DNA of 64,000 nucleotides from Nitrospira sp. (GTDB taxonomy: Bacteria; Nitrospirota; Nitrospiria; Nitrospirales; Nitrospiraceae): positions 1,819,501-1,883,500 of the forward strand of contig BQWY01000001.1 of NCBI GenBank assembly GCA_036984305.1, written 5' to 3'. The notes below the pieces were generated by a model that was given only the letters and a program-made list of their open reading frames with translations, did no database searches and was not told the DNA's origin. Position 1 is the first letter of the stretch. Every line of letters begins with the position of its first letter. Shown here one piece after another: positions 1 through 64,000 of this stretch. The position numbers and the translations under genes are program-made.

Positions 1-1
1 A

Positions 2-160
2 ACCTTCTCGTGCGCGGACTGTGGCGCGCTCATGCTGCACGACCAAATGTACGGGCATTGGGCGTTTACGTGCCCATCCCGCCCTCGGCCTCCGGTCCGG
101 GTGAGGCCGGCGCCGTTTGTGGGTCGGACCTACTGCCCGGTGGTAGGGCGTTATGGATGA
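2..160 (+). CDS. Partial small zinc-ribbon protein (3' end only)
   Basis: Frame 2 is open from the window edge to the TGA at 158-160 and gives the last 52 residues of a protein. The visible part starts with a CxxC pair (FSCADCGAL), followed by two more cysteines (FTCP and TYCP), so it could bind one zinc ion. The stop lies about 26 bp before the next start, with the same spacing style as the phage genes downstream, so it probably belongs to the same transcript. The N-terminus is outside the window, so family and length cannot be given. Small zinc ribbons of this kind are frequent in phage morphogenesis regions, but no function follows from that. Confidence 0.45.
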   Translation, partial: TFSCADCGALMLHDQMYGHWAFTCPSRPRPPVRVRPAPFVGRTYCPVVGRYG

Positions 161-186
161 CCGGAGGAACGTGAAAGGAGGACGCG

Positions 187-267
187 ATGATGTTGGCAAC
201 AGGTTTTATTCTGTGTGTGGCGGCGCTCCTGGTCCTGGCCATGTGGATGGCGTGGAAACTGACTTAG
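187..267 (+). CDS. Small single-pass membrane peptide, 26 aa
   Basis: An AAAGGAGG Shine-Dalgarno lies 5-6 nt before ATG 187 (a second ATG follows at once), and the ORF ends at TAG 265-267. The 26 residues are a short N-terminus, one hydrophobic helix (roughly residues 6-23, rich in Leu, Ala, Val and Trp) and a short basic end (WKLT). The topology recalls short phage membrane peptides such as holin-like or superinfection proteins, but there is no sequence signature to assign it. It lies between the zinc-ribbon gene and the small terminase. The excellent ribosome site and hydrophobic profile argue that it is translated. Confidence 0.5.
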   Translation: MMLATGFILCVAALLVLAMWMAWKLT

Positions 268-420
268 GAGGTGCATCCTGCATGTATAACAGTACGTGTA
301 TATACGTACACATGTGTTTGGGGGGAGGGGGACGACAATCTCCAGAAAAAAAAGCTACTAGACCCGTGGTCCCCGTAGCGTGTTTCGCTGCACTTCCAGA
401 ATATTTCTTAGGAGGTACCT

Positions 421-885
421 ATGCGAGGTCGTAAGCCAGTTCCGATCGAGTTAAAAGTGCTCCGAGGAAATCCAGGAAAGCGTCCGTTAACAACAGAGAA
501 CCCTCTGTTTACTGCCGGAATTCCCGACAAACCGAAGGACCTCAATCCGGATGAGTCAAAGGAATGGGATCGGCTCACGCGGGAGCTCGATGGTGTGTTG
601 AGCGTCGCCGATTATGGAATCCTGCGCCTGACGGTCGACGCGTACGCGAGGTTTGTACGAACCATGCGCGCGCTCAACGAACATGGCATGACCTATGAGA
701 CGTGCAATTCACAGGGAGCGCGGATGATTCGCCTACGCCCCGAAGTCAAAATTATGGAGCAAGTGCGCAAACAGTATTTGTCCTGCCTCGTGGAACTCGG
801 TGCCACACCTGCCCAACATGGACGTGTCTCGCTGCTGCGCAAGGCAGAGCCAAAGAGCGAGATGGAGGAACTCCTAGGCATCTGA
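421..885 (+). CDS. Phage terminase small subunit, P27 family
   Basis: This 154-residue protein recognises phage DNA and hands it to the large terminase for packaging. The N-terminus carries the P27-family signature (MRGRKP, then LKxLRGNPGKRPL within residues 1-23), followed by an acidic DxxxEWDRL segment and a helical body typical of the family in both sequence and length. The start is fixed by an AGGAGG site 6 nt upstream. The large terminase that normally follows directly is missing; a 220-residue unknown gene follows instead. Strong Shine-Dalgarno, phage-like neighbours and family length make the assignment firm. Packaging would need a large terminase supplied by another phage if the element is still active. 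Confidence 0.88.
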   Translation: MRGRKPVPIELKVLRGNPGKRPLTTENPLFTAGIPDKPKDLNPDESKEWDRLTRELDGVLSVADYGILRLTVDAYARFVRTMRALNEHGMTYETCNSQGARMIRLRPEVKIMEQVRKQYLSCLVELGATPAQHGRVSLLRKAEPKSEMEELLGI

Positions 886-937
886 TGCAGGCCATGGCAA
901 CGGATATTCCAAAACTCTCACCCGAAAGGAGATGGAC

Positions 938-1594
938 ATGAACGACAGACCACAGGAGATGGGCAACATCATCGACGGAAAGGCAAGCCTGATCGAGTAC
1001 GTCCGGCGGCTGCATCCGAACGCGCATATCCCGCTCGCAGCGTTGCTGCCCGGCGGAGAGTACGCATTGCCGCTTGGGTTCTCGTTGCAGGACTACGATA
1101 GTGAGCGGATCGTGATTGCGGGGCCGCATGAGCACGTCATCACCGTCCGAACCCTGTCCCATTTTGGCGGGTCCGTTGCCGTGTCCGGGGAACAACTCAC
1201 GGCCGGCTTGATGCTGGCTGCGCATGTCGGCGAGCCGTTGTGGGCTGGCCCCGAGGCCCGCAAGCAATGGCGGCTCGCTCAATTCGAGCACGCGCCCGCC
1301 TTTGACGTGACCATCCCCGAGCCGCGGACGCTGGAAGAACTGAAGCTGCATACCGATCGCTGCCCCTTGTGCTCGGCTGTGGGGGCGGCCTATGGCCGTG
1401 CCGTCGATAGTGGCATGGACACGACGGACCAGACCCGCGCCTTACGGAAGTTGGTTGACCTGGCCCACCACAGCGTGACGGAGGCCATCACATATTACGA
1501 CGCGAAAGCGGAGGCTCACCGAAAAGGGTGGGCTCCCATCGCCCCGGACAAGCCAACGCGCCGGCCGCGGCGGACACCAGAGGTGACGACATGA
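938..1594 (+). CDS. Phage-associated hypothetical protein with CxxC motif
   Basis: This is a protein of about 218 residues that I do not recognise. ATG 938 is preferred over ATG 932 because the AAAGGAG site (925-931) is 6 nt from 938 and abuts 932. The N-terminal two thirds are mixed alpha/beta (for example LPLGFSLQDYDSERIVIAG). A CPLC pair lies around residue 143, followed by a helical tail that includes ITYYDAKAEAHRKGW. The C-terminus is basic and proline-rich (KPTRRPRRTPE). The stop overlaps the next start by ATGA, so the two genes are translationally coupled. Its position between small terminase and protease is where a large terminase would be expected, but it is too short and lacks Walker motifs. 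Confidence 0.6.
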   Translation: MNDRPQEMGNIIDGKASLIEYVRRLHPNAHIPLAALLPGGEYALPLGFSLQDYDSERIVIAGPHEHVITVRTLSHFGGSVAVSGEQLTAGLMLAAHVGEPLWAGPEARKQWRLAQFEHAPAFDVTIPEPRTLEELKLHTDRCPLCSAVGAAYGRAVDSGMDTTDQTRALRKLVDLAHHSVTEAITYYDAKAEAHRKGWAPIAPDKPTRRPRRTPEVTT

Positions 1595-2226
1595 ACACAT
1601 TGCTTGAACACGTGAGCCAGCTCTGGCGGCGCTGGACCACTCCAAGGGTGGACACGCCAACGGATGACCGCCCGATTGACCGGCAGTCCCTATTTGACGA
1701 ACTGGCAGAGCTTGAACGCGGGCATGTTGCCGACATGGCCCAGCGACAGCGCCAGATAGACGACATCCACGCTGAGATTGTCCAAGTCGAAGGGAGAGCG
1801 GCGGTCTTGCGTAGCCAGCTCGCCAGGCTTGACCACGCGAACCTCGAGCGGTCCTGGGCCACGAGCCAGCGGGTTGACCGCTTGCGGATGGCGATTGCCG
1901 AGACCGCGCCGGCTGCACTCAATGACTTCCTCGCGAAGATCACGAACGAACTGGAAGAGCTGCGACACCGCGAGGCGGAGATTCGGCCAGACGGGTCTGA
2001 CCGGGACTATGTGCGGATGAAAAAGACTCCCCGATTCCAAAGCAATGCCCCGTCGATCAAGCGGCGGGTCACTGCGTTGCAGGCGGCCTACGCGGAAGCC
2101 GAAGCCTTGCTGACGGCCCCGCTCTCCGCGGCTGAAATTGTGACCGAAATCCGCCGGCTGGAGAGGACGCTGCCGAGTGTCGAGCTCGAGGAAGTCCGCA
2201 ATTTTGCGGCGCTCATCATGGGCTGA
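1591..2226 (+). CDS. Phage-associated coiled-coil protein
   Basis: This is a 211-residue protein starting at ATG 1591, which overlaps the upstream TGA in an ATGA. An in-frame ATG at 1528 lies deep inside the previous gene and is less likely. Residues about 30-85 and 100-130 are long charged helices with heptad-like spacing (LAELERGHVADMAQRQRQIDD begins the first), so a coiled-coil dimer is likely. The rest is basic and helical. There is no enzymatic motif and I recognise no family. Its position between small terminase and prohead protease suggests a scaffold or packaging accessory role, but this is inferred from order only. Confidence 0.6.
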   Translation: MNTLLEHVSQLWRRWTTPRVDTPTDDRPIDRQSLFDELAELERGHVADMAQRQRQIDDIHAEIVQVEGRAAVLRSQLARLDHANLERSWATSQRVDRLRMAIAETAPAALNDFLAKITNELEELRHREAEIRPDGSDRDYVRMKKTPRFQSNAPSIKRRVTALQAAYAEAEALLTAPLSAAEIVTEIRRLERTLPSVELEEVRNFAALIMG

Positions 2227-2241
2227 CGAAAGGAGACCGAG

Positions 2242-2523
2242 ATGGAAACGGCCACGCAATCCCGAGCCCACGTGTCGACGCGCAAATCGCTCCGCGCCTT
2301 CAAGAAAACGCCTCAGTACCGAGCCATGCTCACCAGCGCGATCGAGCGCCGCGAGACCAGCGCGATGAGCGACCGGGAAAAGCGACGTGTGAGACTGGAT
2401 CGCATTACCGCCCGGCTGGAATTGGATGCGCTTGAGCGCGGTGAAAACCCGTCAGAGTTTCATGGCCTGCTCGCCCTCCTGGATCCGCTGCACGGCCTCC
2501 TCCCTGATGAGGTGTACGAATGA
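2242..2523 (+). CDS. Small phage-associated helical protein
   Basis: A 93-residue, strongly charged, mostly helical protein beginning at ATG 2242 behind a GAAAGGAG ribosome site. It has an Arg/Lys-rich first half (RKSLRAFKKTPQY, then EKRRVRLDRITARLELD) and an acidic end (LLPDEVYE). The stop overlaps the protease start by ATGA (2520-2523), so the two proteins are probably made in matched amounts. No conserved family is evident. A small coupled protein just before a prohead protease could be a capsid assembly accessory, but nothing in the sequence proves it. Confidence 0.55.
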   Translation: METATQSRAHVSTRKSLRAFKKTPQYRAMLTSAIERRETSAMSDREKRRVRLDRITARLELDALERGENPSEFHGLLALLDPLHGLLPDEVYE

Positions 2524-3098
2524 CACCGCGGGAAGTCCGGTTCACGACCTCGCCTGCGCTGTCGGCTGAGTTGGCGCCACGAGCCAAGGGCCGGACTACT
2601 ACCGGCCCCGTGCTGCACGGCTATGCCGCGGTGTTCAACACCTTGTCTACCAATTTGGGCGGCTTTTTCGAGCGCGTGCAGCGCGGGGCATTTGCCGAGT
2701 CCCTCAAGCGCGATGTACGCGCCCTCTTCAATCACAATTCTGCGTCTCTGCTCGGCCGCACCCGGAGCGGGTCGCTGAAGGTGTTTGAGGATCAGCATGG
2801 GCTCGCGTTCGAGTTGCGGTTGCCGGATACGCAGCTCGGACACGATATCCGTGAACTCGTTTCCCGCGGCGACGTGTCGCAAATGAGTTTCGGGTTTTCG
2901 GTCCCGGACGGCGGGGATACGTGGACGTACGAGGCCGGCCGGACCATTCGCGTGTTGCGAAAGGTGGAGTTGTGGGAAATCAGCCTGGTCGTGGACCCGG
3001 CCTATTCCAGCACGTCCGTCATGCTGCGCGAAATGATAGCGGGCCTCGCAGACATGCTTGCGGCGCGGCGGCTCCGGGTTGCTGACCTGCTGCGCTGA
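2520..3098 (+). CDS. HK97-family prohead protease (serine protease, peptidase U35)
   Basis: This maturation protease trims the capsid and scaffold during head assembly. The 192-residue length and block order fit the family: an N-terminal strand with LHGYAAVFNT (about residues 37-46), FxERVxRGAF (about 55-64), the histidine block ALFNHN (about residue 75), and the serine block SQMSFGF followed by WEISLVVDPAY near residue 157. His in FNHN and Ser in QMSFGF are the expected catalytic residues and both are present. It starts in an ATGA overlap with the previous gene. A major capsid gene should follow, but only a small zinc-ribbon ORF does. Confidence 0.88.
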   Translation: MTPREVRFTTSPALSAELAPRAKGRTTTGPVLHGYAAVFNTLSTNLGGFFERVQRGAFAESLKRDVRALFNHNSASLLGRTRSGSLKVFEDQHGLAFELRLPDTQLGHDIRELVSRGDVSQMSFGFSVPDGGDTWTYEAGRTIRVLRKVELWEISLVVDPAYSSTSVMLREMIAGLADMLAARRLRVADLLR

Positions 3099-3213
3099 GT
3101 GGCCGCACGGGCACGCGCTCGGCGGCTCCGGGGCGGCCGTCGTCATACAACGGCGCGGGAGGCCCGTGCAGGCTCTCCTAACTCCCGCCCCGAGCCCCGC
3201 AAAAGGACGACCG

Positions 3214-3432
3214 ATGCCCTGCCCGCGCTGCCTGACTGGCTTGACCGTACCCGACACACTCCACGAAGGGGCCGACGCGATACGGGTGAGCCGGTGTGTG
3301 GTGTGTGGGCACGTCTTCGGCGAGCAAGTGATTGACTATCACCATTCGCTCGACCGAGCACCCGAACCCCGGCCAGAAGTCGTCACGCCGGTCTGGGATC
3401 CGACGCATCGGCGGGGGAGGCTACGTATTTGA
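3214..3432 (+). CDS. Small double-CxxC zinc-ribbon protein
   Basis: A 72-residue protein. ATG 3214 is chosen because AAAAGGA lies 7-8 nt upstream and the protein then starts directly with the first metal pair. Residues 3-6 (CPRC) and about 28-31 (CVVCG) form a four-cysteine zinc ribbon, followed by a basic, proline-containing tail ending RRGRLRI. The 115 bp between the protease stop and this gene contain no convincing gene. It resembles the small zinc-finger proteins common in phage genomes. It is the last plus-strand gene of the phage block before a convergent low-GC gene. Confidence 0.55.
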   Translation: MPCPRCLTGLTVPDTLHEGADAIRVSRCVVCGHVFGEQVIDYHHSLDRAPEPRPEVVTPVWDPTHRRGRLRI

Positions 3433-3454
3433 GTCACCCTAGCAAAGGGAGCGC

Positions 3455-4300
3455 CTAAATAGCACCAGGCTTCAGTTGAGCCGGAGTTGTCCTCTTCCCG
3501 ACAAAGATAGGTGCAAATCCCACGCGAATAGCTTGGTTGGTCGTGGCATATAAGAAAGTTGGACACGAGTCCTGGGGCATTCCTGGGGCCATCGCGTAGG
3601 CGCCAGTACCGTCAAACTGCTCAACGCATGTTCTCGGAAGGCAGATGGCCATTACACTTGATCCGATTGTCCGGTAGGCGCGGTTTTTGCTTAACCAAAC
3701 GACTGATTGGATCAGAGCATTCAGCACAGCGCCCCGTGTAGCATTCTTGTTCTTAGCGCACTTCCGAACGAGCTTTACAATCGCTGCTCTTTCGGCTGGC
3801 GAAGGCGTCACGCCAACATTACGAATGAAACAGCCACCAGGTAGCTTCGTAGGGAAATAACTACTCACTTTGAAATCACCTAGAGGCTCAGGCAATGGAT
3901 CACCTGTATTGTGGTCGAAGTAGTTGTGGACTGTGATCAATCCTGGCGAAAACCAATCTTCATCTTTCAAACGAAACCAGCCCGTGCCCCTAAATGCATG
4001 TCTCTTGAATTGAATCGGACACCGAAGCCTCTGGAATGCTGACGTAGCTCTGTGACAGATCCGGTCTGCAACTACTCTCATGTTATTTGTGGGTCCACCC
4101 GCAATCACGTGTGCTAGCCACACATCCGTGCGTTCCCCTTCGATTTGTGCGAGCCCTGTATAACCAAATACTACTCTTCCATCTACTACCACGGCTTTAT
4201 TAGTTTCATCATCCACAGCATTCCCATGGATGTCGGTGAGTCGACGATCAGATACCTGGAATGCGGCATCCCTAGCAAAGCAATCTAAAATCAAAGTCAT
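3455..4300 (-). CDS. Orphan protein with a proteasome/HslV-like N-terminal sequence pattern
   Basis: A 281-residue protein I cannot name with certainty. The first 60 residues (MTLILDC, QVSDRRLTD about 16-24, VVFGYTGLA about 43-51, then TDVWLA) recall the strand-turn pattern of Ntn-hydrolase proteasome-like proteins, where a short N-terminal strand is followed by SDxR and a YTG-type strand. The nucleophile of that fold (an N-terminal Thr, Ser or Cys after processing) is not evident, so activity is uncertain. The gene has visibly lower GC and more A/T-ending codons than its neighbours. It lies between the phage remnant and the tRNA-Arg, both of which suggest recent acquisition. Convergent with the phage genes. 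Confidence 0.55.
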   Translation of the reverse strand: MTLILDCFARDAAFQVSDRRLTDIHGNAVDDETNKAVVVDGRVVFGYTGLAQIEGERTDVWLAHVIAGGPTNNMRVVADRICHRATSAFQRLRCPIQFKRHAFRGTGWFRLKDEDWFSPGLITVHNYFDHNTGDPLPEPLGDFKVSSYFPTKLPGGCFIRNVGVTPSPAERAAIVKLVRKCAKNKNATRGAVLNALIQSVVWLSKNRAYRTIGSSVMAICLPRTCVEQFDGTGAYAMAPGMPQDSCPTFLYATTNQAIRVGFAPIFVGKRTTPAQLKPGAI

Positions 4301-4306
4301 ATGCGC

Positions 4307-4975
4307 CTAGTTGTCAGGCTGTGGATTTTCAGGTACCTGAAATTTATCCAGCACCTGCTTCTCGATGTCCATAACTCTGAGCAGTTGATACACTTGTGTC
4401 TGCTTCAAGCACGCCTGGTGCATGATGGTCTGAACCAGCTCCTTGCGCGTACCGCTCCTACGGCTCTCCCTCCTGCGTTTCCGACTCACTTCGATCAGCA
4501 GCTTCTCCGCCCCGTGCCGCGTGATCGTAAACCGGCCGTACAGCTCGGGCTCCTTCAGCCAGCCCACGAGCTTTCCGAAGGAAGACCGGGTAGCGTTCGA
4601 CCATGCGCGCGAGTCTGGCGACCGTGTCGCCGTCCTTGGGCGTGGTGGGGCGATCGGCGCTCTGTCCGATGCGGAGGAGGGAGGGGGGGGATCGCGGCTC
4701 ACAGGCGCATTGTAGATCGTGGTCATTGACTTGCTTTGCATAGGGCGTTGCTCGAATTCCTTCTCAGGGATGGCCGCGAGCTTCTGGAAGTCCGAGGATT
4801 GATCGCGCGTCAGGCCCAGGTCTTTGAGCTTTACGGGTTTAATATCGCCCGAAGACGACATTACTTTTTTAGGTTGCGACCTGCCTTGTCTTTGGCCTGT
4901 CTCCGCCGACTCCTTCAGCAATTCCCCCATGCGCCGCTCGGCACGGAGGCGGATCTCCTGCACCCACATCAGCAT
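4307..4975 (-). CDS. Phage/plasmid-type ParB-like helical protein, probably frame-damaged
   Basis: The open frame encodes 222 residues. The first 80 or so (RLRAERRMGELLKE, then LKDLGLTRDQSSDFQKLA) match a helical DNA-binding type common on phages and plasmids. The last 75 (YGRFTITRHGAEKLLIEVSRKRR onwards) also look native. The middle (about 4590-4690) is an odd Pro/Arg/Ser-rich stretch beside a G-rich run at 4677-4690. In the adjacent minus frame the same DNA reads more naturally (GDTVARLARMVERYP) with higher third-position GC. Two compensating frameshifts, from sequencing error or decay, would explain this. It abuts the preceding orphan gene and lies just downstream of the tRNA 3' end. Confidence 0.45.
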   Translation of the reverse strand: MLMWVQEIRLRAERRMGELLKESAETGQRQGRSQPKKVMSSSGDIKPVKLKDLGLTRDQSSDFQKLAAIPEKEFEQRPMQSKSMTTIYNAPVSRDPPPPSSASDRAPIAPPRPRTATRSPDSRAWSNATRSSFGKLVGWLKEPELYGRFTITRHGAEKLLIEVSRKRRRESRRSGTRKELVQTIMHQACLKQTQVYQLLRVMDIEKQVLDKFQVPENPQPDN

Positions 4976-5071
4976 GGCAATGGCAACGATAGGCGGGAAA
5001 CGTTTTCGCCTTCTACACTGTCTCTACATTTTGTCGTTATCGAGTTATAGAGGATTGTAACTTATTGATGT

Positions 5072-5147
5072 TGGCGCGCCCGACAGGACTTGAACCTGTA
5101 ACCCCCAGATCCGTAGTCTGGTGCTCTATCCATTGAGCTACGGGCGC
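5072..5147 (-). tRNA. tRNA-Arg(ACG)
   Basis: On the minus strand the acceptor arms GCGCCCG and CGGGCGC pair fully. The D arm is GCTC/GAGC, the anticodon arm CCAGA/TCTGG encloses loop CTACGGA with anticodon ACG, and the T arm ACAGG/CCTGT encloses TTCAAGT. The discriminator is G and the 3' CCA is encoded (5072-5074 on the plus strand read TGG). Total length is 76 nt. The 3' end faces the phage-like region, the usual orientation for tRNA-site integration. Confidence 0.97.
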
Positions 5148-5239
5148 GCAGAAGCTGTTTCTTATACAGGGCCTGGGGAGAGAGGGTCAAGCCAGGGTGA
5201 TCGAACTTGTATGTGGTTGGATGGTAAACGGACGAGGAA

Positions 5240-5272
5240 GGGAGGAGCGTCGCAAACTCCGACGTTCCTCCC
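5240..5272. terminator. Strong hairpin between tRNA-Arg and BACON gene
   Basis: Positions 5240-5252 (GGGAGGAGCGTCG) pair with 5260-5272 (CGACGTTCCTCCC) in a 13-bp stem with one G-T wobble and a 7-nt loop. It begins 7 bp after the stop of the minus-strand BACON gene. No long T tract follows on either strand, so it is a probable but atypical terminator or mRNA 3' stabiliser. Confidence 0.55.
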
Positions 5273-5279
5273 TGCGGCA

Positions 5280-7121
5280 TTATCGAGTGGCTGTGGCCTG
5301 ATTGGAATATCCGCTGAGATTTCCGCTCGTATCCATTGCCCTAATGGCGAAGTAGTAGGTGAATCCCGTCGTCAGTCCGTTCACCGTGTACGACGTCACG
5401 TTACCCACGTCAACGTTCGTAGTGTAGTTGCCGCTTGAGGTCCCGTAATATACTCGGTATCCCTGCAGGTCGGATTCGTTATTCGCGTTCCATGTCAGCG
5501 TGACACTTGCCGTACCGCCCCCGCCCCCGCTTGAACTTCCCCCGATATTCATTGTGACGGGAATGATTTTCGGAGAACCGGTGGCTCCGGCGCCGCCGAT
5601 GGTGACAGTTGTCGTATAGGTTCCGTTGACGCCCCCAAAGATATGTGGGTACACGGTAATTTGGAGACTTGCGTTTCCCGTGCCACCGCCGAGGTCCTTC
5701 ACCAACCAATCCACAGGATCGTCGGCCGTCCAGGTGAGGGTCCCACCCCCCGTATTGGAGATATTCAAGTACTGCGACGCGGATGCCAATGATCCTGATG
5801 GAATGTTGAATGTCAAACTGGTTGGGGACACGCCAAGCACGGGGGTCGTGCTGCCGCCGCCAGTGCTGCCACCGCCAGTGCTACCGCCGCCGGTGCTACC
5901 ACCGCCGGTGCTGCCACCGCCGGTGCTGCCACCGCCGGTACTACCGCCGCCAGTGCTGCCACCGCCACTCGACGAGGAGCCAATGTTGAGTATTACGGGA
6001 ATCGTCTTGGGTGATCCTGATGCCCCCGATGCCGTGATCGTCACGCTCGTATTGTAGGTTCCTGCTGCGCCCCCAAACCAGTGAGGATAGACCGTTACCT
6101 GAAGGCTGCCATTCCCAGTTCCGCCATCCACGTTTTTGACCACCCAGTCCACCGGATCCGTGGCATTCCACACGAGTGTACCCCCGCCGGAGTTGGTGAT
6201 ATTGAGTGTCTGCGTGACAGGGTCCAACGACCCCACCGGCACCGTGATGTTCAAAGTGGTCGGACTGACAGTCAGAACTGGTGTGCCGCCGCCGCTCCCA
6301 CTCGAGGTGACCGTGAGTGTGACAGGGATCTGTTGAGGACTGTTGGAGGCATTACCCGAAACGGTCACCGCGCCCACATAGGTGCCAGCCGATAGGCCGG
6401 ACGTATTGGCAGTGACGTTGACCGTATCGGTTTCGGTAGTTGTTGAGCGCGACGACGCCGAGAGCACGAGCCACGACTCGCTGGAGGCCCAGGTGGTCGT
6501 GAGCGTTCCGCCTCCCGGGTTCGTCAGTGAGATCGTCTTCGCCGCAGGCACCGATCCTCCCTGGCTCCCTGTGAAGGTGAGAGATGTCGGAGTGATCGCG
6601 ATGCTCGGTGTGCTGCTGCCCCCTCCGCTGCTCCCGCCGCCGGTGCTTCCTCCCCCGGTACTCCCGCCGCCTGTACTACCCCCGCCTCCGCCGCCAGAAG
6701 TCAGATTGAGTGTGACCGTGGCGGAATACACGCCCGCCCCCTGCGAGCCCCACCACCAGAAGTTCACATTACCCGTATAGATACCCGCGGCCATTCCGGA
6801 TGGGTTGACCGACACTGTCAAGGATCCCGAGGATGAGACTTGTCCGTAAGACTGAGCCACTGTCAGCCACGGTCTGTCCGATTCGGCATTCCACTCGCTT
6901 GAACCTGTCAGCGGAGCATTGGATAGTGACAGGCTCTGGCTCGCGGGGGGGCCCGCGCCCGCTGTTGCGGTAAACGTGACTTGCGACGGCGAAACGGAGA
7001 ACGCGAACGCATTCGCTGCTAGCGCAACGATAGGCATGCCAAATACAAGCAGTCGCAATCCCCTGCGGAGTTGCCGCTCGAGGAGCCGCAAGACATTTGT
7101 GGAATGGTGGAATGTAAGCAC
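5280..7121 (-). CDS. Secreted four-BACON-domain protein with FN3 domain and Gly-Ser-Thr linkers
   Basis: A 613-residue exported protein. GTG 7121 is the start, with GGAG 7 nt upstream and the same start in the paralogue at 8884-10425. A signal peptide covers about residues 1-41 (basic RRGLR, hydrophobic core, ANAFA cleavage region). Four BACON-type Ig-like domains follow (about 42-140, 170-270, 280-378 and 426-525), each with the FTGSQGG/PAxQSLSLSN and WL signatures. A fibronectin type III domain lies at about 535-613 (LQGYRVYYGT, YFAIRAMD). Domains 1-2 and 3-4 are separated by GGGST linkers; the second holds eight perfect units. No catalytic motif is present, so adhesion or carbohydrate/matrix binding outside the cell is likely. 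Confidence 0.8.
   Translation of the reverse strand: MLTFHHSTNVLRLLERQLRRGLRLLVFGMPIVALAANAFAFSVSPSQVTFTATAGAGPPASQSLSLSNAPLTGSSEWNAESDRPWLTVAQSYGQVSSSGSLTVSVNPSGMAAGIYTGNVNFWWWGSQGAGVYSATVTLNLTSGGGGGGSTGGGSTGGGSTGGGSSGGGSSTPSIAITPTSLTFTGSQGGSVPAAKTISLTNPGGGTLTTTWASSESWLVLSASSRSTTTETDTVNVTANTSGLSAGTYVGAVTVSGNASNSPQQIPVTLTVTSSGSGGGTPVLTVSPTTLNITVPVGSLDPVTQTLNITNSGGGTLVWNATDPVDWVVKNVDGGTGNGSLQVTVYPHWFGGAAGTYNTSVTITASGASGSPKTIPVILNIGSSSSGGGSTGGGSTGGGSTGGGSTGGGSTGGGSTGGGSTGGGSTTPVLGVSPTSLTFNIPSGSLASASQYLNISNTGGGTLTWTADDPVDWLVKDLGGGTGNASLQITVYPHIFGGVNGTYTTTVTIGGAGATGSPKIIPVTMNIGGSSSGGGGGTASVTLTWNANNESDLQGYRVYYGTSSGNYTTNVDVGNVTSYTVNGLTTGFTYYFAIRAMDTSGNLSGYSNQATATR
5851..5970 (-). repeat. 15-bp tandem repeat, eight units, encoding (GGGST)8
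   Basis: Eight consecutive 15-bp units that read GCC-GCC-GGT-GCT-ACC on the plus strand with synonymous variation. They encode eight GGGST pentapeptides between BACON domains 3 and 4. A second shorter array (about 6627-6690) encodes four to five related units between domains 1 and 2. The unit differences are silent, so the peptide is under selection while the DNA is prone to slippage. Confidence 0.9.
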
Positions 7122-7469
7122 CGTGTCTCCAGGCGGTTGGTTTGTGATGGTGAATGTTGAAAGATTTCGACAAGGAGGTAAGGCCCAAGCAAGTCACATG
7201 CCAACACGAACAAGTGGAGTATCGAGACAAATGCGGAAATCTGGAGCGTTTTGACAGAGCAGTGTGAGAGTCAAATGGCGCGGGTGTAATTCTGTAGCTT
7301 TCGACCTTCATCGTCGGGCCGGCGACTACGTGTTTTGCCCAGATCACTATTGTGAAGAGACCAATGCAGCTGCGGTGAAGTCGGCGTTGCAGGTGTGCCG
7401 TGCATGAAATGCACGAGTGCTAGGGATTCGTGCGGGCGTGTTGTAGCATGAGACCTCTGAGAGGCACCC
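7122..7469. other. Divergent intergenic region, duplicated at 10426-10760
   Basis: About 350 bp between the divergent genes at 7121 (minus) and 7470 (plus). The first 100 bp on the minus strand encode an N-terminal-like stretch (ACDLL, LLVE, NRLET) also found before the paralogue but out of frame with the signal peptide here, so it is probably leader RNA. Its conservation between copies suggests promoter or leader function. I see no convincing gene and no clear terminator. Confidence 0.5.
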
Positions 7470-7742
7470 ATGCGCGACCTTCAAGCGGCGAGACATTTGG
7501 AATCGACATGGGAGAATAAGGCCGAACGGCCTGTCTGCTTCGACACACGCGTTGTTCTTTTTGGAGCATTGGGTCTTGTCGGATGCTGCGCGATCGGAAC
7601 ATGGTTGGTCTGGTACGCCGTGCATCTCGATCGCGCGGCAAGCTTGGAGGAAATACGGGGCGCATGTGCGCGCACGATGCCGGACTCGGCGGAACGATGT
7701 GTCGATACCGTCATCATTCAACGAGGCGGAGCTCGTCGCTAG
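7470..7742 (+). CDS. Small membrane-anchored hypothetical protein
   Basis: A 90-residue ORF starting at ATG 7470 with GAGAGG 7 nt upstream. A short polar N-terminus is followed by one hydrophobic segment (about residues 28-51, VVLFGALGLVG then GTWLVWYAV), then a helical tail with two cysteines (about residues 67 and 78) and a basic end. The tail could lie in the periplasm. It precedes the outer-membrane barrel gene by 62 bp on the same strand, so the two could be co-expressed. I recognise no family. The start region is within the duplicated segment, but no intact second copy survives in block B. Confidence 0.4.
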   Translation: MRDLQAARHLESTWENKAERPVCFDTRVVLFGALGLVGCCAIGTWLVWYAVHLDRAASLEEIRGACARTMPDSAERCVDTVIIQRGGARR

Positions 7743-7804
7743 CAGGTGATAGAACTCCCTAGGACGTTACCTTCCGAGGACCGTCTGTCGTATCCTTCTG
7801 TCTC

Positions 7805-8824
7805 ATGAAAGCGCCCGTTACGTACGTCGTGAGCGTGTGGTGCGCAGTGTGGTGGTGTAGCGTCCACACAGTATACGCGCAGGTATCGACCCCACCTCCT
7901 GCGCCGCGTTCGCCCGTTCAATTCGAGGCGGGTCTGGGAGGATGGATCTCATCGGGGCAGACGACGTGGAGCCATAACGCGTCTGGGGTGGACCCGACCG
8001 TGGGCAATCCTTCGTCGCGCTTGCAATACAAGGATGTGGGGGTCAACTTTATCGAGTTGAAGGGGCGGGTCAATCTGCTCAACCGGTTTTTCGTGCGCGG
8101 GACGTTCGGTTTCGCCGACATCGGCGGGGGACGTTTGACCGATGACGACTTCGTGAGTGGCCAGGGTGCTGCCTTCTATGGCACGGCCACCCCGGGAGCT
8201 CAACGTATCTCTCGCACCTTCAGTGACATCAAGGGCGATAACAGTTGGTACGGTGTGCTCGAAGCTGGCGGCCGTCTCGTCAATTTTCCCCACCATCGCG
8301 GGCATCTCGATGCGTTCATCGGATATCGGTACTATTTTCAGCGCCATGTGGCCACGGGTGTGGCGCAGGCGGAATGTACCTCGACCGCGTTTTGCGATCC
8401 AGTCGGGACGATCTCCCATGTGCGCGATGACGTCATTTCGAACGAGCAGCGATGGCAATCAGTCGAACTCGGGTTGGACGTGGAGTATCGACTGTTGCGC
8501 CGCCTCAGTGTCTACGGGAGCGGAGCCTTCCTGCCGGTGAACTGGTTGAACAACGAGGATGTCCACTATCTGCGTACCGACTTGCGGCAGGATCCGAGTT
8601 TTCGGATGAGCGGTTGGGGGATCGGCGCCAATCTGGAAGCAGGGGCCACCGTCGCAATTCTTTCCCAACTGTTCCTCGACGTCGGCTACCGCTTTTGGTG
8701 GAATCAGGTCCTAGACGGTCAGTGGGAGAATTTTCCGGTTGGAGGCGGCGGGGTCGAGGTCCCTTTGCGGGAGTTCCGTAGCACGCGACAAGGACTGACG
8801 CTCGCGCTGCGCTACCGGTTCTAG
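7805..8824 (+). CDS. Outer-membrane beta-barrel protein
   Basis: A 339-residue exported protein with a signal peptide ending near residue 26 (VYAQ). The mature part is a run of alternating amphipathic strands rich in Tyr, Trp and Phe (for example NFIELKGRVNL, FFVRGTFGFAD, FIGYRYYFQR, DVGYRFWWNQ). It ends in LALRYRF, with the terminal Phe expected for BamA-dependent barrels. A repeated GxRL/DIxxGDNSWYG pattern resembles omptin-like or OmpX-type barrels, but omptin catalytic residues cannot be assigned confidently. The C-terminal 65 residues recur in the pseudogene at 10780-11014. It lies between the two BACON paralogues, suggesting a cell-surface cluster. Confidence 0.75.
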   Translation: MKAPVTYVVSVWCAVWWCSVHTVYAQVSTPPPAPRSPVQFEAGLGGWISSGQTTWSHNASGVDPTVGNPSSRLQYKDVGVNFIELKGRVNLLNRFFVRGTFGFADIGGGRLTDDDFVSGQGAAFYGTATPGAQRISRTFSDIKGDNSWYGVLEAGGRLVNFPHHRGHLDAFIGYRYYFQRHVATGVAQAECTSTAFCDPVGTISHVRDDVISNEQRWQSVELGLDVEYRLLRRLSVYGSGAFLPVNWLNNEDVHYLRTDLRQDPSFRMSGWGIGANLEAGATVAILSQLFLDVGYRFWWNQVLDGQWENFPVGGGGVEVPLREFRSTRQGLTLALRYRF

Positions 8825-8883
8825 CTGGCGCCTCCGCTCCCTCATGATTGGTGGATGAGGCCGACCGTGAGGGGACGTGTTCA

Positions 8884-10425
8884 TTAAGGAGCGGTGTTCA
8901 CTTCGTTTGAGAAAACGCTGAGATTGCCGGTTGTATCCATCGCTTTGATCGCAAAGTAATAGGTCTGCCCGCTAGGCAGTCCAGTTACCGTATAGGAGGT
9001 CACGTTTCCTACGTCGATGTTCGTCGTATAATTTCGTGATGCGGTGCCGTAAAACACTTTGTATCCTTGAATATCCGGCTCGGGATTGGCATCCCAGGTC
9101 AGCAAGAAATTTTGGCTACCAGTACTACCCGTCGTAGTCGTGCCTGTCGAGGTATGAGCAATGACGGGATCGAAGCCTGTGCTATCGCAGTAATTCGTCC
9201 CATCCGTACCTCGATTGATGACAAAATCTAGCGCATCCCCCGACGTCACACTTGTTGTGATGTTGAATGGAATACCGGTCGTGCTGCCGTTTCCGACAAC
9301 TTGTTGCCATAGCACGCTACCCCTCTTGCGAATGAGTGCCGTGATGCCACCACCGCAACTCCCATCTCCATCTCTGACGCTACCGGATATTTGAACGGTG
9401 CCCGATGACGGCGCGACCCATTGTCTGATGGCGTCGGCACCGTTTCCGGGATGCCCCCCGTCACGCCAGAGAATGAGGTAAGCTTCAGCGCCCTGCCAGA
9501 GGTCCTCTTGGGCATCCCATGTCATTTCCCGGCCCAAGGAATCTTTGTAATACCATCCGCGCTGTCCCTGTACGCCGGAGAAATCCACCGAGGCACGATA
9601 GGTTGTGGCCGTTCCCGCCGGCGGCGGAGGAGGGGGTGGTGAGGGGGAGGTGAGAGTCAAGGTGACAGGGATCTGTTGAGGACTGTTGGAGGTATTGCCA
9701 GAAACAGTTACCGCACCGATATAGGTGCCTGCTGAGAGGCCGGAGGTGTTGGCTGTGATGTTGACTGTATCGGTTTCTGTGGTTGTTGAACGCGACGAGG
9801 CCGAAAGCACGAGCCATGACTCGCTGGAGGCCCATGTGGTCGTGAGCGTGCCACCTCCGGGGTTCGTCAGCGAGATCGTCTTTGCCGGTGGCACCGACCC
9901 TCCCTGACTGCCCGTGAAGGTCAGAGATGTCGGAGTGAGCGCCATGCTCGGCGTGCTGCCCCCTCCGGAACTGCCGCCCTGCGTACTACCGCCCGCCATG
10001 ACATTGAGCGTGATCATGGCGGAGTATACGCCTGCCCCTTCTGAACCCCACCACCAAAAGTTGACATTGCCCGTATAGATGCCCGCTGCCATCCCAGATG
10101 GATTGACCGACACCGTCAGTGACTTCGACCCTGAAGAGGAGACGTATCCGTACGACTGAGCCACGATCAGCCAGCCTGTGTTCGATTCAGCATTCCATTC
10201 GCTCGAACCCGTCAGCGGAGCATTGGATAGTGACAGGCTCTGGCTCGCGGGTGGCCCTGCGCCAACTGTTGCGGTAAACGTCAATTGCGATGGTGAAACG
10301 GAAAACGCGAAGGCATGCGTTGTCAATGCAATACTGGCCATGCCAAGGATAAGCGGCAACGAACACTTGCGTAGAGTCCATTCGAGGATCCGCTGGGAAT
10401 GTATGGAATGGTGGAATGTCAGCAC
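8884..10425 (-). CDS. Secreted BACON protein with a galactose-binding-like insert and FN3 domain
   Basis: Paralogue of the 5280-7121 gene. GTG 10425 is chosen because GGAG precedes it and it matches the start of the paralogue; an ATG at 10509 would add an untypical leader. The 513 residues comprise a signal peptide (ending near THAFA), two BACON domains, and a proline-rich linker (eight prolines in a row region). In place of BACON 3 and 4 there is an unrelated beta-rich block of about 150 residues (RGWYYKDSLG, WQGAEAYLILW, GSVRDGDGSCGGG), with jelly-roll character like carbohydrate-binding modules. A fibronectin type III domain (IQGYKVFYGT) ends the protein. Likely a surface or matrix binding protein. 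Confidence 0.78.
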   Translation of the reverse strand: MLTFHHSIHSQRILEWTLRKCSLPLILGMASIALTTHAFAFSVSPSQLTFTATVGAGPPASQSLSLSNAPLTGSSEWNAESNTGWLIVAQSYGYVSSSGSKSLTVSVNPSGMAAGIYTGNVNFWWWGSEGAGVYSAMITLNVMAGGSTQGGSSGGGSTPSMALTPTSLTFTGSQGGSVPPAKTISLTNPGGGTLTTTWASSESWLVLSASSRSTTTETDTVNITANTSGLSAGTYIGAVTVSGNTSNSPQQIPVTLTLTSPSPPPPPPPAGTATTYRASVDFSGVQGQRGWYYKDSLGREMTWDAQEDLWQGAEAYLILWRDGGHPGNGADAIRQWVAPSSGTVQISGSVRDGDGSCGGGITALIRKRGSVLWQQVVGNGSTTGIPFNITTSVTSGDALDFVINRGTDGTNYCDSTGFDPVIAHTSTGTTTTGSTGSQNFLLTWDANPEPDIQGYKVFYGTASRNYTTNIDVGNVTSYTVTGLPSGQTYYFAIKAMDTTGNLSVFSNEVNTAP

Positions 10426-10779
10426 CGTTGTCTCCAGCCGGTTGATGTGTGATGGTGATCTATGGAAGCTCACAACAAGGAGGAAAGACTCAAGCAAGTC
10501 ACATGCCAACGCAAGTACGCTGCGGAAGAGACAAAGGTGGAAAAACTAGAGCGTTCTAAAAGAGCATGCCATGAGGTGAGACGAGTAGGTGTAGTTGTGT
10601 ACCTTTCAACCTCCATCGTAGGAAGGGTGATTACGTGATCAAACCAATCAATGCAGATGCGGTGCAGGCGGCACAACAGACGCGCCATGCATGAAAGGCA
10701 AAAGGCGAGGAATCGGCCAGGCGTGTTGTATCATGAGATCTCCAAACAGCGGATGCAACGATCCAACCCCTGGCAATTC

Positions 10780-11014
10780 AGTGATCTCACATTGGACGTC
10801 GAGTATCGGGGCCTGCGCCAATTTGGAAGCAGGGGCCACCGTCGCAATTCTCTCCCAACTGTTCCTCGACGTCGGCTACCGCTTTTGGTGGAATCAGGTC
10901 CGAGACGGTCAGTGGGAAAATTTTCCGGTCGGAGGCGGCGGGGTCGAGGTCCCTTTGCGGGAGTTCTGTGGCACGCGGCAAGGACTGACGCTTGCGCGGC
11001 GCTACCGATCTTAG
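10780..11014 (+). pseudogene. Truncated duplicate of the outer-membrane barrel gene
   Basis: Positions from about 10819 to 11014 repeat the last 195 bp of the barrel gene with few changes (ANLEAGATVAILSQL to the final RYRS). Upstream, a short stretch (TTGGACGTCGAGTATCG) matches the barrel gene near 8475. The roughly 130 bp that separate these parts in the intact gene are deleted, and no signal peptide or proper start is present. The terminal Phe is changed to Ser. This is a decayed remnant of the second barrel copy and ends 5 bp before the stop of the convergent helicase-half gene. Confidence 0.85.
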
Positions 11015-11019
11015 GGCTG

Positions 11020-12075
11020 TTATCGCCGAGGGCCGATCGTCTCGTGCTCGTACTGCTGGAAGAGGCGCTTCGTTTCCGGGTGGAGCGGGGCGTGTCCACC
11101 GGGAGGGATGCCGACGGTTCGAAACAGCGGCGAGAGTTTCCCATTGGGATGCAAGTACCCGGCGCGGAGCGGCACGGTGCGTCGCGTGTGACGGATGAGA
11201 CGACACGGCGTGGGTCGAATTTGCGTCAACCAGTCGGCGATGTCCTGCGGGTTGCCGATCGAGGCCGATAGCAGCAAGAGTTTGGCCTGCCCTGGGCAGA
11301 AGATAATGGTTTCCTCCCAAACCACCCCCCGTTCCGGATCCGCCAGATATTGGGATTCGTCCAAAATGACGAGCCCCAACGTATCGAGTCTGAGGTCGAT
11401 CTCGCCGCCCGCCGCGTCGTAGAGTAAGTTCCGAAGGATTTCGGTCGTCATGATCAGGAGCGGAGCCTGAGTATTGTCGCGTCGATCCCCCGTCAGAATG
11501 CCTACTTGGCCGGACCCAAATATCTTGGAGAACTCGGTGAATTTAGTATTTGAGAGTGCCTTCAGGGGCGACGTATAGATCACCGTACGATTGCTGTCGA
11601 TGGCGCGTCGTGCGGCTTCGACCGCGACGTAGGTCTTGCCGCTTCCGGTCGGCACACTCACGATCACGTCGGTGTGGGCCAGTTGCTCAAGAGCGTCCTG
11701 TTGCCAGGGGTCCGGGACGAACGGAGTAGGAGGCGGAACACCGATGCCGTCCAGAAAGTCTCCGAGGCCAGCTGCAGGCTCGCGTGCTTCCTGAGTTGCC
11801 GGCCGAGGTGGAAGATCCGGTCGTGTTCGAGGGGGCGGGACGGTGGAGGAAGGCGGCACCGGTTTCGCGTCAGTTCGGCGGCGGGCACGGTCTTCGATCA
11901 AGGTATGAAGATCGGCCACGAGCGCATCCCGGTGTTCGGGTGAGGCTCGAAGCAACGCCTCAATCATACGGCGCTTTCCAAGGCGGAAATGCCGGTGGAC
12001 CCGTCCATGAGCCAGGCGATGGAGCAGGCCGAGCGGCTGCTGAGCGAGCAATCGTTCAAGTTCGTCGGTAGTCAT
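11020..12075 (-). CDS. RecA1 half of a split Ski2-like DExH helicase
   Basis: The 351 residues hold only the first helicase domain. A helical N-terminus and proline-rich linker (about residues 70-95) are followed by a Q-motif region (WQQDALEQL about 124-132), motif I PTGSGKT (142-148), motif Ia TSPLKALSN, motif II DESQ (239-242) and motif III SAS (270-272). It ends shortly after a strand leading towards domain 2. Motifs IV-VI are absent; they lie in the ORF at 12158-14017, which is transcribed before this one, so the order of halves is reversed from a normal helicase. AAAGAG precedes ATG 12075, and an 82-bp gap separates the two genes. Confidence 0.85.
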   Translation of the reverse strand: MTTDELERLLAQQPLGLLHRLAHGRVHRHFRLGKRRMIEALLRASPEHRDALVADLHTLIEDRARRRTDAKPVPPSSTVPPPRTRPDLPPRPATQEAREPAAGLGDFLDGIGVPPPTPFVPDPWQQDALEQLAHTDVIVSVPTGSGKTYVAVEAARRAIDSNRTVIYTSPLKALSNTKFTEFSKIFGSGQVGILTGDRRDNTQAPLLIMTTEILRNLLYDAAGGEIDLRLDTLGLVILDESQYLADPERGVVWEETIIFCPGQAKLLLLSASIGNPQDIADWLTQIRPTPCRLIRHTRRTVPLRAGYLHPNGKLSPLFRTVGIPPGGHAPLHPETKRLFQQYEHETIGPRR

Positions 12076-12157
12076 CTCTTTGAATAGTGAAGCATGAACA
12101 GCGAGAGGTGAGGAGAAATCGCCTCGATTCCTTCGCCTTCCTCACTCCTCCAACTCC

Positions 12158-14017
12158 TCACGGGAGCTCCTCCAGGACGCCGCGTCGTAAGGAGGACATC
12201 GCCTTCTCGGCCGTTTCGGCAAGGCTCGGGTGCGACTGCCGAAGACTCTCTACCTGCGAGAGATACTCCAGAGTGCGTGCCAGCAATCGGTACATATCCC
12301 CCTCCGCCATGGTTGTGGTCCGGCAGAGACCGATCCATGTGAGCGTCGGGTCGCCCACCCACCGTTCCGTGAGAGCCGCGACCTCTGTACGCAACAGCGG
12401 AGGTTCCTCGTGTGCAGCGAGTTCGTGTGCCATGCGTCGGACCTGGGCGAGCACGGTCATCAGTCCCGGGCTGGCTCGCGGAAACGCCCCGGGACGATCG
12501 TCATCGATGGCGATGCTGGCCAGCACGCCGGCCAGCAGGGCAGGGTCGATACCCGTAAACGCCTCTGCGCGGATCAGTTCGGTAATGAGCAGTGAATGGT
12601 CGATCCGGATGAGCCTGGCCCATTCTCCGTCGGCGGTCAGTTGCGATGCCGGTGTGAGATATCCCAGCTGCTGCAGCACCTCGACCTTGTCCTGGAACCG
12701 ATGCCAGAGGCTCGTGCGCATGGCTTGGATCGCCCTCGTGTGGCGGGCGATTTCCTCGCGCAGTTTGTGCGCGGCGATGAAATCCTTCTGGCATGCCGAG
12801 CGGGACGGGCAGGTAGGACATGGGAATTCGTCGAGTGTTTGCGCGATCAGGGGTTCCGGCATCGCGCCCTCAGACTGAATCAACAGCGGCAGGACGGGAA
12901 TGCGCGAGGGCAAGGCCTGCAAACCCTCCACAGCGTTGCGAAGCGAATCCGTGGTGGCCCAGGGATAGGCGCGCGATTCGGCGATCTCGAACGTATGGTC
13001 GAATAATTCGGTGATCGATACGGCCTGGGATTCCGTGATCGCGCCGTCGCTGCGTACAAGGGTCAGCATGGGGGTGCGCTGTCCACGGCTTCGATATTGG
13101 CGGAGCACGGCGGCCCGAATTTTCCCCAACCCGACGACTCGTCCCGGCGTGAGGAACTGGAGTCGGGCGGACAGTTCGGGCGAGTCCACCCGCGCCGAGG
13201 CCGACCGGAGCGGTCGTCGGCGGCGGGCAATATCGAACGAGTGCCACTGCGTAATCCAATCGGTGCAGACGCGTGGACCGTACGGTTGCATGCGTTCTTC
13301 CGCCACATCAAGTTTTTGTTGGAGCCGCTCCGCGCGCTGATTCAATTGAAACTGCGCGAAGCTCTTGGCCAGTATCGGTTGGATGTGATCGAAGGGATGA
13401 GCTTTGAGGAGGTTGAGCACCATCGGATACGTGATGACGAACTGACTGTCGATCGGTTCCGGATGCCCGGTCAGCCCTTTGGCCAGGTGTTCGAGATCGA
13501 TGTATGGAGACGGGGTAATGAGCGCGAAGCCGACGAGATCCTTACCCCGACGTCCCGCCCGCCCGGACAATTGCTGGATTTCGCTGACCGTCAAATCGGT
13601 GAAATCGCGGGTCTTTCGGACGCTCGACTGTGTGATCACCACGGTACGCGCCGGAAAATCGACTCCGGCTGCAAGCGTCGTCGTCGCAAAGACCGCATCG
13701 AGGCAACCGTGCCGCATCAGTTCTTCGACAGCGATCTTCCACGACGGCAAGTGACCCGCATGGTGGGCGGCGACGCCAGTCTGCAGGACGACCTCCCGCA
13801 GCGGATGTTCGGCAATGCTGGGAAACTCGTTCGTCACCTGGTCCAGGACACGGGCGATCTGATCTTGTCGGGCCGGTGGGAGTGGGGCGGGCCCGTACGC
13901 GAGTTCTTGCATGGCTTCGTCGCATGCACGCCGGGAAGTTAAAAACACGATCGCGGGGGTCAGGTGCTTCTGACGAAGCGCAGCCAGGAGATCAACCGGG
14001 TGAATCGACGGGGCCAT
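12158..14017 (-). CDS. RecA2 plus C-terminal half of a split Ski2-like helicase
   Basis: The 619 residues start inside the second helicase domain: motif IV-like IVFLTSRRACDE (about 23-34), HHAG (85-88), motif V ATTTLAAGVDFPA (111-123) and motif VI QLSGRAGRRG (149-158). Winged-helix/ratchet and helical-bundle regions follow, as in Ski2/Mtr4-like bacterial helicases, with a cysteine cluster CPTCPSRSAC near residue 389. There is no Walker A or DExH motif, so it cannot hydrolyse ATP alone. It should need the RecA1 product encoded just downstream. Its start overlaps the end of glgC by 26 bp, indicating translational coupling. A role in RNA or DNA remodelling is inferred from the family only. Confidence 0.85.
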   Translation of the reverse strand: MAPSIHPVDLLAALRQKHLTPAIVFLTSRRACDEAMQELAYGPAPLPPARQDQIARVLDQVTNEFPSIAEHPLREVVLQTGVAAHHAGHLPSWKIAVEELMRHGCLDAVFATTTLAAGVDFPARTVVITQSSVRKTRDFTDLTVSEIQQLSGRAGRRGKDLVGFALITPSPYIDLEHLAKGLTGHPEPIDSQFVITYPMVLNLLKAHPFDHIQPILAKSFAQFQLNQRAERLQQKLDVAEERMQPYGPRVCTDWITQWHSFDIARRRRPLRSASARVDSPELSARLQFLTPGRVVGLGKIRAAVLRQYRSRGQRTPMLTLVRSDGAITESQAVSITELFDHTFEIAESRAYPWATTDSLRNAVEGLQALPSRIPVLPLLIQSEGAMPEPLIAQTLDEFPCPTCPSRSACQKDFIAAHKLREEIARHTRAIQAMRTSLWHRFQDKVEVLQQLGYLTPASQLTADGEWARLIRIDHSLLITELIRAEAFTGIDPALLAGVLASIAIDDDRPGAFPRASPGLMTVLAQVRRMAHELAAHEEPPLLRTEVAALTERWVGDPTLTWIGLCRTTTMAEGDMYRLLARTLEYLSQVESLRQSHPSLAETAEKAMSSLRRGVLEELP

Positions 14018-15230
14018 GCACCTTCATTCCTTTGGAGATGACGACCAGACCGGATGGCGTGACGGTGAAGCGCTGTCGATCCGCCGCGGGATCGTATCCG
14101 ATCTCCGTGCCCGGCGGCAGGATGACGTCCTTGTCGATAATGGCTCGACGAATGCGGCAATGGGATTGGACGTTGACGTTTTCCATCACCACGGATTCTC
14201 GAACGTCGGCGTGGTCATCGATCCGCACGTTGGCCGACAGGACCGAGTTTTGGACTCGCGCGCCGGAAATGATGCACCCGCCGGACACGATGGAATCAAG
14301 GGCCAGCCCCATGCGGCCTCCCTGAAAATCCTGAGCGAATACGAACTTCGCCGGAGGGTTTTGCCCCTGGTAGGTGCGAATCGGCCACTGCTGGTCGTAC
14401 AGGTTGAACAGCGGATCGACGGCCACCAAATCCATATTGGCTTCCCAGTACGCGTCCAGCGTACCGATATCGCGCCAGTATTGCACATCCTTCCGATTCT
14501 TATCCTGAAACTTGTAGGCAAAGACGCGCTTCTCTTTGATCATCTGCGGAACGATGTTATGTCCGAAATCGTGCCGTGTTTCCTGCGAGGCGTCATCGGT
14601 GAGATAGGCTCCCAGCACATCGGTCTTGAATAAATAGATGCCCATCGAGACAAAGGCATGGGCAGGGTCGCCGGGGATCGGCATGGGATCCTTGGGCTTT
14701 TCGTCCCAGCGAATGATGCGGTAGTCCGGTTCCACTCCCACGATGCCGAACCGATGGGCCTCCGCCAACGGGCATTCAATCGCCCCGACGACGGCGTCGG
14801 CGTTGTGTTCCCGCATAAAGTTATACATCTCTGCGTAGTTCATCTTGTAAATATGATCGCCCCCGAGCACCAAGAGGTACTCCGACTCCTCTTGTTCCAA
14901 CAGGAACATATTCTGAAACACCGCGTCGGCCGTGCCTCGGTACCAATCTTCGCCGATTCGCTGTTGGGGAGGGACGGAGAAAATGTATTCGTTCAACTCG
15001 CTGTTGAGAATGTTCCATCCGATCCGAATATGACGGTCCAAAGAGTGCGACTTGTACTGGATGAGGACGGCAATCCGGCGCAACCCGGAGTTGAGGCAGT
15101 TGCTTAGGGTGATGTCGATAATCCGGTACTTGCCGCCGAACGGGACCGCGGGTTTGGCCCGGTGCTCGGTGAGCGGAAAGAGTCGTTCTCCTTTGCCGCC
15201 GGCCAGGATCATGGTAAAGACATCTTTCAT
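13992..15230 (-). CDS. glgC: Glucose-1-phosphate adenylyltransferase (ADP-glucose pyrophosphorylase)
   Basis: Makes ADP-glucose from glucose-1-phosphate and ATP for glycogen synthesis. ATG 15230 gives a 412-residue protein of normal family length; the upstream ATG at 15314 would add 28 atypical residues. Visible signatures are the nucleotide-binding loop [11 protein letters not shown] (residues 7-17), [14 protein letters not shown], the substrate loop [20 protein letters not shown] and the C-terminal left-handed beta-helix ([17 protein letters not shown]). It overlaps the split helicase gene by 26 bp. Divergent from the small coiled-coil gene at 15336, leaving a 105-bp shared promoter region. 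No other glycogen genes are adjacent. Confidence 0.95.
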
Positions 15231-15335
15231 GGCGGAAAATTGTAGCAGGCCCTTCGCGAAATAGATAGCGAGCATGGTTGACAAGCGAGTGCGCTCCAGG
15301 AATACTACTTTCACCCAGTCCTAAGGAATGCACGT

Positions 15336-15623
15336 ATGACCACTCGACGACGAAAGACCGCGGCGAAGACACCGACTGACTCGGGACAACCCGTGAGCGG
15401 AGGTTCAGAGGAACTCAATTGGCGTCTGGAACGCCTCGAACAGCAGATGCTCCGTCTGACGGAATTGATTCGAGAGCATGCGGAGGATAACGATCGACTG
15501 GTACGGATTGTGGCAGAGGATCGGGAGCTCATCCGCAAGGAGTTGCTGCGCCGCCATCAGGCGCAACTCCGGGCGCGCGACTTTCTCCGCCGGATTCCGG
15601 CCAAAGCGGGGCTCAATCATTAG
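15336..15623 (+). CDS. Small coiled-coil hypothetical protein
   Basis: A 95-residue protein with TAAGGA 8-9 nt before ATG 15336. A basic, low-complexity head (MTTRRRKTAAKTP) is followed by one long helix (about residues 25-85, WRLERLEQQMLRLTELI and on), with hydrophobic residues at heptad spacing, so it probably forms a coiled coil. There are no enzymatic motifs. It stands alone between divergent glgC and the pot operon. The basic head might bind nucleic acid, but this is only suggestive. Function unknown. Confidence 0.6.
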   Translation: MTTRRRKTAAKTPTDSGQPVSGGSEELNWRLERLEQQMLRLTELIREHAEDNDRLVRIVAEDRELIRKELLRRHQAQLRARDFLRRIPAKAGLNH

Positions 15624-15943
15624 CGATCCGTCGAGGCCGAGCCCCGTGAGGAAAAACGTGTCTTGTGCGCTATTCGGGGTTCGAGCCAATCTCAGGTGAC
15701 GTCCTTCCACGCCGGCTCTTCGCGTGCCTATTCAGGAGCCTGTCCGACATTGACCGTTCTATTGCCGCGAAGCATGCACCGGCATCCGCTTCCTTCTCCG
15801 CCACGAGCAACCCCCGACGTATTCCACTGAACGTGCCTCCGCTATTCCGCGGCCTGGGGCATTGCATCTCCCAGCGCCTGCTTCGCTTCGTCCTGAACGG
15901 CGGCGCCGCTGAGACTCCTGGGCGACCCCGCGACTTGTGACGA
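15624..15943. other. 320-bp gap upstream of the polyamine operon; no gene recognised
   Basis: The only longer ORF here (15665-15940, plus) has unbiased composition and no ribosome site, so I do not call it. The region presumably carries the promoter of the pot operon, but no clear -35/-10 pair or riboswitch is visible to me. Confidence 0.4.
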
Positions 15944-17047
15944 ATGCAGGCTAGCATCGTCCTCAAAGAGGTGGTCAAGTCGTTCGATGGACGACGCGTC
16001 CTCGATGGTGTCTCCCTCGACATCGCGACCGGTGAATTCTTCTCATTGCTCGGTCCCAGTGGAGCAGGAAAAACGACCTTCCTTCGACTATGCGCCGGCT
16101 TCGAGTTTCCCGATGCCGGGGAGATCTATATCGATGGCCAGCCGATGAAGGGTATCCCTCCAAACGAACGCCCGGTCAACACGGTCTTTCAAGCCTACGC
16201 GTTATTCCCGCACCTCACGGTAGAAGAGAACGTGGCGTTTGGGCTTACCATGCGTCGCATGTCGCGGCCGGAACGAGCACGTCACGTAGGAGATGCCTTG
16301 GCGCTGCTGAAAATGGAACACCTCCGGACACGGCGTCCCGCCCAGCTGTCGGGCGGTGAGCAACAACGAGTTGCGATCGCGCGCGCGATTGCCAACCATC
16401 CCACGGTCTGCCTGTTGGACGAGCCGATGGCCGCGTTGGATGAGCCTTTGCGCCAGGTCATGTTGGACGAGCTGAAGACCATCCAACGACAGTTGGGCAC
16501 GACCTTTCTATGCGTCACGCACCATCAGGAGGAGGCATTGGCCGTTTCCGACCGTATCGCCGTGCTGCAGGACGGTCGAATTGCCCAAATCGGAACTCCT
16601 CAGGAGGTCTATGAAACGCCGTCCTCACGATTCGTGGCCGAATTCATCGGGCGCTCCAACTTGGTGAGCGGAACACTCGTCGCAGGAACAGACGGTGCCG
16701 TTGGGCTGTCGGTGGAAGAATGGGCGATGGTGCTCCCGCTGCCATCCGGCATGCCGCGTCAGTCCGAGCCAGGGAGCCGACTCACGCTCGTGGTGCGCGC
16801 CGAGGCCGTACATGTTGCAGACGCTCGGAGGGAGACCCGCGAGGCACCCAGCATCAGAGGCCGGCTTGAATCCCGACGGTACGGTGGCAGCGTCTGGCAC
16901 TGCACCCTCAGACTCCCGGGCGCGTGTCTGTGGGAGGCCATGATTCCCAACGATGGCATGGCGCCGGAAGAACTAGTACCGGGTTCCGAGGTGCTCGTCC
17001 ATTGGCCCGTTGAACGATCGACGGTCATTGTCGAACCCGCTCGATGA
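15944..17047 (+). CDS. potA: Polyamine ABC transporter ATP-binding protein PotA
   Basis: The cytoplasmic ATPase that powers spermidine/putrescine import, 367 residues. Walker A GPSGAGKTT (37-45), Q-loop FQAYALFPHLTV (about 83), signature LSGGEQQRVAIARA (about 134), Walker B CLLDEPMAALD and the switch histidine in CVTHHQEEAL are all present. A C-terminal TOBE-type domain (about 270-365) follows, as is usual for PotA. The stop overlaps the potB start by ATGA. The gene leads a four-gene operon A-B-C-D with overlapping junctions. Substrate specificity is inferred from the closest family pattern and operon order; related uptake systems for putrescine or other cations cannot be excluded. Confidence 0.9.
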   Translation: MQASIVLKEVVKSFDGRRVLDGVSLDIATGEFFSLLGPSGAGKTTFLRLCAGFEFPDAGEIYIDGQPMKGIPPNERPVNTVFQAYALFPHLTVEENVAFGLTMRRMSRPERARHVGDALALLKMEHLRTRRPAQLSGGEQQRVAIARAIANHPTVCLLDEPMAALDEPLRQVMLDELKTIQRQLGTTFLCVTHHQEEALAVSDRIAVLQDGRIAQIGTPQEVYETPSSRFVAEFIGRSNLVSGTLVAGTDGAVGLSVEEWAMVLPLPSGMPRQSEPGSRLTLVVRAEAVHVADARRETREAPSIRGRLESRRYGGSVWHCTLRLPGACLWEAMIPNDGMAPEELVPGSEVLVHWPVERSTVIVEPAR

Positions 17048-17910
17048 AGATACCCAAACCCAATAGTGGTCACGATGGATGGCGATGGCTCGACTGGATC
17101 GTCGGGGTGACGCTGGTGTGGGCAGCGGCGACCATCATCGTACCGTTCGGGGCCGTGGCGGTCGTCAGCTTTGCCACTCGCGAAACCTACGGGTGGATCC
17201 AATGGACGGCCACATTGACGAACTATCGGGATATCTGGCATCCCCTGTATGGACGGATCTTGATGCAATCGATCGGGCTGTCAACCGTCACCACTCTCTG
17301 TGCGTTGGCGCTGGGCTTCCCTTTGGCCTATCTCATCGCCCGCGCATCGCCGCGATGGCAACCGTTTTGGCTGGTGCTCATCCTGGTTCCGCTGTGGACC
17401 AACTTTTTGGTGCGCACCTATGCATGGATGGTGTTGTTGCGTAGCGAGGGCCTCATCAATTCGCTCTTTCTTCACGTGGGTCTCATACAGGAACCCCTCT
17501 CGATGCTCTATACACCCTCGGCGGTCGTCATCGGGCTCGTCTATGGCTATTTGCCGTTTATGGTACTTCCCATTTATGCAGCGATGGAGCGAGTACCCAG
17601 ATCATTGGAAGAGGCGGCACGCGATCTATATGCCGGATTCTGGACGTCGATCGGACGCGTCGTCGTGCCGCTTGTTGCGCCCGGAATCGCCGCTGGGTGC
17701 TTGTTGGTATTCTTAGCCGGCCTCGGAGCCTACTTGACGCCCGACCTTCTGGGCGGGGCCAAGACGATGATGGTGGCCAATCTGATCCAGCACGAATTTC
17801 TCGTCGTGCGCGATTGGCCGTTGGGGTCGGCGGTGTCCGTTGTCCTCATGGCGCTGGCGCTCGCGATTGTAGCGGCGGTCAGGCGAATTCACCACGCAAT
17901 TGTATCTTAA
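17044..17910 (+). CDS. potB: Polyamine ABC transporter permease PotB
   Basis: A 288-residue inner-membrane permease with six predicted transmembrane segments (first about residues 16-40, last about 258-280). The EAA loop that contacts PotA is visible as EEAARDLYAGFWTSIGRV (about 192-209). It starts by ATGA overlap with potA and ends 7 bp before the potC start. It forms the heterodimeric channel with PotC. Family length is typical. Confidence 0.92.
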   Translation: MKIPKPNSGHDGWRWLDWIVGVTLVWAAATIIVPFGAVAVVSFATRETYGWIQWTATLTNYRDIWHPLYGRILMQSIGLSTVTTLCALALGFPLAYLIARASPRWQPFWLVLILVPLWTNFLVRTYAWMVLLRSEGLINSLFLHVGLIQEPLSMLYTPSAVVIGLVYGYLPFMVLPIYAAMERVPRSLEEAARDLYAGFWTSIGRVVVPLVAPGIAAGCLLVFLAGLGAYLTPDLLGGAKTMMVANLIQHEFLVVRDWPLGSAVSVVLMALALAIVAAVRRIHHAIVS

Positions 17911-17917
17911 GGCGGGT

Positions 17918-18691
17918 ATGCATTCGGAACGTCACGTGGGACTGTGGATGGTCGGCGGCGCTGCGCTTGCGTTCCTGTATGTCCCATTGGCAGTGATGGG
18001 TATTCTGTCCTTCAACGACGCGGCCCTGTCTATGAAATGGCAGGGCTGGACACTGAAATGGTACGAGCGTTTGGTCGGCAATCAGGCGCTGTGGGCGTCG
18101 CTCATGGTATCCCTGAAGGTGGCCATCTGGTCGAGCCTGGTGGCGACCATCGTCGGATTGTGCGCTGCCGTGGCATTGGAGCGGCGTAAGGTTCGCGGTC
18201 TCGAGTCCACGCTGCTCCTCCCGCTCGTTGTGCCGGAAATTATGATGGGAGTGGGATTCATGCTGTGCTTCGCCATTCTGAAGGTGCCCCTTGGAATCAC
18301 GACCGTCATTCTGGCGCACGCCGCGTTCAATACGCCGTTGGTCGCGGTGCTCATTCGCTCACGTCTTCGCAAGCTGGATGCGTCGCTCGAGGAAGCAGCC
18401 CGGGACTTGGGAGCGACGCCGGCACAGGCCTTCTGGCGGGTGACCCTTCCAATGCTGCGACCGGCTATTCTGGGCGCAGCGCTGTTGACCTTTACGGTAT
18501 CATTGGACGATTTCCTGGTCACGTTCTTTACGTCCGGCCCCGGTGCCACCACGCTGCCACTACGTGTCTATTCCCTGATCCGGTCCGGGGTCACGCCCGA
18601 AATCAACGCACTGTCCAGCGTCATGGTGTTGGCCTCCATGCTCCTGGTGCTGGGTGCAGTTCTGCTGCAACGGGATCGCACGGCCCGATGA
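17918..18691 (+). CDS. potC: Polyamine ABC transporter permease PotC
   Basis: A 257-residue permease, partner of PotB. ATG 17918 is preferred because TAAGGCGG lies just upstream; a TTG at 17900 in the same frame would overlap potB. Six hydrophobic segments are evident, and the EAA loop reads EEAARDLGATPAQAFWRV (about 148-165), followed by TLP as usual. The stop overlaps the potD start by ATGA (18688-18691). The late segment SLDDFLVTFFTSGP is characteristic of PotC-type permeases. Confidence 0.92.
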   Translation: MHSERHVGLWMVGGAALAFLYVPLAVMGILSFNDAALSMKWQGWTLKWYERLVGNQALWASLMVSLKVAIWSSLVATIVGLCAAVALERRKVRGLESTLLLPLVVPEIMMGVGFMLCFAILKVPLGITTVILAHAAFNTPLVAVLIRSRLRKLDASLEEAARDLGATPAQAFWRVTLPMLRPAILGAALLTFTVSLDDFLVTFFTSGPGATTLPLRVYSLIRSGVTPEINALSSVMVLASMLLVLGAVLLQRDRTAR

Positions 18692-19755
18692 ATGTGAACA
18701 CACCCGCATTGACCACGGCGGGGCTAGTCGTCGTGCTGCTCAGCCTTGGCGGCGTGGGTTGCTCGTTGCGGGAGGAGGATTCCTCCGGCAGCCGACCGGC
18801 GCTCCATTACTACACCTGGTCGGACTACGTCAGCGAGGACGTTCTGCGGGAATTTGAACGCCGTGAGGGCGTTGACGTCGTGGTCGATACGTTCAGCAGC
18901 AACGAAGAGCTGCTCGCAAAGCTGCAAAGCGGCGCCACGGGTTACGACGTGGCAGTGCCGTCCGATTTCATGGTCTCCATTATGATGCGACTTGGGTTGC
19001 TGGCTGAGTTGAAGCCGGAACGGATCTCCAATGCCGCCCGCTTGGAGCCGCATCTGGCGGCACTTCCGTTCGATCCGTCGCATCGGTATTCCGTACCGTA
19101 TCTCTGGGGCACCGTCGGCATTGGCTACGATGCCGCAGTGATTCCGAACCCGCCCGACTCCTGGGAGATTCTCTGGGATCCGCGCTACCGCGGCCGAATC
19201 AGTATGCTCAACGATCAGCGCGAAGTGATCGGGGCAGCATTGCGATCGATGGGCGAGTCGCTCAACAGCGTCGACCCCTCGGCGATCGAGCGCGCAAAAT
19301 CGAAGTTGATCCGGCAGAAACCACTGGTGAAGACGTACACGAGCGATACCTATGACCAGTTGCTGGCCTCGGGCGAAGTCGTCCTGGCGCACGGATGGGG
19401 CGGGGCCGTGGCCCGGGCGGCCGTGGAGCGCCCGACGGTGCGGTTTACGATGCCCAAGGAGGGGGGGACCATATGGGCGGATTGCCTTGTTGTCCTGAAA
19501 GGGACCCAACAGCAGGAATTGGCCGAACGGTTTATCAACTATCTGTTGGATGCCGACGTTTCGCTGCACACCACGGAACGTCTCTATTTTGCTCCGGCCA
19601 ATCGTGAGGCACGTCGGCGGCTGAGGCCGGGGTTGCAAGACAACCCCGGTGTCGTCCCCCCGTTCAGTCTCTTAGGTGGCCTCGAATGGATGCGCGACGT
19701 CGGGGACGCCATTCGCCTCTATGATCGGGCGTGGACGGAACTCAAGATCAGCTAG
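18688..19755 (+). CDS. potD: Polyamine-binding lipoprotein PotD
   Basis: The extracytoplasmic substrate receptor of the operon, 355 residues from ATG 18688 (overlapping potC). A lipobox (SLGGVGC, Cys25) shows it is a membrane-anchored lipoprotein. The mature chain has the PotD/PotF pattern: LHYYTWSDYVSEDVLREFE near the N-terminus, SNEELLAKLQSGATGYDVAVPSDF, and VPYLWGTVGIGYD. The conserved aromatic and acidic residues that bind polyamines in PotD probably include the W/Y cluster of WSDY and D in YDVAVPSDF. The operon ends here; the next gene is 135 bp away and belongs to another system. Confidence 0.9.
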   Translation: MNVNTPALTTAGLVVVLLSLGGVGCSLREEDSSGSRPALHYYTWSDYVSEDVLREFERREGVDVVVDTFSSNEELLAKLQSGATGYDVAVPSDFMVSIMMRLGLLAELKPERISNAARLEPHLAALPFDPSHRYSVPYLWGTVGIGYDAAVIPNPPDSWEILWDPRYRGRISMLNDQREVIGAALRSMGESLNSVDPSAIERAKSKLIRQKPLVKTYTSDTYDQLLASGEVVLAHGWGGAVARAAVERPTVRFTMPKEGGTIWADCLVVLKGTQQQELAERFINYLLDADVSLHTTERLYFAPANREARRRLRPGLQDNPGVVPPFSLLGGLEWMRDVGDAIRLYDRAWTELKIS

Positions 19756-19890
19756 TCCCTTTAGTTGCGCTTTCTATTTCATTCATTCCACGTTTCCATG
19801 TATGATAGGTCGATTCTAAATCTGCATTCCCGTAGCCGGCCATGTCTCGGCGGCGAAGGGGGGTGGGATTTTGCACAAGGGGCATGCCGG

Positions 19891-21246
19891 GTGAGTTTCG
19901 ATTGTCGGGCACGCAGGACGCCCCCCCTCCTTGCACGGTTTTTCTCATGCCATTGCCAATTTCTGATCGTGTTCCTGCTTTGGGGCCTCGGTGGAGGCGT
20001 CGGCGCAGCCGACATGCCAATGGGGCCACCGTCTCCTTCGGCCCATCGCAGTAGCCCGCTGGTTCAGCGACTTTCCCTTGATGAGGCCCTCGGGCTCTTT
20101 CTTCGGCAAAACCTGGACTTGATCGTCGCGAAGTACGGGATCGACTTCGCCAAAGGTCAGCAGATTACCGCACGGTTGTTTCCTAACCCCATTCTCGCCG
20201 TCGGCACGTTGAGTTCCTGGACTCAGGGACGGACATTGGCCAGTTCGGGGCAGTTTTATCCTCAGGTTCAGCAACTTTTCGAAGTGGCGGGGAAGCGCGG
20301 CTATCGCATTGAGAGCGCGGAGTATGGGACGAAGGGTGCCGAGGCTGCCTTCGAAGACGCCATTCGCCAGCTCAGCTTCGCCTTGAAGGAAACCTACTTT
20401 CGGGTGCAGTTGGGACAACGCCGGCTGGGTCTAGCCGAAGAAAGTCGTGATCGATTCGCCCGCATTTTGGATATCAACAGGCTTCGCTTCAAAAAGGGAT
20501 TCATTGCGGAGGTCGACCTCATCCGCATTCGACTGCAGGTCGTCGATTTCCAATCGCAAGTTATTGCCGCCCTACAGGACACGGAATCGGCGCGAGCCGA
20601 CCTGCGCGTACTCTTGCAGCTTCCGGCCGGTACGCTCATGGAACTGACCAGCGAATTGGATTACCGCCGAGTGGAGCCCGATTTGCCAGTTTTGCAGCAA
20701 GCGGCCCTCGAATCTCGGCCGGACCTTCGGCAGCGTCGTCTGGCGCGCGCGCAACGCTTGGCCGATTTGAAACTGGCCAAGGCCTATCGGTATCCTGACG
20801 TGACGGTAGGAGCCGGCTATGCCATTCAAGGCTCTCAAGGTCCGGACAATCCCCAACAGTTGGGACTGGGGGTCGGGGTGCCGCTACCGCTGTTCAATCG
20901 CAATCAGGGTGGTATTGCCCAAAGTGAAGTGGATGTGGCCGTTGCCGATGCCGAGCTGCAGAAGGCTCTGCTCGAGATCGAGAATCAAGTCGACATCGCG
21001 TATCGGAATTTGATCCAGGCTCGGACGTTGGTCGAAGCCTATCAGACGGGCGTGCTCGACGACGCGCGGCAGACGTTTACCATCGTGGAACGGGCCTACG
21101 AGCGCGGGGGGGCGACGATTTTGGACCTGCTCGATGCGGCGAGGACCGCGCGGGCGATACAATTGAATTATCTCGAGTCCTTATTCTCCTATCAGAGAAA
21201 CGTGTTTCGTCTCGAAAATGCCATCGGACGGGAGCTGAGCACGTGA
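19891..21246 (+). CDS. Outer-membrane efflux channel, TolC/CzcC family
   Basis: The outer-membrane component of a tripartite metal efflux pump. I place the start at GTG 19891 (AAGGGG upstream), which puts the signal peptide (LIVFLLWGLGGGVGA) at a normal distance; the frame is open further upstream to 19765. The mature part has the two long helical repeats of the OEP family (LSLDEALGLFLRQNLDLIVAKY, RPDLRQRRLARAQRLADL, QVDIAYRNLIQAR). It is followed in a GTGA overlap by the periplasmic adaptor and then by the RND pump. The metal is not determined from the sequence; the HME-type pump downstream suggests Co/Zn/Cd or Cu/Ag. Confidence 0.88.
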   Translation: MSFDCRARRTPPLLARFFSCHCQFLIVFLLWGLGGGVGAADMPMGPPSPSAHRSSPLVQRLSLDEALGLFLRQNLDLIVAKYGIDFAKGQQITARLFPNPILAVGTLSSWTQGRTLASSGQFYPQVQQLFEVAGKRGYRIESAEYGTKGAEAAFEDAIRQLSFALKETYFRVQLGQRRLGLAEESRDRFARILDINRLRFKKGFIAEVDLIRIRLQVVDFQSQVIAALQDTESARADLRVLLQLPAGTLMELTSELDYRRVEPDLPVLQQAALESRPDLRQRRLARAQRLADLKLAKAYRYPDVTVGAGYAIQGSQGPDNPQQLGLGVGVPLPLFNRNQGGIAQSEVDVAVADAELQKALLEIENQVDIAYRNLIQARTLVEAYQTGVLDDARQTFTIVERAYERGGATILDLLDAARTARAIQLNYLESLFSYQRNVFRLENAIGRELST

Positions 21247-22385
21247 AACGATGGATCGCGAACGTGTGTGTGGTCCTCGCCCTGCTGCTCACTGGATGCG
21301 GCCGGGATGACAGTCCCGGCATGTCGAACGCCTCCGCGACGACGGCGCCAGGAGACCATCCGGCCAAACCAGCCGGTCCCAGCAAGCGGATCGAGGTGGC
21401 GGAAGTGGCCGTCACGACCGAACATCCGGAACTGCTCCTGTCCGGGAAGATTGCGTACGGGGACGACCGGTATTCCCGCATTTCCTCGCCGCTCGTCGGA
21501 CGAGTGATCGAGGTGCGTGCCCACCTCGGCGATCACGTCAAAGCCGGTGACGTGTTGCTCGTGATCGACAGTCCGGAAATTACGGAGGTGTACTCGGATT
21601 ATGTGAAAGAATCGAGCGAACTGGAGTATTCGGCTCGTGCCTACGAGCTGGCGAAAGATCTGTACGAAACCAAGGCGCTTCCTCAAAAAGATCTCAAACA
21701 GGCTGAAAATGACCTTATCAAGGCCAGGGCTGAGTTCAGGCGTGCCAAAGAACGACTGTTGTCTCTGCGCGTACCGGCATCCGAAGTCGAAAAGCCGCTG
21801 GCTCAACAGCGGATCACCTCTCGGTTTGAATTGAAGAGCCCCCTCGAGGGGACGGTCGTGGAACGCGCGGTCACGCCGGGACAGTCGGTGGGGGGCGACC
21901 AGGTGTTGTTCACCGTCGCGGATTTGGAAAAACTTCAGGTGATCGCTGACGTCTATGAACGCGATCTCTCACTGGTGAAGGTCAGCCAGGTGGCGATGGT
22001 CCAGGTCGAGGCCTATCCCAAAGAGGACTTCCCCGCCGTGGTCGCGGCGGTCGGAGATCTGGTGGACCCGAACACGCGTACGATCAAAGTCCGCGCGTGG
22101 GTCACGAATACGGAGCATCGGCTCAAACCGGAAATGTTTGCGCGTCTGAAAATCGATGTGGGCGATGCGGGAAAGTTTCTGGCGTTACCGAAGGAGGCGG
22201 TGTTCGAAGTGGACGGGAAGCACTACGTGTATCTGGAGCAGCAGGCAAATCAATACGGCCGGCAAGAAGTGAAGGTCGCGACCATTTCGCCTGATCGAGT
22301 TCGAATCATAGAAGGATTGTCTCCCGGGCAACGGGTCGTCGTGAAGGGGGCCGTGCTCATCAAGGCTCAGGAGATCAACCAGTAG
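21243..22385 (+). CDS. Periplasmic adaptor of HME-RND efflux system, CzcB/CusB type
   Basis: A 380-residue membrane-fusion lipoprotein: basic start, hydrophobic stretch and lipobox LLLTGC (Cys19). The biotinyl/lipoyl-like half motif (SPLVGRVIEVRAHLGDHVKAGDVLLVID, about residues 82-109), a helical hairpin (about 115-190) and a beta-barrel domain (TVVERAVTPGQSVGGDQVLFTV) follow in the usual order. The start is GTG 21243, overlapping the channel gene. It links the inner-membrane pump to the outer channel. No histidine-rich metal-binding N-terminus is present, unlike some CzcB proteins. Confidence 0.9.
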   Translation: MKRWIANVCVVLALLLTGCGRDDSPGMSNASATTAPGDHPAKPAGPSKRIEVAEVAVTTEHPELLLSGKIAYGDDRYSRISSPLVGRVIEVRAHLGDHVKAGDVLLVIDSPEITEVYSDYVKESSELEYSARAYELAKDLYETKALPQKDLKQAENDLIKARAEFRRAKERLLSLRVPASEVEKPLAQQRITSRFELKSPLEGTVVERAVTPGQSVGGDQVLFTVADLEKLQVIADVYERDLSLVKVSQVAMVQVEAYPKEDFPAVVAAVGDLVDPNTRTIKVRAWVTNTEHRLKPEMFARLKIDVGDAGKFLALPKEAVFEVDGKHYVYLEQQANQYGRQEVKVATISPDRVRIIEGLSPGQRVVVKGAVLIKAQEINQ

Positions 22386-22431
22386 TGGTCTTGCCTCAGC
22401 GCCGCATCGCACCCACCGTCTCCCGTCTCCC

Positions 22432-25400
22432 ATGATCTCACGCATTGTCGAGGTTTCACTGTCGCAGAGATTGTTGCTCTGCGCGCTTGGATTCGTCCTG
22501 TTTTTCGGAGGCCTGTACGCGTTCCACATTTTGGACGTCGTTGCCTATCCCGACCCCTCCCCGCCGATGGTCGAAATTATCACCCAATATCCCGGGTGGT
22601 CCGCAGAGGAAATCGAGCGTCAGATCACGATACCTCTGGAGGTCGCGCTCAACGGGATGCCCGGCTTGAGTGATATCCGCTCCCTGTCGATTTTCGGCTT
22701 GAGCGATATTAAGGTGTATTTTGACTTCGACACCGAATACTTCGTGGACCGCCAAGAGGTCCTCAACCGTCTGGACACGGTTACGCTGCCGCAAAATACC
22801 CAGCCCATGTTGTCGCCCTGGTGGGCCATCGCCGAGATCTATCGATACCAGCTCGTCGGGGGCGAGCACACCTCCCTGGCGGATCTCAAGGCGACCCAGG
22901 ACTGGCTTGTGCGACGCGAATTTCGACGCGTTCCCGGTGTCATGGATGTGACGGCATTCGGCGGGGTCACCAAGGAGTATCACGTGGACGTGGATCCTGG
23001 AAAGCTGATCAGCTTCGGCATCAACCTGTCCCAGGTGATGGACGCGTTGTCCAATAGCAATGCAAACGTCGGCGGCAATTACCTCACGCTCGGGGCGCAA
23101 AATTACAACGTGCGTGGCGTCGGACTGATCGACAGCCTGGACGACATTCAAAACGTCGTCGTCTCCGAGAAGAATGGCACGCCCATTTTCGTGAAGAGTC
23201 TCGGTGACGTGAGCGTCGGCCATCGCGTGCGCCTCGGCAAAGTCGGCATTGACGGAGACGACGACGTCGTCGAAGGCGTCGTGTTGATTCAACGAGGGGT
23301 CAAGGCATTGACGGTGCTCGACGGAGTCCGGGCAAAAGTGGAAGAGTTGAACAAGTGGAAATTGCCGGAAGGGATGCGCGTCGACACCTTCTATGACCGG
23401 ACGGTCCTGATCAATACGACGATCGAAACCGTGACCGACATTCTGTTGAGCGGAGTCGCACTGGTGTTCATCCTTCTCTGGGTGTTTTTGGGAAATCTGC
23501 GGGCGGCTCTGATCGTCGCGCTGACTATCCCGCTCTCGCTCCTGTTTACCTTCGCCATGATGGTCTTCATGGGACAATCGGCCAACCTGATTTCATTGGG
23601 GTCCATCGATTTCGGCATTATCGTCGATGCGACGCTGATCATGGTCGAGAGCATTTTTTTCCATCTCGCCCATGGCCATCGGCCGGGACTGACCGTGCCC
23701 CACCACGTCGTCCGTGCAGCCAAGCAGGTTGGGCGGCCGATCTTTTTCTCGACCGCGATCATCGTGGTGGCGTTCATTCCGCTGTTCACCATGCAAGGAG
23801 TACCGGGCAAGATCTTTGCGCCCATGTCGATCACCTATGGATTTGCACTGGTGGGGGCCTTATTGATGGCATTTACCCTGGCACCGGTGCTCTGCGTGTT
23901 GCTGCTGCAAGCACCGGTGAAGGAGGAGGACACCGTTGTCGTCAGAGGCGTGCGCCGGATCTATGGAGCCGTGCTTGGTGGGGCTTTGGAGAAGCCCCGG
24001 CTCACCATTTTGTTGGTGGCGGGATTGCTGGTTCTATCGATGGTTGCGCTGCAGTTCCTGGGCGGAGAATTCATGCCGGCTTTGGAGGAGGGCAATCTGT
24101 GGGTCCGGGCGACCATGCCCGTCGACATTTCATTCGAGCAGGCGGCACGCATCGCCGGTGACATACGACGCATGTTCAGCGAATCGCCGGAGGTGGTGTC
24201 CGTCGTCTCACAACTCGGCAGACCCGACGACGGGACGGATCCGACCAGTTTCTTTAACGTGGAGTTCTTGGCCAACTTAAAACCCGCTGACGAATGGCGC
24301 CACGGATTGACGAAGGAGAAACTGATCGACGAGATCGAGGTCCGGATGCAACAGGTCCCGGGAGTCATTTTTAATTTTTCTCAAGTTATACAGGACAATG
24401 TCGAAGAGGCCATGTCCGGGGTAAAAGGAGAAAACTCAATCAAGATTTTCGGCAGTGACCTCAAGGAAATGGAAGAAAAGGCGGTCGAGATCGAGCGGAT
24501 CATGCGAGGCATTCGCGGCGTGAAAGACTTGGGAATTTTGCGGCTGCTGGGACAGCCGAATCTGGTGATCCAGATCGACCGTCAGGCCAGCGCGCGGTAT
24601 GGACTTCAAGTGGCCGACGTGAATGCGGTCGTGCAGGCTGCCATTGGTGGCCAAGCGGTGACGCAAGTGTACGAGGGGGAGCGCCTGTTCGACTTGGTCG
24701 TCCGGTTTCTGCCGGAGTATCGGCAAGGCATGGAGGCGATCGGAAATATCCTGGTCAGCGCGCCGGACGGGGCGCGTATCCCGCTCAAGCAGATCGCGAA
24801 CATTACGACCAAAACCGGGGCTTTCATCATCTACCGTGAAAACAACAGTCGATATATTCCGATCAAGTTCAGCGTGCGGGACCGCGATCTGGCCAGCACG
24901 GTGGAGGAGGCACAGGCCAAGATCGCCACGGGGGTGAAATTGCCCGACCGTTACCATCTCGAATGGGCAGGACAGTACGACCAATTAAAGTCGGAGCAGC
25001 GACGCTTGAGCGTGGTGGTTCCGCTGAGCTTGTTGATCATTTGGTTCCTCTTGTATACGGCGTTCGACTCGATGATCAACGCGACGCTGGTGCTTCTCGC
25101 CGTGCCGTTTGCCTTGATTGGCGGGGTGGTGACCCTCGTGGCGACCGGCACGCATTTCAGTATTTCGGCGGCCGTCGGCGTGATCTCCACGCTCGGTGTC
25201 GCGATTTTAGGGGGAGTCCTGTTGATCTCTCGAATCGAGGATCTACGAAAGCTCGGCCATACGCTGGAAGAGGCCGTCCGCATGGGGGCCGACAATCAGC
25301 TGCGCCCCATCCTGATGGCGACGTTGGGCGCGGCCATCGGACTATTTCCCGCGGCGATCGCAACGGGGATCGGGTCGCAGGCACAAAAGCCTCTGGCACG

Positions 25401-25521
25401 TGTGGTGGTGGGAGGGATGCTGACCGCGGCCGTGTTGATTCTCATCGTCCTCCCGGTCTTGTATCAAGTCGTGCATCAGCGGCTTCTGCGACGGTACCGG
25501 GACGAACCGCAAGAGGAGTAG
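22432..25521 (+). CDS. Heavy-metal RND efflux pump, CzcA/CusA type
   Basis: A 1029-residue inner-membrane proton antiporter, of normal length for the family. Twelve transmembrane segments are implied by the hydrophobic blocks at about residues 12-32, 340-510 and 870-1020. The HME-RND proton relay is intact: D393-F-G in SIDFG, D399 and E406 (GIIVDATLIMVES) have the same spacing as CzcA D402, D408 and E415. The periplasmic loops include the usual GNYLTLGAQNYNVRGVGL and NVEEAMSGVKGENSIKIFG blocks. It follows the adaptor by 46 bp. The pump type is certain; the exported metal is not fixed by visible residues. Confidence 0.93.
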   Translation: MISRIVEVSLSQRLLLCALGFVLFFGGLYAFHILDVVAYPDPSPPMVEIITQYPGWSAEEIERQITIPLEVALNGMPGLSDIRSLSIFGLSDIKVYFDFDTEYFVDRQEVLNRLDTVTLPQNTQPMLSPWWAIAEIYRYQLVGGEHTSLADLKATQDWLVRREFRRVPGVMDVTAFGGVTKEYHVDVDPGKLISFGINLSQVMDALSNSNANVGGNYLTLGAQNYNVRGVGLIDSLDDIQNVVVSEKNGTPIFVKSLGDVSVGHRVRLGKVGIDGDDDVVEGVVLIQRGVKALTVLDGVRAKVEELNKWKLPEGMRVDTFYDRTVLINTTIETVTDILLSGVALVFILLWVFLGNLRAALIVALTIPLSLLFTFAMMVFMGQSANLISLGSIDFGIIVDATLIMVESIFFHLAHGHRPGLTVPHHVVRAAKQVGRPIFFSTAIIVVAFIPLFTMQGVPGKIFAPMSITYGFALVGALLMAFTLAPVLCVLLLQAPVKEEDTVVVRGVRRIYGAVLGGALEKPRLTILLVAGLLVLSMVALQFLGGEFMPALEEGNLWVRATMPVDISFEQAARIAGDIRRMFSESPEVVSVVSQLGRPDDGTDPTSFFNVEFLANLKPADEWRHGLTKEKLIDEIEVRMQQVPGVIFNFSQVIQDNVEEAMSGVKGENSIKIFGSDLKEMEEKAVEIERIMRGIRGVKDLGILRLLGQPNLVIQIDRQASARYGLQVADVNAVVQAAIGGQAVTQVYEGERLFDLVVRFLPEYRQGMEAIGNILVSAPDGARIPLKQIANITTKTGAFIIYRENNSRYIPIKFSVRDRDLASTVEEAQAKIATGVKLPDRYHLEWAGQYDQLKSEQRRLSVVVPLSLLIIWFLLYTAFDSMINATLVLLAVPFALIGGVVTLVATGTHFSISAAVGVISTLGVAILGGVLLISRIEDLRKLGHTLEEAVRMGADNQLRPILMATLGAAIGLFPAAIATGIGSQAQKPLARVVVGGMLTAAVLILIVLPVLYQVVHQRLLRRYRDEPQEE

Positions 25522-25618
25522 ACGAGGGAGGCAGGTCTGGAGGGTAACGCGGTCGCTGGACAGCGGCGGCAGGCATAGTGTAAGTCTGAAGCATGATGTT
25601 GACACGAGGAGCACGGTC

Positions 25619-26407
25619 ATGATGAAGCGCGCGATCGGCTGTCTGAGCGTCGGCTTGGCTTTGGTGTTGGTCTGGGATCCTACTTTCCTTGTGCAGGCGC
25701 AGGCTCCGGAGACGCAGCCCTATGGATACGGAAGGCCCCCGCAGTCTCAATCCGCGCCGGACACATCGGTGCCGCAGAACACGCAGCCGTTGTCCGAAGA
25801 GGAGCTGAAGCGGGCCGAAGCCTTGCTCCCCATGCTGGAAGGCAAGCAGGAATATTGGGCGATGGGTGAATTCGTCCACCTTGGTTTGCCGGTTGTTCCC
25901 GTTTTGATCAAAGCCCTGAATATGCCGGGTCCTCGGGCCCGCTACAACGCGATTGAGACGATCGCGATGCTGAAGGCCACGGAGGCCGTGCCGGCACTGC
26001 TGGAACACGCGCGGCAACCCAATGAGATGCCTCGTATTCGAGAGCATGCGCTTCGAACGGCCATTCGCTTGGATTCGGCACGGGCCGCGGAGACGTTGGC
26101 GGTGATGGCGAAGGACGCTCATGACAGCGTGCGAAAAGCGGCCGCGTTCGAGGCTCGTTATGTTCGGCATCGGGACGTCGTGCCGATGCTGATCGACCTC
26201 CTATCGGATGATGAACGATACGTCGCCATTTCGGCCATCCAATCCCTCTGGCTGTTGACGCGCCACGAAAGCGAGATGCACGACTGGGAGACGTCCTCGA
26301 AAGCCGATCGGGAAGAGTGGTCGCAAGAGTGGCGGGAGTGGTGGAGTAGCGTCAAAGATGCATACGAGATGCCCCAGCCCACGCGGTCGCGGTCTTCTTC
26401 CTCGTAG
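25619..26407 (+). CDS. Exported HEAT-repeat protein
   Basis: 262 residues from ATG 25619 with GAGGAG upstream. A signal peptide (residues 1-30, ending FLVQAQA) leads to a proline- and glutamine-rich linker and then about five HEAT/PBS-lyase-type helical repeats (LVPVLIKALNM, TEAVPALLEHAR, HRDVVPMLIDLLSDDERYVAISAI). The tail is Ser/Arg-rich. Such alpha-solenoids usually act as periplasmic or envelope scaffolds. It lies 97 bp after the RND pump gene on the same strand and could be co-transcribed, but no shared function is visible. No catalytic motif. Confidence 0.72.
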   Translation: MMKRAIGCLSVGLALVLVWDPTFLVQAQAPETQPYGYGRPPQSQSAPDTSVPQNTQPLSEEELKRAEALLPMLEGKQEYWAMGEFVHLGLPVVPVLIKALNMPGPRARYNAIETIAMLKATEAVPALLEHARQPNEMPRIREHALRTAIRLDSARAAETLAVMAKDAHDSVRKAAAFEARYVRHRDVVPMLIDLLSDDERYVAISAIQSLWLLTRHESEMHDWETSSKADREEWSQEWREWWSSVKDAYEMPQPTRSRSSSS

Positions 26408-26440
26408 GGCGGATTGTACGACCCCAAAATCGGCGTCGCG

Positions 26441-26470
26441 TTGCCCGGTTCTGACCGGCTGTGGTATACA
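26441..26470 (+). promoter_or_regulatory. Candidate sigma70 promoter of def
   Basis: TTGCCC (26441-26446) and TATACA (26465-26470) are separated by 18 bp, about 55 bp before the def start. The -10 element is close to consensus, the -35 only partly. Confidence 0.35.
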
Positions 26471-26523
26471 GCCGAGGGTGCTCACGTAGTCGATTCACCC
26501 GAGAGACATAGATTGAGGTAACC

Positions 26524-27054
26524 ATGGCTCTGCTTCCGATCGCCAAACTTGGCAACCCCATACTCAGAAAAATTGCCGCTCCGGTCGATCCGGGTGAAAT
26601 CAAAACTGCCGCGTTCCAACAGCTTATCGACGACATGTTCGAAACCATGGAAGAGGCGAGCGGTATTGGGTTGGCGGCTCCTCAGGTGTCACGGTCTCTG
26701 CAGTTGGTGGTCATGGCCTGTCCAGGCGAGGGGGGATTTCCCTCCACCGTACTGATCAATCCGAAAATCGTCTTCTATGGATCCAACCTGACAGAATTCT
26801 GGGAAGGATGCCTGAGCGTCGACGGCTTGCGGGGGCAGGTCACGAGACCGTCATCAGTTCGAGTTCAAGCACTGGACCGAAGCGGATCCCCGCAGGACAT
26901 CGAAGCAACGGGGCTGTATGCGACCTGTATTCAGCATGAAATGGACCACCTTATCGGAAAGGTCTTTTTAGACCGAATGACCGATCTCTCGACGCTCGCC
27001 CAGCTCGAGGAGTTCGCAGAATACTGGCAAAAGGAGCATTCGACCGTGATCTGA
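26524..27054 (+). CDS. def: Peptide deformylase
   Basis: Removes the formyl group from nascent N-terminal methionine. The 176 residues carry all three family motifs: GIGLAAPQ (47-54), EGCLSV (94-99, metal ligand Cys96) and QHEMDHL (137-143, metal ligands His138 and His142, catalytic Glu139). The length is typical for type I enzymes. GAGGTAACC precedes ATG 26524. No fmt gene is adjacent. Confidence 0.96.
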   Translation: MALLPIAKLGNPILRKIAAPVDPGEIKTAAFQQLIDDMFETMEEASGIGLAAPQVSRSLQLVVMACPGEGGFPSTVLINPKIVFYGSNLTEFWEGCLSVDGLRGQVTRPSSVRVQALDRSGSPQDIEATGLYATCIQHEMDHLIGKVFLDRMTDLSTLAQLEEFAEYWQKEHSTVI

Positions 27055-27350
27055 TTTTCCCTTCCTGTCCGGTGTGACGGTCCCCGGATCGAAGCCGTAC
27101 CCACGACATTCTCTCTCCACCGCCGTCCTCTCGTATTAGATGTACGCGCCCCGATCCAGGCGAGCTCGTCGCATGCACCATTTTGCCTCGAGATTGTGCC
27201 ATACGCGCCGCTCCCGGACTGTCATGCAGCTGCTCTGCCCTGATGCTGAAGTCGGTCGGATCAGTTCAAGACGAGGTCGCGATGGGGCACGTCGTTCACG
27301 TTGCACTGGCCGTGGCCGTGCCTGTATAGTCGACTTTTGGAGTTTCGTCT
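27055..27350. other. Intergenic region before the small CxxC genes
   Basis: About 296 bp with no convincing gene. It ends with a good promoter (27301-27330). No terminator hairpin with a T run is visible after def. Confidence 0.4.
27301..27330 (+). promoter_or_regulatory. Candidate sigma70 promoter of the small CxxC gene pair
   Basis: TTGCAC (27301-27306) and TATAGT (27325-27330) with an 18-bp spacer. Transcription would start near 27337, only about 14 nt before ATG 27351, giving a very short leader. This supports the otherwise weakly marked start of that gene. Confidence 0.5.
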
Positions 27351-27545
27351 ATGGTATTGATCTATGAAAACGACCCGCTGGATCATGAACACGCAGGCGG
27401 GCATTGGTATCATGTCTGTATGGGCAGAATCGATCGGGAAGAACTCACAGTGCCTCCACCGGACCGGCCCTACGAATGTCAGCGATGCGGGGTCGAATTG
27501 GAAGTGGATGACTTTTGGTATGCTCAGATGAAGGGGTCAGTGTAG
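27351..27545 (+). CDS. Small CxxC protein, 64 aa
   Basis: A 64-residue acidic protein. It contains HEHAGGHWYHVCMG (about residues 12-25), then CQRCG (about 43-47) and an acidic tail, so one zinc could be held by His/Cys residues. It begins 14 nt after a predicted transcription start and has only a weak Shine-Dalgarno (GGAG 12 nt away). A second small CxxC protein follows 4 bp after its stop. I know no family. The pairing suggests a joint, possibly regulatory or metal-handling role, but this is inferred. Confidence 0.55.
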   Translation: MVLIYENDPLDHEHAGGHWYHVCMGRIDREELTVPPPDRPYECQRCGVELEVDDFWYAQMKGSV

Positions 27546-27549
27546 AAAT

Positions 27550-27759
27550 ATGGCGAGGAGTTCGGGACGAAAAACGGTATCAGTGATGCGGGGTCTGATG
27601 ATGCTCTGCGACACGTGCTATGACCAAGTCCTTTCCGATCGGCTTGTGAACGAAAAGAACTTTGTGACGGATCATGAGCTGTTGTTCGATACGATCTGCT
27701 TAGGGTGCAGTGACATCAATCGCCCCTTGATCGACGACATGCTGGGGAGCTCGGAATAG
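27550..27759 (+). CDS. Small double-CxxC protein, 69 aa
   Basis: Starts at ATG 27550 just after the previous stop, so translation is probably coupled. It has two cysteine pairs, CDTC (about residues 20-23) and CLGC (about 50-53), in a helical, acidic context (DQVLSDRLVNEKNFVTDHELLFD), consistent with one zinc site. The first residues are basic (MARSSGRKTVSVMRG). I recognise no family; an antitoxin-like or transcription-associated role is possible but unsupported. Confidence 0.55.
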   Translation: MARSSGRKTVSVMRGLMMLCDTCYDQVLSDRLVNEKNFVTDHELLFDTICLGCSDINRPLIDDMLGSSE

Positions 27760-27821
27760 CCGCAGGTTGGAGCCGAACTGCCTCGGGTGGCTTCCGTGTG
27801 GCCGTGCCGGCCGGCGCCAGC

Positions 27822-28157
27822 CTATCGGCACTGCTTGCCGTCGAAAATTCTGCAGGACGTTTCACCGGCCGCCACCTTCCATCGTTTGATCATCGGCGCG
27901 GCGTTCGGACGAATTTCCACCACGACGTCGATCAACCCGGATACGGGAAGCTTGTCCAAATGAGGCTTGGCCTCCGGTGAAGCCTCGATGCCGAACACGG
28001 CGCCGCTGTTCGAGATGACGATGTAGCCTTTCTCCTGATCGACGTAAATAATAGGACTATAGAAGCTTTTCGTCTCTGCGGAGGCCTGGCTTGTGAAGCC
28101 CAGGAACCAGACGAATAGGGTGGCCAACAAGACGGCAATAGAAGAATAGCTCCGCAT
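27822..28157 (-). CDS. Small secreted hypothetical protein
   Basis: 111 residues from ATG 28157, behind GGAG (about 9 nt). A clear Sec signal peptide covers residues 1-28 (hydrophobic LLATLFVWFLGF, cleavage after SQASA). The mature protein is short and beta-rich (IIYVDQEKGYIVISNSGAVFGIE) with two cysteines near the end (about residues 103 and 110) that may form a disulfide. It is the last minus-strand gene before the sulfur-carrier cluster, 68 bp downstream of it, and may or may not be in that transcript. Function unknown. Confidence 0.65.
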   Translation of the reverse strand: MRSYSSIAVLLATLFVWFLGFTSQASAETKSFYSPIIYVDQEKGYIVISNSGAVFGIEASPEAKPHLDKLPVSGLIDVVVEIRPNAAPMIKRWKVAAGETSCRIFDGKQCR

Positions 28158-28225
28158 AATAGCCGCTCCCGGGTGGAGGTCAATGATTCCCCATTGTGCC
28201 ACGAGCCGAATGGGAAGCCAAGGCG

Positions 28226-28771
28226 CTATTTCGGGCGAAGCTCGGGTTCGATGGATGAGTCGATCGAGAAGGCGAGCGGTGTGACGCTTGTTCCCTTGAT
28301 CTCGTACAGCTTGATGTCGGGTTGTGTCGGGTTCTGGAGAGAGACGAGCAGATAGTAGGGAAGCAATAGATGGAGTTTGGGCCAATTCTCCTCCCACTCG
28401 CTTGCGATCTTGATGTCCGTGACAGAGGGTCGCGCGGGGTCGTGTGGGTGGGAATGGTAGACGACCTGAAGCTCGAGCCCGTGCGCCCTCATGTCCTTGA
28501 CGGCCTTGAACATATCATGGGAATCCATCACGAAGGCGATCTCGGCCCGCTCCTCGGGAGACAAACGGCCCAAATGGGTCATCTTGGCATCGTCGAACGA
28601 AGCGTGCTCGGTAGCACCTTCGAGCGCGACCACGTTGCCGATGCGATACAGCCGCGTGACGGTGCCCTTCACTCCGGCGAGAAACCCGCAGCATTCGTGC
28701 GGCGCCTGCTCTCGCGCGTGGGCCACCAGCTCGTCGAGCACGGACTGAGGGATGCGAAGGGCGGTGTTCAC
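28226..28771 (-). CDS. mec: JAMM/MPN+ metalloprotease, Mec+ type (M67)
   Basis: Zinc metalloprotease of the Mec+/HcyD group, which trims the C-terminus of ubiquitin-like sulfur carriers or releases the amino acid built on them. 181 residues from GTG 28771. The full JAMM site is present: Glu26 in HECCGF, HSHP with His106 and His108, and Asp119 after ten residues (HPHDPARPSVTD). It starts 1 nt after the stop of the adenylating enzyme gene, so the two are coupled. It is the last gene of the cluster. A probable partner is the ThiS-like carrier with the C-terminal GGGR tail, which needs trimming to GG to be activated. Confidence 0.9.
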   Translation of the reverse strand: MNTALRIPQSVLDELVAHAREQAPHECCGFLAGVKGTVTRLYRIGNVVALEGATEHASFDDAKMTHLGRLSPEERAEIAFVMDSHDMFKAVKDMRAHGLELQVVYHSHPHDPARPSVTDIKIASEWEENWPKLHLLLPYYLLVSLQNPTQPDIKLYEIKGTSVTPLAFSIDSSIEPELRPK

Positions 28772-28772
28772 A

Positions 28773-29576
28773 TCACACGGCGCAGGACACGACGTAGTCG
28801 CCGCCCAGGTCCTTGATGCGTGGGTTGGGTCCGCACAGGGGGCAGGCCGGATCTTTCGGTCTGGCAACCTTCCGAAACTTCATCTCCAGTGCGTCATAGA
28901 TAAGAAGCCGATCCGCCATGGTGTCGCCGATGCCAAGAATTTCCTTAATCGCCTCAGTCGCTTGTAAGATCCCCATCGTTCCGGCAAGGACACCCAGCAC
29001 CCCGGCCTCCTGACAGTTGGGTACGAGGCCAGCGGGTGGCGGCTCGGGGTACAGACAGCGGTAGCAGGGATAGCCGGCATGCGGCTTGATCGTCGTGAGC
29101 TGGCCTTCGAAGCGGAACATGCTCGCCGACACCAGGGTTTTTTTGGCAAAAAAGCAGGCATCGTTGACCAAGAACCTCGTCGAAAAGTTGTCCGACCCAT
29201 CGAGGACTACGTCGTACTCCGACACCAGGCCCAGAATGTTGTCGGCATCGACCTGCTGGTGGTAGGTCTGGACGGTGACGTCCGGATTCAACGCCGCGAG
29301 CGTCTGATGGCCGGATTCGACCTTGGGACGTCCCAACGTGGCTGTCGAGTGCAACACCTGACGCTGCAAATTTGATAAATCGACCACGTCGCCATCGACC
29401 AGTCCGATGGTGCCGATGCCGGCGGCGGCAAGGTACATGGCCGCCGGGGACCCAAGACCTCCGGCGCCGATCAACAGCACCTTGGCTTGGGCGAGTTTCC
29501 TCTGTCCCTTGCCCCCGACCTCTTTGAGGATGATATGCCTGCTATAGCGCTGCTGTTGTGCGTCGGTGAAGTCCAT
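28773..29576 (-). CDS. MoeB/ThiF-type adenylyltransferase (first copy)
   Basis: E1-like enzyme that adenylates the C-terminal glycine of a sulfur carrier so that sulfide can form a thiocarboxylate. 267 residues from ATG 29576. GAGGLGS (37-43) is the ATP loop, DLSNLQRQVLH follows with the adenylation arginine, and CYRCLY ... CPLCG bind zinc. The crossover-loop Cys is present in PNCQEAG (about residue 188). A second, related but distinct copy is at 31374-32207. Neighbouring carrier, NIL and protease genes indicate that both serve the same pathway, perhaps each with its own carrier. Confidence 0.9.
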   Translation of the reverse strand: MDFTDAQQQRYSRHIILKEVGGKGQRKLAQAKVLLIGAGGLGSPAAMYLAAAGIGTIGLVDGDVVDLSNLQRQVLHSTATLGRPKVESGHQTLAALNPDVTVQTYHQQVDADNILGLVSEYDVVLDGSDNFSTRFLVNDACFFAKKTLVSASMFRFEGQLTTIKPHAGYPCYRCLYPEPPPAGLVPNCQEAGVLGVLAGTMGILQATEAIKEILGIGDTMADRLLIYDALEMKFRKVARPKDPACPLCGPNPRIKDLGGDYVVSCAV

Positions 29577-29592
29577 GGGTGTCGATGTCCGA

Positions 29593-29832
29593 TTACTCCA
29601 CGACATTCAATTCGATGGGGTCTACCAGCACGCCCTTCTGGCGGAGACCGGTAATCGCGCGTTCGATTTCATCCACCTCGCCGGTCAGTTCGACGTCCAT
29701 CCAGCCAATCGTCTCTCGAACATCCGCACGGCGAACATTGGTGACGATCTTGTAATCGCGCCCCAACTGATACATGACGGGTTCTTTGACCTTCTCTTCT
29801 GGAAAACGAATGTGAAATCTAAGGTGAGCCAT
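29593..29832 (-). CDS. NIL-domain protein
   Basis: A 79-residue protein of the NIL/ACT-like fold (HIRFPEEKVKEPVMYQLGRDYKIVTNVRRADV, then GWMDVELTG), the domain also attached to methionine ABC ATPases, where it binds methionine. A strong AGGAGG site precedes ATG 29832. It lies between the MoaD-like carrier and the adenylating enzyme. Stand-alone NIL proteins are regularly found with thiocarboxylate-dependent homocysteine synthesis genes, so it may sense methionine or act in homocysteine formation. Confidence 0.85.
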   Translation of the reverse strand: MAHLRFHIRFPEEKVKEPVMYQLGRDYKIVTNVRRADVRETIGWMDVELTGEVDEIERAITGLRQKGVLVDPIELNVVE

Positions 29833-29834
29833 TA

Positions 29835-30107
29835 TTAACCTCCTGCGATTGCCGGGACGATGGAGACTTCATCGCCGGCTTTCAAGGGGGTGGCTTTTCC
29901 TTGAAGGAACCTGATGTCTTCCTCATTGACGTAAATGTTGACGAATCGGCGCAACTCGCCCTTGTCGTCGCACAGTCGATCCTTGATGCCCGGATGTGCG
30001 CTGTTGAGCGTGTCGATCATTTCGGCCACCGAGGCGGCCATCGCCTGAACCTCACCCTGTCCTTTGGTGAGAGGCCGGAGCGGAGTAGGAATTCTGATCT
30101 TGATCAT
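29835..30107 (-). CDS. MoaD/ThiS-like sulfur carrier ending in Gly-Gly
   Basis: A 90-residue ubiquitin-fold carrier. The body contains RRFVNIYVNEEDIRFL and DEVSIVPAIAGG; the terminal GG is fully exposed with no tail, so it can be adenylated directly. It is coupled to the threonine synthase gene by ATGA and 2 bp before the NIL gene. Its length matches MoaD/CysO-type proteins rather than ThiS. Partner candidates are the two adenylating enzymes and one of the PLP enzymes in the cluster, with a function like CysO. Confidence 0.9.
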   Translation of the reverse strand: MIKIRIPTPLRPLTKGQGEVQAMAASVAEMIDTLNSAHPGIKDRLCDDKGELRRFVNIYVNEEDIRFLQGKATPLKAGDEVSIVPAIAGG

Positions 30108-31351
30108 GCGTCTTTACCTTGCGTCCCGACTTGAAAGGTTTTCTGAAAGCTGGTGAGGCTTGGAGCGATCCGAACCGGACGGCCCACCGCCTCGAGCACC
30201 GCTTCCTGTGTCTTCAGCCCGTTCCCCGTGATATAGGCGACGGTCACGTCCTGCTTCTTGATATGGCCGGACTTGACCAGTTTCCGAAGAACTCCGATAG
30301 TGACACCTCCGGCGGTCTCGGCGAAGATTCCTTCTGTTTGCGCCAGCAATTTGATGCTGTCGACGATTTCCTCGTCGGACACCATGTCCATCGCTCCGCC
30401 GCTTTCCGCGGTCGTTTTCAGGGCATAGTAGCCGTCGGCCGGATTCCCGATCGCCAAAGACTTCGCGATGGTTTTGGGCTTCACCGGCTTGAAGAAGTCG
30501 CGGCCGTCCTTGAACGCGGTGGAGATGGGGGAGCAGCCTTCCGCCTGCGCCCCGTTGATCTTGGTCTGCACGCCGTCAAGAAGTCCGACGGCTTTCATTT
30601 CGTTCATCCCCTTCCAAATCTTGGTGAGCAAGGAACCGGAGGCCATTGGAATCACGACTTGATCGGGTGTGCGCCACCCGAGCTGCTCGACGGTCTCGAA
30701 CGCTAAGGTTTTGGATCCCTCCGCATAGTAGGGGCGGATATTGATATTGACGAAAGCCCATCCGTGCTCGCCGGCAATCTCGCTGCAGAGCCGATTCACG
30801 TCGTCATAATTCCCTTCCACTTCGACAACGTTCGGCCGGTAGATCAGATTGCCGAGGACTTTCGCCGCCTCCAGATCGCCGGGAATGAAGACATAGCAGT
30901 GCAGATTTGCCGCGGCTGCATGGGCGGCCACCGAATTGGCCAGGTTGCCGGTCGAGGCGCACGCGACCGTTTCGAATCCCAGTTCTCGGGCTCGAGTGAG
31001 CGCGACGGCTACCACGCGGTCTTTGAACGAAAGCGTCGGGTGGTTGACCGTGTCATTCTTGATATAGAGTTCGTCCAGTCCGAGATACGCCCCGAGATTC
31101 TTGGCACGGACCATCGGAGTCAGCCCGGCGTGCGGGCCCACCAGATTCATGCCTTCGACCGGCAAGAGATCGATGTACCGCCACATGCTTTTGGGGCCTT
31201 CCTCGATCTTGCGGCGGGAGATGCCCTGCTTGATGTCCTCGTAATTGTATTTGACCTCAAGGGGCCCGAAGCACAGCTCGCAAACATGAATGGCGTGGGC
31301 AGGGTACTCACTGCCGCATTCTCGACAAACCAGCGCGCGAATCTTGGACAT
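30104..31351 (-). CDS. thrC: Threonine synthase family PLP enzyme
   Basis: A 415-residue enzyme normally converting O-phosphohomoserine to threonine. ATG 31351 is preferred because the N-terminus then starts with the expected zinc-like cluster CRECGSEYPAHAIHVCELC (residues 9-27), as in archaeal-type ThrC. The PLP lysine lies in LSFKDR (about 105-110), and ASTGNLANS is the phosphate loop. Its place between the two adenylating-enzyme genes and next to a sulfur carrier is unusual for plain threonine synthesis. It may act on phosphohomoserine, the precursor of both threonine and homocysteine, so a sulfhydrylase-like role is a testable possibility. Confidence 0.9.
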   Translation of the reverse strand: MSKIRALVCRECGSEYPAHAIHVCELCFGPLEVKYNYEDIKQGISRRKIEEGPKSMWRYIDLLPVEGMNLVGPHAGLTPMVRAKNLGAYLGLDELYIKNDTVNHPTLSFKDRVVAVALTRARELGFETVACASTGNLANSVAAHAAAANLHCYVFIPGDLEAAKVLGNLIYRPNVVEVEGNYDDVNRLCSEIAGEHGWAFVNINIRPYYAEGSKTLAFETVEQLGWRTPDQVVIPMASGSLLTKIWKGMNEMKAVGLLDGVQTKINGAQAEGCSPISTAFKDGRDFFKPVKPKTIAKSLAIGNPADGYYALKTTAESGGAMDMVSDEEIVDSIKLLAQTEGIFAETAGGVTIGVLRKLVKSGHIKKQDVTVAYITGNGLKTQEAVLEAVGRPVRIAPSLTSFQKTFQVGTQGKDA

Positions 31352-31373
31352 GGTGCGCCTCGCTCTTTCAGAT

Positions 31374-32207
31374 TCAAGCCGACGGTGCCGGTACGGCACC
31401 GGGCGTCCGCAGTTCACAGGTCTCAGGATCGTGGTCGAACAGGTCCGTGATGGTCGGGCGATCGCCGCACAACGAACAGTTCGGATTTCGTTTGCAGCGA
31501 ATCTCACGGAACAGACCTTTCTTGGCATCGTAGTCCAGCATCCGGTTCGTCAGCGGTTGACCGATACCAAGGATTAATTTCAAAGCCTCAGTCGCCTGGA
31601 TCGTACCGATGACGCCGGCGAGGACTCCGATGACACCTGCCTCCTGGCAACTCGGCACTAACCCCGCCGGAGGCGGATTTTTGAACACGCACCGATAGCA
31701 TGCCGATTTTCTCGGTACGATGGTCGTGACCCGTCCATCGAATCTCAGAATCCCCCCATGGATCAGAGGTTTTTCGGCGAAGAAGCAGGCGTCGTTAATG
31801 AGGAACTTGCCGGCGAAATTGTCGACGCCATCGAGCACCAGATCGAAATCCTTCACGATGCCAATCGCATTGTGGGCCATCAAGCGATCCTGATACGTGA
31901 TCACCTTCACATCCGGATTCAAACGCTGAATCTTTTCTTGCGCGGACTGAACCTTCGGTCGTCCGACATCCGGCGTATGATGAATAACCTGGCGCTGGAG
32001 GTTGGAGAGGTCCACGACATCGGCGTCGATCAGACCGAGAGTTCCGACGCCGGCGGCCGCCAAATACAGCGCCGCGGGTGATCCCAATCCTCCGGCCCCG
32101 ACGATCAGGATTTTCGCTTGAGCGATCTTTTTCTGCCCCTTCCCGCCGACTTCAGGGAGGAGGATATGGCGGCTGTAACGGGTGATCTGGTCTTCGGTAA
32201 AACTCAT
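31374..32207 (-). CDS. MoeB/ThiF-type adenylyltransferase (second copy)
   Basis: 277 residues from ATG 32207, related to the first copy but clearly diverged. It has the loop GAGGLGS (37-43), DLSNLQRQVIH, the catalytic-loop cysteine in PSCQEAG, and zinc pairs CYRC and CSLCG. A C-terminal extension (PETCELRTPGAVPAPSA) is not in the first copy. It lies between cysK and thrC. Two copies in one operon suggest that each activates one of the two carriers. The gap to cysK is 10 bp. Confidence 0.9.
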   Translation of the reverse strand: MSFTEDQITRYSRHILLPEVGGKGQKKIAQAKILIVGAGGLGSPAALYLAAAGVGTLGLIDADVVDLSNLQRQVIHHTPDVGRPKVQSAQEKIQRLNPDVKVITYQDRLMAHNAIGIVKDFDLVLDGVDNFAGKFLINDACFFAEKPLIHGGILRFDGRVTTIVPRKSACYRCVFKNPPPAGLVPSCQEAGVIGVLAGVIGTIQATEALKLILGIGQPLTNRMLDYDAKKGLFREIRCKRNPNCSLCGDRPTITDLFDHDPETCELRTPGAVPAPSA

Positions 32208-32217
32208 GGTAGCAGTG

Positions 32218-33144
32218 TCAGATATTGAAGTATTTTTCGATGCTGATGTAGCGTTCGCCCGTGTCGCAAAGAACGGTGACCACGTTCTTCCCGGGTCCCA
32301 ATTCACGTGCGACCTTCTGTGCCGCGTACACGTTGGCTCCCGAGGAGATACCGACCAACAAGCCTTCCTTTTTGGCCAGCAGCTTGGAGGTTTGATACGC
32401 TTCGTCGTCGGTCACCGTCACGACACCGTCGAGGATGGCGCGATTGAGCACTTTGGGGACGAAGCCGGCACCGATACCTTGAATCTTGTGCGGTCCCGGC
32501 TCTCCACCCGATAACACCGGCGAACCGGACGGTTCCACCGCCACCACTTTGACCTTGGGGTTGCGCTCCTTTAAAACTTCGCCGCACCCGGTGATGGTCC
32601 CTCCCGTGCCTACGGCAGCCACGAAGGCATCGACTTTTCCCTCCAGGGCGTCCCATATTTCCGGCGCCGTGGTCTTGCGATGCATCGCCGGGTTCGCCGG
32701 GTTCGAAAACTGGTCGGGCATGAAGTACGAGGGGTTCTGCGACAGAATCGTTTCCGCCTCCTTAATAGAACCGCGCATGCCTTCCCAGGCTGCCGTCAGG
32801 ACCAGTTGTGCTCCGTAGGACGATAACAAACTGGCGCGTTCCATACTCATGCTCTCGGGCATGACCAGGATCAGCTTGTAACCGCGGACGGCCGCCACGA
32901 GCGCCAAGCCAATTCCCGTATTTCCGCTGGTCGGCTCAACGATCGTAGAACCCGGCTTGAGACGGCCGGACCGTTCGGCCTCGTCGACCATGTTCAGGCA
33001 GATCCGATCTTTGACGCTTCCGCCTGGGTTGAAGGACTCCACCTTGGCATAAATCGTGGCCATGGTAGTGTCGGTCAGCCTGTTGAGTCGAACCAGGGGC
33101 GTGTTACCGATCAATGCGGTGATCTCGGATTGTGCTCGAAGCAT
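32218..33144 (-). CDS. cysK: Cysteine synthase family PLP enzyme
   Basis: Makes cysteine from an activated serine (O-acetylserine or O-phosphoserine) and a sulfur donor. 308 residues from ATG 33144, which overlaps the ThiS stop by TGATG. The PLP lysine is in GGSVKDR (about residue 43), PTSGNTG is the substrate loop and VGTGGTITG the phosphate loop. Its closest context is CysM/CysO-type systems, where the sulfur comes from a carrier thiocarboxylate. The first-gene carrier beside it supports this, but a free-sulfide CysK role is also possible. Confidence 0.93.
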   Translation of the reverse strand: MLRAQSEITALIGNTPLVRLNRLTDTTMATIYAKVESFNPGGSVKDRICLNMVDEAERSGRLKPGSTIVEPTSGNTGIGLALVAAVRGYKLILVMPESMSMERASLLSSYGAQLVLTAAWEGMRGSIKEAETILSQNPSYFMPDQFSNPANPAMHRKTTAPEIWDALEGKVDAFVAAVGTGGTITGCGEVLKERNPKVKVVAVEPSGSPVLSGGEPGPHKIQGIGAGFVPKVLNRAILDGVVTVTDDEAYQTSKLLAKKEGLLVGISSGANVYAAQKVARELGPGKNVVTVLCDTGERYISIEKYFNI

Positions 33145-33344
33145 CAACGCCCCCCTCCCATATAGTATAGGAATTCGAGATGGTCGCCCTCTTTGACGGG
33201 AGTGGTCGCAAGTTGGTCGCGATCCACCATGGTCTCGTTGAGTTCCACCGCCACCATACGAGGCTCGATGTTCTTGGTCTGGAGGATGTCAAGGACTGTC
33301 TGGCCTTGCACGTCTTCTGCCTTACCGTTTATTTTGATTTGCAT
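33144..33344 (-). CDS. ThiS-like sulfur carrier with C-terminal GGGR tail
   Basis: A 66-residue ubiquitin-fold protein (MQIKINGKA, then VDRDQLATTPVKEGDHLEFLYYMGGGR). The ThiS signature is clear, but the chain ends in GGGR rather than a plain GG. ThiS and CysO need a free GG terminus for adenylation, so the final residues probably have to be removed first; the JAMM protease at 28226 is the obvious candidate. It is the first gene of the minus-strand cluster and overlaps cysK by one base. GGAGACTCC precedes the start. Confidence 0.88.
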   Translation of the reverse strand: MQIKINGKAEDVQGQTVLDILQTKNIEPRMVAVELNETMVDRDQLATTPVKEGDHLEFLYYMGGGR

Positions 33345-33384
33345 GGAGTCTCCGAACTGCGCAAAAACACAGCAGAATCCAGAA

Positions 33385-33414
33385 ACTCTATCAGAGCAAT
33401 TCGATTCTTGTCAA
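33385..33414 (-). promoter_or_regulatory. Sigma70 promoter of the sulfur-carrier operon
   Basis: On the minus strand TTGACA (33414-33409) and TAGAGT (33390-33385) are separated by 18 bp. The -35 is perfect and the -10 acceptable. It lies about 40 bp before the ThiS start, with no other gene between. One promoter here could serve all eight genes, whose junctions are short or overlapping. Confidence 0.6.
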
Positions 33415-33503
33415 GGCGGAGACCGCGTCCCCCGGAGGCTCGGCCACCTTGACATTCAGGCGGCATCCCGACCAGTATGCACGACCTTTTTCTGGAGTCT
33501 CGA

Positions 33504-33878
33504 ATGTGGAAGCACAATTTTCTTTTTCGCGCCCATGATGATCGTCCGATGCAGGAGTCGGAGACTGAGTTGTTTCACGAAACCGATCCCGCATCGGACA
33601 GCGCCGGGATGAAGCTCGAAAAGTTCTTGTCGGTGTGGGTACAGGGGGACGGAGACGACCGTCCGAGCAGTTATACCAACGTCTACGTCCGCACCGCGGC
33701 GCTGGATGTTCAGCGGAGGGCCGGATTTCTGCAACCGTTGCAGGGACGGACTCACGAGATCAAGCACATGTTGACTCCAGGTCAAAAATCGTTTCTCCGC
33801 GCTTGGCTGGCCGAGCAGGCCCCTCACGCGTGGGAAAGTGCGGACGATCACTTCAAGGCCTTGTTCGACCTCGAATAG
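33504..33878 (+). CDS. Hypothetical protein, 124 aa
   Basis: Start ATG 33504 is chosen for a TGGAG site 7-8 nt upstream. The frame is open from 33477. The protein is charged and without signal peptide or membrane segment (MWKHNFLFRAHDD, then KLEKFLSVWVQGDGD, SFLRAWLAEQAPHAW). I recognise no family. It precedes the PLD-like gene by 13 bp on the same strand, so it may be the first gene of that operon. Confidence 0.55.
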   Translation: MWKHNFLFRAHDDRPMQESETELFHETDPASDSAGMKLEKFLSVWVQGDGDDRPSSYTNVYVRTAALDVQRRAGFLQPLQGRTHEIKHMLTPGQKSFLRAWLAEQAPHAWESADDHFKALFDLE

Positions 33879-33891
33879 CCCACCCGGTCCA

Positions 33892-34458
33892 ATGCGCTCC
33901 GCTGGCATCGGTCGCCGAGCTTTGACGTGTTGCGGTCTCGTCGGATGGGGTCTCGCTGCATGGGTGAGCGTGGCCCAGGCGGGGACGGAGGTTCTGTTTG
34001 CCCCAGAGGATCGTCCGGGAGATCGCATGGTGCGGCTGTACCGTGACGCGCACCACTACGTCTTTGTGGCGATGTACGGACTGACCTATCCGCCAGCCGT
34101 GCAAGCCCTGGTGGCGGCCAAGCGACGCGGCGTGGATGTGCGCGTGTTGACGGATCGGGAGCGATTACGGGATCAGAAGCAGATGCTTGCGCTGGAAACG
34201 CTTCGTCTGGCTGGGATTCCGATTCGAATCAATCAACACGACAGTCTCATGCACCTCAAGCAGGTCGTGGTAGACGATCGGATCAACACGACCGGATCGA
34301 TGAATCTGACCACGAGCGGGAACGAGTACAATGACGAACGACTGGATGTGGTCAGCGATCCGGTCAGCACGCTGCGGGCAAAGCAAAAGTTCCTCAGGAT
34401 GTGGAACGATCGGGGTCGGTATGCGGATTGGCCGGGGGGGACACTCAGCGGACCATGA
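33892..34458 (+). CDS. Exported PLD-superfamily (HKD) phosphodiesterase-like protein
   Basis: 188 residues from ATG 33892. A signal peptide (to about VAQAGT, residue 32) precedes a single HKD domain: H121-x-K123-x4-D128 in MHLKQVVVDD, followed by TTGSMNLT. A single motif implies an active homodimer, as in Nuc-type endonucleases of the PLD family. The stop overlaps the monooxygenase start by ATGA. Possible roles are periplasmic nuclease or phospholipase; the substrate is unknown. No VapB- or toxin-like features. Confidence 0.82.
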   Translation: MRSAGIGRRALTCCGLVGWGLAAWVSVAQAGTEVLFAPEDRPGDRMVRLYRDAHHYVFVAMYGLTYPPAVQALVAAKRRGVDVRVLTDRERLRDQKQMLALETLRLAGIPIRINQHDSLMHLKQVVVDDRINTTGSMNLTTSGNEYNDERLDVVSDPVSTLRAKQKFLRMWNDRGRYADWPGGTLSGP

Positions 34459-35735
34459 ACGCATGGGATGAAACGACAGACGTCGTGATCGTGGGTGCCG
34501 GGGGCGGGGGCGCCGTCCTCGGATTGGCATTGGCCCAGCGCGGGCTGCGTTCCATCGTGCTGGAACAGGCGGCGGGACCTCCGCAGGGCTTGCGGGGGGA
34601 AATTCTCCAACCCAACGGACAGCACATCCTTGATCGCCTGGGGGTGTTGGGACAACTCCCCCCGGATGCCATTCGAGCGGTCCGCCGATTCCATTTTCAT
34701 CGTGCTGGAGGGGAGCGGTTGTGCACGGTCGATTACGGCGAACTCCCACCGCCGTACAACCAGGCGGTGGTGACGTTGCCCAACGTGGCCCATCATGCGA
34801 TTCTCGATGCCTTGCATCGGTGCAATCCATCGGGGTTCCGATACGGGGCAAAGGTCACCGGCCTTCTCAGAGAACAGGGACGTGTCGCCGGCGTGAGCGC
34901 GGAGTGCAACGGGCATTCCACGAGGATTGCCGCGCGGTTGGTTGTCGGTGCAGACGGGGCCTTTTCCAAAGTTCGGGAGGCGCTGGGGATTCCGGCCGAT
35001 CTGCATCTCTACAATGAAGGGTATTTGATTGCCATCATTGCCGGGGTCAAGGGAATCGACGACGCCAGGTATTTCGTCGGCAAGAACCAGATTTTGGGAT
35101 TATTCCCTGCGGCGGACGATCGGGTATACGTGTTCTATATGATTCCAGCCGGTTCCTATGATCACGTGAAGCAACAAGGAGTGGACACGCTCAAGCGGGC
35201 ATGGCGTGCAATCGATCCAAGTATTGAGCCCGTGGTCGAGCAATTGCACGACTGGAGTCAAACCGCGTACATGCCGACGGGGCGCGTGCGGACGCCACGT
35301 TGGGTGGCGGACGGCGCGGTCCTCATCGGCGATGCGGCCCACGCGATGAACCCGCATGCCTCCCAAGGACGAATGCAAGCGATGTCGGATGCGATGACGC
35401 TTGCGGAAGTGGTGACGGATTGTGTTCACCACGATCGATGGGACGTGGGGGCGTTAAGCCGGTACGAGCAGATGCGGCGCCGACAAGTCGACATGTTGCA
35501 GCGATTGGCCGACGAGCAAGTGCTGTTTTGGAATACGGGCAATCCGGTGCTGGCCCGTCTACGCGACCGGGTATTCAGAACATTGGACCGGAATCCGCGT
35601 CTACGCTATCAAATGTTGAGCACGACTGCAGGTTGGCGACAGCAACCGCCGTTCGGATGGCTGGATCGCCTCATGGCGGCCGGTTTCTTGCCCGATCCGC
35701 GGGCCCACCTCGTGTCGCGGGAGATACCAGGATGA
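34455..35735 (+). CDS. FAD-dependent monooxygenase/oxidoreductase (UbiH/PheA-type)
   Basis: 426 residues. The N-terminal dinucleotide-binding fingerprint (VVIVGAGGGGAVLGLALAQRG, about 10-31) and the later GD motif VLIGDAAHAMNPHASQG (about 288-304) define the PHBH-like family. The middle DG-type strand (VVGADGAFSKVR) is also present. No membrane segment. It is coupled to both neighbours by ATGA. Related enzymes hydroxylate aromatic or quinone substrates; the substrate here cannot be deduced. The context of a PLD-like protein and a nucleotidyltransferase-fold protein is unusual for a quinone hydroxylase. Confidence 0.85.
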   Translation: MNAWDETTDVVIVGAGGGGAVLGLALAQRGLRSIVLEQAAGPPQGLRGEILQPNGQHILDRLGVLGQLPPDAIRAVRRFHFHRAGGERLCTVDYGELPPPYNQAVVTLPNVAHHAILDALHRCNPSGFRYGAKVTGLLREQGRVAGVSAECNGHSTRIAARLVVGADGAFSKVREALGIPADLHLYNEGYLIAIIAGVKGIDDARYFVGKNQILGLFPAADDRVYVFYMIPAGSYDHVKQQGVDTLKRAWRAIDPSIEPVVEQLHDWSQTAYMPTGRVRTPRWVADGAVLIGDAAHAMNPHASQGRMQAMSDAMTLAEVVTDCVHHDRWDVGALSRYEQMRRRQVDMLQRLADEQVLFWNTGNPVLARLRDRVFRTLDRNPRLRYQMLSTTAGWRQQPPFGWLDRLMAAGFLPDPRAHLVSREIPG

Positions 35736-36478
35736 CCACGCCTCGTCCACTTTCGGAATTGGCGCCGGAGGTGCAATCCCTCCTTCACACCTACGTGAAG
35801 CGGGTCGGAGGGACACTTGGTTCAGCCGTTCACAGCATCATCCTCTACGGCAGTGCGGCACGTGGGGAATATCGTGATGGCCATTCGAACATCAATGTCC
35901 TTCTCGCTCTCGCACACGTGGATGGGGATGTATTGCGGAAGCTGACACCCATCCTGTCGAAATGGAAGAAGGACCACGTGGCCTCCCTCGTGCTCACCTC
36001 GGATGAACTCCAGCACTGGACCGCGCAGTTTCCATTGGAATTCGGCGATCTAGTGGAGCAGCACGTTCTGCTCGCCGGTCGGGATCCATTCATCGCGTGC
36101 CGTCCGGACCCTAAGGCCACGGTAGAGGCAAGCATCCGGGAGGTGCGAGCCAATCTGATTCGTCTCCGGCAGCGGTTTATCGAAGGAGGCGCAACGAATG
36201 AGTCGGCGGTCATCCTCGTTCCGCTGTCCGTCACCAGCTTGGGGGCCTGCTTGCGTGGTCTCCTTCGGGCCTGGGATATCTCGGTGGCGCAGAGGACGGA
36301 TGCCGTGGTCCGGGCGATCTGTGAGCGTCTGGCGCTCGATCCGGGGCCGTTCTTGGAAGGGTGGGCGCTTCGCTGTGGGCAAATTACCCCAGGACCCTTG
36401 GAAGTGCCTCGCTTATTCGACCGGTATATGGCTGGTCTGCAAGGTCTCTGCGACCGCCTGGCGGTCACGGCGAAATGA
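35732..36478 (+). CDS. Nucleotidyltransferase-fold protein lacking the catalytic Asp pair
   Basis: 248 residues from ATG 35732, overlapping the monooxygenase stop. The N-terminal motif is GSAARGEYRDGHSNINVLL (G40 to L58), matching the GSxARG...SDxDLL core of minimal nucleotidyltransferases, but both catalytic aspartates are Asn (N53 and N55). Metal binding and nucleotidyl transfer are therefore unlikely unless chemistry differs. The C-terminal half is a helical HEPN-like or KNTase-C-like region. A regulatory or binding role is more probable than transferase activity. The downstream gene overlaps by ATGA. Confidence 0.75.
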   Translation: MTTPRPLSELAPEVQSLLHTYVKRVGGTLGSAVHSIILYGSAARGEYRDGHSNINVLLALAHVDGDVLRKLTPILSKWKKDHVASLVLTSDELQHWTAQFPLEFGDLVEQHVLLAGRDPFIACRPDPKATVEASIREVRANLIRLRQRFIEGGATNESAVILVPLSVTSLGACLRGLLRAWDISVAQRTDAVVRAICERLALDPGPFLEGWALRCGQITPGPLEVPRLFDRYMAGLQGLCDRLAVTAK

Positions 36479-37242
36479 TACGCACGTGCGTGCACGCAGA
36501 GGGAGCCGTTCGATTCAGCGGCTGGGAACGAATCCTTGCGGCGCTGGTCGCGGTCGTCTCGCTGGCCATCTTGCCAACTCCGGCTCGCAGCAGTGAGCGT
36601 CCTCGTTTACCCCAACCATTAGGGTACGTCAGCGATCATGGCGAGGCGTTGGATGCGGACTGGCGGGCTCGTATTCGTTCGGTCTGTCAGGATCTCGAGC
36701 GCAAGACCGGCGTTGAAATGGTGGTCGTCACCGTGCCCTCGCTCAAGCCCTTCGCGACGGCGCAACTCTATGTCGAGGCGCTCTATCAGAATTGGAAGAT
36801 CGGAAGCGCGTCCCAGGAGTACGGCCTGATGGTTCTCCTTTCCGTTGCCGAACGTCAGGCGGCCATCACGGTCGGCAAACGAATGGTGCCGATCGTAACC
36901 TCGTCCGTCATCAAGGACGTGTGGACGGAGGCATTGGAAAGCGCGCTCCGGACCGGTCACTTTGGGGAAGGGCTCTATCGCACCGTCGTGAGGATTGCGT
37001 CCGTTTCGCAGGACGTGCGGGTCGGACCGCCTCCGCGTTCCCATCTCAAAGGACTGGGATTCGTGATCACCATAGCGACCGTCGTGGCCGTCATTGCGGT
37101 CCTCTGGTGGGTCAGCCGACCGGACCTGCGCCATCCCTTCCTGAAAATTCGCCGTGGTGAATTCTGGTCGAGCGGGCAAGGTGGGTTTGGCGGCACGTAC
37201 GGGGGATTCGGCGGCGTCACCGGTCGGGACGATCTATCCTAG
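36475..37242 (+). CDS. TPM-domain (DUF477) membrane protein
   Basis: 255 residues from ATG 36475. A signal peptide or anchor (about 18-40) precedes the TPM domain: LGYVSDHGEALDADW, VEMVVVTVPSL, YGLMVLLSVAERQAAITVGK. A transmembrane helix follows (about residues 197-218), then a Gly- and Phe-rich tail (GGFGGTYGGFGG). TPM proteins are often linked to photosystem repair or phosphatase activity, but catalytic residues are not fixed in bacteria. It ends the ATGA-coupled chain PLD, monooxygenase, nucleotidyltransferase-fold, TPM. Confidence 0.82.
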   Translation: MIRTCVHAEGAVRFSGWERILAALVAVVSLAILPTPARSSERPRLPQPLGYVSDHGEALDADWRARIRSVCQDLERKTGVEMVVVTVPSLKPFATAQLYVEALYQNWKIGSASQEYGLMVLLSVAERQAAITVGKRMVPIVTSSVIKDVWTEALESALRTGHFGEGLYRTVVRIASVSQDVRVGPPPRSHLKGLGFVITIATVVAVIAVLWWVSRPDLRHPFLKIRRGEFWSSGQGGFGGTYGGFGGVTGRDDLS

Positions 37243-37335
37243 TCGCCGGCGCCGCTGCAGCGCGGATGCATAACCTGATCGAGTGTGAGTGTTCAGGTCA
37301 AGTGGAAGCCACCCGCTTCCGCCCACAAAGGGGTT

Positions 37336-38589
37336 TTACAGTTTCTTCGGTCGGGCCGAATCGAGCACGCGTGCGACGGAGCGATTGGGGTGTTCGCGAT
37401 CCTGGCGAGCCAGGTCGATGCGGGTGGGTAAGGACAATGCCTGTCCCGTAGCATTGTGAGTCACATGAATGACGGGCAGGTGTAGGGCTTCTTCATTGAT
37501 CTCCGTGACCACGGCGCGTTCGCCGGTATTCAGGACGACCAGGCTGTAGACCGGAAAGACGCCGACCCGCTTGATAAAGAGTGATGTTAGCGTGAGATCG
37601 AGCGACTGTTCCTGCGACTCCATGTATAGGCGTTGAATCGCATCATGGGGCGCGAGCGGCGTGGCTCCTCCGAATCCCGTCAACAAGTCATCGTAGCGAT
37701 CGGCGATCATGACGATCCGGCTCATACGAGTCGTCGCCGTCGGGTCTGCCTCCTGAGGAAATCCTCGTCCATTGGGCAATGCATGGTGTTCGGCGACGAT
37801 TCGGCGGACCGAATGCGAGAACCGGCGCTGCCGTTCGATGCGTATGGCGCCCTCGCGAGAATGGGCCTGGTAGATCGCCAGGTCTTGGCGAGGCATGATG
37901 CGTGATGTGTTGTTCAGGCGGGCTAGAATTTTCCGTGACATCCCGACGAGGCCGAGGTCGTGCAAGAGCGCGCCGGTTGCCAAATCTTGCAGGTCGGTGA
38001 GACCGAGCCCGATGCCTTGGCCCATGATCAGCGATAAGGTACAGGTCACCAGGGCATGCGTGCTGAGGGCCGGGTCCGTATGACGCGCCTGACTCATCGC
38101 CCAGAAGACGGCGGGATCCGTGAGCGTGCGCGTTACGATCATGATCTCCCTGACCGCCTCCGCCGCTTCACCGGAATCGATCGTGCCGCTCGACTGCAAA
38201 TGCGCATAGAGACGACGTACCGTGTGTGTCAGTTGCTCACGCGCCCGTTCAGCTGAGGTCAGCTCCTGCTCGAGGTCCCGGAGGGGGAGGGAAGTCATGG
38301 CCGAGGTCAGTTCAGCGAGCGGGTGGGCGCCCCCGGGGCGTGCTGAATTCGGTGCGGTACGGTCCGGGGGAGTCACGTCGCTGCCTCGCGTGAGATCGAT
38401 GGTGACACGGTTGACTCCGGCCCGGCGGAGTCGGTCGATCTGGTGCGGAGAATGAACCAGGAACCGGTGCCGCATGAACGGACTCCTGAACCAGGATTGG
38501 TCCAATGAAGTGACAAACATACCGATTTGAAGGTCGGTAAGCGCGATTTCGCGCGTGCGGATCGAATCGTCAGAGGGGGATCGTTTCAT
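37336..38589 (-). CDS. DUF3391/HD-GYP-type cyclic-di-GMP phosphodiesterase-like protein
   Basis: 417 residues. The N-terminal region (ALTDLQIGMFVTSLDQSWF, HSPHQIDRLRRAGV) is the DUF3391 domain. The HD-GYP core follows: LLHDLGLVG with the HD pair, QAHSREGAI, and HHALPNGRGFPQ where the GYP loop is changed to GFPQ. Metal ligands are mostly kept, but the loop that reads c-di-GMP is degenerate, so activity is uncertain. A C-terminal beta-rich domain (YSLVVLNTGERAVVTEI) completes the protein. Followed on the same strand by no close gene; the response regulator at 38653 lies upstream. Confidence 0.85.
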   Translation of the reverse strand: MKRSPSDDSIRTREIALTDLQIGMFVTSLDQSWFRSPFMRHRFLVHSPHQIDRLRRAGVNRVTIDLTRGSDVTPPDRTAPNSARPGGAHPLAELTSAMTSLPLRDLEQELTSAERAREQLTHTVRRLYAHLQSSGTIDSGEAAEAVREIMIVTRTLTDPAVFWAMSQARHTDPALSTHALVTCTLSLIMGQGIGLGLTDLQDLATGALLHDLGLVGMSRKILARLNNTSRIMPRQDLAIYQAHSREGAIRIERQRRFSHSVRRIVAEHHALPNGRGFPQEADPTATTRMSRIVMIADRYDDLLTGFGGATPLAPHDAIQRLYMESQEQSLDLTLTSLFIKRVGVFPVYSLVVLNTGERAVVTEINEEALHLPVIHVTHNATGQALSLPTRIDLARQDREHPNRSVARVLDSARPKKL

Positions 38590-38652
38590 CGGGACGTGGT
38601 TGTCGGCGTGAGCGGGTACGAGATAGATATGACGTCAGCGTCGGTCGCCCCT

Positions 38653-39288
38653 TTAAAAAAGGTCTGGATGGATCTGTGCCATGCAGTTGTGACACATGCA
38701 TTCGTCAAGAGTGATCTCGGTGTGGCGACGCAGGTAGTCTTCGACCCGCGACCAACTGCCAGAATCCGTTTGTACGCGTTTACACTTGGTGCAGATCTTG
38801 AGCATCCCACGTAGGACCTTGTTTTCCGTCATCGCGCGTTCGAGTTCTGCAGTTCGGGCGACGAGTTCGTGCTCCCGGATCCTCCGCGCTTCGCTCTCTT
38901 CTCGCAGTGACATCGCGGTCGACACGCGGGCAATCAGTTCTTCCGGAACGACGGGCTTGCGGATGTAGTCGGTGGCGCCGGCCGTATAGGCCGCTTTCAG
39001 ATCGGCAGGGCTGGTTTTTGCGGTGATGACAATCACGGGCAGATGCTGTAGCCGCTCGTGTGCCCGAATCCTCTGGCAGGCTTTCAAACCGTCGGTCCCC
39101 GGCATCATGACGTCCATAAGCACGACGTCGTTGGCGGAGGGAATCCCTGGCGTGCCGTCCAGTCCCAGATGATGGTTAAGCGCATGTGCAGAGGCAAATT
39201 GCCAAATTGGACCATATCCGGCTGATCGCAGAATGACCTCGAGCAGATCGCGTTGCTCCGCGCTGTCGTCTACGATCAAAATACCCAT
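38653..39288 (-). CDS. Response regulator with C-terminal zinc-knuckle tail
   Basis: 211 residues from ATG 39288 (an in-frame upstream ATG lacks support). The receiver domain (ILIVDDSAEQRDLL, phosphoacceptor Asp in VVLMDVMMPG, VITAKTS, DYIRKPV) takes residues 1-130. A coiled-coil helix follows (about 130-160), then a cysteine cluster (ICTKCKRVQTDSGSWSR, ECMCHNC) found at the ends of many sensor/regulator proteins, where it probably binds metal. There is no DNA-binding domain. The HD-GYP gene lies just downstream (63 bp). Confidence 0.85.
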   Translation of the reverse strand: MGILIVDDSAEQRDLLEVILRSAGYGPIWQFASAHALNHHLGLDGTPGIPSANDVVLMDVMMPGTDGLKACQRIRAHERLQHLPVIVITAKTSPADLKAAYTAGATDYIRKPVVPEELIARVSTAMSLREESEARRIREHELVARTAELERAMTENKVLRGMLKICTKCKRVQTDSGSWSRVEDYLRRHTEITLDECMCHNCMAQIHPDLF

Positions 39289-39633
39289 GCACGCGCTACC
39301 TTTCGGCGTTGGAGCCAAGGTCCGACGTGACGGATGCGGGTGTCTTCGCGGACGAGAAAGCCGAGCAGTAAGCCTATATGCGCGGCCGCGTCACCGATGA
39401 CCACCACAACTCGGCGTGCCTGACCGTACCAATCGAACGGATCGTCCAGAGTGATGCATGCACGACACGGGCGTGTTTGTGGGGGCTGCCGAAATAGGAC
39501 CATCGTTCTCGCGTTACTATCAGGCAAAAGTTGTGATTTGCCAACCAATTCTGAAGTTTTGGACCGGCGCTGGTCGGCACCGTAGAGGAGACCCAAGGTC
39601 GGACGTTTCGGGGATAGTCGGAGCGGTGGCCGA
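39289..39633. other. Intergenic 345 bp upstream of the response regulator
   Basis: An ORF on the minus strand (39276-39596) ends inside the regulator start region with native-looking residues (DPFDWYGQARRVVVVIGDAA) in its second half. It has no ribosome site and an atypical first half. It may be a decayed gene fragment coupled to the regulator; I do not call it a gene. Confidence 0.35.
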
Positions 39634-40173
39634 TTATGGTTTGGGAGTCGAGGACGCCACCGGCGTCGCCCCGATACGCGCTAGTCCGGCCTGAGAGCAG
39701 GCGTCGTCCAGGTGGGTACCAGGAGCACCGCCGACTCCGATGCCGCCGACGATTTCTCCATCGAGTTCGATGGGAAGGCCGCCACCGAGTATCAGGATTT
39801 GCTGATTCATGTCGCGGAGGGCTTGAAGCGAGGGCACCTTGGCAATCAGTTCGCCGAGTTCAGTCGTGGCGCGGCGCAGGCTTGCCGCAGTGTAGGCTTT
39901 TTTCCGACTACTGTCGAGGGTATGGGGTCCCGCTCCATCGCCCCTCAGTTGGGCTCGCACCAATCCGTGTCGATCCACAACCGTGGCCGATACCCGAAAG
40001 CCATTGGTGCCGCATTGTTCTATCGCGGCCTCGGCCGCTTTGACCGCCAGCATCAACGGGAGCGTACTCTCGCGTGGAAGGTCCGCGGCTGGTGCCCGTG
40101 ATACTGTAATGAGCAGGAAAAGCGTTACGCTCAGAGCGGCCCGGTGTATCACGGAAGACGAACGCCCATACAT
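39634..40173 (-). CDS. Exported GlcG/HbpS-family protein
   Basis: 179 residues. ATG 40173 is preferred to 40182 because AAAGGA then lies 8-9 nt away. The signal peptide (ALSVTLFLLITVSRAPA) precedes the GlcG/HbpS fold (LMLAVKAAEAAIEQC, ATVVDRHGLVRAQLRGDGA, KKAYTAASLRR, LDGEIVGGIGVGGAPG). HbpS relatives bind heme or cobalamin and are secreted. It lies 5 bp after the DUF5069 gene, so it probably belongs to that operon. Ligand unknown. Confidence 0.85.
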   Translation of the reverse strand: MYGRSSSVIHRAALSVTLFLLITVSRAPAADLPRESTLPLMLAVKAAEAAIEQCGTNGFRVSATVVDRHGLVRAQLRGDGAGPHTLDSSRKKAYTAASLRRATTELGELIAKVPSLQALRDMNQQILILGGGLPIELDGEIVGGIGVGGAPGTHLDDACSQAGLARIGATPVASSTPKP

Positions 40174-40178
40174 GGGAA

Positions 40179-40643
40179 TCATCCTTTCTTTGCAAAGACA
40201 GCCGCGGTTCGTCGCGGAACGTGACGCCCCTCCTCCAAATCTTGCAGGTCTGACCAGCTTCTGAGGTCTGTCCGCGATGGATCCACCGCGTCTCGCAGCC
40301 GGTTGAAGGAGGCCCATTTTTCGGCCGTACTCGGTCCTCGATCCAACATCATGTCGTTCCAAGCTTCACGTTCCGCGTCGCTCCGGACGACGGTCACGGC
40401 ATCGAACCAACGGGCCATCGCATGGTCAGACGGATGCTCGGTGACCGCAACGGTAAACCGCTCGGCCGTGAGCCCGGTAAAGTCGAGGAGGCGCTCATCC
40501 AGTGGACAGGGGTAGATGTACTCGCCCTGTGTGCCGGCAAGGACAGCGCGGCATTTGTCGATCATTCTGGCAAGGTGGACGTATCCTGCCAGCTTCACCC
40601 GCATGCTCCGCGGATACTCTGCGCGTAGATCCACGATAGGCAA
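40179..40643 (-). CDS. DUF5069 protein
   Basis: 154 residues. The start codon is TTG 40643, directly after the TAG of the DUF3386 gene in the same frame (a GTG at 40634 is an alternative), so translation most likely reinitiates there. The N-terminal signature YPRSMRVKLAGYVHLARMIDKC and the IYPCPLDERLLDF block identify DUF5069, a small family of unknown function often in environmental bacteria. It sits between DUF3386 and GlcG genes. No enzyme motif. Confidence 0.8.
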   Translation of the reverse strand: MPIVDLRAEYPRSMRVKLAGYVHLARMIDKCRAVLAGTQGEYIYPCPLDERLLDFTGLTAERFTVAVTEHPSDHAMARWFDAVTVVRSDAEREAWNDMMLDRGPSTAEKWASFNRLRDAVDPSRTDLRSWSDLQDLEEGRHVPRRTAAVFAKKG

Positions 40644-41324
40644 CTACAATAAGCGGTGATTGGTGAAGGTCAGACTCTTGACCGTGACCGCCCCGTTTTC
40701 GAAAGAGATGATGCGGCGCGTGCGGGGCAGATCCGATCGGTCGACGCGCACATGGGTATCGGTAAAGCTTTCGACGTTGTTCAGCTTCCCGTCGTTCGGC
40801 GAAAAATAGTAGACGGTGTATTTGGTCGTGAGATGTTTCTGGTCTTGAGTGACGGCACTCTCTTCGACGTTGATCGTGAATGCAAACGGCGGCATTCCGG
40901 GGTGAGACATGGAGCGATTGATCTGGGTGATCCGGTCGTCTTTCAATCGATAGAATGAATTCGAACCGTGAATCACGAGTTTGGTGCCCAATGGATGGCC
41001 GTCCTCCTCCTGGGTCAACGAGTACTTACCATCCGACTCTTCGAAGCTTCGGGGGCCACGGTGGACTGCAATCATGCCGATTTGTTCCTGTGCCCATTTT
41101 TGGGCCTCCGGATCCTGCAGTTGGACCGATACGTCGCGCGGGCCTTTGGCCGTCACTGATCCCTTGAATTCTTTGCCATTGATGTTGACCGTGAGGTCCG
41201 CGCTGAAGCCTTTAAAGTCCGATTGCCAACGCGCCGTATTATCAAATGCGCGGCGCAGAGCGGCCCGGGCGGCCGGATCGTCTGCGGTCGCGGTCCGAGG
41301 CTGGTCGTGAGAGGTCATCGCCAT
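40644..41324 (-). CDS. DUF3386 protein
   Basis: 226 residues with a strong AAGGAG site 6 nt before ATG 41324. The protein has the DUF3386 pattern (LTVNINGKEFKGSVTAKGPRDVSVQL, IGMIAVHRG, YTVYYFSPNDG), a beta-rich fold common in cyanobacteria and Nitrospirota and of unknown function. No signal peptide. It is the first gene of a minus-strand operon with DUF5069 and GlcG, behind a good promoter (41368-41396). Confidence 0.85.
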   Translation of the reverse strand: MAMTSHDQPRTATADDPAARAALRRAFDNTARWQSDFKGFSADLTVNINGKEFKGSVTAKGPRDVSVQLQDPEAQKWAQEQIGMIAVHRGPRSFEESDGKYSLTQEEDGHPLGTKLVIHGSNSFYRLKDDRITQINRSMSHPGMPPFAFTINVEESAVTQDQKHLTTKYTVYYFSPNDGKLNNVESFTDTHVRVDRSDLPRTRRIISFENGAVTVKSLTFTNHRLL

Positions 41325-41367
41325 AGTCGTCTCCTTCCAAAGTCAGTGATACACAGCTACGTTCGTC

Positions 41368-41396
41368 ATTATAGGCAGCCCGTCGGCGTCGAACAA
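41368..41396 (-). promoter_or_regulatory. Sigma70-like promoter of the DUF3386 operon
   Basis: On the minus strand TTGTTC (41396-41391) and a perfect TATAAT (41373-41368) lie 17 bp apart, 44 bp before the DUF3386 start. The -35 matches 4 of 6 positions. Confidence 0.5.
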
Positions 41397-41526
41397 CCGG
41401 CTGGTGGAAAGGCTGGCAAAACTAGAAGAAATTCTGTATACTGGCCGACGCAGATTGTCCAGCGTATCCGCGCACTTAGGTTGATGGTTACCGGTTGGTT
41501 AACGGATCTTACGGGAAGGACGGATG

Positions 41527-41850
41527 ATGGAAAAGCGTGCTCCATCGCACACGGAAGAAGAGGAGATGAATCAGCGCCGGCGGCTTCTGCACCTGGCGCG
41601 GAAGGGTGACCAGAAGGCGATCGGAAAATTGTTTGAGCTGTATCAGGTCCGTGTCTTCAGCGGCGACAACCTTCGTAAAGCGGGGAAATTACCCGTGTGG
41701 CCCGGCGTCGCAGCTGCCAATGCCAAGGAGGCAAAGCGGCGAGAGGCTGCGCAAGCGGCCGCCAGAAACAAGGCTGCCAAGTCGGCCAAGAAAGGGGCGG
41801 CTCCGGTGAAAGCCGCCCCAAGGCATAAAGTTCCGGCAAAGAAGAAATAG
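41527..41850 (+). CDS. Small protein with lysine/alanine-rich tail
   Basis: About 107 residues. AAGGA lies 6 nt before ATG 41527; an ATG at 41524 is too close. The N-terminal half (RRRLLHLARKGDQKAIGKLFELYQVRVF) resembles the start of sigma-like or helix-rich regulators. The second half is an Ala/Lys-rich, histone-H1-like tail (AAQAAARNKAAKSAKK, APRHKVPAKKK), suggesting non-specific nucleic-acid binding. I recognise no family name. Likely a nucleoid- or ribosome-associated protein; inference only. Confidence 0.6.
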   Translation: MEKRAPSHTEEEEMNQRRRLLHLARKGDQKAIGKLFELYQVRVFSGDNLRKAGKLPVWPGVAAANAKEAKRREAAQAAARNKAAKSAKKGAAPVKAAPRHKVPAKKK

Positions 41851-41881
41851 TCAGCCAGTCGATTCCTACCGGTCCCTGCGC

Positions 41882-42178
41882 CTATTGCACCGCCACGCGC
41901 AGTCCGCCCTCGGCTAATCGTTTTGCAATGATTTCGGCATCCTTCCATGCACCCGTGTACACGACCGCTTGTCCCTCGTGATCGATTTTATAGGCCAGTT
42001 CAAAGGCCTTCGCAGGTGTCATGCCGGGGATAATTGCGCAGAACAACTGAATAACTTGCTGGTACGTGTGGCAGTCGCAGTTATGAACGATCACCCGCGC
42101 TTCGGTGCCGTCTCCGGTACCCGTGCCGACCTCCTCGGTCGTGTCGGGAACGATCAGAGGGGTGGAGGGGCTCGCCAT
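41882..42178 (-). CDS. clpS: ClpS-type protease adaptor
   Basis: 98 residues. The ClpS fold is visible: VIVHNCDCHTYQQVIQLFC, MTPAKAFELAYKIDHEGQAVVYTGAW and DAEIIAKRLAEGGLRVAV. ClpS delivers N-degron substrates to ClpAP. The binding loop that normally reads HNDDxTT is HNCDCHT here, with two cysteines and one extra residue, so substrate specificity may differ. No clpA gene is adjacent. A long flexible N-terminus (residues 1-27, rich in Thr and Gly) precedes the core. Confidence 0.85.
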   Translation of the reverse strand: MASPSTPLIVPDTTEEVGTGTGDGTEARVIVHNCDCHTYQQVIQLFCAIIPGMTPAKAFELAYKIDHEGQAVVYTGAWKDAEIIAKRLAEGGLRVAVQ

Positions 42179-42307
42179 TGCGCAAAATTGTAACAGATGA
42201 TGCAGGGCGTGCCAATCAGAGTACGAGCGCGATCAAAGGCCGTTCCGGCCACTCCGGAGGTAAACGTGGACCGGTCATTCTCAGCGCACTGCGTCGGGCT
42301 CGCCGAT

Positions 42308-42661
42308 CTAGAACCTATCTCACAATTGCTACATCAACAGTGGTGGGATGATGGTCGTGAAACTCGGTCGGCTGGCGAGTGGTGAGCCGCGCTAGCCTCG
42401 CCCTGATGCGTTGATGTTGAGCATGCCACCTGAGGTGCCGGGATTAGCTGGTCTCCTCCAGGAGCAGGTCGGATCGGCGACAGCAGCGGGTCTGGCCCGC
42501 CGACCTCAACCTCCGCCATGGCGAAGGCTGGCGGAGGCATCCCCTCCAGCCGTAGAAGAGAGGAGAGGGGGCGGGGACACACCGCTCGCAAGCTTTGTCC
42601 CCGCTCGGAGTCTTCCGTCACGGTGTCAGACTCTAAAACACAATGTTGAGATAGGTTCTAG
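42308..42661. mobile_element. MITE-like element with IS5-style CTAG target duplication
   Basis: A 346-bp non-coding element (42312-42657) flanked by CTAG direct repeats (42308-42311 and 42658-42661). Its inverted ends are AACCTATCTCA (left) and TGAGATAGGTT (right, reverse complement identical over 11 bp), with more matches further in. CTAG fits the YTAR target duplication of IS5-family elements. No transposase is encoded, so a full-length relative elsewhere would have moved it. The right CTAG contains the stop codon of the gene at 42658-43335. Confidence 0.7.
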
Positions 42662-43335
42662 TATCCCTCGCGGTCAACGAGGTGATTGGACAATGAGGTA
42701 CCCTCTCTTTCGCAGGTGTGCGTCAGCAAGGCGAAATGCGTCGCGGAATCCGTCACGGCGACCAGCCGCATCGCGCCGGCAAGTTTAATCGTATAGGTCA
42801 ACGCAGCGGATGTTTTAACCAGTGCCATCCCGTACTCGAATGCATAGCCCTCGTCGAGCGACGTAGGGCGGCTCAGTCGAGCGACGTCCGCGATCGAATA
42901 CGAGCGTTCTGCATGGGATGACTCCGTGAGCTTCAACAAGGCGGCTGGGCCGGGCACCGTCGATTTCCCAATGGTCATGGAATGACTGATGTCGAACAGC
43001 CCGCGTTGAAATCGTCGATCCGTTTGGAGTGCGTCGTGTACCAAGCGACGCCAGGCATCATCCAGCAGGTCACGATTCACGACGGCGGCGACCTCATCCG
43101 GAAGCCGGCCATTGACGTTATGGCCTTGCACGATTCGGCCGACCGCGACAAGATCGGGGAAACGGTCGCCCATGCGGTCTTGATATGCGGTCGTCCCGCT
43201 CATCGGCGTCAGTTGCAGGGCCATGTAGTCGCGAAAATGAATGGTTTGGAATCGATGCAGCAAGGTTTCCAGCGTGCGGGGATGACACAGATGAAACGGA
43301 TAATAGAACGCGGCGTTGACGTGCTGAGATCTCAT
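42658..43335 (-). CDS. Hypothetical protein ending in the MITE junction
   Basis: 225 residues if started at ATG 43335; an upstream ATG at 43371 is possible. No family is recognised. The N-terminus reads FYYPFHLCHPRTLETLLHRFQTIHFRDYM, followed by PMSGTTAYQDRMGDRFPDLV and a helical C-terminus. The pattern is conserved-looking (many aromatic and His residues) but without known catalytic motifs. Its stop codon TAG coincides with the CTAG target duplication of the MITE. Divergent from the Ca2+/H+ antiporter gene by 35 bp. Confidence 0.6.
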   Translation of the reverse strand: MRSQHVNAAFYYPFHLCHPRTLETLLHRFQTIHFRDYMALQLTPMSGTTAYQDRMGDRFPDLVAVGRIVQGHNVNGRLPDEVAAVVNRDLLDDAWRRLVHDALQTDRRFQRGLFDISHSMTIGKSTVPGPAALLKLTESSHAERSYSIADVARLSRPTSLDEGYAFEYGMALVKTSAALTYTIKLAGAMRLVAVTDSATHFALLTHTCEREGTSLSNHLVDREGY

Positions 43336-43370
43336 CGAAGGTGAAGGGCGTTTATGGTACGGAGGCGTCA

Positions 43371-44438
43371 ATGAAAGGCCCGATCGGATCCTGGTTGGAC
43401 TGGCTGCTGGTGCTGGTTCCCTTGGCGATCGTGGCGGAGTTCATTCACCTGGATCCGCTGGTGATCTTCACATTGTCGGGGTTGGCCATCGTCCCGCTCG
43501 CCGGTGTGCTCGGCAAAGCCACCGAAGACCTGTCGAACCGATTTGGCGAGGCCATCGGCGGCCTTCTGAATGCATCCCTGGGTAACCTCGCCGAATTGAT
43601 CATTGCCTTGGCGGCGTTACGCGCGGGACTACACGATGTAGTGAAAGCCTCGCTTACCGGATCGATTCTCGGCAACATCCTCCTGGTGCTCGGCATGTCC
43701 ATGATTGTGGGAGGATATTATCACGAACGCCAACGGTTCAATCGCACGGCCGCCGGAATGGGCACGAGCCTCCTGCTGCTGGCGGCAATCGGGTTGATCG
43801 TACCGGCGTTGTTTCACTATGCGGCCGGAGGACGTGGGAAAGTGGTGGAGCAAGAATTGAGCTTTGAAATCGCGCTCGTCCTCTTCGCCATTTACGTACT
43901 GAGTCTTCTATTCTCGCTCAAGACCCATCGGCATCTCTTTTCGGATGAACGGGATGCATCCGACAGCGACCCGCCCGTGCCACTGGCGAGACCGGTCATC
44001 ATGCTGGCCGTGGCGACGGTGCTGATTGCAGTGTTGAGCGAATTTCTCGTCGGTACGATTGAGCCGGCCGCGGAGCGGGTGGGATTCACACAGATTTTCG
44101 TGGGGGTGATCTTGGTCGCCATTATCGGCAACGCCGCAGAACATTCGACCGCCGTGCTTGTCGCGAGGAAGAACAAGATGGATCTGGCGTTCGCGATCGC
44201 CGTCGGCTCCAGCCTCCAGATCGCCCTCTTCGTGGCGCCCCTGCTGGTCTTTGCGAGCTTTCTCTTCGGCCGTCCGTTGAACCTGATTTTTACGCCGTTC
44301 GAGGTCGCATCGGTCACGATCTCAGTGTTCGCGGTCGGATTCGTGGCCATGGATGGCGAATCGAACTGGATGGAGGGTGTGATGTTGGTTGGCGTGTACG
44401 TAATCCTGGGTGTCGCGTTTTTCTTCCTGCCCGCGTAA
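43371..44438 (+). CDS. Ca2+/H+ antiporter, CaCA superfamily (Cax/ChaA-like)
   Basis: 355 residues behind GGAGG (7-8 nt). Eleven hydrophobic segments are expected from the alternating pattern. The two alpha-repeats carry the ion-binding motifs: GNLAELIIALAALR (about residue 70, Glu conserved) and GNAAEHSTAVLVARKNKMDLA (about 260, Glu conserved), as in Cax-type exchangers. It exports Ca2+ (or other divalent/monovalent cations) in exchange for protons at the inner membrane. No partner subunit is adjacent. Substrate specificity not determined. Confidence 0.9.
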   Translation: MKGPIGSWLDWLLVLVPLAIVAEFIHLDPLVIFTLSGLAIVPLAGVLGKATEDLSNRFGEAIGGLLNASLGNLAELIIALAALRAGLHDVVKASLTGSILGNILLVLGMSMIVGGYYHERQRFNRTAAGMGTSLLLLAAIGLIVPALFHYAAGGRGKVVEQELSFEIALVLFAIYVLSLLFSLKTHRHLFSDERDASDSDPPVPLARPVIMLAVATVLIAVLSEFLVGTIEPAAERVGFTQIFVGVILVAIIGNAAEHSTAVLVARKNKMDLAFAIAVGSSLQIALFVAPLLVFASFLFGRPLNLIFTPFEVASVTISVFAVGFVAMDGESNWMEGVMLVGVYVILGVAFFFLPA

Positions 44439-44526
44439 CCCCTTCCGACAGAGAGGAGTGGCAGCCGTCTTTCTCCTGCTGCCATGAGAATCTGCCGCTT
44501 CGGCGTCGGCTCGAGCCTCCGAGGTC

Positions 44527-44709
44527 CTAGAATTCGTCCATATTAATCACTTCGGTTTGATCCCACATGTTCTTCCATTCCGCGTCCGCAACGTCCTTCT
44601 CTCGATCCAGTTCCGTTTCCTCGCCGAACTCACGTTTGGGCGCGTGGTCCTGAGATTGGGACGGGTCGTCTTGCCGGCGTCGCTTTTTGGGGGTCCTGTT
44701 GACAGGCAT
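44527..44709 (-). CDS. Small highly charged protein, 60 aa
   Basis: 60 residues. An excellent GGAGGAGG site lies 4 nt before ATG 44709, which supports real translation. The sequence is basic at the start (NRTPKKRRRQDD) and strongly acidic in the rest (EFGEETELDREKD, VINMDEF), with one Trp pair near WKNMW. No family recognised. A regulatory or interaction peptide is possible. Confidence 0.6.
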   Translation of the reverse strand: MPVNRTPKKRRRQDDPSQSQDHAPKREFGEETELDREKDVADAEWKNMWDQTEVINMDEF

Positions 44710-44892
44710 AAGCCTCCTCCCTCCCGTGGCGTGTCGCGGTGGCGTCCAGACTCTACAGGTACAGCCGTGTTGGCAGGCCTGTCAAGGCTCATCCTCGGTC
44801 TCCGTTGACCTTGTCCCGGCCGCATTGTTACAGTCCATCGGCTCGCCGCTACGGGCGGCGAGCAAGGGATCTCGTGTAAGCCACTCGCCGGT
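44710..44892. other. Divergent promoter region without recognised gene
   Basis: 183 bp between divergent small genes. Nothing more than possible weak promoters is visible. Confidence 0.3.
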
Positions 44893-45246
44893 ATGCTAAG
44901 CGCAAAAGTTCTCTGGCCCTTGTTTCCGCTCCTGCTCTTGGTGGTGGTGGTCTCCCTCACCTGGGCGTTAGTGTGCGCGTATCGACGCACCTCCGCGGTC
45001 TCGCTGATTTGGGTTCAAACCGCTGCCTTCGTCTGTTACCTCCTCGCGGCGGTCGCAGCGATAGCGAGCGAGGGCGGTCGCGCCTCGGTCAATCTTCATC
45101 GTCCATTCAGCATTCTGGCTCAAGTCTGCATCATCGCGGCCCTGACATTGGCCTGGCGACACAAAGAGCGACGTATCCTATGGCTCAATGCCGTTGGCTG
45201 GGGAGCGATTCTTGCCGATACCGCGTTGCACTTCGTGCTTCGATGA
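44893..45246 (+). CDS. Four-helix membrane protein, 117 aa
   Basis: Four hydrophobic segments (about residues 6-28, 38-60, 74-91 and 98-114) separated by short basic loops (AYRRTS, WRHKERR) indicate an integral membrane protein without signal peptide. The start ATG 44893 has a weak ribosome site (TATGCTAAG). There is no motif for a known transporter. It stands alone, convergent with the HemW-like gene. Confidence 0.6.
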   Translation: MLSAKVLWPLFPLLLLVVVVSLTWALVCAYRRTSAVSLIWVQTAAFVCYLLAAVAAIASEGGRASVNLHRPFSILAQVCIIAALTLAWRHKERRILWLNAVGWGAILADTALHFVLR

Positions 45247-45278
45247 CGTGAGAGCGGGCAAGGAGGCGTGGTGCAGTC

Positions 45279-46439
45279 CTAGAGGAGCTGCCATGCCACG
45301 GTATCCGCGAAATGGCGTCCCCTGTCGGAAAGATGCAAGTGGGAGCCCGACCGTTCGAGCATCTTCCCACGGATGAGTTCCGTCAGCGTTCCTTGCCACT
45401 GCGCGTCCTTGCACAGCTCGTCGACAAGGGCAAGTTCGACCCCGGCCGTCTGACGGAGCCCGAAGACGAGCGCCTCTCGAGCCCGGCGTTCGGGGCTCAG
45501 CGATTCTGAATACTCGAGCGGGGGCACCCCTTCGGCGAGTAGCTGGCCGTACCGATCGAGGTCGGCGATATTCCCAAAGCGTACTCCCTGTACGTACGAC
45601 TGTGCACTTGGACCTAGTCCCAGATAGTCGCCGTTTTGCCAGTACAGGAGATTATGGCGACAGGCATGTCCGGGCCGTGCGTAGTTCGAGATTTCATATC
45701 GGCGATAGCCGGCCTTGTGCAGCGTGACTTCCGCGGCACGGTCCAATTCCATTTGAAGGTCGGGGTCAGGGGGATGAGCCCGACCCATACTGATCTGGTT
45801 GGCGAGTGCCGAGCCGTCCTCTACCGTCAGGGCATAGCAGGAGACGTGAGATGGGCCGAACGCCACGACTGCTTCCACTGTGCGGGTCCAACTGAGCAGA
45901 GTCTGTCCCGGCAGTCCATACATCAGGTCCACGTTGATGTCTTCGAATCCGACTGCGCGGGCAAGATGCACGGCCGATGCGGTGGCCTCCGATGATGCCG
46001 GCCGTCCGGCTCGAAGCAGTTCTTCCTGTTCGAAAGATTCCCCGCCCAGGCTGAGTCGTGTGACACCGGCACCCCGTAAACTTTCCGCCATCTCTTGGGT
46101 TAGGGTCTCGGGATGTGCTTCGACCGTGACCTCCGCTCCAGCGGCGAGGGGCACGTAAGCCCGAATCGTGTGAATCAGACCGCACAGCTGTGTGGGTGTC
46201 AAGGAGGTCGGTGTCCCGCCGCCCAGATAGAGGGTCTGTGCCGGGCGATCACACGTGCGGCTCGACCGAGTGTACCAGTGGAGTTCCCGCGCGAGGGCGT
46301 CGAGGAAAAAAGTGGCGCGGTGCTCGTGGTGAATTTCGAGATAAAACGCGCAAAACGCGCACCGTGTCCTGCAGAACGGGATGTGGACGTACAGCCCCCA
46401 TGCATCGCAGGAAGTGGTGTCGGGAGGGACGGGACGCAT
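45279..46439 (-). CDS. hemW: Radical SAM HemW-like protein (oxygen-independent coproporphyrinogen oxidase family)
   Basis: 386 residues. The radical SAM cluster motif CRTRCAFC (CxxxCxxC, about residues 23-30) binds a 4Fe-4S cluster with SAM. The family blocks YLGGGTPT (about 72-79), VTRLSLGGESF and DINVDLMYGLPGQT are intact, and the C-terminal winged-helix region (EALVFGLRQTAGVELALVDEL) matches HemW, a heme chaperone. HemN-type oxidases differ by an extra N-terminal region. Function in heme insertion is inferred from the family. It ends 33 bp from the convergent membrane protein gene. Confidence 0.88.
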   Translation of the reverse strand: MRPVPPDTTSCDAWGLYVHIPFCRTRCAFCAFYLEIHHEHRATFFLDALARELHWYTRSSRTCDRPAQTLYLGGGTPTSLTPTQLCGLIHTIRAYVPLAAGAEVTVEAHPETLTQEMAESLRGAGVTRLSLGGESFEQEELLRAGRPASSEATASAVHLARAVGFEDINVDLMYGLPGQTLLSWTRTVEAVVAFGPSHVSCYALTVEDGSALANQISMGRAHPPDPDLQMELDRAAEVTLHKAGYRRYEISNYARPGHACRHNLLYWQNGDYLGLGPSAQSYVQGVRFGNIADLDRYGQLLAEGVPPLEYSESLSPERRAREALVFGLRQTAGVELALVDELCKDAQWQGTLTELIRGKMLERSGSHLHLSDRGRHFADTVAWQLL

Positions 46440-46451
46440 AGTGGCTCAGGC

Positions 46452-46712
46452 TTAGAGACCAATCACCTTCGAAAAATCCTTCTGGAGCACGACCTCGATT
46501 TCATCCTGTGGGGAGCGCCCGCGATTTCTCACGCGACTCGACCAGGCGGGAAAGCGCCGCAATGTTTCGAACACGGCTTTCAGGAGTTCCGGTTTGACCT
46601 GGGCCTCCCATTCGCGTACCCACGCATGGTTATCCTGATTGCCCTCATAGTCCTCCGGAAACGAGGCTTCGAGACTAAAGCGTAACGCGAACGAAGAGTC
46701 TTCCTGGAACAT
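46452..46712 (-). CDS. Small hypothetical protein, 86 aa
   Basis: 86 residues from ATG 46712, directly behind GGAGGAG. Acidic, helical N-terminal part (MFQEDSSFALRFSLEASFPEDYEG, an aromatic-rich pattern) and a basic middle (RVRNRGRSPQDE) followed by VVLQKDFSKVIGL. No family known to me. It is 12 bp upstream of hemW on the same strand, so likely co-transcribed. Divergent from the FmdB gene. Confidence 0.7.
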   Translation of the reverse strand: MFQEDSSFALRFSLEASFPEDYEGNQDNHAWVREWEAQVKPELLKAVFETLRRFPAWSSRVRNRGRSPQDEIEVVLQKDFSKVIGL

Positions 46713-46744
46713 GATGTCTCCTCCGGATGCCGGCCGGGTCACGA

Positions 46745-46774
46745 TTGCGAATGAACCGGGGGCACTCGTATAAT
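46745..46774 (+). promoter_or_regulatory. Promoter of the FmdB-family gene
   Basis: TTGCGA (46745-46750) and a perfect TATAAT (46769-46774) are 18 bp apart, 29 bp before ATG 46804. A GGAAGGGGAG ribosome site follows. Confidence 0.65.
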
Positions 46775-46803
46775 AACCGAAGTGTTCAACGGAAGGGGAG
46801 TCT

Positions 46804-47031
46804 ATGCCGATCTTTGAGTACCGCTGCAGTGGATGTGGCCATCGTTTCGAATTGATCGTCAACGGGTCAATGGTGCCGACCTGTCCGACATGCCAAAGCG
46901 AGCAACTGGAAAAGCAAATTTCCGGGTTTGCCGTTGGTGCAACGGGATGGGTCCCGTCGACGGGATCGGGAGGCGGGTCTTGCGGGAGCTGCGGAGATCC
47001 GCGTGGACCCGGCGCCTGTTCGATGAACTGA
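46804..47031 (+). CDS. FmdB-family zinc-ribbon protein
   Basis: 75 residues with the standard FmdB start MPIFEYRCSGCGHRFE (CxxC at residues 8-11), followed by CPTC (about 27-30) and a Gly/Ser/Cys-rich tail (GGGSCGSCGDPRGPG, ending CSMN). Four cysteines form the zinc ribbon; the tail contains three more. The family is linked to regulation in C1 metabolism, but function is generally unknown. It has its own promoter and precedes a gene 12 bp downstream. Confidence 0.88.
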   Translation: MPIFEYRCSGCGHRFELIVNGSMVPTCPTCQSEQLEKQISGFAVGATGWVPSTGSGGGSCGSCGDPRGPGACSMN

Positions 47032-47043
47032 GGCGTGGAGAAC

Positions 47044-47364
47044 ATGGCCGCAGATCAGGCGCTCCAACACGCGATTCAGACGATCGGCCAATCCGATCCG
47101 CTGATCAAACTCCTCCAACAAGTCCGGTTGGGGAAGATGAAGCCGACCGATGCCGGTCTGCGCGTCGTGACGGAGTCTTGGCTTGGTACGTATCGCCAGG
47201 TCGTACAATCTCCAGGTCTCACCAAGGCTGGATTGAGACGAATCGACCCGCAGCCGCGTCTCGCCGTCCTGATCGACAGTGGGGTGCTGACGAGCGACCA
47301 TCCGGCCGTGACGACGCTGCGAGCGACCTTTGAAGAATCATTCGCACACGCTCCCGCCGAGTAG
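47044..47364 (+). CDS. Hypothetical helical protein, 106 aa
   Basis: 106 residues from ATG 47044 (GGAG 5 nt before; GTG 47035 is an alternative). Mostly helical and soluble (DQALQHAIQTIGQSDPLIKLL, then LAVLIDSGVLTSDHPAVTTL). No family recognised. Immediately downstream of the FmdB gene and overlapping the next ORF by 35 bp, so a three-gene operon is likely. Confidence 0.6.
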   Translation: MAADQALQHAIQTIGQSDPLIKLLQQVRLGKMKPTDAGLRVVTESWLGTYRQVVQSPGLTKAGLRRIDPQPRLAVLIDSGVLTSDHPAVTTLRATFEESFAHAPAE

Positions 47365-48046
47365 CACGCTCCCGCCTCGGGTTCTCCTCCGTCTGTCAAC
47401 GCTGTCGTTCATGTTGTGGATCGTTGGTTCCGTCCTGGCCGACGCCCCGAGCAGTATGCGCCCGTTACGGACGCTTCCTCTCGATCAGGCTGGGAGACTC
47501 CTCCCCCAAAACACTCGTCTTTTATTGTCGCCGCAGGCGATCGAAGAGTTTCTCGATCGGTTGGAGGGAGAGCCGCCGGACTGGCCAACGGTCTATGGTA
47601 GCGGTCACGCGGACCCCGGCCACGACAATCGGCTCTTTCAACTCAATCGGGCTCGTGATGCCCTGCGTACGAGCCATGCCGCGAGCCAGTGGCGGATAGC
47701 ATTCATCTGGCCGGGGGAATTGACAAGTTACGATCTTCGGGCAGGTGGGTTCAGTGTCGCAGTGGGTCCCGCACTGCACGCCACCCGTTGGGGAGTCGTC
47801 CGGTTCAAACCGGAGGGCTTACCCGGCAACCTGATGGCCATTCCAGACCCGCAACTTAGAAAGACATTACGCCATCGGTTTGAAAGAGGGGAACACCTTG
47901 AAGTGGCTGTCGTCATGGCGGGGCATCTGGTTCCCGAGGAGTCGATCATCTACGGATTCAGCCACGAGCAGGAAGGGGTGGGAATGGTCATGCCGGTCGT
48001 CGAAGTCGAACGAGTCGAATTCATTTACCGTCCCAGCGTCAGATGA
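47330..48046 (+). CDS. Exported hypothetical protein
   Basis: 238 residues if begun at TTG 47330; the start is uncertain because the frame overlaps the preceding gene. A hydrophobic segment (RLSTLSFMLWIVGSVLADA, about residues 21-39) acts as a signal peptide. The mature part is beta-rich with two conserved-looking blocks (LLSPQAIEEFLDRLEG and RIAFIWPGELTSYDLRAGGFSVAVG). No catalytic motif known. Last gene of the FmdB operon; a MITE-like repeat follows it. Confidence 0.6.
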   Translation: MKNHSHTLPPSSTLPPRVLLRLSTLSFMLWIVGSVLADAPSSMRPLRTLPLDQAGRLLPQNTRLLLSPQAIEEFLDRLEGEPPDWPTVYGSGHADPGHDNRLFQLNRARDALRTSHAASQWRIAFIWPGELTSYDLRAGGFSVAVGPALHATRWGVVRFKPEGLPGNLMAIPDPQLRKTLRHRFERGEHLEVAVVMAGHLVPEESIIYGFSHEQEGVGMVMPVVEVERVEFIYRPSVR

Positions 48047-48134
48047 GTTGATCCGGGAGCCTTGTCATTTCGAATGGGCGGTACCCTGCCGGCTGAACCA
48101 GGGTCGGATGTGCGAACTCCCCAGTCTGTTCCAG

Positions 48135-48237
48135 GAGCTATCTCAGAGCGGTTCGAGCCGGCAGTGGTAAGTGGTAACCAGCGGTCGGCTGGCCAGGGGA
48201 CACGGAGTCAAGCACTGAAGGTAAGTATGAGATAGCT
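48135..48237. repeat. Short inverted-repeat element related to the MITE at 42308
   Basis: A 103-bp unit bounded by AGCTATCTCA (48135-48144) and TGAGATAGCT (48228-48237). The end core CTATCTCA is shared with the larger element at 42312-42657. No clear target duplication is seen. The interior has no gene. It is probably a shorter or decayed relative. Confidence 0.5.
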
Positions 48238-48283
48238 TTGAGACGACGATGTCAATCGGAGTAAAAGGAACGGTCGATCTCAA

Positions 48284-49174
48284 TCACAACGCATCTTTGG
48301 CGCAACGGAAGCCTGTGCCGCTTGGGCGACTGTCCATAGTGCCCCAATCCCGGTCGGCTGTGCGCAGACTCTTGTAAGGTTTGAGCCAGGAGCCTCCCCG
48401 CATGGCTTTGACCGCGCCGCGCGAAGGGCCGGGCGGATTGCTCAGGGGCGCGACGCGATAATAGTTTGGATCGTGCCAGTCCTCCACCCACTCGGCCGCA
48501 TTGCCGGCTAAATCGTGAATACCGTATGGGCTGATGCCTTGCGGGAAACTTCCCACGGGCATGGTGAGCGCTTCGCCGCGAATTCCCTTTGCGCGTGCAA
48601 TCTCAGCTCCGTCTCCTTTGATCCAAAACGCCTCCCAATCGGCCCCGCTTTTGAAATCGACGGTACGGCCGGCCCAAAAGCTGGCGCTGTTGGCCTTGGA
48701 GAGATCCCAGTCGTTTCCCCAGGGGTACGTTCTTCCATCGACGCCCCTGGCCGCCTTTTCCCACTCGGCCTCGGTGGGAAGCCGCGTTCCACGCCATTGG
48801 CAATACGCTACCGCATCGAGCCATCCCACGTTGACGACGGGATGTTTCGCGATCGATTGGATCGTCGTCCAATCCGTCCACAAGGTTGCCTTCGGATTGT
48901 TGTTTTCAGGTATCGGGTGGCCGGTCTCGTGCACGAAGCGAGCATACGCTTCGTTCGTGACTTCGTACCGGTCGATCATGAACGCCGAGAGGTAGACCAG
49001 ACGCTGTGGGGCTTCATCCGGGAATCCATCTCCCCCGATAGGTGTGCCCATGGTGAACTCCCCAGCCGGGACCGTAACCATCTCGACTGACGGGGCGGCC
49101 GTCGCGGGCATCGGCATGGAGACGACGACCACAAGGATGAAGAGACGAAGCAACGTGAAATCGGCTCGCTTCAC
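48284..49174 (-). CDS. Exported formylglycine-generating-enzyme-domain (SUMF1) protein without the catalytic Cys pair
   Basis: 296 residues with signal peptide (residues 1-27, ending ATAA). The FGE/SUMF1 fold signatures are intact: VTVPAGEFTMGTPIGG, RYEVTNEAYARF, RGTRLPTEAEWEKAARG, YGIHDLAGNAAEWVEDW and RGGSW. The two redox cysteines of true formylglycine enzymes (in a CxxxxC block after RGGS) are absent; the region reads RGGSWLKPYKSLR. It therefore does not activate sulfatases and probably has a binding or other catalytic role. The start overlaps the upstream gene by ATGA. Confidence 0.85.
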   Translation of the reverse strand: MKRADFTLLRLFILVVVVSMPMPATAAPSVEMVTVPAGEFTMGTPIGGDGFPDEAPQRLVYLSAFMIDRYEVTNEAYARFVHETGHPIPENNNPKATLWTDWTTIQSIAKHPVVNVGWLDAVAYCQWRGTRLPTEAEWEKAARGVDGRTYPWGNDWDLSKANSASFWAGRTVDFKSGADWEAFWIKGDGAEIARAKGIRGEALTMPVGSFPQGISPYGIHDLAGNAAEWVEDWHDPNYYRVAPLSNPPGPSRGAVKAMRGGSWLKPYKSLRTADRDWGTMDSRPSGTGFRCAKDAL

Positions 49175-49965
49175 GGTTTCCGCAGTCGGCAGGAGTTCGC
49201 CACGGCCTCACGAAAGGCCGTCCACAGACGGAGCGATGTGGCAAGGCTCGCCAGCACGGCTCGCTGCTGGGAGGCCGTAGTGGCGTAGTTGAGCACCATC
49301 TCGTAGGCATCTTGCCGATGGCCAGCCTCCACCTTTTGATGCGCACGAATCAAGTCCATGGCCCGGCGGTCGATACCATGATGTTGGACGAGGGGGTGCG
49401 CGGAGACATAGGCCTCGATTTCATCCTCCGATTTCGGCTTTGAGGGTTCGAGAATCTCCCTGCGGTCTTTGACGCTGCCTTCGACGAAAATGGCCATGGT
49501 GGCCGCGCCGATGACCCAATCGCGATGAGCCGTGGCCTTCTCGAGCCATTTCCGATAAACGGCGCTGGCAGGAAGGAGCCTGGCACGGCGAAATCGGTCG
49601 AGGTGGAATCCCAAACCCTGCATCATTTCATGGAACAGTTCCGGGTGGGAGCGCCCGAACGACAGCCCTCCGGTATCCTCTTCGTAGATATTTTCAGCGA
49701 GCATCCGGCGGACGTCGGGTGGTGGATTTTGCCCGTGCACGCGTGCGAGGAGCACCGGGAAGTCGCGAACGTACACGTGGTACTCCTGCTGGTAATGGAC
49801 CTCGAGTTGGGCGAGACTCGCGTGCGCTCCCATGAGTACCGGCCATCCCCAGTGATGTTTCCGGTCCATGATGGCCAAGAGACGTTCGCGAAACTCGGGA
49901 AGAGTGAGGCGTCGCGAGACCGTTGCCCGCGTTGTGCTCCGTCTCGGTTGTCTTGCTTTCACCAC
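49171..49965 (-). CDS. Heme-oxygenase-fold iron-containing redox enzyme (PqqC/CADD-like)
   Basis: 264 residues, all-helical. The family motifs are ENIYEEDTGG with the metal-binding Glu (about residue 91), a later H in HREIL-type helix, and YEMVLNYA near the C-terminus, with His residues in VEAGHRQDAYEMV. Members are non-heme diiron or PQQ-synthesis enzymes; CADD in Chlamydia makes p-aminobenzoate. The start is ATG 49965. It overlaps the FGE-domain gene by ATGA, so the two are co-translated. Substrate unknown. Confidence 0.8.
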   Translation of the reverse strand: MVKARQPRRSTTRATVSRRLTLPEFRERLLAIMDRKHHWGWPVLMGAHASLAQLEVHYQQEYHVYVRDFPVLLARVHGQNPPPDVRRMLAENIYEEDTGGLSFGRSHPELFHEMMQGLGFHLDRFRRARLLPASAVYRKWLEKATAHRDWVIGAATMAIFVEGSVKDRREILEPSKPKSEDEIEAYVSAHPLVQHHGIDRRAMDLIRAHQKVEAGHRQDAYEMVLNYATTASQQRAVLASLATSLRLWTAFREAVANSCRLRKP

Positions 49966-50012
49966 GGCGGCCTCCTAGAATCGCTCGGGTTATTCAGACG
50001 AGGATCCCAAAC

Positions 50013-50297
50013 ATGCATCCTGTAACCATGCAGAACCCGGAGGAAATTCTTCATTTCCTCGCCGAGATTGCGCTGAAAGGTTCTGGGTTTACCACCGACT
50101 GTCTGCTCGACTATGTCTTGGAAGAGGGCTTTACCGAGCCCATCTACCTGAATACCAGCGGTGAAGACCCTGACGCATTCTACAAAGGCCAACCCAATGC
50201 GTGGGCGGTCTATCAGATACGCGAGTGGAAGCGCGTCCTCACGGTGTCCGGAGGGGCCGGAAAAGACCGGCGCGTGCAAATTCGTGAAACTCCCTAA
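50013..50297 (+). CDS. Hypothetical protein, 94 aa
   Basis: 94 residues from ATG 50013 with a GAGGA site (about 9 nt). It has NPEEILHFLAEIALKGSGFTTDCLL (helical), then EPIYLNTSGEDPDAF and a basic C-terminus (KDRRVQIRE). No family recognised. It is divergent from the PqqC-like gene and convergent with the BamE-like gene. One gene alone. Confidence 0.5.
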   Translation: MHPVTMQNPEEILHFLAEIALKGSGFTTDCLLDYVLEEGFTEPIYLNTSGEDPDAFYKGQPNAWAVYQIREWKRVLTVSGGAGKDRRVQIRETP

Positions 50298-50402
50298 GCC
50301 AGTGTAGGGGGCGGCCGTGAATTTTGCAAACGATTGGCGGCGTTCGGCGTGCCGGATTGGAGGTCAGGATGCGAGAGATTCGAGGAAAATGACGGAGGGC
50401 CG

Positions 50403-50837
50403 CTACTGCCACCATCCGCCGAGCAGGATGTTTTCCTCAAAATACAGATAGCGGTGTTTGACCGTCGAAGCGTCGACCCAGTCTTCGTAAATCCATTCTT
50501 CCCGCCGGAGCCCATCGTCCGTGTAGGTCACTTTCATGGTATACGGCGACCCCCATGATTTCAGCACCTGTTCGCGGGTCATGCCGACCATGACGCGTTT
50601 CTCTGCAATATGTTGCTCGAAGGTCGGATCGGTCAGCGTTGGATAGAATCGCCACCACAGCATAAAGCCGAGCAACAGGACGAAGCCCCCATAGATCGTC
50701 TTACGGATCCACGGGCGGCACAGATACGGCAGAGACGAGTCGTCCGTGACAGGTGGCGGACTTCCGGTCTCGGGCCGCCCGAGGGCGGTGGGTTCACCGA
50801 GCGAGAGCGGGTTGGCCGGCTGAGCGTGTGATTCCAT
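50403..50837 (-). CDS. Membrane-anchored BamE/SmpA-like protein
   Basis: 144 residues from ATG 50837. A basic segment and one transmembrane helix (about residues 48-68, GGFVLLLGFMLWWRF) precede a small periplasmic domain with the BamE-type pattern VGMTREQVLKSWGSP (about 85-99) and EEWIYEDW. Proteins with this fold bind lipid or assist outer-membrane assembly. It lies upstream of no close gene. The C-terminus ends ILLGGWWQ. Confidence 0.65.
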   Translation of the reverse strand: MESHAQPANPLSLGEPTALGRPETGSPPPVTDDSSLPYLCRPWIRKTIYGGFVLLLGFMLWWRFYPTLTDPTFEQHIAEKRVMVGMTREQVLKSWGSPYTMKVTYTDDGLRREEWIYEDWVDASTVKHRYLYFEENILLGGWWQ

Positions 50838-50918
50838 TCGGCTATCGTAGCCAAGCCGGACAGGCTCGGTCAAGGTACGGCGAGTGAGTTCTCCCGAACG
50901 TACGCAGGGGGGAGGCCG

Positions 50919-51722
50919 CTATTCGGCGTATTGAGGAAGCGGCACTTTCTTCCTTGTCGGTGGCGTGGGAGGAGGCAGTTCGGCAAATTCGCGCGAGTAG
51001 GGATTCATCATCGGTTCGTGGGTGTTTTTCATGCGTTGCTTGGTCAATTGGAGACTTTGAGTGCCGATCTCCAAGCGATCCACTTTCGTATCCAGGGTCA
51101 GCGCCGGCGGGAGCCCCTGCAGGGAAAACAACTGGTAGGTCAGCGTCCAATCCAGCCGATCCCGGTTCGGCTCCCGTACAATGAAACTCGCAGCCTTCGA
51201 TCCGGAACCCTTGAAGAGGAGCAACCAAATATTGGATCGAAACGCGGGCGCCGCGGAATCCGTGTCGGGCTTGAATTCAGGGACGAGCGAAGGAATTCTT
51301 CCCAGCGGGACGGCGGGCGAGAATTCGATGTCGACCAGGCGGACGTAGAGCGTCGGATTCTCCGAATGGTCGGACGGGTCGATATGGAAGCTAAACGAAT
51401 AACGGACGTCCACGCCGTCCCGCTTGAAGTTGTAGACGTCTTCTCCGTTTTGGGGAGCGATCAGTTTTTTGAAGTAGCGCTCCCAATCCGGGTAGGAGTA
51501 GTACTTGAAAACCCGAAGAGCGGCCTTGCGGTCGCGCACCGCCTGCGGAGGGCCGAGCTTCTGGTGGAGTTCGGCTTGGGTCAGCCCGAGGAATCCGTCG
51601 TCGAAGTAAGGACCGGCAGCGGCGTTGAACAATGGAGTGCCGCTCAAGAGGACGACCAGCACGCAAACCCGAATGACAGTGGGCAACCGCACGGCCAACG
51701 ACGCGTCTCCTTGTACAGTCAT
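50919..51722 (-). CDS. Exported hypothetical protein
   Basis: 267 residues. The signal peptide (RVCVLVVLLSGTPLFNAAAG, about residues 18-37) is clear. The first mature part has FLGLTQAELHQKLGPPQ, a short BamE-like pattern. The rest is beta-rich (VYNFKRDGVDVRYSFSFHID, TLYVRLVDIEFSP) with a proline-rich end (PPPTPPTRKKVPLPQYAE). Function unknown. Divergent from metH, with 172 bp between the two starts. Confidence 0.65.
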   Translation of the reverse strand: MTVQGDASLAVRLPTVIRVCVLVVLLSGTPLFNAAAGPYFDDGFLGLTQAELHQKLGPPQAVRDRKAALRVFKYYSYPDWERYFKKLIAPQNGEDVYNFKRDGVDVRYSFSFHIDPSDHSENPTLYVRLVDIEFSPAVPLGRIPSLVPEFKPDTDSAAPAFRSNIWLLLFKGSGSKAASFIVREPNRDRLDWTLTYQLFSLQGLPPALTLDTKVDRLEIGTQSLQLTKQRMKNTHEPMMNPYSREFAELPPPTPPTRKKVPLPQYAE

Positions 51723-51894
51723 CCTACGAATCGGTCAACTTTGAAGTCAAGCTAACGGCGAACCGAAAGGGCTCGGCGGCACGTTGCGACCTCGGCTTGG
51801 GAGGCGGGTTTCCTTGCGCCCTGCCGTCCTTCCCGATAAGATCGTCTGGGATTTGTTCACGTTGGCAGGTGCGGTCGGAGAAAAGGATTCAAGC

Positions 51895-55587
<3,693 letters not shown>

Positions 55588-55910
55588 AGACTCGAACCAC
55601 GATCAACTGCGCCCTGCACCACGAATCACGGCTTCGCACAGAAAGTTTCTGATACACAATCCCCATTCCTCAATCCCGACACATTCTTCGGTCGCAGCCG
55701 CCTCGTCTGCGATGTCCGCTGCCGTTTCACACGCCTATTGAATGGGTCAATAGTCTTCTGGTCTTCGAGTGAGGGGTCGGTAGCCTAAGCCGCAGCAGAC
55801 ATGCGACGGCAGGGACGTTGGGGTCCGCTCAGCCACGACAGAACGGTGCGTGCGAACGGACAGCAGCGTGCGGCGCCTGGGCGACCGATCGGCGAGTGGG
55901 TTGGACGTTG
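55588..55910. other. Intergenic 323 bp after metH; no gene recognised
   Basis: No gene with ribosome site is visible. A long ORF that continues opposite the HD-GYP gene (plus strand from 55818) is its antisense shadow. No clear terminator for metH is seen. Confidence 0.4.
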
Positions 55911-57053
55911 CTAGAGCGGGGATTCGTTGAACTGAACTTGGCCGCCGCCGGTCAGGTCGGGGTAGTCCTTCTGGATGCGCAGGATATCATCCATCGAATT
56001 GAAGAACGTGTCGAGGAGCGTCGGATCGAAATGCTGGCCCCTGTGCTTACGCATCAGATCGATGGCATGTTCGAGGCTGAATGCAGGCTTGTAGACGCGT
56101 TGCGTGGTGAGCGCGTCGAAGGAATCGGCGATGGCGGCGATGCGTCCTTCCAGGGGAATGCTCTCGCCCTTGAGCCCACGCGGATAGCCGGTCCCATCGA
56201 AGCGTTCGTGATGCGTCCAGGCAATCACGGCGGCGACTTTCAGCAACTCCGCGTCCGATCCGCTGAGAATGCGGTAGCCGATCTCCGCGTGTTGCGCGAT
56301 CACGCTGAATTCCTCGGGGGTGAACTTGCCGGGCTTCAACAAGACGTGGTCGGGCGTGCCGATCTTGCCGATGTCGTGCATCGGACTTGCCGTGCGGATG
56401 AGTTCGCATTGTTCGTCGTTGAGACCCGCCTTGCGCGCGAGGAGTTCGCAGTAGTGCGCCATCCGTTGAATGTGCTTGGCCGTCGACCGGTCGCGGAATT
56501 CGGCTGCGATGGCAAGACGTTGAATCGTCTCTTCGCGCGACAGCCGCAACTCCTTTTCACTGCGTTCGAGCCATTCCAGCGCTTGTTGGAGCGCGATCGT
56601 TCGGGTCCGAACCATCTGTTCGAGCGAGTCGGTATGCGACCGATTTTCAAGTTCTGCCCGGCGGCGTCGCAAGGCATTCGAGATACTGATGACGACTTCA
56701 TTGGTTTCAAATGGCTTGATGATATAGCCGAAGGCACCCATGTCGAGGGCGGCGTTGGCAAGGACCGGGCTGTCCAATCCCGTCACCATGATACAGGCCG
56801 TCGTCGAGCCTTCGCTGAGAATATGCCGCACGAGGTCCATGCCCGATTCGCCCGGCAGGTTGACGTCGCACAGCGCAATGGCGAACTCCTGTTCGGCCAG
56901 ACGCTGGCGGGCCTCTCGCGCATCGCCCGCCAACGCGCATTCGTATCCGTGGCGCTGCAGGAGTGCAGCCAACAGTTTCCGGATCGGTTCTTCGTCATCG
57001 ACGATGAGGATGGATTTATTGTCGAGGCTCTGTCGCAGAGCTGAAATCTCCAT
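55911..57053 (-). CDS. RpfG-type response regulator with HD-GYP domain
   Basis: 380 residues from ATG 57053 (an in-frame ATG at 57083 is less likely). REC domain: ILIVDDEEPIRKLL, phosphoacceptor in ALCDVNLPGESG, VTGLDS, IIKPF. A linking coiled coil follows (about 120-165). The HD-GYP domain keeps all catalytic motifs: SPMHDIGKIGTPD with HD, HAEIGYRIL, HHERFDGTGYPRGLKGE (GYP intact) and IADSFDALT. It should hydrolyse c-di-GMP when phosphorylated, unlike the degenerate HD-GYP protein at 37336. No kinase gene is adjacent. Confidence 0.93.
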   Translation of the reverse strand: MEISALRQSLDNKSILIVDDEEPIRKLLAALLQRHGYECALAGDAREARQRLAEQEFAIALCDVNLPGESGMDLVRHILSEGSTTACIMVTGLDSPVLANAALDMGAFGYIIKPFETNEVVISISNALRRRRAELENRSHTDSLEQMVRTRTIALQQALEWLERSEKELRLSREETIQRLAIAAEFRDRSTAKHIQRMAHYCELLARKAGLNDEQCELIRTASPMHDIGKIGTPDHVLLKPGKFTPEEFSVIAQHAEIGYRILSGSDAELLKVAAVIAWTHHERFDGTGYPRGLKGESIPLEGRIAAIADSFDALTTQRVYKPAFSLEHAIDLMRKHRGQHFDPTLLDTFFNSMDDILRIQKDYPDLTGGGQVQFNESPL

Positions 57054-57315
57054 GGTCGTGTTCAGGCTCCCTGCCGGCGGCATGCGTGGAGTGGGGATCG
57101 AGACCGATGAATCACGTTTCGGGTCGGATCGTGAATGCCAAGATAGTTAGGGACACTGTGCAGGCTTTGTGCCAGTGGCGGTATTCGGCCGGTATTGTGT
57201 ACCATCGAGGGACTCGGATGAACGCGTGTCGGCATTCGTGAAGCCTAACCCCCGGAGAGTTAAGGAAACATGGTGTACATCGCGCCCTGCGAACCTGTGA
57301 AGCTAAGGCTATCGC

Positions 57316-57480
57316 ATGCCCTATAGCCTTGAACATGAAAAAGCGTTTCTCTGCATCGTGGCGTTCGTCATTGTGGTGCTGCTGTACATTCGGGTGCGAG
57401 TGGCCCGACGGCGTCGAAAAAGCCACCCGTCCGAGCCGAAGGACAACGTGGGTCCCAAGGAGCAGCGGTTTGATCTTTGA
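57316..57480 (+). CDS. Small single-pass membrane protein, 54 aa
   Basis: ATG 57316 to TGA 57478-57480 encodes 54 residues. A short polar head (MPYSLEHEKA) is followed by one hydrophobic helix (about residues 11-26, FLCIVAFVIVVLLYI), a very basic stretch (RVRVARRRRK) and a polar cytoplasmic tail. An AAGG site lies about 8 nt upstream. A positive-inside topology with the tail in the cytoplasm is likely. It precedes the promoter and gene of RNase PH. Confidence 0.5.
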   Translation: MPYSLEHEKAFLCIVAFVIVVLLYIRVRVARRRRKSHPSEPKDNVGPKEQRFDL

Positions 57481-57499
57481 GAGCCCCCTCTCCTATAAT
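57470..57499 (+). promoter_or_regulatory. Promoter of the rph-rdgB operon
   Basis: TTGATC (57470-57475) and a perfect TATAAT (57494-57499) are separated by 18 bp, 47 bp before the rph start. The -35 overlaps the end of the small membrane protein gene. Confidence 0.55.
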
Positions 57500-57546
57500 C
57501 CCACCGGTTTTTTGCTTATCGGAAATATCGATCAAAAGGAGCGGAT

Positions 57547-58293
57547 ATGGGCTCGGAAACGAGTAGCGGCGCACGCAGGGACGGGAGGGGCGTCCTTGAG
57601 TTGCGCCCCGTGAAGTTCACAAGAAACTTCAATAAATATGCAGAAGGGTCTGTTTTAATTGAGATGGGTGACACCAAAGTGATCTGTACGGCGTCGGTCG
57701 AGGAGAAGGTGCCGCCCTTTCTGAAAGATAAGGGGCAGGGATGGATCACGGCGGAGTACGCCATGTTGCCGAGGGCCACTCATGATCGGTCTCCGCGGGA
57801 GGCAGTCAAGGGCAAGCAGGGAGGGCGGACGCTCGAGATTCAACGCCTGGTGGGGCGCGCGCTTCGGGCGGTCGTCGACATGAACCAAATGGGCGAGCGG
57901 ACGATCTGGATCGATTGCGACGTGATTCAAGCGGACGGCGGGACTCGCACGGCCTCGATCACCGGTTCGTTCATTGCGATGGCCGATTCATTTCAAGTCC
58001 TGAAAAAGAGGGGAGCGATCAAGCAGCGGCCTCTCCTGGATTACTTGGCCGCTGTCAGCGTGGGGAAGATCGACGGAAAGACCATGTTGGATCTGGCCTA
58101 TTCAGAGGATTCAGCCGCTGAGGTCGATATGAACGTGGTCATGACCGGCCAAGGCCGGTTTGTGGAAGTCCAGGGGACCGCGGAGCGCTATTCGTTCGAT
58201 AAAAAGGACTTTGACGAGTTTCTATCTCTCGGTTGGCAGGGAATTCAGCAGTTGGTCAGTTTTCAAAAGGACCTGATTGGCGGGTTGGATTAG
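57547..58293 (+). CDS. rph: Ribonuclease PH
   Basis: 3'-phosphorolytic exonuclease for tRNA 3' end maturation, 248 residues with AAAAGGAG 6 nt before ATG 57547. Family blocks: [55 protein letters not shown] (substrate Arg), [20 protein letters not shown] and [20 protein letters not shown]. Length is typical. rdgB follows 15 bp downstream, a common bacterial pairing. Confidence 0.97.
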
Positions 58294-58308
58294 ACTACGG
58301 CAAGTCCG

Positions 58309-58947
58309 ATGAAAGAGTTGGTACTCGCGACGAGGAATCCTGACAAAGGCCGTGAGCTTCACGCACTGTTGGCCGATCTTGGGATTTGCATTCGGACGAT
58401 GGTGGATTTTCCTGATGCGCCGGAGGTCGTGGAGGACGGAGCGACATGTGAAGCCAATGCCGTCAAGAAGGCGGTATCGATTGCACGGTATACGGGACTC
58501 ACGGCCATCGCAGACGATACGGGCCTTGAAGTCGCCGCGCTCGGTGGACGCCCCGGGGTCCATGCGGCCAGGTACGCAGGCGAGCATGCGACCTATGAGG
58601 ACAATTGCCAAAAATTGCTCCGAGAGTTGAACGGCGTCCCGCCCGAGAAGCGTCAGGCCCGATTCGTGACCGTTGCGGCGATTGCCCAACCGGACGGCCG
58701 CGCGCAGGTGACGCAGGGCGAATTGAACGGCTTGATCACAGAGTCGTCAATGGGCCGTGGCGGCTTCGGATACGATCCCGTCTTCCTCATTTCCGAACAG
58801 GGGAGGACGTTGGCAGAACTGACGTCGGAGGAGAAAAACCGGATCAGCCATCGTGCCCGCGCGTTCCGCAAGATCATGGCTCTCTTGAGCGAGCATGGGA
58901 CCATGAGCGACCGTGAGCCTTCGAATGTGGAACGATCAGGGAATTAA
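58309..58947 (+). CDS. rdgB: XTP/dITP diphosphatase (RdgB/HAM1)
   Basis: Hydrolyses non-canonical purine triphosphates to prevent their incorporation into nucleic acid. 212 residues. Family blocks: LVLATRNPDKGRELHALL (substrate loop), AIADDTGLEVAALGGRPGVHAARYAGE, GFGYDPVFL and ISHRARAFRKI. A 10-residue C-terminal extension (DREPSNVERSGN region) is not part of the core. It ends 15 bp from the convergent nSTAND gene. Confidence 0.96.
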   Translation: MKELVLATRNPDKGRELHALLADLGICIRTMVDFPDAPEVVEDGATCEANAVKKAVSIARYTGLTAIADDTGLEVAALGGRPGVHAARYAGEHATYEDNCQKLLRELNGVPPEKRQARFVTVAAIAQPDGRAQVTQGELNGLITESSMGRGGFGYDPVFLISEQGRTLAELTSEEKNRISHRARAFRKIMALLSEHGTMSDREPSNVERSGN

Positions 58948-58962
58948 CGCGTTCTGTCTCGA

Positions 58963-61900
58963 TCACACGATTGGAAAACAGTCCCTTTGCATGCCCGCTC
59001 TCAAGACCCTTTCAACCTCTCGTGCCCGCTGGCGATAAAGCCCAAGTTCCCGAGTCCATCCAACGTCTTGTGGGTCTAGGTCCACCAATGTTTCATGGAG
59101 CGAGACAGATTCGCGGTACAGGTTAAGCGCGGCTTGCCAATCCTGGGCGTGACGGTGGATGTCAGCAAGCCTTGCCTTGGTCCTGGACAAACCATGTCGC
59201 ACGGTCGCATTGGTGGGGTCCTTGATGAGCAAGGCCTCACGCAGTCCGACAGCCAGAAGCAGGTGCTCACTGGCGAGGTGAGGATCATGCGCCTCCGGGG
59301 TTGGCTTGACGAGCAGTTCACCAAGCTGTTCATGAGCTGAGGCGAGCACCTCTCTGGATCGTCCGTTGTTGGGGTCCTGCGCGACGACATCCTTCGCTAA
59401 GGTCAGCGCTTCTTCAAACAGCCGGTGGGAGTCAGTCCAGCGTTCTTGCCACATTCGGACAATACCCAGGTGTATCAGGGTGTCCGCCACATCTCGTTCG
59501 AGCAGGACATCGAAAGCGTGACTCTGGCGTAGTTCCCTGAATTTCTGTAAGGCGCTGTGAAGATGGGTGGCTGCGTCAGCAGCATGTCCCGTCTGTACGT
59601 AATATCGCCCGGCGTCGAATTCGGCTACGGCTATGTTGAGTAGTTGGTGAAACTCCTTCTCCTCTTGACTGAAAGCGCTCGTGGCAAGATCCGCTGCGAT
59701 GCGGAACGATTCCCTGGCCCGCTCCGTGTTGCCGTGGGTGAGGGCAATGTGCCCGAGCCGTTCGGACAGCGCGGTACGCTCCACACCCACCGCGCCCACC
59801 TCATCCGGATCTGTCAGCTGATTCAGCCTTGATCCGACATCGTCGAGGATCTGTTCGGCGTTGGCCCGCTTGCCCTGAGAGTCAAGAATGTCTGCCTTCG
59901 AGATGAGAGACCAAATGGTGAGTTGCTGAATCTCTGGAGCAGGCCTGGGCGTTCCCTCGAGGAGCGTGAGGGCCTCTTGGTTTGCCTGCATGGCTGCAGC
60001 AAGGTTACCTTTTTCAATATAGAGATTTCCAAGGTCGTGGTACGACGAGGCCAAGTCTCGCAGCCGGGGGCCTGAAGCATCGCTCTTCCAGAGAGTTTCT
60101 CGCATGTTCACCGCCAAATCGAGGTGCTCCACGGCGGCGGAGAGGTTTCCAAGCCGGAGGTCTGACAATCCAACAAGGTGATGAGCCGTCGCCGTTTGTT
60201 CTCGCCAGGTCAGATCAGCCAGCAGGTCCCCGCTGCGGAGGGAGGCCCTGGTGAGCAGCTCAGAGAGTTCGTCCCTGAGCGCGACGAAGTTGCCGAGCCG
60301 TTGGTCAATGATGGCTTTATTGAGGACGTTGTCGGCCTTCAGCGGAAGAAACTCGCTTAGCTCCATGACCGATTCCAGACGGCGCAACCGGTCCATGCTC
60401 TGATCCAACAGTGTGCGTACCGATCCCAAGGCACCGGGAATGTTCCACAGAGCTCTGGGAATGTCATAGACCTGCGTTCTTGCGAATTCGTACAGGGCCT
60501 TGCGCTGTTCTTCGAGAGCCTGTTTTTGAATGAGAACCCGTCCGCCTTGCAACGCCAGCGCCAGCACGACGATGGTACAGGCCGCCCCTACCGTGGCCCA
60601 CGATCGACGGACTTTGCGTCTGCTCTTCCGTAAGAACTCCATCGCGAGACCGAACTGCCCACCGTACAGCTCGGCCCAATGCTCATTCGGTCGAGCGGTG
60701 CGGACCCAAGCTGACGTGTGTGACAATTCAGGCCCACTGCGCCACAGGCTGCCTTTTCCATTTCTATGCCGGACGGCCGCATGGAGCAACTCTGTGTAGA
60801 CCTCTCGAGACTTGGTTTCGGCGTCCACCCACGCTCGCAACCTGGTCCACTGGCGCATCAAGGCCTCATGCGAGATGTCGATGACAACATCGGGCGTAAG
60901 AGGCCGAGGCAAAGGCGGCATGAGAAAGGATCGGTCCGGCCGCCGGAAGGCATCGATCACGTGGGTCAGCTCAGGAAGTGAGGTGTCCGCAATCTTACAC
61001 AATCGTCCCACGGTAGTTTGCCGTCGGTTCTCCAGGTTGTCAGGACCTCGTTCGGTCAAGCATTTGAACACGATTTCCGCAATCGTTTGGTCTTCGGACG
61101 ACCCTAGCTCTGTGTAAGCCTCGTCGGCATGACGTGAGAGGGCCTGTTGGATGCCGCCAATGGCCTCGTAGTTGGCCATGTCGAGTTCCGGCGTCTTGTG
61201 TGCCCACGTGGTCCACGTTCGATTGAGCGCGTGTTGAAGGAGCGGTAATTGATCCGGATCGTCCCCGACGTCGTTGAGAAGCCTCTGGACCAATCTCCGC
61301 GAAATTCGCGCCCCCGAAGACAGAATCGGTCCCTCGATGGCGAGCCGTCGCTCGTCTCTGGTGAGCCGAGGGATGAGATATTGCCCGTCATTGATGGCTT
61401 CCGGGAGCCCTGGATACTCAGCACAGTGTCCCAGATATTCCAAGCGCATTGTGAGGCAGACATAGATCGGCAGCTCCCGTTGGCGGGCCGCCTCCAGCAG
61501 CAACGCCACGAACGATCGAGCCTCTTCTTTATAGTCGGTGTGGGCGTCTGCAGAGTGTTCGAAACGAAAGAGTTCCTCGAATTGATCGACGAGAAGCAGG
61601 AGATTGTCATGCCTGCTCGGCCGCGCTTGTTTGACGACCTCGATCGCCCCCACCGTGCTGCGACGAAGCACGGTTTCAATTATGGCAATCTGCGTGAGGG
61701 ATGGCTCGTCCGCTTCGACGGGAGGTCCCAAGGCCTGGGCCAGCGCTTCGGCCAGATGGCGGAGCGGGGTCCCGCCGGGTCTCAGCAGTGCGATCCGCCA
61801 ATAGGATCCGGCAGGGGCCAGCAATCCACCGTGCAGTGCGGGCAAGAGGCCCGCACGAACGAGGGAGGATTTTCCGCTCCCTGAGGTCCCCAAGACGGAA

Positions 61901-62046
61901 AGGAACTTGGTAACCGCGAGCTTGTGTACCAACGTCGCAGATTGGCCTTCACGACCGAAAAACAAATGGGCTTCGTGTTGCTCGAACGGGCGCAGTCCGG
62001 GAAAGGGGTGGTCTGACTGGTCGGCTGGCTTGAAACGCTCGGTCAT
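58963..62046 (-). CDS. nSTAND1-TPR membrane NTPase, partner of the TIR protein
   Basis: 1027 residues with the nSTAND1 architecture. FPGLRPFE (15-22) and LFFGRE start the module; Walker A is GTSGSGKS (53-60), Walker B LLLLVD (149-153) followed by QFEELFR; and ISHEALMRQW (391-400) is the winged-helix signature. One transmembrane helix lies at about 483-500 (WATVGAACTIVVLALAL). The remaining 500 residues are TPR repeats (for example ADLTWREQTATAHHLVGLSDLRLGN, ISYHDLGNLYIEKGNL). STAND proteins switch on after target recognition, and TPRs are usual sensors. The ATG overlaps the stop of the TIR gene by one base. An immune or conflict role is inferred. Confidence 0.85.
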   Translation of the reverse strand: MTERFKPADQSDHPFPGLRPFEQHEAHLFFGREGQSATLVHKLAVTKFLSVLGTSGSGKSSLVRAGLLPALHGGLLAPAGSYWRIALLRPGGTPLRHLAEALAQALGPPVEADEPSLTQIAIIETVLRRSTVGAIEVVKQARPSRHDNLLLLVDQFEELFRFEHSADAHTDYKEEARSFVALLLEAARQRELPIYVCLTMRLEYLGHCAEYPGLPEAINDGQYLIPRLTRDERRLAIEGPILSSGARISRRLVQRLLNDVGDDPDQLPLLQHALNRTWTTWAHKTPELDMANYEAIGGIQQALSRHADEAYTELGSSEDQTIAEIVFKCLTERGPDNLENRRQTTVGRLCKIADTSLPELTHVIDAFRRPDRSFLMPPLPRPLTPDVVIDISHEALMRQWTRLRAWVDAETKSREVYTELLHAAVRHRNGKGSLWRSGPELSHTSAWVRTARPNEHWAELYGGQFGLAMEFLRKSRRKVRRSWATVGAACTIVVLALALQGGRVLIQKQALEEQRKALYEFARTQVYDIPRALWNIPGALGSVRTLLDQSMDRLRRLESVMELSEFLPLKADNVLNKAIIDQRLGNFVALRDELSELLTRASLRSGDLLADLTWREQTATAHHLVGLSDLRLGNLSAAVEHLDLAVNMRETLWKSDASGPRLRDLASSYHDLGNLYIEKGNLAAAMQANQEALTLLEGTPRPAPEIQQLTIWSLISKADILDSQGKRANAEQILDDVGSRLNQLTDPDEVGAVGVERTALSERLGHIALTHGNTERARESFRIAADLATSAFSQEEKEFHQLLNIAVAEFDAGRYYVQTGHAADAATHLHSALQKFRELRQSHAFDVLLERDVADTLIHLGIVRMWQERWTDSHRLFEEALTLAKDVVAQDPNNGRSREVLASAHEQLGELLVKPTPEAHDPHLASEHLLLAVGLREALLIKDPTNATVRHGLSRTKARLADIHRHAQDWQAALNLYRESVSLHETLVDLDPQDVGWTRELGLYRQRAREVERVLRAGMQRDCFPIV

Positions 62047-63512
62047 CAGGACGTCGGGGCTAGGGGACGTAAGAACCCTTCGAGGGCCGACAGGAGTGCG
62101 TCACGAGTGGCGGGCGTTGGGCGCAGGATGGACATCCCATGAGCCTTAAAAGCATCTTTTGCCCTCGAGGATGGGGTGCCGACGAGCACCGCATTGGCCA
62201 GGAACGGCATTGGCCGTCCGAGCCCTAAGGCCTTGGAGAGTTCTCCCAGCTTGGTGCGCATCCAGGCCTCGCTTCCCAACCCCCAGTAGATTAGGGCGCC
62301 CTCTGCCTGTTGCAGCATGGCCTGGTGGTAGGTCAGGCGTTCGGCCTCGCTCCCATCGAACACCGTGGGCCTGACCTCGCAGCCCCGGTCGTGAATGTAG
62401 TCATGCACGGGCTGCACGAGGTCCGAATCCTGGATATCACTCAGGACGTAAACAGAGGGGCGGGTGTGCCCCGCCGGCTCCTTGGTCCGATGCGTGTTCA
62501 TCCGGCGATGGATCAACTGTTTCAATTCTGAAAGGCCCGCCTCCAGCACATCGGTGTTGCGCTGATTGCTGAATTCCTGCCGGGCATACTCGAGCAATGC
62601 GGCTTGTCGGGGATCGCTCGGCGCCGTGCCCTCCGGCACCCAAATGATGCGATGGAGATCAGACCTTCCTGTAGCACCTGCCGCGAGATCGAGTTGCAGT
62701 CGGGCCTTGCAGTGGACGTCTCCCTCCGGCACCAATGCATGTTGGCGCCCGAGCAGGTGAATGGATAGGCGGGCGCGATGCAGGCAGGTCTCGACCTGAG
62801 GCCGCAAGTGGGCGCCGTCGGTCGACAAATTCTGATTGGGGAGGACAAGGTATCCACGCTCTTCTAGCTCGTCGACGAGCTTGAGCCGCACGTTGTTGAG
62901 TTCGGCCGTCGTCTCCGCCACGTAGACAACCCCGACCGGTTCCGTCGTCGTCGGGGACCGGAGCTGTTTGAGGTAGCGACACAGGTGAAACGCGACCCGC
63001 TCAAAGGCTTCGCGAAACTTGAGATAGCCGTCGTCTCGCGGATCGATGGGAAACTCTTTCGGCGGAATGCTCTTCGAATCATAGAATTCGTAGCCCATGA
63101 TCTCTGGCAGACAGTCAGGAAGGGAGGAGCCGTCGATCGGCGTCTTCTTGATCAAGAACAGAGGCACCTTCGTAACCGCGCGATTCTCAATGCGGGAAAA
63201 CCGCTCGCAAAAGAGCCGCAATTCCTCCTGACACCATCGTGAGTTGAGATAGCGCGGCGTCAACACGGCCGCGAGGGCTGCGGAGCGATTAAGCTGCGAA
63301 CAGATCTCATCGGTCAAGAGATCATTCTCTTGGAGTCGCTCGTCGCGGTAGATCTGAAGCTCCTCCCAAGAGACCCCGAGCAATTGGGCGAGCCGCGCAC
63401 GCAATTGCTCATGAAAATAGGTGACCCAGCGAGGCTGCCCGGCCACCGGTTCGTTATCGACATGCCCGTAACTGATGAACAGGTCATTCTGGCGGTCCAA
63501 TTTATCTACCAC
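62046..63512 (-). CDS. TIR-domain protein with additional TIR-like modules
   Basis: 488 residues from GTG 63512, GGGAGG 7 nt upstream. The N-terminal TIR domain (about 8-125) has FISYGHVD (12-19), EELQIYRDERLQENDLL and SRWCQEELRLF with Glu96/97 at the NADase position after a conserved Cys. A second alpha/beta module (about 192-290, GVVYVAETTAELNNVRLKLVDELEERGYLV) and a third (about 350-480, SVYVLSDIQDSDLV, GALIYWGLGSEAW) look like further TIR-like or flavodoxin-like folds. TIR domains in bacterial immunity cleave NAD or make signal molecules. Coupled to the nSTAND1-TPR gene by a TGATG-type overlap. Confidence 0.85.
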   Translation of the reverse strand: MVDKLDRQNDLFISYGHVDNEPVAGQPRWVTYFHEQLRARLAQLLGVSWEELQIYRDERLQENDLLTDEICSQLNRSAALAAVLTPRYLNSRWCQEELRLFCERFSRIENRAVTKVPLFLIKKTPIDGSSLPDCLPEIMGYEFYDSKSIPPKEFPIDPRDDGYLKFREAFERVAFHLCRYLKQLRSPTTTEPVGVVYVAETTAELNNVRLKLVDELEERGYLVLPNQNLSTDGAHLRPQVETCLHRARLSIHLLGRQHALVPEGDVHCKARLQLDLAAGATGRSDLHRIIWVPEGTAPSDPRQAALLEYARQEFSNQRNTDVLEAGLSELKQLIHRRMNTHRTKEPAGHTRPSVYVLSDIQDSDLVQPVHDYIHDRGCEVRPTVFDGSEAERLTYHQAMLQQAEGALIYWGLGSEAWMRTKLGELSKALGLGRPMPFLANAVLVGTPSSRAKDAFKAHGMSILRPTPATRDALLSALEGFLRPLAPTS

Positions 63513-63644
63513 GTCGGGCCTCCCTTTTCAGATCCGCGCGAGTGGTAGCGGGTCGACCACAAAACATTTGGGCACGGTTCATGGTCGATCGCCGTACCGA
63601 CCCCCCATCTAGATTGGAAAATGCTCACACTTCCATTGGAAGAG

Positions 63645-64000
63645 TCAGGTCCCGCCAGCGAGTCCTTGCACCACCACCGGTGTCGCGGAGTGATCGCCCG
63701 ACGCCCCATCATCCCCGAGCTGTCCTTCGCTATTAGACCCCCAGCAGCGGACACCGTCGATGCCTACGCCCAGCACGGCGCAGCTGTGATTCGCTCCAGC
63801 CGCGACAGAGGTTGCTGTAGTAATCCCACTGACCTCAATTGGTCCAGTAGCACTAGCGCTCGGGGTGCCAAGCTGTCCTAATGCGTTGCTCCCCCAACAC
63901 CTGACCCGGTTGTCGGTAAGCAAGGTACAGCTGTGGTTTCTACCTGCATCTAAGGAGGCTTGCGTGCCTCGAGGGACACTTCCAAGGGGGACGATGCTTG
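63645..64000 (-). CDS. RCC1-repeat protein (3' end; start beyond window)
   Basis: The minus frame is open from the right window edge to a TGA at 63645-63647. The visible 118 residues contain at least two RCC1-type repeats: NHSCTLLTDNRVRCWGSNALGQLG and SVAAGANHSCAVLGV, GVRCWGSNSEGQLGD. The end (VVVQGLAGGT) is abrupt, in mid-repeat, suggesting truncation. RCC1-like propellers in bacteria are secreted or surface proteins of unknown function. It stops 132 bp from the TIR gene start, on the same strand upstream of it. Whether it belongs to the same module is unclear. Confidence 0.7.
   Translation of the reverse strand, partial: SIVPLGSVPRGTQASLDAGRNHSCTLLTDNRVRCWGSNALGQLGTPSASATGPIEVSGITTATSVAAGANHSCAVLGVGIDGVRCWGSNSEGQLGDDGASGDHSATPVVVQGLAGGT

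Follow-up and report, generated by a model that had tools for sequence, protein, structure and literature searches.

In the window analyzed in this study, a 64,000-nucleotide stretch of the genome of a Nitrospira sp., positions 5280–11014 contained a divergent gene pair in two copies, each with a gene for a BACON/FN3 protein on the minus strand and a gene for an outer-membrane-barrel-like protein on the plus strand. We put the probability at roughly 60% that this arrangement arose through an old duplication, replacement of the tail of the BACON protein in the second copy (copy B), decay of the second barrel gene and a later re-homogenization of the barrel end. That the two neighboring units are a lineage-specific tandem duplication is well supported, because one barrel was found in 75 of the 76 barrel loci and two were found in the window only.

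Organization of the duplicated locus

The locus is bounded on the left by a tRNA-Arg(acg) gene (5072–5147, minus strand), which was predicted by ARAGORN, and on the right by helN (11020–12075, minus strand), which encodes the DEAD half of a Ski2-like helicase that is split into two genes. In copy A, BACON_A (5280–7121, minus strand) is 613 amino acid residues long and consists of a signal-peptide-like start, BACON1 (6699–7001), BACON2 (6306–6611), BACON3, BACON4 and an FN3 domain identified by Pfam (5283–5513). BACON3, BACON4 and the Gly/Ser/Thr linker between them, which contains repeats with a 15-bp period, occupy approximately 5538–6284 and are without counterpart in copy B. The non-coding 5' flank of BACON_A (7122–7457) is followed by an ORF of 90 residues with a hydrophobic stretch (7470–7742, plus strand), which lies just upstream of the complete barrel A (7805–8824, plus strand). 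This small ORF is missing from copy B, and tblastn matched it in 45 of the 88 loci searched.

The chimeric BACON_B (8884–10425, minus strand) consists of a signal-peptide-like start, BACON1 (9997–10305), BACON2 (9649–9954), a jelly-roll-like block of about 158 residues (JR; 9142–9615) and FN3 (8887–9117). Its ORF as listed spans 8884–10509 and encodes 541 residues from a TTG; the start common with copy A, a GTG near 10425, is the probable one. The 5' flank of copy B (10426–10742) is followed by a diverged inner fragment of barrel B (about 10743–10814, plus strand) and by a 3' fragment (10815–11014, plus strand), which ends just before the stop of helN.

Pfam matches of the intact genes exceeded their gathering cut-offs. 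BACON_2 (PF19190, cut-off 25) scored 63.8 bits over four stretches of BACON_A and 41.1 bits over two stretches of BACON_B, fn3 (PF00041, cut-off 25) scored 34.4 and 31.4 bits, respectively, and Pom (PF17251, cut-off 22.4) scored 26.9 bits with barrel A. The remnant ORF of barrel B matched none of the Pfam families.

Homology between the two copies

Comparison of the window halves by BLASTN revealed that 6304–7457 and 9647–10742 were 75% identical over 1165 columns, a stretch that spans the signal-peptide region and continues into about 330 bp of the non-coding 5' flank. The identities per 100 columns ranged from about 71 to 90% in the main common region and from about 76 to 86% in the non-coding 5' flank, which also contained many indels. 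In addition, the barrel 3' ends (8625–8817 and 10815–11007) were 94.8% identical and the FN3 regions (5312–5499 and 8916–9103) were 70.7% identical. The amino acid identities between the copies were 88–89% for BACON1 and 93% for BACON2. A false duplication introduced by assembly was ruled out, as the copies differ by about 25%.

Homology of the flanking non-coding parts was the point on which the tandem duplication proposed in the initial annotation was to stand or fall. The alignment of the 5' flanks, the homologous barrel ends and the single unit of the nearest sampled relative upheld that proposal, the two units being adjacent and homologous with non-coding sequence included. The same annotation had assigned a common signal peptide, BACON1–2, FN3 and both flanks to the two genes. 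This held for the signal-peptide region, BACON1–2, the barrel end and the flank on the 5' side, but BLASTN found no homology between the sequences 3' of the two BACON genes (5148–5280 and 8825–8884), and the FN3 domains are homologous but of another age. As had been noticed before, the middles are unlike, with BACON3-linker-BACON4 in copy A and one block, JR, in copy B. A short-word search of 8818–8900 returned matches of 10–12 bases only. Moreover, a search against Rfam at E values up to 1 found no riboswitch or other RNA element in the shared 5' flank; only the tRNA and, below the threshold, a match on its antisense strand were returned.

The locus in related bacteria

The 79 stretches examined comprised 78 loci and the window, and 76 of them hold a barrel; the barrel stretches were taken from part of the 108 genomes of the family in which the barrel was matched at E ≤ 1e-60. 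Among these 76, window included, helN was on the right in 70, tRNA-Arg was on the left in 44 and a BACON/JR/FN3 ORF was in the slot in 40, counts that are not frequencies since six loci were chosen as JR matches. The nearest sampled relative (G012, stretch L070) possesses tRNA-Arg, one gene with four BACON domains and FN3 on the minus strand, one barrel gene on the plus strand, and helN, helC and glgC on the minus strand. Its BACON protein aligned with that of copy A over residues 14–613. Copies A and B were each other's closest relatives, with identities of 88% for BACON1 and 93% for BACON2 versus 53–66% to L070. This single outgroup for the order of events comes from another genus, the 61 listed genomes holding none of the same genus. 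Given the single copy in L070 and the two barrels found in the window alone, the duplication belongs to the lineage of the window, and the older architecture is that of copy A. A unit of BACON/FN3 gene, small ORF and barrel would thus have been duplicated in tandem after the split from the nearest sampled genus, giving copies A and B, of which copy A would have retained the ancestral architecture of four BACON domains and FN3.

Slot content varies between species and genera. In L177, two BACON-FN3 ORFs that are 65% identical lie beside the barrel, probably an independent second tandem duplication in another genome. In L151, L154 and L176, the slot genes are split into two ORFs and are possibly decaying or frameshifted. 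The alternative contents of this family-wide variable slot can be counted across genomes. As a tentative idea, the stretch from tRNA-Arg to the small ORF, barrel and split helicase might be a family-wide exchange site for secreted sugar-binding or sugar-cleaving modules. BACON arrays of varied length, apiosidase-like/LamG/JR enzymes or nothing would be alleles that recombine via the conserved flanks, and the window would have two allele types merged in one gene beside an intact copy.

Divergence classes and age of the duplication

Ks values were calculated by the Nei-Gojobori method. Between the copies, Ks was 0.757 for BACON1, 0.567 for BACON2 and 0.157 for the last 64 codons of the barrel ends, and the synonymous divergence of FN3 was saturated (pS of 0.824, bootstrap range of 0.66–1.02). 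As pS of FN3 may be inflated by codons with multiple changes, the test was repeated on codons that keep the same residue. Those differing between A and B were 32 of 83 in BACON1, 34 of 93 in BACON2, 27 of 47 in FN3 and 7 of 57 in the barrel end; the corresponding values between A and L070, which are between genera, were 32 of 55, 41 of 65, 33 of 50 and 28 of 45. FN3 differed from BACON1 and BACON2 combined (66/176; p = 0.019) and did not differ from the FN3 value between genera (p = 0.41). The barrel end also differed from BACON1 and BACON2 combined (p = 0.00026). Slow change of the barrel end by constraint was ruled out by its 28 of 45 differing codons between A and L070. Finally, the synonymous divergence of BACON1, BACON2 and the signal-peptide region was similar.

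These divergence classes, as estimated from the aligned codons, argue against one recent event of uniform age. The initial annotation had called the duplication recent; low synonymous divergence along the whole unit was not found, and this part of the claim had to be given up in view of the Ks values of BACON1–2 and an FN3 as diverged as between genera. The duplication is older and patchier than it appeared at first, and the view of one recent event has to be revised. A single recent tandem duplication followed by fast, selection-driven divergence would account for barrel ends that are 95% identical. It is very improbable, however, as Ks of 0.57–0.76 with Ka/Ks below 0.1 in BACON1–2 indicates age and constraint rather than youth and positive selection, and the non-coding flank has diverged with many indels as well.

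The nested divergence, in which FN3 exceeds BACON1–2 and BACON1–2 exceeds the barrel end, also fits a duplication near the genus split with repeated conversion. The divergence of FN3 would then give the true age, BACON1–2 and the 5' flank would have been homogenized later and the barrel end last, and JR would have replaced BACON3–4 between conserved ends. FN3-B is nearest to FN3-A by identity and the FN3 tree did not reject their pairing (p-AU of 0.49), as this reading expects. However, BACON1, BACON2, the signal-peptide region and the flank are alike in divergence, so one early conversion of more than 1.1 kb that ended at the BACON2 border would be needed, and FN3-B carries the SRNY residues of JR-type proteins. 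Repeated conversion is therefore a possible but rather doubtful explanation.

The barrel B remnant

Compared with barrel A, barrel B lacks the regions corresponding to about 7457–8455 and 8490–8620, and the small ORF is also gone. The inner and 3' fragments are in different frames. With two deletions and a frame break, barrel B was correctly described before as a deletion pseudogene; it and its small ORF would have decayed through deletion. The inner fragment is nearest to barrel A (11 of 16 residues), and there is a sharp step from this diverged piece to a 3' stretch that is 92–95% identical to barrel A.

The barrel end is thus a sharp-edged stretch of low Ks inside a more diverged alignment, as is typical of a gene conversion tract, and a second small duplication fits too. 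On these alignments, the final ~200 bp of the two barrel genes are best read as a later gene conversion from barrel A or as a second small duplication, two events that the data do not separate. In the preferred account of an old duplication with tail replacement, barrel B would have been re-homogenized or re-copied here by either event. The tract is short (193 bp), and the A-B identities of 71–90% are at the low edge of the range in which interlocus conversion is said to be common in the accessible part of PMC3924818.

JR, FN3 and the probable exchange of the tail

JR of copy B is about 60% identical to JR domains in relatives (56–62% to the nearest ones). By sequence, it had no match of note in Pfam, NCBIfam or PDB. 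A JR profile of ten rows found no sequence match in PDB up to an E value of 5, and JR could not be placed by curated families as a CBM6/CBM35-like module. The predicted structure is all-beta save one helix, with a low confidence (pLDDT of 54.4), and CBM6/CBM35 chains were among the best Foldseek matches of this model (best E value of 1e-3, TM below 0.5). The model thus gives only a hint that JR may be a CBM6/CBM35-like jelly-roll module. JR is an uncurated domain family that could be defined.

The initial annotation had suggested a search for the jelly-roll block in other BACON proteins of relatives. With a three-row profile, JR was detected in 15 of the 395 genomes of the phylum, a count that takes in the genome of the window. 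In six other genomes (G112, G140, G093, G157, G129, and G158), it is in the slot ORF adjoining the barrel, and elsewhere, such as in G089 and G170, it is in ORFs away from the barrel. The window row of the slot table covers the ORF left of the first barrel only, so copy B lies outside its JR list. A single-sequence search, with matches in 2 of 61 relatives, had suggested that JR was a lone foreign acquisition, which was dropped after the profile search. No match was found in plasmids and no relative in viral contigs. Among phages, there was one partial match, in Pseudomonas phage DVM-2008 (30.6% identity over residues 55–152). In the JR tree, copy B grouped with the JR pair of G089 (support of 86/88, not starred).

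FN3 comes after JR in most JR-bearing slot ORFs of relatives. In the two slot ORFs that were scanned (L122 and L126), Pfam identified an apiosidase-like/DUF6298 region, LamG and fn3, and the profile identified JR; L130, which is away from the slot, has the same make-up. The slot ORFs of L122–L127 and the ORF of L130 encode large apiosidase-like/DUF6298-LamG-JR-FN3 proteins, possibly glycan-degrading enzymes (Pfam results being from L122, L126, and L130 only).

FN3-B carries SRNY, like six of the eight FN3s shown from JR-bearing proteins; those of A, L070 and L085 carry SGNY or PGNY. By identity, however, FN3-A is the nearest to FN3-B (64% over 77 columns), and both share YTTN-DVGNVTSYTV. The FN3 tree (77 columns) rejected neither the A+B pair nor A+L070+L085 (p-AU of 0.23). 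Replacement of the tail at the BACON2 end is favored, and its main rival is an FN3 that is older and was co-duplicated. FN3-B may indeed have been duplicated with the rest long ago and not imported, a view consistent with the A+B pairing in the tree, the identity to FN3-A and a codon test of FN3 versus BACON that reached p = 0.019 only. The swapped unit is nevertheless probably the whole tail of JR and FN3, a point on which the FN3 tree alone is not decisive. The modular exchange in the middle of the gene proposed initially is therefore supported as an exchange, but its unit was probably not the middle alone. Recombination past the BACON2 end of copy B would have swapped the remainder for a JR-FN3 tail of the type that other family proteins possess, several of them in the same slot.

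The presence of JR proteins in this very slot in six other genomes also suits a merodiploid, in which recombination placed a foreign slot allele, with its own barrel and a tail of JR-FN3, next to the resident pair, and the 5' part of this allele was then converted by A. The conserved slot flanks of tRNA-Arg, barrel and helN could have acted as homology arms. However, the diverged inner fragment of barrel B is nearest to barrel A of its own genome, and in the JR slot proteins of relatives that were scanned, the N-terminal half is enzyme-like instead of BACON. Moreover, the G+C contents of JR (0.564) and FN3-B (0.480) are tied to no donor. Such an import is improbable.

Neighboring features

The Ski2/Mtr4-like helicase on the right is split into 11020–12075 and 12158–14017 (both on the minus strand), and the gene for the C-terminal half (Helicase_C, DSHCT) precedes that for the N-terminal DEAD half. 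This reversed order was found in all 72 loci that hold both halves (88 searched). In L182 (G028), both halves are in one open frame of 981 residues, also in the reversed order, and the predicted protein is a natural circular permutation. Of 148 phylum genomes, 36 contained DSHCT; the frames, where shown, were 619–647 residues long. A search of the literature, in sources accessible in part, found no circularly permuted Ski2 helicase. The reversed split helicase is more striking than the BACON duplication.

On the left, a 30-base stretch of the tRNA-Arg end has two exact occurrences 10.7 kb apart (G000:C1:1813832 and 1824573). Between these repeats are phage genes, including those for a terminase small subunit (421–885) and a prohead protease (2520–3098). 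The region from left of the window to 5073 probably represents a phage-like element that integrated at the tRNA.

Functional implications and comparison with known systems

Ka/Ks between the copies was about 0.085 for BACON1 and about 0.07 for BACON2, and both BACON genes thus look functional. Given this strong purifying selection on BACON1–2, both proteins are probably still made and exported. By analogy, they may be cell-surface or secreted carbohydrate-binding proteins whose tail would decide the ligand, because BACON is described as a spacer or binding domain in the accessible part of PMC11216935 and the slot proteins of relatives resemble glycan-acting enzymes.

Tandem duplication, domain shuffling and gene conversion of bacterial surface proteins are well-known processes. 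Duplication, tail exchange and decay at a variable genome spot make the locus instructive, but the case is an ordinary one. With its fixed flanks, outgroups and three separable ages, it provides a well-anchored example of a putatively exported protein rebuilt from modules. Our literature search found no paper on the BACON domain with Nitrospira.

Similar to interlocus gene conversion between paralogs as described in the accessible part of PMC3924818, the barrel end is a short stretch of increased identity in paralogs that are otherwise diverged. Different from that system, however, it pairs an intact gene with a remnant, and its direction and mechanism are only putative. Similar to CBM6/CBM35 jelly-roll modules, the low-confidence JR model (pLDDT of 54) is nearly all-beta and CBM6/CBM35 chains are listed for it by Foldseek, but JR lacks a sequence match of note in Pfam, NCBIfam and PDB.

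In crAss-like phages, BACON tandem repeats evolve as domains are duplicated and single domains are transferred horizontally, according to the accessible part of PMC6949934. Similar to known BACON/BACON_2 arrays (PF13004, PF19190), both window proteins carry tandem domains that score as BACON_2. They differ in being bacterial and, presumably, exported, in having a C-terminal FN3 and in being encoded beside an outer-membrane-barrel-like gene. Finally, BACON is presented in the accessible part of PMC11216935 as an N-terminal spacer or binding domain ahead of varying C-terminal carbohydrate-active domains. Similar to those proteins, the window proteins combine a constant N-terminal BACON part with exchangeable C-terminal parts; different from them, they possess several BACON domains and the exchanged tail is JR-FN3.
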